Virus record (IMG/VR): IMGVR_UViG_3300022929_003665
Span: 1 to 23,631 of that record
DNA from: a virus
Strand: one strand, 5' to 3'
Length of the DNA: 23,631 bases
Made by a program: the position numbers and the translations under genes. Each line of letters begins with the position of its first letter. The first letter of the stretch is position 1. Shown piece by piece: positions 1-23,631 of this stretch. The notes under the pieces were generated by a model, which saw nothing but the letters and a program-made list of their open reading frames with translations, was not told the origin of the DNA and did not search any database.

Positions 1-1252
1 CCTCAAAACCTAAGATATATAAGTGGATGATTGCAATCTTATTCAACTCCTGAATCATAGACCTTTGAATTCTATTGATAGTTCTCGCAAAACGGATATC
101 CTGTAATGCTAAGTTCTTACCTTCACCAGTAACCTCTTCAAAACCTAAGAATGCTTTAGGAACACGAAGTGCCGTCAACAATTTCTTTTGGATGTATTCA
201 ATATCCGCAATCTCTGACAAGTTCTGCGCACCTGGTAAAGTATCAATAGGGTTCGGAGCGTTAGGGTCACGAACAGGAATAAAGTAATCTTGGTCTACAG
301 CCATTTGGTTCATACGTAGGTCGACATTACCCGTTGAAGGGTCTGCGACCTGGTCACGTTTGAACTTGTTGGCGACTCGTTGTACATACGGTTCGACATC
401 TTTGTCATCCATATTACCTACGAATACTTTGAATACTCTTCTTTCAGGTGCTCTTGATGTTCTATAAATTAACATCGCATCTTCTGATAGAATAAGTTGT
501 TTCCAAATTCTTCTGGCTTTCTCCAACATAGAAGTACCATAAGGAAGCTTACGGTCATCACCCAATAACCTAAAGTGAGCAATCTCCCACGTATTGAATT
601 CCATGTCTTTTACTTTCCATTTGAATTTCAATACCTCTTCATTTGATTCACCACTTGGTTGTTGTACACCGTATTGACTTGGTGCCGACTTCATACCTCT
701 TTCCAATCTTTCGATTTCAATATTTGGTAATTGTTGACCACCCATGATACCTTTTTCAGGGTCCAACTTCAAGTATACGAAGTTGTCACCATACTTAGCA
801 GTGTTTCTTGTCCACATCGGTAAGTTGGTATCAATGTCCAATCTATTATTGAATAAATCAGTTAAGACTGATTTGATTCTTTTACTTTCTGAATATACCT
901 GAAGGATGTAACCATCCTCATTTGCTGTTGTAGATTCCTCAGCATAGATATCGAGTGCAGCAGAAATCTCAGGAGTATATTCCATACTCTCATAATCGTA
1001 GAATGCTGCGAGTCTCGTTGGCTCGTAATAAACGGCTTGGGTATATAAGTTATTTTCTACCTTCTGCCATTGTTGACCAAGGTATAGAGTTTGTTGAGCT
1101 TGAAGTTTCTCTCTTTCGTACTCATTTTTGTCAGGTGTTTTAAGTAACTCCTTCTTATCAAATTTGTATACAGGCGGCTGTTGGTCCAATGTAGAATCGG
1201 GACCAAAAACTTTGGTTAATCTCTGCCATACAGTATAGTTATTCTCAGCCAT
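1..1252 (-). CDS. Portal vertex protein, T4 gp20-like (3' end cut by window edge)
   Basis: The frame opens at an ATG at 1250-1252 and stays open to base 1, giving about 417 codons of a family usually 500-600 aa long, so the C-terminus is missing. The protein begins MAENNYTVWQRLTKVFG and contains PEISAALDIYAEE, KYGDNFVYLKLDPEKG, WEIAHFRLLGDD, LPYGTSMLEKARRIWKQL, ILSEDAMLIYRTSRAPERR and FIPVRDPNAPNPIDTLPGAQN. This series, especially the YRTSRAPERRVF and IDTLPGxQN blocks, is characteristic of T4 gp20-type portals. In that family the dodecameric ring at one capsid vertex is the DNA channel, nucleates prohead assembly and docks the terminase. The gene lies 49 nt downstream of the terminase gene on the same strand, as expected for a packaging cluster. 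TATTTAT (gene direction) lies at 1266-1272, 13 nt before the ATG. Confidence 0.93.
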   Translation of the reverse strand, partial: MAENNYTVWQRLTKVFGPDSTLDQQPPVYKFDKKELLKTPDKNEYEREKLQAQQTLYLGQQWQKVENNLYTQAVYYEPTRLAAFYDYESMEYTPEISAALDIYAEESTTANEDGYILQVYSESKRIKSVLTDLFNNRLDIDTNLPMWTRNTAKYGDNFVYLKLDPEKGIMGGQQLPNIEIERLERGMKSAPSQYGVQQPSGESNEEVLKFKWKVKDMEFNTWEIAHFRLLGDDRKLPYGTSMLEKARRIWKQLILSEDAMLIYRTSRAPERRVFKVFVGNMDDKDVEPYVQRVANKFKRDQVADPSTGNVDLRMNQMAVDQDYFIPVRDPNAPNPIDTLPGAQNLSEIADIEYIQKKLLTALRVPKAFLGFEEVTGEGKNLALQDIRFARTINRIQRSMIQELNKIAIIHLYILGFE

Positions 1253-1301
1253 TTCTTGTTTTTATATAAATAGTAGTAATTTCCTACAATAATTAAATCT
1301 T

Positions 1302-3077
1302 TTATTTTCTACCCCCGAATAACCATAAATAGTTTTCATAATCACTTTTTGACGCACCACCGTGATGAGGTCTACCATATGGGTCATTTCTCATCGCACT
1401 TAATGTAGGATTATAATCATTAACAGGATTCTTTATCGGAGTTTCTTGTACCATCCAACTATCAACCATTGCCTTTGTTTGTTCTGTTACCTTCTCCAAT
1501 GATGAGAATGAATTTTCACCAACATATATTGCCATAGCCATTGCCATAATCAAGTCATCGTGTTGTCCTTTTAAGTGGTCAGGTCTACCATTTACATAAA
1601 CGAACGTATTCAACTCATGTAATAATCTAGTTGAACGTACTCCGTAACCATGTCTCAATGCCTCTTCAAAAGCTGCAACAATCTGAACCCTTTTACTATT
1701 AAAGTTCAAACCTGGTATCTTCTCCATTGCTTTTGGATTATATTTCCACTTATCAGCGGCATTAACACCTTCAACATATAAGTTTTGGTAACCCATTTCT
1801 TGAAGTTTTCTTGCCGTAGATACTCCCATACCACCAGTGATATCAATAACCACAAATGCAGAATACATAGTGGCCCATTTGAATGCAATCTCAGCTGCAA
1901 CATCAGGTGGTATCTTTCCTAAGTACTCCAATACCTGTTCTCTCTCATCAAAGTCGATAATACAGAAGGTAGTGAAATCCTCACTATCACCACGAGAAAC
2001 GTCAATACCCATAATGTATTTATGTCCAGGTATTGGTTCTTTCCATTGCCACATTGCACCACCCATAAACTTATTCTCAGCATTACGGATTTCACGGTCT
2101 TTGATTTTTTCAATAGTTTCGTTAGGAATAACATTATCCCCTGAACCTAAGAAATTACATTCCAATTCCTGAGCAATCTTACGTCTATCAAACTTAAGTT
2201 TTTTAGCCATTGCTTCAAACCACAATGAATAGGGTTTATATCCCTCATCAAACTTTTTAGTTATCTCATCAAAATCTCTTTCTCTTGGGTCAATATCTGA
2301 ATAATCAATAATAACCTCTTCATCATTATAGTCTTCACGGTTCAACATGTAATGAACAATGTCGGTACATTTAATTAGTTGTAGTGTTTTGGCATAACGA
2401 GGGTCACGGTACCAATACATATCGGTAATCTTGAAGTCGTTCATCCCTCTTAATGATTGGTCGTATATTGAATAATAGATTGGGTCAAAACCGTTAGGTG
2501 TTGAAATAACGATTACCTTACCACCCGTAGACAATGAAGCCATACACGCAGACCAGAAGTCATCATCGGCATCGATAAATGCTGCCTCATCAAATATTAG
2601 GATTGTTGGGGTATAACCACGCAAGGCATCCTTTGATGTTGCAACGGCTTTCACCTCACAACCATTCGTTAACTTAAAGTGTCTTTGTGAATTCTTATCT
2701 GCAGAGAACTTAACACCTAACCACTCAGGCCATTGGTCAAGGAATGCTCTAATCTTATTCGCAAATTCCATGGATGTATCCAATTTATTTGCAATGATTA
2801 GAATCTTTTCAGGTTTACTCTTTTTAGCTGTAACCAACTTTTTAGATGACCACGCAGCGGTTACCGTAGATACACCCGCCTGTCTATACTTAATAGCGAT
2901 ATTCTCCTCAAAGTTATCGTAGTCGTATATCAACCTGTCTTGGTCAGGGAATAATTCTAAAGGAACGTAACGTGATTGTGTATTGTCGTAGGTTTGAAGA
3001 TAGGTCTTAAGAGCATAGGAAGTATCTTTCACAATCTTTGCATACTCGACCAATACCTGTTCTCTACTTAAACCCAT
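1302..3077 (-). CDS. Terminase large subunit (TerL), T4 gp17-like
   Basis: This 591-aa protein is close in length to T4 gp17 (610 aa). It is the packaging motor ATPase plus headful nuclease that acts at the portal. The N-terminal ATPase has a degenerate Walker A (YRQAGVSTVTA, residues 64-74) in which the usual Lys is replaced by Val. The motif KALRGYTPT-like DALRGYTPT (150-158) precedes Walker B TILIFDEAA (158-166), and the coupling motif ISTPNG is at 191-196. The RNase H-like nuclease domain follows, with MGIDVSRGDSEDFTTF, FVVIDITGGMG and GQHDDLIMAMAMA supplying the acidic metal ligands. The start is ATG at 3075-3077, 21 nt after the upstream stop, with no Shine-Dalgarno sequence. No small terminase was recognised in this window. 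Confidence 0.96.
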   Translation of the reverse strand: MGLSREQVLVEYAKIVKDTSYALKTYLQTYDNTQSRYVPLELFPDQDRLIYDYDNFEENIAIKYRQAGVSTVTAAWSSKKLVTAKKSKPEKILIIANKLDTSMEFANKIRAFLDQWPEWLGVKFSADKNSQRHFKLTNGCEVKAVATSKDALRGYTPTILIFDEAAFIDADDDFWSACMASLSTGGKVIVISTPNGFDPIYYSIYDQSLRGMNDFKITDMYWYRDPRYAKTLQLIKCTDIVHYMLNREDYNDEEVIIDYSDIDPRERDFDEITKKFDEGYKPYSLWFEAMAKKLKFDRRKIAQELECNFLGSGDNVIPNETIEKIKDREIRNAENKFMGGAMWQWKEPIPGHKYIMGIDVSRGDSEDFTTFCIIDFDEREQVLEYLGKIPPDVAAEIAFKWATMYSAFVVIDITGGMGVSTARKLQEMGYQNLYVEGVNAADKWKYNPKAMEKIPGLNFNSKRVQIVAAFEEALRHGYGVRSTRLLHELNTFVYVNGRPDHLKGQHDDLIMAMAMAIYVGENSFSSLEKVTEQTKAMVDSWMVQETPIKNPVNDYNPTLSAMRNDPYGRPHHGGASKSDYENYLWLFGGRK

Positions 3078-3098
3078 AAATCATAAAGTAAGATTTAT

Positions 3099-4379
3099 TT
3101 ATGATAAATCAATTCCGAGACCACCTAAGAAGTCTCTGAACTCATCATCATCTTCCTCGTCATCACTATCACCTAAAGCGTCTTCTAAGTCATACTGACG
3201 AAGTTCCTCAACGATTTCATCAACCATTCTCTTAACAATCTTCTGACCTTTTTCTGAGTCACCAATAATTTCTTTAGCCACCTCGAAGAACTCTTCTGTC
3301 GATAATGCTGAGAAACGTGAGAATAAATAATTCTGAATCTCTCTCATATCATCTTCATATAAATCTTCAGGATATGATGCGGTGAATCTTTCCCAAATAA
3401 CAGGCCCTAATCTTAAATCCCAAATTTCATAAGGTAAGGTATCTTGTGATGCCATAACCATATCTGCGGCTTTAGGGTCGTCAGGTAAACCTTGTGTACC
3501 CAATACCTCGTACACACCTTTGATTAACTCGTGAAGTAAAACAGGAAAGAATAATCCTTTTGCTTTAATTGTAGGTGGGTCAGTAGTATCATCAACTTCT
3601 TCAGAACCCTGAACACCTTCACCCTCACCTGCCATCATCTGTGTCATTTCATCAGGTATAATCCAGTACATCAAATCTGCAATAGACATTAACACACCGT
3701 AAAGGTTAAGTAGTCGTGGGTCCAAACGGTCCAATTCTTCACGAACCAAGTTGAACATATAATGACCTTTCTTAGACGCTCCTTGAATTAAGGAGTTGAT
3801 GAAACGTCTTTTTGCTTTCTCCATGTCAAACTTATCCATTGCATCCATAAATGCTTCGATGTCGTCCTCCATATCATCGGCATTCTCATCACCGAACATT
3901 TTCATAATATCCTCCTCATCAGGTTCTTCTGATGAAGGTCTCATTTTAGAAGTGTCAATCTGACCCATACCTGATAATAATTCTACATCGAATTGGAATG
4001 CTCCATCAGGAAGTGCCATTTCTTTCTTAACCAAATCAACGGCCAAGTTTTCAAGATACTCTTCGTTTTCGTTCTCGATTGATTTAACATCTTGAACTGC
4101 ACGTTGCAACATCATTTGCAACTGCATCAAGGCATTTTGATTAGAGATGTCAGTAATACCTGTATATTGTTTTACCTTATCTACAACGTCCTTAAATCTT
4201 TTCGACGCCAATAACTCTTCAAATGATGATACAACACCATCACCATCCACATCGATATCCAAAGCGGGATTATCAGATAACGGAGTCTCACGACCTTGAA
4301 TTTTTGCCTGAATATCAGGAGCCATTCTTTCTGGTCTATCTCCGTAGTCAATTGGTGCTTCATTAATCTTCTTGCTCAT
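3099..4379 (-). CDS. Unrecognised acidic protein with one EF-hand-type loop, packaging/virion cluster
   Basis: I do not recognise this 426-aa protein. Residues 43-54 (DVDGDGVVSSFE) match the 12-residue EF-hand calcium loop, with acidic or Gly residues at positions 1, 3, 5, 6 and Glu at 12. A Met/Asp/Glu-rich stretch at about 140-190 is followed by a helical region. Two blocks look like folded hydrophobic core: LLNLYGVLMSIADLMYWIIPDE and KAKGLFFPVLLHELIKGVYEV, the latter helical and possibly conserved. The C-terminus is very acidic (DSDDEEDDDEF) and ends in FLGGLGIDLS. It overlaps the upstream gene by 17 nt (4363-4379), and the terminase follows 21 nt downstream, so co-transcription is likely. 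Given the position, a capsid-assembly, scaffold or packaging accessory role is plausible, but this is inference from context only. Confidence 0.85.
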   Translation of the reverse strand: MSKKINEAPIDYGDRPERMAPDIQAKIQGRETPLSDNPALDIDVDGDGVVSSFEELLASKRFKDVVDKVKQYTGITDISNQNALMQLQMMLQRAVQDVKSIENENEEYLENLAVDLVKKEMALPDGAFQFDVELLSGMGQIDTSKMRPSSEEPDEEDIMKMFGDENADDMEDDIEAFMDAMDKFDMEKAKRRFINSLIQGASKKGHYMFNLVREELDRLDPRLLNLYGVLMSIADLMYWIIPDEMTQMMAGEGEGVQGSEEVDDTTDPPTIKAKGLFFPVLLHELIKGVYEVLGTQGLPDDPKAADMVMASQDTLPYEIWDLRLGPVIWERFTASYPEDLYEDDMREIQNYLFSRFSALSTEEFFEVAKEIIGDSEKGQKIVKRMVDEIVEELRQYDLEDALGDSDDEEDDDEFRDFLGGLGIDLS

Positions 4380-5211
4380 CTCTAAATTGTATATTTAATG
4401 TGTTAAACTTCAAAAAACTTGGTAATTCTTTTTTACCTGCCTTAGGTGCTGGTTTGTGTTTTGGTTTGTACGGAGTCTTTCTTTCTGGTTTTTCAATTGT
4501 ACCAGGTTTAACTCTCGAAGGTGCAGTTTCTGTTTCACCCGCTTTTGGAGCCGGTTTATGTTTCGGCTTATAAGGTGTCTTCCTTTCAGGTTTAGTCCTT
4601 GTAGGTGTCTTTACAGGAGCTTCCTTCGTACCAGGTCCCTGTTCCAATAAATTCATTAAATCTTTCTTACTCATAGTCGTCGGTACGTATTTCTTCACCA
4701 AAGATACTATAGATTCTTCGATTTGTCTAATTTCATTTTGTTTTTTAACGTCTCTGACACATCTTTCATATTTTTCAGATTCACTCTTACTATATGACTC
4801 TCTTTCACGTCCTTCTAAACCTAATGAAGATGTACATATCGCCCATGGATTAACCTCTTCTTCTTCACCCATTTCTGAACGGTTATTATCTGAATCATCA
4901 TCCATACCATCAGGAGCCATGTCTTTCTCATCATGAGGACCTTCTTGACCAGTATAATCTTGACGTGCCAAATCTTCCAACCCGTCTTCATTTTCTTCTT
5001 CACCAATCTTTTGAATGGTTTGGTCAATTGCTTGATTCAATTGTGATAATTCACCTTTTAATTGTTGAACATCTTGTACTTTATCAGACAAACTTTCTTG
5101 TTCACCAATTACGGCAGTATATAATGTATCAATTTGAGTTTCGTTCAACATCTTAAGTGTTTCGAACTTGATACCTTTGTTCAATAAACTTGCAACTTTC
5201 TTATTGTTCAT
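4363..5211 (-). CDS. Unrecognised repeat-containing protein (Lys/Pro-rich C-terminal repeats)
   Basis: This 282-aa protein is counted from ATG 5209-5211. An in-frame TTG at 5218-5220 would add three residues, but ATG is preferred. Order: a helical N-terminus with a coiled-coil-like segment (SLSDKVQDVQQLKGELSQLNQ, about 40-60), an acidic linker, then NPWAICTSSLG and YERCVRDVKK (about 120-155) holding the two cysteines. A basic Pro/Lys tail carries two identical copies of KPERKTPYKPKHKPAPKAG 15 residues apart. The tail ends ELPSFLKFNTLNIQFRDEQED. It overlaps the upstream gene by 11 nt and the downstream gene by 17 nt. The acidic middle and basic tail suggest a scaffold, linker or nucleic-acid-contacting protein, but no function is assigned. 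Confidence 0.85.
   Translation of the reverse strand: MNNKKVASLLNKGIKFETLKMLNETQIDTLYTAVIGEQESLSDKVQDVQQLKGELSQLNQAIDQTIQKIGEEENEDGLEDLARQDYTGQEGPHDEKDMAPDGMDDDSDNNRSEMGEEEEVNPWAICTSSLGLEGRERESYSKSESEKYERCVRDVKKQNEIRQIEESIVSLVKKYVPTTMSKKDLMNLLEQGPGTKEAPVKTPTRTKPERKTPYKPKHKPAPKAGETETAPSRVKPGTIEKPERKTPYKPKHKPAPKAGKKELPSFLKFNTLNIQFRDEQED
4435..4491 (-). repeat. Repeat copy A, encodes KPERKTPYKPKHKPAPKAG
   Basis: This is the downstream copy (in gene direction) of a 57-nt coding repeat in the Lys/Pro-rich tail of the 282-aa protein. The encoded 19 residues are identical to copy B at 4537-4593, yet by my codon-by-codon comparison 13 of 19 codons differ, all synonymously. Confidence 0.95.
4537..4593 (-). 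repeat. Repeat copy B, encodes KPERKTPYKPKHKPAPKAG
   Basis: This is the upstream copy (in gene direction) of the repeat, separated from copy A by 45 nt encoding ETETAPSRVKPGTIE. The peptide is the same, but the codons are largely different from copy A, so this is not a recent duplication or an assembly artefact. Confidence 0.95.
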
Positions 5212-5611
5212 GACTTGCAATATTTTTTTCGTAAGTTAATACGATGTCTCTCTCGTAAATTTTATCTTCCACTTCTTTGACTGTGTCACCATATCGGAAA
5301 ACCAATCTAGTGTATTTGTCATCTACTACGGCTTCACTTTCACTGTCTTCCCATGCTAAGGCTATCACACCTTCTGTTGCATCATAAACAGAGAAAAAAT
5401 CTGAATTTTGGATTAAGTTTAACTCAATACCTGAGTTTCTTAAAACTCCAACCTTCTTTATAAAATGTATAAGGGGTGGAGTTGGGTTACCACCGGCTGG
5501 TTCTTTGTCCCAATCTTCACCCCATACATCGTCAACGTCACTAAAAATAAACTCGTAAATGTTATCCCCTTTATAATTGGGTCCGAGTTCGTTAACGTAT
5601 ACTAAATTCAT
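5201..5611 (-). CDS. Unrecognised 136-aa protein of the virion-cluster operon
   Basis: The protein is soluble, acidic and 136 aa long, beginning MNLVYVNELGPNYKGDNIYEF and rich in beta-prone segments (ELNLIQNSDFFSVYDATEGVIALAWED, TRLVFRYGD). There is no signal peptide or membrane segment. Its ATG (5609-5611) overlaps the TGA of the upstream gene in an ATGA arrangement (5608-5611), implying translational coupling. Its own 3' end overlaps the next gene by 11 nt. The family is not recognised. Its place between the acidic repeat protein and the terminase cluster suggests a head or assembly role by association only. Confidence 0.86.
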   Translation of the reverse strand: MNLVYVNELGPNYKGDNIYEFIFSDVDDVWGEDWDKEPAGGNPTPPLIHFIKKVGVLRNSGIELNLIQNSDFFSVYDATEGVIALAWEDSESEAVVDDKYTRLVFRYGDTVKEVEDKIYERDIVLTYEKNIASHEQ

Positions 5612-6801
5612 AATAATTCACCCTTTTGAGAAACTTTAATCTGTTGACCGTCGTTCTCAAATACTAAATTACCTTTGTTTGTTTTTCCTAAAAACTTAAT
5701 TGTTTTATTTTCTTTCAATAAGAAATCTGCAGTCAATTCTTGTTCTACTGTTTCACACATAGACTTCATTTCTTTTCTTACAGTTACCTTTTGAATTTTC
5801 TCAACTAAGAAGTTTTTGATGTTTTTTGATTCAGTCAATGTTTTTTCTTCGTCACTAACTACGAAGTACTTTGATAATACTTTGTCAATTTTAGATTCTG
5901 CAAAGATTTCATCCATTACTCTTTCACCTACTTCAGCTGATTCTTCCATTGGTTCTTCCATATCCATGTCCATATCTAAGTCCATGTCTAAGTCCAATTC
6001 TTCACCAGCATCAACATCTAAATCGGCTTCATCATCTACACCGTAGTCGATTTCGTCCTCTTCAAAGTTTTCTAAGATGTCCTCTTTATCTTCTTCACTT
6101 AATTTATCTAAATCAACTGCTGAGATAATAGAGTTTAATACATATTTGATATCTTCTGATGTTAAACCATCTTGTTGGTCAATAGTTCTTAATTTTTGAC
6201 CTAATTTACCTGTTAGTTTTTGAATTTCTTTGATTGAGATTTCCTCTTCTTCTGCGGGAGTTTCAGCGTCTAAGTCTAAATCCATATCTAATTCTTCACC
6301 ACCTTCATCGTCCATACCTAAATCCATGTCCAAATCAAGTTCCTCTTCACCACCTTCAGAACCCATGTCCAAATCTAAATCCATTTCTGGTTCAGGTGAT
6401 GGTGCTTCAACTTCAGGTTTTGGTGTTTTCAAAACAAACTTCTTGTCTTGCTCACCGAATAGCTCTAAACCTTCTTCGTTTTCGTGTAGAGTGTTTAATT
6501 CTTTAGCCATTAGATTCAATTTCTTCAAGGCTTTAGAATAAGAAGAATGATAACGTCTGTTTTCGATTCTTTCAGCATAATCCATCTCAGATTCATTCAA
6601 TCCTGTTTTGATGATGTATCCATTCTTTTCGTGAATAATACTATAATATTTACCATCTGCTAACTGTCTTGTATAGTCAACAGTCTCGTTCACATTCGAA
6701 GTCGAACGCTCTACTTCGTTGTAGCGAGCAATTTCCATGATGCGTCTTAGTTTTTCATCACCCTGTAATTTCTCACTTCCGATAGGTTTTAAGTCTCCCA
6801 T
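5608..6801 (-). CDS. Highly acidic D/L/M-repeat protein, candidate prohead core/scaffold
   Basis: This 397-aa protein starts at ATG 6799-6801. The N-terminus (1-130) is mixed charge, including KYYSIIHEKNGYIIKTGL and a helical LKKLNLMAKELNTLHENEE. Two low-complexity acidic blocks, made of alternating Asp with Leu or Met (LDLDMDLGMDDE type), lie at residues 140-178 and 267-283. Between them is a helical segment (EIQKLTGKLGQKLRTIDQQ, then LTSEDIKYVLNSIISAVDLDKL). The C-terminal 110 residues (KIDKVLSKYFVVSDEEKTLTE onward) end in a small beta-rich region, TIKFLGKTNKGNLVFENDGQQ. Acidic, helical, repeat-rich proteins near TerL and portal are often prohead core or scaffold components in T4-like phages. 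That assignment is inference, as no family motif was recognised. It is coupled to the next gene by an ATGA overlap. Confidence 0.88.
   Translation of the reverse strand: MGDLKPIGSEKLQGDEKLRRIMEIARYNEVERSTSNVNETVDYTRQLADGKYYSIIHEKNGYIIKTGLNESEMDYAERIENRRYHSSYSKALKKLNLMAKELNTLHENEEGLELFGEQDKKFVLKTPKPEVEAPSPEPEMDLDLDMGSEGGEEELDLDMDLGMDDEGGEELDMDLDLDAETPAEEEEISIKEIQKLTGKLGQKLRTIDQQDGLTSEDIKYVLNSIISAVDLDKLSEEDKEDILENFEEDEIDYGVDDEADLDVDAGEELDLDMDLDMDMDMEEPMEESAEVGERVMDEIFAESKIDKVLSKYFVVSDEEKTLTESKNIKNFLVEKIQKVTVRKEMKSMCETVEQELTADFLLKENKTIKFLGKTNKGNLVFENDGQQIKVSQKGELL
5953..6003 (-). repeat. Acidic low-complexity block 2 (D/L/M)
   Basis: This codes for residues 267-283 of the same protein, a shorter run of alternating Asp with Leu or Met. 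It resembles block 1 in composition, and the near-tandem hexanucleotides could gain or lose units by slippage. Confidence 0.9.
6268..6384 (-). repeat. Acidic low-complexity block 1 (D/L/M/E)
   Basis: This codes for residues 140-178 of the acidic protein. Asp alternates with Leu or Met, interrupted by two Gly-Gly-Glu-Glu spacers. On the plus strand it appears as repeated tccat/tctaa units. Confidence 0.9.
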
Positions 6802-6828
6802 TTTTATACTATTTTGTTTTTTTTCTGT

Positions 6829-6975
6829 TTAATTAAAAACTCCGTTTCCACCGAGTTTAACTGTACTACATTGTACCACTTCAGTCCCGTCGGCTTTACT
6901 ATAAACTGCATGAACAGTTTCAGTTGAACCTGAGAAAGCTTTATATTCCGTTGCCGGGTTACATCCTTGTGCCAT
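6829..6975 (-). CDS. 48-aa small protein
   Basis: This short frame runs from ATG 6973-6975 to TAA 6829-6831. It starts MAQGCNPATEYKAFSGSTET, includes AVYSKADGTEVVQCS and ends VKLGGNGVFN. It has two cysteines, no hydrophobic segment, and a composition rich in Gly/Ser/Thr/Val like a small beta-structured protein. A longer frame in the same place needs a TTG start inside an upstream promoter-like or hairpin sequence and gives an unconvincing Lys/Gln/Asn-rich product, so the 48-aa frame is preferred. It has its own TATTTAT motif (6991-6997) 15 nt upstream, and the acidic scaffold-like gene follows 27 nt downstream. Function is unknown; a small head-decoration or virion peptide is possible. Confidence 0.65.
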   Translation of the reverse strand: MAQGCNPATEYKAFSGSTETVHAVYSKADGTEVVQCSTVKLGGNGVFN

Positions 6976-6996
6976 AATACATTTTTATATATAAAT

Positions 6997-7040
6997 ATAC
7001 CCAAATATAGGATTTGTCATTTTTTCCTATATTTAGGTAT
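6997..7040 (-). terminator. Long A/T-rich hairpin after the nucleotidyltransferase-like gene
   Basis: Two 16-nt arms (6997-7012 and 7025-7040) are inverted complements with one mismatch and a 12-nt loop. In the minus-strand RNA the mismatch becomes a G-U wobble, so all 16 positions pair. On the plus strand the same position would be C-A. This favours a role in the minus transcript, just after the stop at 7043, as terminator or 3'-end/processing structure. A TATATTTG box (7002-7009, minus orientation) lies inside one arm, so it could also host the promoter for the 48-aa gene. Confidence 0.6.
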
Positions 7041-7042
7041 TG

Positions 7043-7792
7043 TTATGAGTTAGTTTCTTGTTCTAAGGATAATCTTTTATCTACGAGTTCGTTTGTAAAG
7101 TCGAAGAGTTTTTGAATGTATCCATTTCTTCTTAAAAACTTAAAGACCAAATTTTCATAGGAATATTCACCCTCTCTTTCCAAACCACAACTTCTATATT
7201 TCTTAAGTTTGTCTTTGACTTTTTCTATTGTTTCTAATGCACTTTCTAACTCATCATCAGAAACATTCTCAATTACGGTATCAATGATTTCCATCCATTG
7301 ATTGGCTTTATCTTCTAATTTATCTTCGTCTAATGTAACACTCTCAGGTGTTGGTTCGTTAATCCATTCGTCAAACATCACAGAATACACTCCCGTTGAA
7401 AAATGTGGTTCTGAGGAGTCCTGAACATATAATTCAACTTCATAACCTCTAACGGTAATATCGTGAGTAGAATTAAATAACGTCTTTTTTAATTTGAATA
7501 ATTCTTTGTACAACTCTTTTTGTTCACCCGCCTCAGTGAAGTCATACATAATGTGTAAGTCAATGTCAGAGAACTCTGACCAGTTGTAGTTCGCCAATGA
7601 ACCTGTCATTGTGATATCTGAAACAAAAATATCTAAACCTAAAAAATCGATAAATTCATTAGAGATTGCAAGAAGAGAGTTACGAACCTCATCTTTCATA
7701 ACATAAGACCCATCTTCTAACGTATCCCAAATTTCAGAATTTAATTCATCCTGAACGTAAAAACTTGAAATAATTCTTGCATTTTGCTCCAT
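7043..7792 (-). CDS. Nucleotidyltransferase-fold protein
   Basis: This 249-aa protein is counted from ATG 7790-7792; a TTG at 7805-7807 is in frame but less likely. The motif TGSLANYNWSEFSDIDLHIM (residues 63-82) is the polymerase-beta-like nucleotidyltransferase signature, GS followed by DxD (Asp76, Asp78). A candidate third acidic residue sits in GYEVELYVQD. The C-terminal half is helical and charged (WMEIIDTVIENVSDDELESALE). Members of this fold transfer a nucleoside monophosphate to RNA, protein or small molecules, and the substrate cannot be read from sequence. It stands between the KTSC-domain gene and the head-protein operon. TATTTAT at 7798-7804 is only 5 nt from the ATG, and a long hairpin follows the stop. 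Confidence 0.85.
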   Translation of the reverse strand: MEQNARIISSFYVQDELNSEIWDTLEDGSYVMKDEVRNSLLAISNEFIDFLGLDIFVSDITMTGSLANYNWSEFSDIDLHIMYDFTEAGEQKELYKELFKLKKTLFNSTHDITVRGYEVELYVQDSSEPHFSTGVYSVMFDEWINEPTPESVTLDEDKLEDKANQWMEIIDTVIENVSDDELESALETIEKVKDKLKKYRSCGLEREGEYSYENLVFKFLRRNGYIQKLFDFTNELVDKRLSLEQETNS

Positions 7793-7814
7793 AACATATA
7801 AATACAAAGAAAGT

Positions 7815-8063
7815 TTACTTTGTTATTTTTTTGTATTTGTACTTCTTAGATATCTCGGTATTGAAAAATTTACCTTGCGATTCAGCCAATCTGAATTTTG
7901 TATAAGTCTTGTGAGGTACCTCAACATATTCATACTCAGTACCATTCTTAAATGTTGCTACTAATGTTTTTTTGTCTAAGTCGTAAACGGTCTTCATAAG
8001 ATTTGAAGATTCAATCTCGTTGATGATTTGTTTACCTACGATTTTTTCACTTTTGATTGCCAT
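7815..8063 (-). CDS. KTSC-domain small protein
   Basis: This 82-aa protein has most of its length matching the KTSC domain pattern: a Tyr-Asp-rich strand (KTVYDLDKKTLVATF), then NGTEYEYVEVP, then KTYTKFRLAESQGKFFNTEI and KKYKYKKI. KTSC domains (named for a lysyl-tRNA synthetase association) are small, of unknown biochemical role, and common as stand-alone genes in phages and bacteria. Its start codon lies 1 nt after the stop of the upstream gene, so the pair is one transcription unit. Confidence 0.85.
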   Translation of the reverse strand: MAIKSEKIVGKQIINEIESSNLMKTVYDLDKKTLVATFKNGTEYEYVEVPHKTYTKFRLAESQGKFFNTEISKKYKYKKITK

Positions 8064-8064
8064 A

Positions 8065-8361
8065 TTATAAAGGATATTTATCTTCTAACTTAGACAACTT
8101 TCTGGAAATGTAACTATCAAAATTCTTTTTGACATCATCATCCCACATACCGTGCTTTTCTAATTCGTCTCTTAAGTTTTGAATTTTCTGAATAAGATTG
8201 TCTCTCATCATAAACACCTCTACAGGTGCCGATGAGATACTTGTTAAATCTTCTTGACTAAAACCCGCGTCACTAAGTGCCATTCTCATTTGAATGAACG
8301 CCTTTTCAATTGACTCTAAATCACCAAACTCCTTAATATAATCTAACCACGGTATTCTCAT
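8065..8361 (-). CDS. Unrecognised 98-aa helical protein
   Basis: The protein starts MRIPWLDYIKEFGDLESIEK and is predicted mostly helical with heptad-like regions (NLIQKIQNLRDELEKHG and SYISRKLSKLEDKYPL). It has no cysteine, signal or membrane segment. It is the first gene of a two-gene unit with the KTSC protein, with a 1-nt gap. TATTTAT at 8366-8372 lies 4 nt upstream of the ATG, directly after the terminator of the UVR-domain gene. No function is assigned. Confidence 0.8.
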   Translation of the reverse strand: MRIPWLDYIKEFGDLESIEKAFIQMRMALSDAGFSQEDLTSISSAPVEVFMMRDNLIQKIQNLRDELEKHGMWDDDVKKNFDSYISRKLSKLEDKYPL

Positions 8362-8373
8362 ACCAATAAATAT

Positions 8374-8397
8374 AAAAAAACCCCGATTTCTCGGGGT
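8374..8397 (-). terminator. Rho-independent terminator of the UVR-domain gene
   Basis: On the minus strand a 7-bp G/C-rich stem (ACCCCGA with TCGGGGT, arms 8380-8386 and 8391-8397) with a GAAA loop is followed by an uninterrupted run of seven T. It lies 7 nt after the stop of the UVR-domain gene. Confidence 0.9.
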
Positions 8398-8404
8398 CTT
8401 TAAT

Positions 8405-8758
8405 TTAGGACTGTAACTTTTTTATTTTATCCCTTAATTCAATTGCTTTCTCAAAGTCTTCCTTTTCAATAGATTTCTGAAGTTTCGACTTTAACTCTTG
8501 AATCTTCTCACTGTTTTCCTCCAATGATTTAATCTTATCACGAAGTTCTACAGCCTTCTCAAATTCTTGTTTCTCAACAGCATCTTGGAGCTCAGATTTT
8601 AAGGAATATAATTCATCTGTTGAGTTATCACCTGATTTGGTGGTGTAGGTAAAATAAAATCCGTTAGGTCCCACCTTGTAATAAGTTGGTTCAACGTTAT
8701 CGAATAAAGATTCGAATTCTCTAAAAATTTCGTCAAAAATACTTTTTCTGTTAAACAT
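8405..8758 (-). CDS. Tandem UVR-domain protein (McsA-like C-terminal part)
   Basis: This 117-aa protein is counted from ATG 8756-8758; an upstream in-frame TTG at 8813-8815 is rejected. Residues 53-80 and 89-116 are two UVR motifs of the form LKxxLQxAVExxxFEKAxELRDKIKxLE. UVR motifs mediate protein contacts in UvrB/UvrC, ClpC and the ClpC regulator McsA. The N-terminus (1-50: FDEIFREFESLFD, then YYKVGPNGFYFTYTT) lacks the CxxC zinc fingers of McsA. The gene is divergent from a ClpC-like ATPase whose middle domain carries a related sequence ([17 protein letters not shown]), which suggests the two proteins interact. It has its own terminator, so it is a single-gene unit. The UVR call is strong; the adaptor role is inference. 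Confidence 0.85.
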   Translation of the reverse strand: MFNRKSIFDEIFREFESLFDNVEPTYYKVGPNGFYFTYTTKSGDNSTDELYSLKSELQDAVEKQEFEKAVELRDKIKSLEENSEKIQELKSKLQKSIEKEDFEKAIELRDKIKKLQS

Positions 8759-8834
8759 AGTGTTCGTTTTAATTTTTTTATTATCTTTGTAACTCCATAA
8801 AGAAAAGTATGCCAAAACTGAAAAAGGAATGTAT

Positions 8835-8872
8835 AACTGACATTCTGTCAGTTTTTTGAAAATTAACTGACA
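8835..8872. promoter_or_regulatory. Operator-like AACTGACA repeats between divergent UVR and ClpC-like genes
   Basis: AACTGACA (8835-8842) and its exact inverted complement TGTCAGTT (8846-8853) are separated by 3 nt, and a third direct copy of AACTGACA lies at 8865-8872. The direct copies start 30 nt apart, close to three helical turns. A T-run after the inverted pair could make a weak plus-strand hairpin, but no plus gene ends here. A regulator-binding site serving one or both divergent genes is more likely. Confidence 0.55.
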
Positions 8873-8909
8873 ATTTTGGAAATGGTGTATTTTGTATTAG
8901 AAATTGTCT

Positions 8910-8917
8910 TATATTTG
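8910..8917 (+). promoter_or_regulatory. Bacteroidota-type -7 box (TATATTTG) for the ClpC-like gene
   Basis: TATATTTG matches the TAnnTTTG -7 consensus, 25 nt before the ATG at 8943. The nearest TTTG (8891-8894) is only 15 nt upstream, shorter than the usual spacing of about 20, so the -33 element is poor. With the AACTGACA repeats further upstream this is consistent with an activated promoter, but not proof of one. Confidence 0.65.
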
Positions 8918-8942
8918 TAGAGTCAAAATAAAAAGAACAACT

Positions 8943-10961
8943 ATGATTGAATCTGTAGACCCGAACGAAAGTTCAAAAGGAAAAAAGGAAAGAGGACCAA
9001 AATCAGGAACACCTGTTTTGGATAATTTCTCACGTGACCTTATCCGTTTAGCGGAACAAGGTAAGTTAGACCCTGTTGTGGGTCGTGACCGTGAGATTGA
9101 CCGTATTGCTCAAATCCTTTCTCGTAGAAAGAAAAATAACCCCATCATCATTGGCGAACCTGGTTGTGGTAAGACTGCAATCGTTGAAGGATTGGCGATG
9201 AAAATTTACGAAGGTGATTGTCCTCGTAACCTTAGCGATAAACGTATCGTATCTTTAGATATGACATCTATTGTCGCAGGGACAAAGTATCGTGGACAGT
9301 TTGAGGAGCGTCTTAAGGTAATCTTGGACGAGTTGCATGATAACCCTGATATCATTGTGTTTATCGATGAGATTCACACCATCATCGGGGCTGGTAACTC
9401 ATCAGGTTCATTGGACGCTTCCAACATCTTCAAACCAGCATTGGCACGTGGTGAACTACAATGTGTCGGTGCAACCACTCTCGATGAATATCGTGAGAAC
9501 ATTGAGAAAGACGGAGCATTGGAACGTCGTTTTCAAAAAGTAATGGTGGATGGTGCCACCCCTGAGGAGACCATGATTATCTTGGATAACCTAAAGTCTC
9601 GTTATGAAAAGCACCATAAAGTAAACTACTCGAAAGAGTCATTGGAGGCTTGTGTATATTTGGCTGACCGTTACATCACCGACCGTGAATTCCCTGATAA
9701 GGCAATTGACATCATGGATGAGGTGGGTGCTCGTAGTCAGATTTCTGTGAAACTTCCCGAAGAGATTGAGAAACTCAAAGAGAAGGCGAATCAGATTAAA
9801 CAGGAAAAAATCAACGTGGTCAAGGCTCAGGATTATGAGAAGGCAGCACACTTACGAGACAAAGAGAAGAAAATCTTGAAAGAACTCGATAAGGTAAAGG
9901 CTGAATTCGAAAAGAAGCAAGACGAAGAACGTCAAGAAATCACTGAGGATATGGTATATGATGTAGTTTCAAACATGACTAAGATTCCTGTATCCAAATT
10001 GAACCAAAACGAAATGGAAGGTCTTTTGGATTTGGAAGGTAATCTGAACACATCAGTTATCGGACAAGAAGTGGCGGTCAAAAAGATTTCAAAAGCTATC
10101 CGCAGAAACCGTGTGGGGATTAAGGACCCCAACCGACCAATCGGTTCGTTTATCTTCTTGGGTTCAACAGGTGTGGGTAAAACTCACTTGGCGAAACAAT
10201 TGGCAAAACAAATCTTCGGAGATGAAGAATCTCTCATCCGTGTGGATATGAGTGAATACCAAGAGAAGTACACCATGTCACGTCTCATCGGTTCCCCTCC
10301 AGGATATGTGGGTCACAACGAAGGTGGTCAACTTACCGAAGCAGTCAAAAACAAACCTTACTCAGTAGTATTGTTTGATGAGATTGAAAAAGCAAACAAG
10401 GACATCTTCTCATTATTACTACAGGTGTTGGACGATGGTCACCTCACGGACAGTTTCGGTCGTAAAATCAACTTTAAGAACTGTTTGATTATTATGACTT
10501 CAAACTTGGGTGTGAAGAAACTACAAGACTTCGGAGCGGGTGTCGGATTTGATACCTCAGCAAGAATGAGTGGTGATGAGGACCTGAAAAAGGCTCTCCT
10601 ACAAAAAGAACTTAAAAACCACTTCACCCCTGAGTTCTTGAACCGTCTCGATGAAGTGATTGTCTTCAACCCTCTAAAAGAGAAAGAAGTACGTTCAATT
10701 GTGGATATCGAATTGGGTAAACTCACCAAACGTTTGGAGAAACTCGGTTACCACATCAACTTCACCGATGAAGTGAGAGATATGTTGGCTGACGTAGGTT
10801 TCGATGAGAAATACGGAGCACGTCCTATCAAACGAGCAATCCAAGAGAAAATCGAGGATTACATCTCAGAAGAGGTATTACGTCAAAAGATTAAAATCGG
10901 ACGTGAATACCAAATGAAGATGAACGAAGAAGAAGTAACCATTGAGGAAGGGGTAAATTAA
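8943..10961 (+). CDS. ClpC-like double AAA+ unfoldase without N-domain
   Basis: This 672-aa protein is counted from ATG 8943; an in-frame TTG at 8904 would lie upstream of or within the promoter. Bacterial ClpC is about 810-850 aa, and here the N-terminal double-repeat adaptor domain is replaced by a 25-residue charged tail. D1 has Walker A GEPGCGKT (71-78), Walker B IVFIDE (138-143) and arginine-finger region ERRF. A ClpC-type middle domain with a UVR-like motif is at about 275-320. D2 has GSTGVGKT (407-414), VVLFDE (475-480) and GARP sensor 2 (625-628). VGF (534-536) in the D2 loop matches the ClpP-docking loop of ClpC. These features predict ATP-driven unfolding and threading into a ClpP barrel, probably the host's, as none is encoded here. 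Confidence 0.95.
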
Positions 10962-10973
10962 TATCCCTTCCGA

Positions 10974-11005
10974 TTTGGAAGTTAAGAAATTAGATACTAT
11001 ATTTG
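10974..11005 (+). promoter_or_regulatory. Bacteroidota-type promoter of the M20 peptidase gene
   Basis: TTTG (10974-10977), a 20-nt spacer and TATATTTG (10998-11005) match the -33/-7 consensus. The start codon is 18 nt further on. This implies the peptidase gene is not solely dependent on read-through from the ClpC-like gene. Confidence 0.8.
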
Positions 11006-11023
11006 TATCAAATTAAAGGACAC

Positions 11024-12106
11024 ATGGACAACATTACATTAAATCGTTTCAAAGAACTCTTATCGGTTCCTTCAAAAACCTATCAAGAGGACAAGATGGT
11101 AGAATACCTTTCTTGGGTCTTAGATAGTATGGACGGGGTAGAATACTACACCGATGAGATGAACAACATCTACGCCACAAAACGTCAAGATGGCTTTAAC
11201 GGTTACTTCCCAATGTTTGTGGCACATACGGATACTGTACATGCCATGGTCCCTGAAATTGTTGTTAAGGAACAAACACTTCCCAAACCACCTACCTTCG
11301 GACGGACATTCGATGATACACAATACGATGTCCTGAAAGCTTACACTCCTGACGGAAATCCAACGGGTATTGGTGGTGATGATAAGTGTGGCATCTTTAT
11401 TTGTTTGGAATTACTCCGAGTACTGTCAAATGTAAAAGTAGGGTTTTTCGTCTCTGAGGAGACTGGTTGTATCGGGTCCAGCAAATGTGATGTCAAGTTC
11501 CTTAACAATGTAGGATATGTCGTTCAATACGATGCACCTGGTAACCATCTAATTACCGAGATATGCTCGGGAGTTCGCCTGTTTGAGGAAAACGGGGAAT
11601 TCATCAACAGAGCACTACCTGTAATTAAGAAAACCATGGAAACGGATATGGAACAACAGTCACACCCTTTTACTGACGTGTCTCAGATTAAGAAGAAAAG
11701 TGACGTTTCTTGTATCAATCTTTCCTGTGGGTATTACCAAATGCATACCCCCAACGAATTCGTAGTGTTGGACGATGTGGAGAAGGCCATCAGAACAGGT
11801 ATTAACTTGGTCAACGAGTTTGGGTATGAAAAGCAAGAGTTCGCCTACGAACCACCAGTATATTCTTACGGAGGTTTGTTTAATCTTGATGATGCCGAAG
11901 ACGACTTGGGTGATTGGGATAATACTCTGTTCGATGGATTAGATGATGAGACTTATGAGTTGAATGACCACAAAGTAGTTGTTGAATGGGGTGGAGTTAC
12001 CATTGAGAGTAATCACACTGGTGATGTCCTATACTTAGATGAGGACGACGCAGTTGAACTTTATAAAATATTAAGGGAAAACTTCTTACTCAAAGGGGTC
12101 GAATAA
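11024..12106 (+). CDS. M20-type zinc metallopeptidase (PepT/aminoacylase fold)
   Basis: This 360-aa protein is counted from ATG 11024; the upstream in-frame TTG at 11003 is inside the -7 box. All hallmark metal and catalytic motifs of M20-type dinuclear zinc exopeptidases are present: FVAHTDTV (His68, Asp70), GIGGDDKCGIF (bridging Asp119), FVSEETGCIG (catalytic Glu145/146), VQYDAPG (Asp170) and YYQMHTPNEFV (His241). There is no signal peptide, so it is probably cytoplasmic. Family members trim short peptides or acyl-amino acids. A C-terminal extension of about 85 residues is very acidic (NLDDAEDDLGDWDN). Placed after the ClpC-like gene, it could finish degrading peptides released by Clp proteolysis (inference). 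The 3' end overlaps the convergent next gene by 21 nt. Confidence 0.92.
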   Translation: MDNITLNRFKELLSVPSKTYQEDKMVEYLSWVLDSMDGVEYYTDEMNNIYATKRQDGFNGYFPMFVAHTDTVHAMVPEIVVKEQTLPKPPTFGRTFDDTQYDVLKAYTPDGNPTGIGGDDKCGIFICLELLRVLSNVKVGFFVSEETGCIGSSKCDVKFLNNVGYVVQYDAPGNHLITEICSGVRLFEENGEFINRALPVIKKTMETDMEQQSHPFTDVSQIKKKSDVSCINLSCGYYQMHTPNEFVVLDDVEKAIRTGINLVNEFGYEKQEFAYEPPVYSYGGLFNLDDAEDDLGDWDNTLFDGLDDETYELNDHKVVVEWGGVTIESNHTGDVLYLDEDDAVELYKILRENFLLKGVE

Positions 12107-13942
12107 CTGATAGTTATTCATCAAAGAAATAATAGAGGAAAGTTTCGACTTTCCTTTTTTTGTTTCAAAAGAATCTATATCGGAATTAAATCTACTAAGA
12201 GTAAATTTCACTTTATTCGTTTCTGGGTCCACACCATCAATCCTGATATTTGCATCTTCAGATGTTGGTATTGGAATATTCTTTCCAAATCTACCATACA
12301 TTTCCTTCACTCTATTCATAACATTTAGGTACTGGTCGAAGTCTAAGAAGAAATCAGCATCATCCAATTTATCATATTCCTTTTCTAATATATTTGATAA
12401 ATCATCATTGAAATAATGGTCAAACGTCTCACTGTCGAAATTGTTATAGATGACGTCGTATGGATAATCTATCGGGAATGAAACTCTATGTGGTATTACA
12501 TTTTTCAACATATCAGTAAGATTCAAATCCTTTAGGTAATCCTCAGATTCAAATAATTCTAATAAATCTTTCAAATCAATATTATAGTTGTAAAAACAAC
12601 TTTCAGAATTATTTTTATGGAAACCTATTTCAGACAATATATCACATAACTCTTCTGTAAATTCTTTCTGAGTACCTCTTTCCATGGCTTGGTTTTGTGC
12701 GATTGAGTACGTATCACTTAAATTACTCATAAAGTCATCACCCAATTTATCTACCATAAATTTGGCCAACTCTTTTTCACCATCCTGTTTAACACTATAG
12801 GTACCATCATTATCAACAATCAGGTTTGACACCTCAGGGTCATAAATTTCAATAATTTCTTTTAGTTTTTTCAAATGTTCGTTTGAGAAATAACTAAACA
12901 CATAACCCTCAAGGAAATCATCATCAAAGTTATAGGGGTCGTATAGACTTAATTCAGAACCGTAAGGTGGGTCAATAATATCACTGATGAATCTAAGGTC
13001 ACCTTCATCAACATCTTCCTCAAAAAACTTAAGGAATTCTTCAGGACCATCAAATTTGAGTTTTACTACAAACTTATCATCCCCTTCTTTTTCAATCTTA
13101 ACCAAATGGTCACTTTGTATTCTACCTCTGACGTGGTCTATTTTACCTTCTTGTATACCTTTTAATGTTTCGTAATGTTTGTTTCCTTTAACCAACTTTC
13201 TGATTTGTTCTTGGATTGGTGAGAATCTATCTAACAATACATCTAAGCTTCTTACGGAGTCTTTCTGGTCATATACCTCCGTTGTACCGTTACTTCTTAC
13301 AAATAAGGCCATCTTACCCCACGTGGAATCTTTCGATGTCTTATCAATGATATAAAATAGGTTTCCTTCTTCTGAATATTTGTCAAAATATCGGGTATCG
13401 TCTTTTGTCGTTGTACACCATTTGGTTCCAGCTCCATAGTAACACGAAGCACCGTGAGAATACGGTTGAACAATTAAGAACCTATTATCTTCATATATTC
13501 TATCAGACTCGCCCTTAACTTCCTTTTCTTTTTGGACCATGATTTGTCTCTGACGGACAGCGTTCATCACCGCTTGTAATCCCCAAATACTATATTTGTT
13601 AATGTCTTTAGGTGATGACTTAATCTTAGAAGCATCAACAAATGATGATGTTGAGGCTGCGTAGTCAATATCTTCTGGTTTGATTGCCGTGGCACTCTTA
13701 TGGAAACTTTCAATAAGGTCAATGAATAAATTTACATTGTCAGCAACTGAGAACGTAATTGGGTCACCGAGACTAATCATTTGTTTAATCATCCACTCAG
13801 AATACTTTTTGGTTGCTGAAGGGTCACCGTCGATAAGTTTCTCCAACAACTCAGTGGCATCGGCAAAGGTAGGACTGTCCTTGTACTTATCTATAAGGTT
13901 CTCCTTTTTACCTTCGAGTAGTATGTTCTGAAATTTAATCAT
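12086..13942 (-). CDS. Large protein with Cys/Trp motif (GAGTKWCT), function unknown
   Basis: This 618-aa protein starts at ATG 13940-13942. Its best-defined part is residues about 150-225: IYEDNRFLIVQPYSHGASCYYGAGTKWCTTT, then F.KYSEEGNLFYIID and WGKMALFVRSNG. This gives a pair of Cys (167, 176), an invariant-looking Gly-Thr-Lys-Trp-Cys-Thr and a beta-rich continuation. I have an impression of related motifs in hypothetical proteins of large phages but cannot name a family. The rest is acidic, rich in Asp/Tyr/Phe and probably helical repeats (FDSETFDHYFNDDLSNILEK). No signal or membrane segment. TATTTATA at 13953-13960 lies 10 nt upstream. It overlaps the convergent peptidase gene by 21 nt. 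Confidence 0.88.
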   Translation of the reverse strand: MIKFQNILLEGKKENLIDKYKDSPTFADATELLEKLIDGDPSATKKYSEWMIKQMISLGDPITFSVADNVNLFIDLIESFHKSATAIKPEDIDYAASTSSFVDASKIKSSPKDINKYSIWGLQAVMNAVRQRQIMVQKEKEVKGESDRIYEDNRFLIVQPYSHGASCYYGAGTKWCTTTKDDTRYFDKYSEEGNLFYIIDKTSKDSTWGKMALFVRSNGTTEVYDQKDSVRSLDVLLDRFSPIQEQIRKLVKGNKHYETLKGIQEGKIDHVRGRIQSDHLVKIEKEGDDKFVVKLKFDGPEEFLKFFEEDVDEGDLRFISDIIDPPYGSELSLYDPYNFDDDFLEGYVFSYFSNEHLKKLKEIIEIYDPEVSNLIVDNDGTYSVKQDGEKELAKFMVDKLGDDFMSNLSDTYSIAQNQAMERGTQKEFTEELCDILSEIGFHKNNSESCFYNYNIDLKDLLELFESEDYLKDLNLTDMLKNVIPHRVSFPIDYPYDVIYNNFDSETFDHYFNDDLSNILEKEYDKLDDADFFLDFDQYLNVMNRVKEMYGRFGKNIPIPTSEDANIRIDGVDPETNKVKFTLSRFNSDIDSFETKKGKSKLSSIISLMNNYQLFDPFE

Positions 13943-13968
13943 AAAAGTTAACTATAAATACTTGACAG

Positions 13969-14000
13969 TTTGGATAATTGATAAATAACCCTTATATTTG
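13969..14000 (+). promoter_or_regulatory. Bacteroidota-type promoter of the exported CAP-like gene
   Basis: TTTG (13969-13972), a 20-nt spacer and TATATTTG (13993-14000). The ATG follows 19 nt later. The TATTTATA motif of the divergent 618-aa gene lies 8 nt upstream of the -33 box, so both directions are served from a gap of about 75 nt. Confidence 0.8.
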
Positions 14001-14019
14001 AAGTATAGATAAACAACAT

Positions 14020-14559
14020 ATGAAAAAGATAATCAACATAATTTTATTCACCCTACTTTCAACTCCCGTATTTTCACAAGGGTTTAATGACTCCATCATG
14101 AATCAGGTTTTGTTTGATGAAGTAATTGCGTACCATGAAAAACGAAACAACAAGGTTGAGGTTTATTTTAGTAAAGTAGGTGCGGAATTACACAGTAAGG
14201 GTTCTGTTGAATATATGAAAAATAATGGTTGTCGTCACAGACCTTCACACAGCTATCTTAATTCGTTACCCAAAAATGAAGTAATTATGATTCTAAATGA
14301 TATTGGTGTTGATACTACTGAATATGATTATATTGGTAGGGGTGAAATACTGGCAAGAATATCAATAAGAGGTCAAACCACTTATCAAGACGTTGCAAAA
14401 AAAGCTATTAATGGATGGTTAAAATCAAAAGGTCACCAAGGAACCATCATGAATATTGGGATGTTTGGAGAACTTGAAATTTTAGGTATTAGTTCTAGTT
14501 ATAATGAGAAAACGAGAAGTGTAGATATCGCCTTGACTCTATTCTCTGCACTTAAATAA
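14020..14559 (+). CDS. Exported CAP/SCP-like domain protein
   Basis: This 179-aa protein has a clear Sec signal peptide (KKIINIILFTLLSTPVFSQ, cleavage near residue 20) and no lipobox Cys. The mature part has features of the CAP (SCP/PR-1) fold: GRGEILARIS (107-116), which resembles the family's GENI strand, and AINGWLKSKGHQGTIMN (129-145), which resembles the family's W..SxGHR.NIL signature with His139. A C-terminal strand (SVDIALTLFSALK) fits the last family strand. The upstream CAP His is not unambiguous. CAP proteins are secreted, with poorly known roles in bacteria (lipid binding, adhesion, sometimes protease-like). In this host it would be released to the periplasm. CAP assignment is moderate; export is strong. 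Confidence 0.85.
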   Translation: MKKIINIILFTLLSTPVFSQGFNDSIMNQVLFDEVIAYHEKRNNKVEVYFSKVGAELHSKGSVEYMKNNGCRHRPSHSYLNSLPKNEVIMILNDIGVDTTEYDYIGRGEILARISIRGQTTYQDVAKKAINGWLKSKGHQGTIMNIGMFGELEILGISSSYNEKTRSVDIALTLFSALK

Positions 14560-14561
14560 AA

Positions 14562-14585
14562 AACCTCTCAATGAGAGGTTTTTTT
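14562..14585. terminator. Bidirectional terminator between convergent genes
   Basis: AACCTCTCA (14562-14570) and TGAGAGGTT (14572-14580) form a stem flanked by A-run on the left and T-run on the right, so it can stop transcription from both the CAP-like gene (ends 14559) and the OmpA-like gene (ends 14587). Confidence 0.92.
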
Positions 14586-14586
14586 A

Positions 14587-15774
14587 TTAGTTTCGTGTAG
14601 TTTCTGTATATTTCGGTATATTAAAAGTAATTCTTCTGTTAGGTTGAGTATCTTTTGGTTTTGTTGGTTTTTCTTTTGACCATGCAGAACCAAATTTACT
14701 TGTCTCACCATGACCCTTACTTTTGATAGTCACATTAATACCTAAACTATTAAATATTTCTTGTAAATCCTCAGCAACTTTCTTAGCCCTTTCTTCAGAT
14801 AGACATAAATTGTACTGACCTCTTGTTCCATCACCATATCCTCTACATCCAGTGAATTTTCCTTGAACTTGTTCATTAGGGTCATTATCACGAGACGCAT
14901 AACCATTTACTACTAAATTTTGTTTTTGTAAAAATTCTTTAAGTCCTCGCATACGTTTAAGTCCTTGACTTAAATCATTCTTAAACTTATTTAATATTTC
15001 TTGATAACCTGAAGGGTCAATCATATCGATAGTGTCAAACTTAAATACATCAACCAAGTCTAATTTAATCTTTTCAGTTGCAAATTCATCAGTATTAATT
15101 GTTTCACCTTCTGGTGATTGTGGTGGAAGAATATATACTTCACCTAACTTTATAGTTAAACCACCAAACTCAACCGCCAACATTATATTTTTATTTAAGC
15201 CAAATTTACCACCACCAGTCTTAAAAAAATCACCTAATGGCATTTCATTACCTCTCACATATGGTCGTTTACCTCTGCGATTTTTTTTTCTATTCCTAAA
15301 TTGTGTTACGGCTATATCATTAGTAGACATAACACTAAGAGATAAGGGAACTGATAATGTATCCATTTGATTTTTGACATACTCATTATCATTATAAAAC
15401 CTTTCTAAAACTTCATCACCATCCCAAATATCATTATAAAAAGTAGAAAGTGGTACTGAACCTACCGTGTACTTTTTACTTGGTATATTTTTTCTAAACC
15501 ATGTAGGAAGATTATTAACAAGTCTATAATAATTTATTGGTACATTGATATTTGCAATTGTTAATATCATAGGATTATTATATGGGTCTTCATTATTTTT
15601 AGACTCAATCACTACATTAAAACTATTTAAGATATCACCCTGTTTTTCTATCATGACAGATTCAATTTTATCATTAAGTTTGTCCAGTAAGACACTCTCA
15701 GTTTGTTCAGACAAAACTTTCTGAACCAGTTTCTCTATATCGGCTTCCGTTAAACGAATGGTTTTCTTTCCCAT
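14587..15774 (-). CDS. OmpA-like peptidoglycan-binding domain protein, phage-type N-terminus
   Basis: This 395-aa protein starts at ATG 15772-15774. The first 25 residues (KKTIRLTEADIEKLVQKVLSEQ) form an amphipathic helix of a kind I associate with the N-termini of Bacteroidota phage proteins; there is no signal peptide. The middle (about 30-250) is not recognised. The C-terminal 140 residues match the OmpA-like fold: an L..M..L..FL helix then NLVVNGYASRD, then LCLSEERAKKVAEDLQEIFNSLGI, IKSKGHGET and QPNRRITFNI, the last with the NRR(I/V) motif. OmpA domains bind the diaminopimelate peptide of peptidoglycan. Without a signal peptide it may be a virion/tail or late lysis protein. TATTTATA lies at 15792-15799. 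Confidence 0.85.
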   Translation of the reverse strand: MGKKTIRLTEADIEKLVQKVLSEQTESVLLDKLNDKIESVMIEKQGDILNSFNVVIESKNNEDPYNNPMILTIANINVPINYYRLVNNLPTWFRKNIPSKKYTVGSVPLSTFYNDIWDGDEVLERFYNDNEYVKNQMDTLSVPLSLSVMSTNDIAVTQFRNRKKNRRGKRPYVRGNEMPLGDFFKTGGGKFGLNKNIMLAVEFGGLTIKLGEVYILPPQSPEGETINTDEFATEKIKLDLVDVFKFDTIDMIDPSGYQEILNKFKNDLSQGLKRMRGLKEFLQKQNLVVNGYASRDNDPNEQVQGKFTGCRGYGDGTRGQYNLCLSEERAKKVAEDLQEIFNSLGINVTIKSKGHGETSKFGSAWSKEKPTKPKDTQPNRRITFNIPKYTETTRN

Positions 15775-15801
15775 AATTAAAAATCTTTTTCTATAAATAT
15801 A

Positions 15802-15831
15802 TTGTCAGAATAAAAAAAGTATTTATATTTG
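15802..15831 (+). promoter_or_regulatory. Bacteroidota-type promoter of the tmRNA
   Basis: TTG (15802-15804), a 19-nt spacer and TATATTTG (15824-15831), about 30 nt before the mature 5' end of the tmRNA. A short leader would be removed by RNase P, as for host tmRNA. Confidence 0.8.
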
Positions 15832-15861
15832 TAGTCAGAAAGAAAGGTTCTTTGAAAATAT

Positions 15862-16258
15862 GGGGGTGAATTGGAATCGATTGGCGTAGATAGTCATACG
15901 GGGCACGTAGTGAGATGTTATCTATCACTTTAATCTATGGTGACACTTTTTTTAACTGGCGAAACAATCGCAAAACTTCAGGCTGTAGGTCTTCTACGCA
16001 CTGAAGAAGTAACTGTAGCGTAAGACGCAACAGTGAAACGGGTCGGTGGACATATAACCTTTGAACAGAAGTCTGTATACGGGAGTCACAGGTCAGAGCT
16101 CTCTTAAATAACTCTGAGACCAGGTTGTTTATTGGTTTGTTTCCCACACACATCAAACCATTTATTTCGGAATGTTGAGAACCAACATTGACCTAAACGT
16201 GTAGTCCTTTATGGGTGATGCGAGCAAGACTCGGGTTCGACTCCCGACACCTCCACCA
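15862..16258 (+). ncRNA. ssrA: Transfer-messenger RNA (tmRNA), one-piece
   Basis: This is a 397-nt RNA. The 5' GGGGGTG (15862-15868) pairs with CACCTCC (16248-16254), followed by discriminator A and an encoded CCA (16256-16258). The T-arm TCGGG/TTCGACT/CCCGA (16231-16247) and the conserved TTGGAATCGATTGG and CTAAACGTGTAG blocks match bacterial tmRNA. It would be charged with alanine and with SmpB rescues stalled ribosomes, adding a degradation tag. The tag frame is unusual: starting at GGC 15958 gives GETIAKLQAV then 11 more residues ending VTVA and TAA at 16021-16023. Starting at GCG 15959 gives AKQSQNFRL and TAG at 15986-15988. Neither ends in the usual ALAA. A stem (CTTCAG 15976-15981 with CTGAAG 16001-16006) looks like helix 5. 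Confidence 0.93.
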
Positions 16259-16266
16259 AAGCTAAG

Positions 16267-16302
16267 GTCCAATAGAGTAATTCTATTGGACTTTTGTTTT
16301 TT
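16267..16302 (+). terminator. Terminator after tmRNA
   Basis: A perfect 10-bp stem (GTCCAATAGA 16267-16276 with TCTATTGGAC 16282-16291), loop GTAAT, then a T-rich tail (TTTTGTTTTTT). Confidence 0.93.
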
Positions 16303-16335
16303 ATAGACTATATGTTATAACAAAACATTTTTATT

Positions 16336-16971
16336 ATGAGTCACGTAGGAAAACAATTCCCAAATATCACAGTCAACGCCATCGATGAGATGGGTGATAC
16401 GTTCAAGTTGAATGTCGTTGAAAAAGCAAAATCAGAATCTAAGAAAGTCTTATTATTCTGGTACCCTAAAGATTTCACTTTTGTATGTCCAACTGAAATC
16501 CATGCCTTCCAAGAAAAATTACAGGACTTTGCTGACCGTAACACAATCGTCATCGGAGCATCTTGTGATACCGCAGAAGTACACTTCGCATGGTTGAACA
16601 CAGAAAAAGACAACGGTGGTATCGAAGGAGTAACATTCCCATTAATCGCTGACACCACTCGTGAACTATCAAACAGATTAGGTATCTTAGACCTAACAGA
16701 AACTTTTGATGTAAACAACGGTGGTATCAAAGTAGAAGGTGATAACGTTACTTACCGAGCAACTTACCTAATTGATGAGGAAGGTAAAGTATTCCATGAA
16801 TCAGTAAACGATATGCCGTTAGGTAGAAACGTGGATGAATACATTCGTCTTATCGACGCTTACTCTCATGTTCAAAAACACGGTGAGGTATGTCCAGCAA
16901 ACTGGGAAGAAGGTAAAGAAGCAATGTCAGCAACTCGTGAAGGAGTATCAACGTACTTAAGTAACAATTAA
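16336..16971 (+). CDS. 2-Cys peroxiredoxin (AhpC/TSA family)
   Basis: This 211-aa protein has the full typical 2-Cys peroxiredoxin plan: YPKDFTFVCPTE with peroxidatic Cys51, Arg at RATYLID, and a resolving Cys186 in HGEVCPANW. It reduces hydrogen peroxide and alkyl hydroperoxides in the cytoplasm with electrons from a thioredoxin, and a thioredoxin gene starts 1 nt after its stop. Nothing is truncated. No consensus -33/-7 promoter was found between the tmRNA terminator and the ATG, so its transcription start is unclear. Peroxiredoxins are uncommon in phages; the gene is probably host-derived. Confidence 0.97.
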   Translation: MSHVGKQFPNITVNAIDEMGDTFKLNVVEKAKSESKKVLLFWYPKDFTFVCPTEIHAFQEKLQDFADRNTIVIGASCDTAEVHFAWLNTEKDNGGIEGVTFPLIADTTRELSNRLGILDLTETFDVNNGGIKVEGDNVTYRATYLIDEEGKVFHESVNDMPLGRNVDEYIRLIDAYSHVQKHGEVCPANWEEGKEAMSATREGVSTYLSNN

Positions 16972-16972
16972 G

Positions 16973-17284
16973 ATGATTGAGTTAAAAGAAGACAACTTAG
17001 GAGATATTCTTTCTGATAACTCCAAAGTAATGGTCCAATACGGAGCTGGTTGGTGTGGTAACTGTCGATTGACAAAACCTAAGTTCAAAAGAATGTCCAC
17101 AGAAAATGAAGATATCCAATTCGTTTATGTGGATGCTGAGAAACTACCAGGTTCACGTCAGTTCGCAGATGTATCCAACCTACCAACATTCGCAGGATTT
17201 GTGGATGGCAAATTGGTGAAACAATCTCAGGGTAATAAAATTGAAGTTATACAAGACGTATTAAATGAAGTTACCAATAATTAA
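16973..17284 (+). CDS. Thioredoxin-family protein
   Basis: This 103-aa protein is of standard thioredoxin length. The active site is GAGWCGNC (Cys28, Cys31), with cis-Pro71 in NLPTFAGF and a Gly-Lys turn (DGK). The WCGNC site differs from classical WCGPC, so its redox potential may differ. It is the likely electron donor for the peroxiredoxin encoded immediately upstream (1-nt gap). The last 20 nt overlap the following gene. No export signal, so cytoplasmic. Confidence 0.95.
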   Translation: MIELKEDNLGDILSDNSKVMVQYGAGWCGNCRLTKPKFKRMSTENEDIQFVYVDAEKLPGSRQFADVSNLPTFAGFVDGKLVKQSQGNKIEVIQDVLNEVTNN

Positions 17285-17516
17285 AACGATTGTAGAATCA
17301 GGTGAATTTGATGAAGATTACTTAGACGAAACGATTGAGGTTCTTCTTTGTATCTCAGAAGCAAGAGGACTCAAAGATGAAGAAATGGAAGTCATCGGAG
17401 AGCTCATCTCAAATATCTCAGGAGCGCAAGAGGTGATGAAAGAGATAAAAGACGGTACCCCACAACGTGATGCCCTGAATGGGTTTATGAAACGAGTGAT
17501 GGGTGCAATAAATTAA
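17265..17516 (+). CDS. Small protein resembling the Bacteroidota DUF6952 family
   Basis: This 83-aa acidic helical protein begins MKLPIIKTIVESGEFDEDYL. Its pattern (ETIEVLLCISEARGLKDEEME, VIGELISNISGAQEVMKEI, then ALNGFMKRVMGAI) resembles what I recall of a small family found beside peroxiredoxin and thioredoxin genes in Flavobacteriia. Family name is from memory and moderate in confidence. The start codon lies inside the thioredoxin gene (20-nt overlap), so translation is probably coupled. Its function is unknown; co-occurrence suggests a part in the peroxide/thiol pathway. Confidence 0.85.
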   Translation: MKLPIIKTIVESGEFDEDYLDETIEVLLCISEARGLKDEEMEVIGELISNISGAQEVMKEIKDGTPQRDALNGFMKRVMGAIN

Positions 17517-17520
17517 AAAA

Positions 17521-17546
17521 GGGGACGTAATGTCCCCTTCTTTTTT
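17521..17546. terminator. Terminator of the redox operon, probably bidirectional
   Basis: GGGGAC (17521-17526) and GTCCCC (17532-17537) with loop GTAAT, preceded by six A and followed by TTCTTTTTT. It can end both the redox operon and the convergent 83-aa gene. Confidence 0.92.
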
Positions 17547-17561
17547 CCTTGTGTTAAACAA

Positions 17562-17813
17562 TTAGACTGCGTCCCAACGGTATGAATCACCGTCCTCAAC
17601 CAACTTGTGTGACTCACCAAAGTAACCTTCTGGAAGAGATACTTCTTTGTTCGATAAATCAACTACTTCATAATCTGGTGAAGCCCATGATGGTTCTGTA
17701 CCTGAAAATTCTTGAGCACCTACTGATGTCAATCCACCTTCATTAATTGTTAATTGTCCTGAGCTAGTTACGAAAACCACAACTTTATCAGCACTTCTTC
17801 TACATACAAACAT
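17562..17813 (-). CDS. Unrecognised 83-aa protein
   Basis: The protein starts MFVCRRSADKVVVFVTSSGQ and is rich in Val/Ser/Gly/Glu with short beta-prone segments and a C-terminus DGDSYRWDAV. It has one cysteine and no hydrophobic signal. TATTTAT (gene direction) at 17847-17853 lies 33 nt upstream, as in other minus-strand genes that begin after a gap. It is bounded by a shared terminator. No function is assigned. Confidence 0.7.
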   Translation of the reverse strand: MFVCRRSADKVVVFVTSSGQLTINEGGLTSVGAQEFSGTEPSWASPDYEVVDLSNKEVSLPEGYFGESHKLVEDGDSYRWDAV

Positions 17814-17854
17814 TTCGAAATTATTTTTTATATAGTTTATTCCTTAATAAATAG

Positions 17855-17885
17855 TTGTGTAATTAGTAAAGAAACCTTATCTTTG
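17855..17885 (+). promoter_or_regulatory. Bacteroidota-type promoter of the DUF6011-like gene
   Basis: TTG (17855-17857), a 20-nt spacer and TATCTTTG (17878-17885), 31 nt before the ATG. Confidence 0.78.
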
Positions 17886-17916
17886 TATTGTTAATAAGAA
17901 ACATAAACCCACCATC

Positions 17917-18666
17917 ATGACAGTAACAGGAATCAACATCGAAGAAAAAGTAAGAAACTACGAAGGAACAAACACCTTTATTATGAACCTCAAACCAGGA
18001 TTGGCAAAATGGGGTCGTCTAACACCAAAGCAAAAATCATTCGCTGAGAAGATTATTATGAACGAAGTACGTCAATCAGATGTGAACGTAGAAGAACTAC
18101 CTGAAAACATCAAAAACATTGTTAACTACGATGGTGAGTTGAAATTCGTAAAAGATATCCAATCAAAGTACAACAAGTACCGTCGTCTAACTAAGAAGCA
18201 AGTAACTGCGGCCAACAACGCAATCTCACGTGAGAAGGCTAAGAAGTCTCAAAAAGACCTCAACATTGACTTGGTTGGAAACACCATCAAATTGGGTCGC
18301 AACATCGCAATGGACATCAAAGAAGAATACGAATTAGACTTCCACCCAATCTTAGTTGACGTAACCAAAGTCATCACCGTCTCTGAGAAGGCTATGAGGT
18401 TGGAGGCAAAACTCACAAAAGAGAACGGTGGTATCTGTCGTTGTTGTGGACGTACCCTCACCGATGATATGTCTCAACTGACAGGTGTAGGTCCTGTATG
18501 TGCTAAGTACGTAGGTGTTCCACATCCAGCGTCTCGCAAAGACATCCCTCAGTTCAAACAACAAATGGCTGAACGTATCGATGAGGTCGGAGCTTTCGAG
18601 TTTTGGATTCCGAAACGTCAAATCAAAGAATGGAACGGTCACGCAGCGGTATTGTTGAAACTCTAA
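17917..18666 (+). CDS. DUF6011-like zinc-motif protein with two LTxKQ repeats
   Basis: This 249-aa protein has three parts. Residues 24-47 (NLKPGLAKWGRLTPKQKSFAEKI) and 80-103 (DIQSKYNKYRRLTKKQVTAANNAI) are related repeats around LTxKQ, a motif I associate with proteins of nucleic-acid context. A central segment (115-165) is mixed alpha/beta. Residues 174-198 form a Cys motif CRCCGRTLTDDMSQLTGVGPVCAKYVG-like block with Cys174, Cys177, Cys195 and nearby His204, resembling the DUF6011 pattern C..CGR.L.d..S...GxGPxC. A zinc-stabilised module is likely. It has its own host-type promoter. The biochemical role is unknown; a DNA- or RNA-associated phage early function is a guess. Confidence 0.85.
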   Translation: MTVTGINIEEKVRNYEGTNTFIMNLKPGLAKWGRLTPKQKSFAEKIIMNEVRQSDVNVEELPENIKNIVNYDGELKFVKDIQSKYNKYRRLTKKQVTAANNAISREKAKKSQKDLNIDLVGNTIKLGRNIAMDIKEEYELDFHPILVDVTKVITVSEKAMRLEAKLTKENGGICRCCGRTLTDDMSQLTGVGPVCAKYVGVPHPASRKDIPQFKQQMAERIDEVGAFEFWIPKRQIKEWNGHAAVLLKL

Positions 18667-18674
18667 TCTAAAAC

Positions 18675-18692
18675 GGGGGAGGAAACTCCCCC
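18675..18692 (+). promoter_or_regulatory. GNRA-loop hairpin directly upstream of the lectin-like start codon
   Basis: GGGGGAG (18675-18681) and CTCCCCC (18686-18692) form a perfect 7-bp stem with GAAA tetraloop. The ATG follows 7 nt later, and the upstream gene ends 8 nt before. There is no T-run, so a plain terminator is unlikely. It could attenuate read-through, protect a processed 5' end, or gate translation of the exported protein. Confidence 0.6.
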
Positions 18693-18699
18693 TCTTATT

Positions 18700-19512
18700 A
18701 TGAAAAATATATTCTTACTTATTCTACTTCCCTTCACTTTGTTGTCCCAATCATATAACCACGCAGACACATTAGGTGATTACAACGGTTACCGTTATTT
18801 TGCATCAAAAGAAAGATTTAGTTTTTGGGATGCTGAACAACACATTCAAAGTGTGGACAGTAACCTACATCTATTATCCATTCATAGTGAAGATGAAAAC
18901 CTATTTGTTTATGACCGTATAAACCTACTTCACTACAATGATAATATCCAACCGTTCTATTGGTTGGGTGGTCACGATGAAACCGAAGAGGGGAATTGGG
19001 TTTGGTTGGACGGAACTCAATGGGATTATGATGACTGGGAGACCGATACCTCACAAATCACAAATGGACCCGAACCCAACAACTTAGGACAAAATGAACA
19101 TTACCTTATGGGTAACTATTATTTGGACGGTAGTTGGAATGACGCAACAAATAATTCTACGGACGACCCATTCTATTATGTCTTTAAGGTTGAAATTATT
19201 GAGGTACAGGATACCGTAACTCAAGATACGACCTCACAAGATACTACAAAAGTTGTGGATATCCAAATAGAAAATAAGATTTTTCCAACCTACCAAAGAG
19301 TGGAACTGTCAAAGGTGGTCTTTGAAACTTCATGGGAGAATCAAACACAATTCTACCTTCACGATTCAGGTGGTCGATTGGTACACAATACTGTGTTCGA
19401 TACAGAGCAACGTAATGTATTGAAACTCCCCCTACTATCTGCAGGTATCTACTATGGTGTAATGAAAAATGATGGGGAGTTATTTAGATTCAAGATTCTT
19501 CTCACGAAGTAA
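18700..19512 (+). CDS. Exported C-type-lectin-like protein with T9SS sorting domain
   Basis: This 270-aa protein has a Sec signal (KNIFLLILLPFTLLSQ, cleavage near 17). Residues 25-165 form a C-type-lectin-like domain: YYF-like start, FWLGGHDE-like FYWLGGHDETEEGNWVWLDG, EPN (125-127), GSWND (144-148) and a last YVFKVE strand. EPN and WND are the calcium and mannose-type sugar positions. No cysteines are present. A Thr/Gln/Asp linker (VTQDTTSQDTTK) leads to a C-terminal region (193-270) with YLHDSGGRLV, LKLPLLSAGIYYGVM and RFKILLTK, matching the T9SS type A sorting domain. It would thus be moved to the host cell surface or outside. No promoter seen; the 3' end overlaps the convergent GT25 gene by 33 nt. 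Confidence 0.9.
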   Translation: MKNIFLLILLPFTLLSQSYNHADTLGDYNGYRYFASKERFSFWDAEQHIQSVDSNLHLLSIHSEDENLFVYDRINLLHYNDNIQPFYWLGGHDETEEGNWVWLDGTQWDYDDWETDTSQITNGPEPNNLGQNEHYLMGNYYLDGSWNDATNNSTDDPFYYVFKVEIIEVQDTVTQDTTSQDTTKVVDIQIENKIFPTYQRVELSKVVFETSWENQTQFYLHDSGGRLVHNTVFDTEQRNVLKLPLLSAGIYYGVMKNDGELFRFKILLTK

Positions 19513-20253
19513 ATCATCTTCGGTAGGTTCAGTAAGTGAATTACCTGCGTCTTGAAATCTAGTTTGTGTAACATAATCAATATTGGTGGCAATTGCCGAT
19601 ATATTTGAAATGTACATGGACCTCATATCTTTCCTTGGGTGTGTCGCCATAACCGCAGCAAAAAACTCGTCAGAAACAACTATATTCTTTTTCAAAGTAG
19701 GTAAATGTTGTTCTACGAGTTTTTTTATACCCTTAGTATTCAATATATAACAGTGAGTGTTATAGAAATAAGTGGGTCTAACAAAGTTTTTTAACCCAAC
19801 TCTTATAGGTTCACCAATAACAGGAAATATCCTATGTAATGAGTTGTGAGCAACTAAACACATATCCCATTCATAAACCTGTAACTCATCGAAGATATTC
19901 CAATCCAAACGATTCATAGGTAAGAAATCGTCCTCCAATATCATCACATGTTTGTGACCATTATGATAAGCATCCTCCCAACATAATGTGTGCGAAATCA
20001 TCCCACCAGCTTCACCATAGGTGGTGTGTCTATTCCAAAAGTCATACGCAAATTCCTCTTCAGGAATTTTCCAACCGTCATATAACTTATACTCCAAACC
20101 GTCCTCTTCAATCAGTCGTTTACCCACAAACCCTTCAATCACCTTTATCGGCGTTCCATAAGGTAAGGGTATCTGTCTTGCCCTGTCAATAAGTTCTTGA
20201 ACGTATTCGGGACGGTGGTCTATAGAAATGATATAAACCTGGTCTATTTTCAT
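19480..20253 (-). CDS. GT25-family glycosyltransferase
   Basis: This 257-aa protein starts at ATG 20251-20253. VYIISIDHRPE at the N-terminus, GEAGGMISHTLCWEDAYHNG (80-99) and HVMILEDDF (102-110) are the signature of glycosyltransferase family 25, whose members add sugars such as galactose to lipopolysaccharide or protein. EDD (107-109) is the metal/nucleotide-sugar site. There is no signal, so it acts at the cytoplasmic side. Possible targets are host surface glycan (to block superinfection) or the phage's own proteins; neither can be told from sequence. Its 3' end overlaps the lectin-like gene by 33 nt. Confidence 0.93.
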   Translation of the reverse strand: MKIDQVYIISIDHRPEYVQELIDRARQIPLPYGTPIKVIEGFVGKRLIEEDGLEYKLYDGWKIPEEEFAYDFWNRHTTYGEAGGMISHTLCWEDAYHNGHKHVMILEDDFLPMNRLDWNIFDELQVYEWDMCLVAHNSLHRIFPVIGEPIRVGLKNFVRPTYFYNTHCYILNTKGIKKLVEQHLPTLKKNIVVSDEFFAAVMATHPRKDMRSMYISNISAIATNIDYVTQTRFQDAGNSLTEPTEDDLLREKNLESK

Positions 20254-20297
20254 CTAAAAAGCTTTTGATTAAAAATAGGGACTATAATAAAATAATA

Positions 20298-20316
20298 AAC
20301 CCACCATAGGTGGGTT
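20298..20316 (-). terminator. Terminator after the amidase gene
   Basis: On the minus strand AACCCACC/GGTGGGTT form an 8-bp stem with a 3-nt loop, followed by a T-rich tail (TATTATTTTATTA). It lies 24 nt after the amidase stop and upstream of the GT25 gene. Confidence 0.8.
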
Positions 20317-20339
20317 CATAAATTATATCGTTGGTTAGA

Positions 20340-21221
20340 TTATAAGGAAGCTAACATATCCAACAACTCTTGTTGTGGGAACATATCAAACTTATCTTTA
20401 CGTGTGTTTGTGTGTGTCCAAACACCTTTTACTTTACCATAATACGCATCTTCATTAAATTCAAATGCGGCCGCACCTTTTTCTTTAACCAACGCTGGAA
20501 GACCTGCTCTGATATCAATACCATCTCTTTCTCCCATCCAACGAATCCATTTATCCAATGCTTCGATTTGGTCATCAGAATACTTATGCCACGTTTTGAA
20601 ACCTCTGAATGGTTCTGCCAATTCTACCAATTGTGAATCAACCACTTTAGTACCAGCATATGTTTTACCGTCTTTAATCCATCCGAAGTTACAAACCTCA
20701 ATACCTACAGAGTGAGTGTGCATGTGTTGTGAACCGTTTTTACCTAAGTGCCAACCGTAAGCACCTTCAGGGAAGGCTTGTACCATTACACCATCATATT
20801 CGTCACTATTACCCTTTACTGAAGGACCACCCAATACGAACTCTGTTGCAACAGCACCTCTACTGTCTCTACCCCATTGGTCGATACAGTTATATGGGTT
20901 GTGCCATCCCGCAGTGTGGTGTAAGAAAATATACTCTTTATTTGTAGGACCTGATTTATATTCTCCTTCAGGTAAGAAGTGTCTGTTTACGATGAGACCA
21001 TTCGACGTTTCATAAGTCTTCTCTGAATCATCAGTAGTAGCAAGACCCATAGCGTCCCAAGTGGCAGAACCCACAAGACCATCAGCAACCAAACCATTAG
21101 CGGCTTGCCATTCTTTAACTGCAGCTTCAGTTCCTTTACCAAAGATACCGTCCGCATCCGCCCCCAAAAACTCTTGGAGGTCTTTAACTTGTTTTCCTCT
21201 TGAACCAACTTTTAATAACAT
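20340..21221 (-). CDS. N-acetylmuramoyl-L-alanine amidase with peptidoglycan-binding domain
   Basis: This 293-aa protein has no signal peptide. Residues 3-58 form a PG_binding_1 domain (GSRGKQVKDLQEFLGADADG, then FGKGTEAAVKEWQAANGL, VADGLVGSATW). Residues about 80-285 form an amidase_2-type catalytic domain with FLHHTAGW (His101/102), HTHSVGIEVCNFG, and WTHTNTRKDKFDM with His270 and an Asp279 in place of the more usual Cys ligand. It would cut between MurNAc and the stem peptide, acting as endolysin or tail-associated lysin. Because no holin or export signal was seen, the route across the membrane is unknown. The start is ATG 21219-21221. Confidence 0.95.
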   Translation of the reverse strand: MLLKVGSRGKQVKDLQEFLGADADGIFGKGTEAAVKEWQAANGLVADGLVGSATWDAMGLATTDDSEKTYETSNGLIVNRHFLPEGEYKSGPTNKEYIFLHHTAGWHNPYNCIDQWGRDSRGAVATEFVLGGPSVKGNSDEYDGVMVQAFPEGAYGWHLGKNGSQHMHTHSVGIEVCNFGWIKDGKTYAGTKVVDSQLVELAEPFRGFKTWHKYSDDQIEALDKWIRWMGERDGIDIRAGLPALVKEKGAAAFEFNEDAYYGKVKGVWTHTNTRKDKFDMFPQQELLDMLASL

Positions 21222-21266
21222 TTTTTTGAATTTTTATTGTTGAGTTTATTTATTGATAAATATACC

Positions 21267-21298
21267 TTTGATTCATAAGGACATTATGTTTATATTTG
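21267..21298 (+). promoter_or_regulatory. Bacteroidota-type promoter of the HNH nuclease gene
   Basis: TTTG (21267-21270), a 20-nt spacer and TATATTTG (21291-21298), 21 nt before the ATG. It shares a gap of about 98 nt with the divergent amidase gene, whose TATTTAT motif is at 21256-21262. Confidence 0.82.
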
Positions 21299-21319
21299 TG
21301 AGCACATATTAGGTAAACT

Positions 21320-21811
21320 ATGGATAAGGTATTGGTATTGAATTCTGACTTTACACCATTGAATGTAACATCACTTCGTCGTGGGTTCATTTTGGTACAA
21401 AAAGGAAGGGCAGAAGTATTACAAAAAGGAGAAGATATAATAACATCAGTGGGTAACTTTGTGAGACCTTTGGTAATACGATTAAAACAATATATTCGTT
21501 ATAGACCATCAAGTATTGGTGTGACTCGTCGTAGGTTATTCAAACGTGACGACTACTCATGTCTTTACTGTGGGTCTAATAAGAATCTTACCGTAGACCA
21601 CGTCATCCCAAAATCTAAAGGGGGGAGTAATCAATGGGAAAACCTCGCAACATCTTGCCATAGATGTAATTCAAACAAAGGTGATAATACACCTGAAGAA
21701 GCTGGAATGAAATTAAGGTACAAACCATACGCACCAGAATTATTCTCAAAGATTGTGGATGACTATGTGGAAGACCTATGGAATGGATTTAAGGGTGAAT
21801 TTTTCACATAA
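21320..21811 (+). CDS. HNH endonuclease
   Basis: This 163-aa protein has a complete HNH/zinc site: CLYCG (Cys81, Cys84), LTVDHVIPKSKGG (Asp93, His94), ENLATSCHRCN (Asn108, Cys113, Cys116) and KG. The N-terminal 60 residues (VLVLNSDFTPLNVTSLRRGFIL) are the extension typical of stand-alone HNH proteins common in Bacteroidota and cyanobacteria. It likely nicks or cuts DNA. It could be a free-standing homing-type nuclease, a packaging nuclease, or a host-DNA degrader. It is monocistronic with its own promoter and no intron or intein features nearby. Confidence 0.94.
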   Translation: MDKVLVLNSDFTPLNVTSLRRGFILVQKGRAEVLQKGEDIITSVGNFVRPLVIRLKQYIRYRPSSIGVTRRRLFKRDDYSCLYCGSNKNLTVDHVIPKSKGGSNQWENLATSCHRCNSNKGDNTPEEAGMKLRYKPYAPELFSKIVDDYVEDLWNGFKGEFFT

Positions 21812-21837
21812 AAAAAAGGTGTCCTCACGAACACCTT
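21811..21837 (-). terminator. Terminator after the 195-aa gene, may also serve the HNH gene
   Basis: Stem AAGGTGT/ACACCTT (21816-21822 with 21831-21837), 8-nt loop. Read on the minus strand it is followed by eight T, a standard terminator. On the plus strand there is no T-run, so termination of the HNH gene here is uncertain. Confidence 0.82.
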
Positions 21838-21874
21838 CCTTAGATAAACTCACCTCCCTTTCCTTTTGGTTTGT

Positions 21875-22462
21875 TTATGAAACGATATTATCTCTAATAT
21901 CTTTCATCTTCAGTTCCATTTTTGAGTTGATGTCACCCATCAATGGATTTAACATGTCAACAAACATGTCCTCTAATTCTTTTTCATTATTTGGGTCCTG
22001 AGCTAGTTTTGCAACTTTGCTTTTCATAAACTCAGGTAATGTTTCTAAATATTCTGTCGAGAAATCTTCACTATAAACCTCGGCTAATTTTGAAGCTAAG
22101 AATCTTGGTTCAGTAAATAACTTAGGTACATCATCAATATCAGTATCACCGATAGCCTTCTCTAATACCTTTTGTTCAAATTCACTAATACTTAATTTAT
22201 TCATTAAGAACTCAGTAAGTTTCTTTTTAACCGTCTCCATAAATTGTGGACCGTCATCTTGAAACATTTGATTCAATACTGAAACTAAATTCTCATTGAT
22301 TAGTGATGAATCAAACTTTTGATTTTTCATGTATTTGATTTCAGATACCAATTCAGGTACGTCATTACTATTCAATAATCTTAAATTAATGATTGAAGAT
22401 TGTTTTGACTTAATCTCACTGTTCTTCTTAATTTCCTGAATATGTTTTTTTAAGTTCTTCAT
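21875..22462 (-). CDS. Unrecognised 195-aa helical protein
   Basis: The protein starts MKNLKKHIQEIKKNSEIKSK with a basic helix and continues as a Leu/Met/Phe-rich helical protein (SLINENLVSVLNQMFQDD, FMETVKKKLTEFLMNKLS, LETLPEFMKSKVAKLAQD), ending MELKMKDIRDNIVS. There is no cysteine, signal or membrane segment. It follows the next gene with a 1-nt gap, so the two form an operon. A virion-assembly role is possible by analogy with the first cluster, but no family is recognised. Confidence 0.82.
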   Translation of the reverse strand: MKNLKKHIQEIKKNSEIKSKQSSIINLRLLNSNDVPELVSEIKYMKNQKFDSSLINENLVSVLNQMFQDDGPQFMETVKKKLTEFLMNKLSISEFEQKVLEKAIGDTDIDDVPKLFTEPRFLASKLAEVYSEDFSTEYLETLPEFMKSKVAKLAQDPNNEKELEDMFVDMLNPLMGDINSKMELKMKDIRDNIVS

Positions 22463-22463
22463 A

Positions 22464-23631
22464 TTACTTTAATTGAATAACATTATCATCGTTACCTACG
22501 GTACCGTTATTGTAGTTAATCATGAAACGACCTGAATCTGGGTCTTGTCCCCATCTACTACTACCTATTTCATCTAACTTATCACCAATTTTTGCGAAGT
22601 CTAAACGACCACCAAATTTGTGTTGTCTTCTACATCTATAAATTTGTCTTGCTGCACTCTTTCTTTCTTCATCAGACATATCAACATCACCAACTTTACC
22701 AATCTCGTAGTATTGTTCAATCAATTCTTTACATTGACCTTTAGTGATTTTTTGTAAATTAGACAATTCTTGTAATGATGATGCTCTTTGTTTAACATTT
22801 ACACCACTAGTTTTTGGTCTATACATTTTGAACTCCATGAATGGTTCGAAGTCTTGAGAGTATTTAACCTTAACATCAATCTCTTCATACATTTCAGGGT
22901 TAATAGGTCTTAGAACCGCATAACCTTCACCATTCAAACTTTGGATAATTCTCTTTTGACGTGATGAGAATTCTTTGTCAACCATATCTCTAACACTGTC
23001 AATACCATCGTCACTCGCCTTAATATAGATACTATCTAAAAGGTTCTTATTAGGTTGTGGTTCTTCTTTCTTAGTCTCTTGACCTTGTGGTTGTTCACCT
23101 TCAGGTTGACCTTCTCCTTGTCCTACTTTTGTTTCTTTAGCTTGTGGTGATTGAGCACCTCTTCTATTGTATTCGTACGCTGCTTGATTAGCAGCGCCTG
23201 GTCCACCAACTAACTTAAAGTTATCACCATCTGTATATTGAATATATACCTTTTCAGTGTTTGTAGTAAAACCTTGTTCTAATAATACTTTACCTAAACC
23301 TCTTACCTCAACTAAGTCGTAAGATAATTTATATACGGCATCTGGTGTGTACTCAATGTAGAACGGGTCCATCTTCTTATCAACAACCATATAGTTGATT
23401 AAGTAGTTGATGAATGTATCGTCTACAGTTGACATATCTACCTTTTCCAAGTCATCATTCAATTCTCTTCTGATACGACCTAAGGTTCTTGATTTAACAA
23501 TTTCACGGTCTTCATCTTTAAGTTTCTTTATGTAGTCTGTACCCTCTCTATCAAACACTCTAAACACATCAAACATCTCAGCCATTCTCTGTGAAATCTG
23601 AACTTCCTTAGACTCGTCTGTTTTAACTTCT
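22464..23631 (-). CDS. Unrecognised protein, frame open to right edge (5' end probably missing)
   Basis: An ATG at 23583-23585 would give 373 aa, but the frame has no stop up to base 23631, and the extra residues (EVKTDESKEVQISQR) read like genuine coding sequence, so the start is probably outside the window. Visible parts: a charged helical N-terminus (DYIKKLKDEDREIVKSRTLGR), a beta-rich region (YKLSYDLVEVRGLGK), a Gln/Pro/Glu-rich linker (about 145-185 from the ATG) and a C-terminal domain with CKELIEQYYEIG, QIYRCRRQHKFGG and a C-terminus GNDDNVIQLK. No function is assigned. Confidence 0.82.
   Translation of the reverse strand, partial: EVKTDESKEVQISQRMAEMFDVFRVFDREGTDYIKKLKDEDREIVKSRTLGRIRRELNDDLEKVDMSTVDDTFINYLINYMVVDKKMDPFYIEYTPDAVYKLSYDLVEVRGLGKVLLEQGFTTNTEKVYIQYTDGDNFKLVGGPGAANQAAYEYNRRGAQSPQAKETKVGQGEGQPEGEQPQGQETKKEEPQPNKNLLDSIYIKASDDGIDSVRDMVDKEFSSRQKRIIQSLNGEGYAVLRPINPEMYEEIDVKVKYSQDFEPFMEFKMYRPKTSGVNVKQRASSLQELSNLQKITKGQCKELIEQYYEIGKVGDVDMSDEERKSAARQIYRCRRQHKFGGRLDFAKIGDKLDEIGSSRWGQDPDSGRFMINYNNGTVGNDDNVIQLK

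Follow-up and report, generated by a model that had tools for sequence, protein, structure and literature searches.

The T9SS secretion machine is known from Bacteroidota and related phyla, and the presence in a viral contig of a gene that appears to encode a cargo protein for it raises the question of whether a phage sends a protein of its own through the secretion route of its host and, if so, for what purpose. The gene is found in a stretch of 23,631 nucleotides (IMG/VR virus record IMGVR_UViG_3300022929_003665, positions 1 to 23,631), here called the window. From the DNA alone, the original prediction read the product as a lectin-like protein with a Sec signal and a T9SS type A tail, and the coordinates and length that it gave for the open reading frame are exact. 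It suggested a block of superinfection, aggregation or the binding of glycan as possible roles. The features of the locus are listed in Table 1.

Table 1. The lectin gene of the window, the regions of its product and the flanking features
Feature	Position in window	Strand	Basis or remarks
Lectin gene	18700-19512	+	270 aa, no cysteine
Sec signal peptide (predicted), residues 1-16 (MKNIFLLILLPFTLLS)	18700-18747	+	Hydrophobic core read from sequence; predicted cleavage before Q17
C-type lectin-like domain, residues 17-167	18748-19200	+	PF00059, phmmer, model fold; no cysteine
Ser/Thr-rich linker, residues 168-190	19201-19269	+	Motif count; contains DTV, DTT and DTT
T9SS type A-like C-terminal sorting domain, residues 191-270	19270-19509	+	TIGR04183, hhalign, strands, dN/dS
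DUF6011 protein, upstream neighbour	17917-18666	+	249 aa; PF19474, 40.2 bits; marks the conserved slot
Hairpin, 7 bp, G+C, GAAA loop	18675-18692	+	Follows the DUF6011 gene and precedes the start codon of the lectin gene
GT25 glycosyltransferase, convergent neighbour	19480-20253	-	PF01755, 36.3 bits

T4-like portal and terminase genes are present in the window, and among annotated cultured phages the Flavobacterium immuto phages come closest, with 26 % identity over the full length of the terminase. The window virus is probably a large phage with a host among the Bacteroidota. Consecutive genes for a peroxiredoxin, a thioredoxin and a DUF6952 protein (16336-17516, + strand) form a redox cassette that is unusual for a phage. 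Assignment of the host via the peroxiredoxin was not decisive, the first-listed plasmid match being to a Parabacteroides plasmid (46 %). The window also includes a tmRNA gene (15862-16258, + strand), which Rfam RF00023 matches along the whole model with 89.8 bits and on which ARAGORN agrees; the tag given by ARAGORN, AKLQAVGLLRTEEVTVA, is unusual. This gene is present in L002 too.

A Sec signal, as required of T9SS type A cargo, is clear from the sequence, as had been claimed. The signal ends in LLS directly before Q17, which fits the Bacteroidetes Q-rule, and the S/G16-Q17 site is kept in 10 of 10 homologues, with Q17 invariant. The Q-rule is described as a feature of the Bacteroidetes that is not common to the entire FCB group (PMC5837995). 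The window encodes a second secreted protein (14020-14559, + strand), also with a Q-rule signal peptide (TPVFS before QGF), that falls in no Pfam family and resembles a CAP-type domain by eye only.

The proposed C-type lectin-like domain with EPN and WND was likewise recovered. PF00059 matches residues 43-152 with 26.4 bits (Pfam gathering score 22.6), and phmmer matches of the domain include DEC-205 and langerin. The EPN is at residues 125-127 and the WND at residues 146-148, and E125, N127, E133, N147 and D148 align with EPNNAGNNEH...SWND of langerin, so that all five Ca2+-site-2 residues are present. The five equivalent residues hold Ca2+ and sugar in langerin, and EPN in vertebrate lectins accompanies mannose-type sugars. 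The lectin part was poor (pLDDT 57.5) in the first structure model, which used five sequences, and better (69.5) in the second. The model fold matches C-type lectins with Z of 13-14.6 and rmsd of 2.4-3.9 over about 116-137 residues, the best match having a Z of 14.6 and an rmsd of 2.9 over 129 residues. Within the lectin family, E125, E133, N147 and D148 never vary, and 9 of 10 members have N127. Conservation of the Ca2+ ligands while the overall identity drops to about 35 % favours real sugar binding, and we infer from these residues that the window lectin would bind glycan in a Ca2+-dependent manner.

The mature protein contains four D[ST][AILMTV] motifs, compared with 0.99 expected from shuffling (p 0.014). 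The pattern is that of O-glycosylation in Bacteroidota, and three of the four are within the linker.

Assignment of the tail to the T9SS type A sorting domains was upheld as homology but not as formal membership. In the HMM search, TIGR04183 matched residues 206-267 of the 270 with 19.1 bits (E 9.2e-4, 18,950 models), which does not reach the curated cut-off of 23, and the window tail has FPT in place of PNP. As the score is under the cut-off, the protein is referred to as T9SS type A-like. Homology to the type A domains over their length is nevertheless well supported by sequence comparison. Using hhalign, a profile of eight phage tails from the window family aligned over 78 columns (probability 96.5 %, P 7.5e-10) with a profile of ten T9SS tails, one from an immuto phage and nine from Bacteroidota plasmids. 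The immuto tail had served to retrieve the nine plasmid tails, whose genes are only in part annotated as T9SS. The window tail alone scored 10.1 bits, and none of 1000 shuffled versions exceeded 4.9. One relative with a canonical YPNP, L085, reached 23.6 bits with TIGR04183 in one search, above the cut-off, and 21.4 in another. Further TIGR04183 matches, inside open reading frames of 1841 and 1888 residues (G038 and G007), were weak and were taken as chance.

Seven strands are predicted in the tail (second model, pLDDT mostly 70-90), and seven is the strand number of T9SS domains (PMC10994853). The structural matches from Foldseek and VIA-align include the mirolase tail (8qb1_A; Z 8.6, rmsd 2.2, 74 aligned) and the NucA-bound translocon (8glk_D; Z 8.8, rmsd 2.5, 74 aligned), each tied with other Ig-like folds. 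Compared with L087, the tail is 89 % identical, and a dN of 0.089 against a dS of 1.07 (dN/dS about 0.1) indicates that it is kept by selection. Most homologues have FPT or YPT, and this variant is itself conserved within the lectin family. PNP is also missing from reference tails, namely the tail of a bacterial C10 peptidase (L142) and the immuto tail, which has PVP. The conserved type A motifs set the fold and not the contacts, with the exception of a near-invariant Lys near the C-terminus (PMC10994853), and the signal of HBP35 is within the last 22 residues (PMC11285876). Loss of PNP would therefore be tolerable. The window tail has Lys265 in its last strand, and K or R is found there in 10 of 10 homologues. 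However, given the score under the curated cut-off and the lack of PNP, we only infer recognition of this tail by the T9SS.

Nine relatives of the lectin, sharing 34-72 % identity, were found in viral contigs, all in the same slot as the window lectin, flanked by a DUF6011 gene on one side and a GT25 glycosyltransferase gene on the other. A genome scan for a close bacterial homologue of the lectin gave only one weak match, in a Eubacterium MAG. At its 3' end, the GT25 gene shares 33 bases with the lectin gene. The DUF6011 protein has 26 relatives in viral contigs, and the lectin gene is missing from many sibling phages. GT25 adjoins the lectin in 10/10 contigs with a lectin versus 3/16 without; when collapsed by lineage, the counts are 7/7 versus 2/9 (Fisher p 0.003). 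This association may reflect linkage. Four of the lectin-less siblings (G024, G027, G028 and G049) have, shortly after the DUF6011 and HNH genes, a gene for a T9SS type B cargo that scores 49-56 bits (cut-off 35). The type B cargo beside the slot in lectin-less siblings (L129, L130, L131 and L132) is encoded in open frames of 695-1136 aa and exceeds the TIGR04131 cut-off. Each of the eight lectin loci inspected has the hairpin, 7-17 bases before the ATG, with energies of -15.4 to -16.4 kcal/mol. In L117, a sibling that has no lectin, a hairpin of this type comes with a long T run and makes an ordinary terminator, and the hairpin conserved at the lectin loci is apparently a former terminator that has lost its T run.

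Lectin and T9SS domains were also found together in the immuto phages, divided between two proteins. The C-type lectin domain is in immuto gp013 and scores 57.3 bits. Immuto gp015 joins a cohesin domain to a T9SS type A tail (44.8 bits with TIGR04183; 34.6 with Pfam, cut-off 27). Of 26 related viral contigs, 25 have the tail of the cohesin-T9SS gene above the cut-off and 17 have a lectin domain; in most of the immuto-like contigs, some 2 kb separate the two, which are on the same strand. These counts indicate that a lectin domain and a T9SS tail recur together, fused or split, in a broad phage group. It is conceivable, if somewhat doubtful, that large T4-like phages of the Flavobacteriia generally carry a T9SS lectin display module, either fused or split with a cohesin-T9SS anchor, that controls phage adsorption. 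A dockerin-like stretch seen by eye in gp013/gp014 has no Pfam support, and no cohesin-dockerin link is claimed for this reason. A tblastn search of other cultured phages for a T9SS sorting domain, using a single tail, returned only the immuto isolates and chance-level matches. No immuto virion or secretion data were found in the one paper located on the immuto host (PMC7077304), which names no immuto phages. In the immuto phage L003, the lectin-domain gene, a hypothetical gene and the cohesin-T9SS gene form a single run (8806-11701), and the gene adjoining the cohesin-T9SS gene (12010-12723), which is kept in relatives, encodes a secreted protein that is CsgG-like by eye, with no Pfam support.

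Taken as a whole, the reading of the original prediction stands in part: the architecture and a route via Sec and the host T9SS are supported by the sequence, the homologues, the model and synteny, and recognition by the T9SS is the conditional step. Passage over the inner membrane would be by Sec, with cleavage by signal peptidase leaving Q at the N-terminus, as the family-invariant motif suggests. The C-terminal domain would then be taken across the outer membrane by the type A route (SprA/PorV), and the lectin would either be set free or stay attached to the cell surface, a course that follows from domain homology and published T9SS work. Judging by its sequence, the protein is likely to leave the cell through the host T9SS. 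Once outside, the lectin could bind a surface glycan of the infected cell. Superinfection exclusion, with a glycan receptor hidden from other phages, is the leading role but is put forward tentatively, by reasoning from the domains, and roles in host adhesion or as a glycan decoy are nearly as compatible. The joint explanation that we favour, with moderate confidence, is that a large T4-like Bacteroidota phage carries an accessory gene for a Ca2+-dependent lectin that is exported by the T9SS, with superinfection exclusion as the leading candidate role. If this is correct, a lytic phage re-dresses the outer surface of its host in mid-infection using a borrowed secretion machine, superinfection control can depend on secretion, and such lectins could report the glycans that serve as phage receptors in marine Bacteroidota. 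Cultures of the immuto phages and of Flavobacterium sp. LMO8 exist, which makes the idea directly testable.

The same export could serve another purpose, with the lectin acting as a secreted or surface-bound adhesin that sticks the infected cell to particles, algal glycan or neighbouring cells and so raises host fitness or brings new hosts close. This is possible though not the role we would choose. The published phage T9SS cargoes are largely glycan-active (endoglucanase, GH39 and PA14; PMC7468147), and the split immuto module pairs its lectin domain with a cohesin domain, but a lytic phage has little time to gain from adhesion of its host and the GT25 neighbour, by association only, better fits remodelling of the cell's own surface.

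Alternatively, the tail may have decayed, leaving the protein periplasmic or poorly exported. The replacement of PNP in most homologues and the TIGR04183 score below the cut-off are consistent with decay, as is the tail of L093, which is cut short or replaced and is not recognizable as a sorting domain. We consider it unlikely, because the tail is under purifying selection, the C-terminal strand with its Lys and the FPT/YPT variant are conserved, and the reference tails deviate from PNP in their turn. Less likely again is a decoy role, in which the released lectin would occupy glycan debris once the cell has lysed and so keep the progeny from being trapped on it. Type A cargo can reach the medium (PMC10994853) and the lectin is of the EPN type, yet the protein has no feature specific for timing or for binding debris. 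Least probable is a receptor-binding protein of the virion, like the C-type lectin targets of diversity-generating retroelements: the C-type lectin fold is frequent among phage receptor-binding proteins (PMC10743442), but the protein has a Sec signal and an export tail, and its gene is on the strand opposite to the portal and terminase genes and, in the relatives, sits between the DUF6011 and GT25 genes, away from the tail genes. No reverse-transcriptase-like open reading frame was noticed in the window, and the absence there of a template-like repeat speaks against a retroelement target.

The preferred reading, a T9SS-exported phage lectin, has precedents, and phage-encoded T9SS cargo as an idea is already known from Cryophage and crAss-like phages. 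The combination of a C-type lectin with a divergent T9SS sorting domain in one phage family was not found in the literature searched, and phage C-type lectin proteins are otherwise mostly discussed as receptor-binding proteins (PMC10743442). Cryophage (Bellas et al. 2020, PMC7468147) encodes T9SS type A domains predicted to use the host T9SS, in genes that occupy variable genome slots, as the window lectin gene does, and superinfection was suggested there. The Cryophage passengers are the glycan-active domains named above, whereas the window protein has a C-type lectin with a family-conserved Ca2+ site and a divergent sorting domain. The crAss-like phages, a different phage group, likewise encode a T9SS sorting domain together with a putative carbohydrate-binding domain in one ORF, but the latter consists of BACON repeats and is no C-type lectin (PMC6949934). 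The lectin domains of langerin, DC-SIGN and CEL-I share the fold, and langerin also the Ca2+-site-2 residues, EPN and WND, but the window lectin differs from all three in having no cysteines and a bacterial-type export tail. The immuto-type Flavobacterium phages (NC_055915) are T4-like, have Q-rule signal peptides and encode lectin and T9SS type A domains within about 2 kb; what is made there as two separate proteins, gp013 and gp015, is fused into one in the window.
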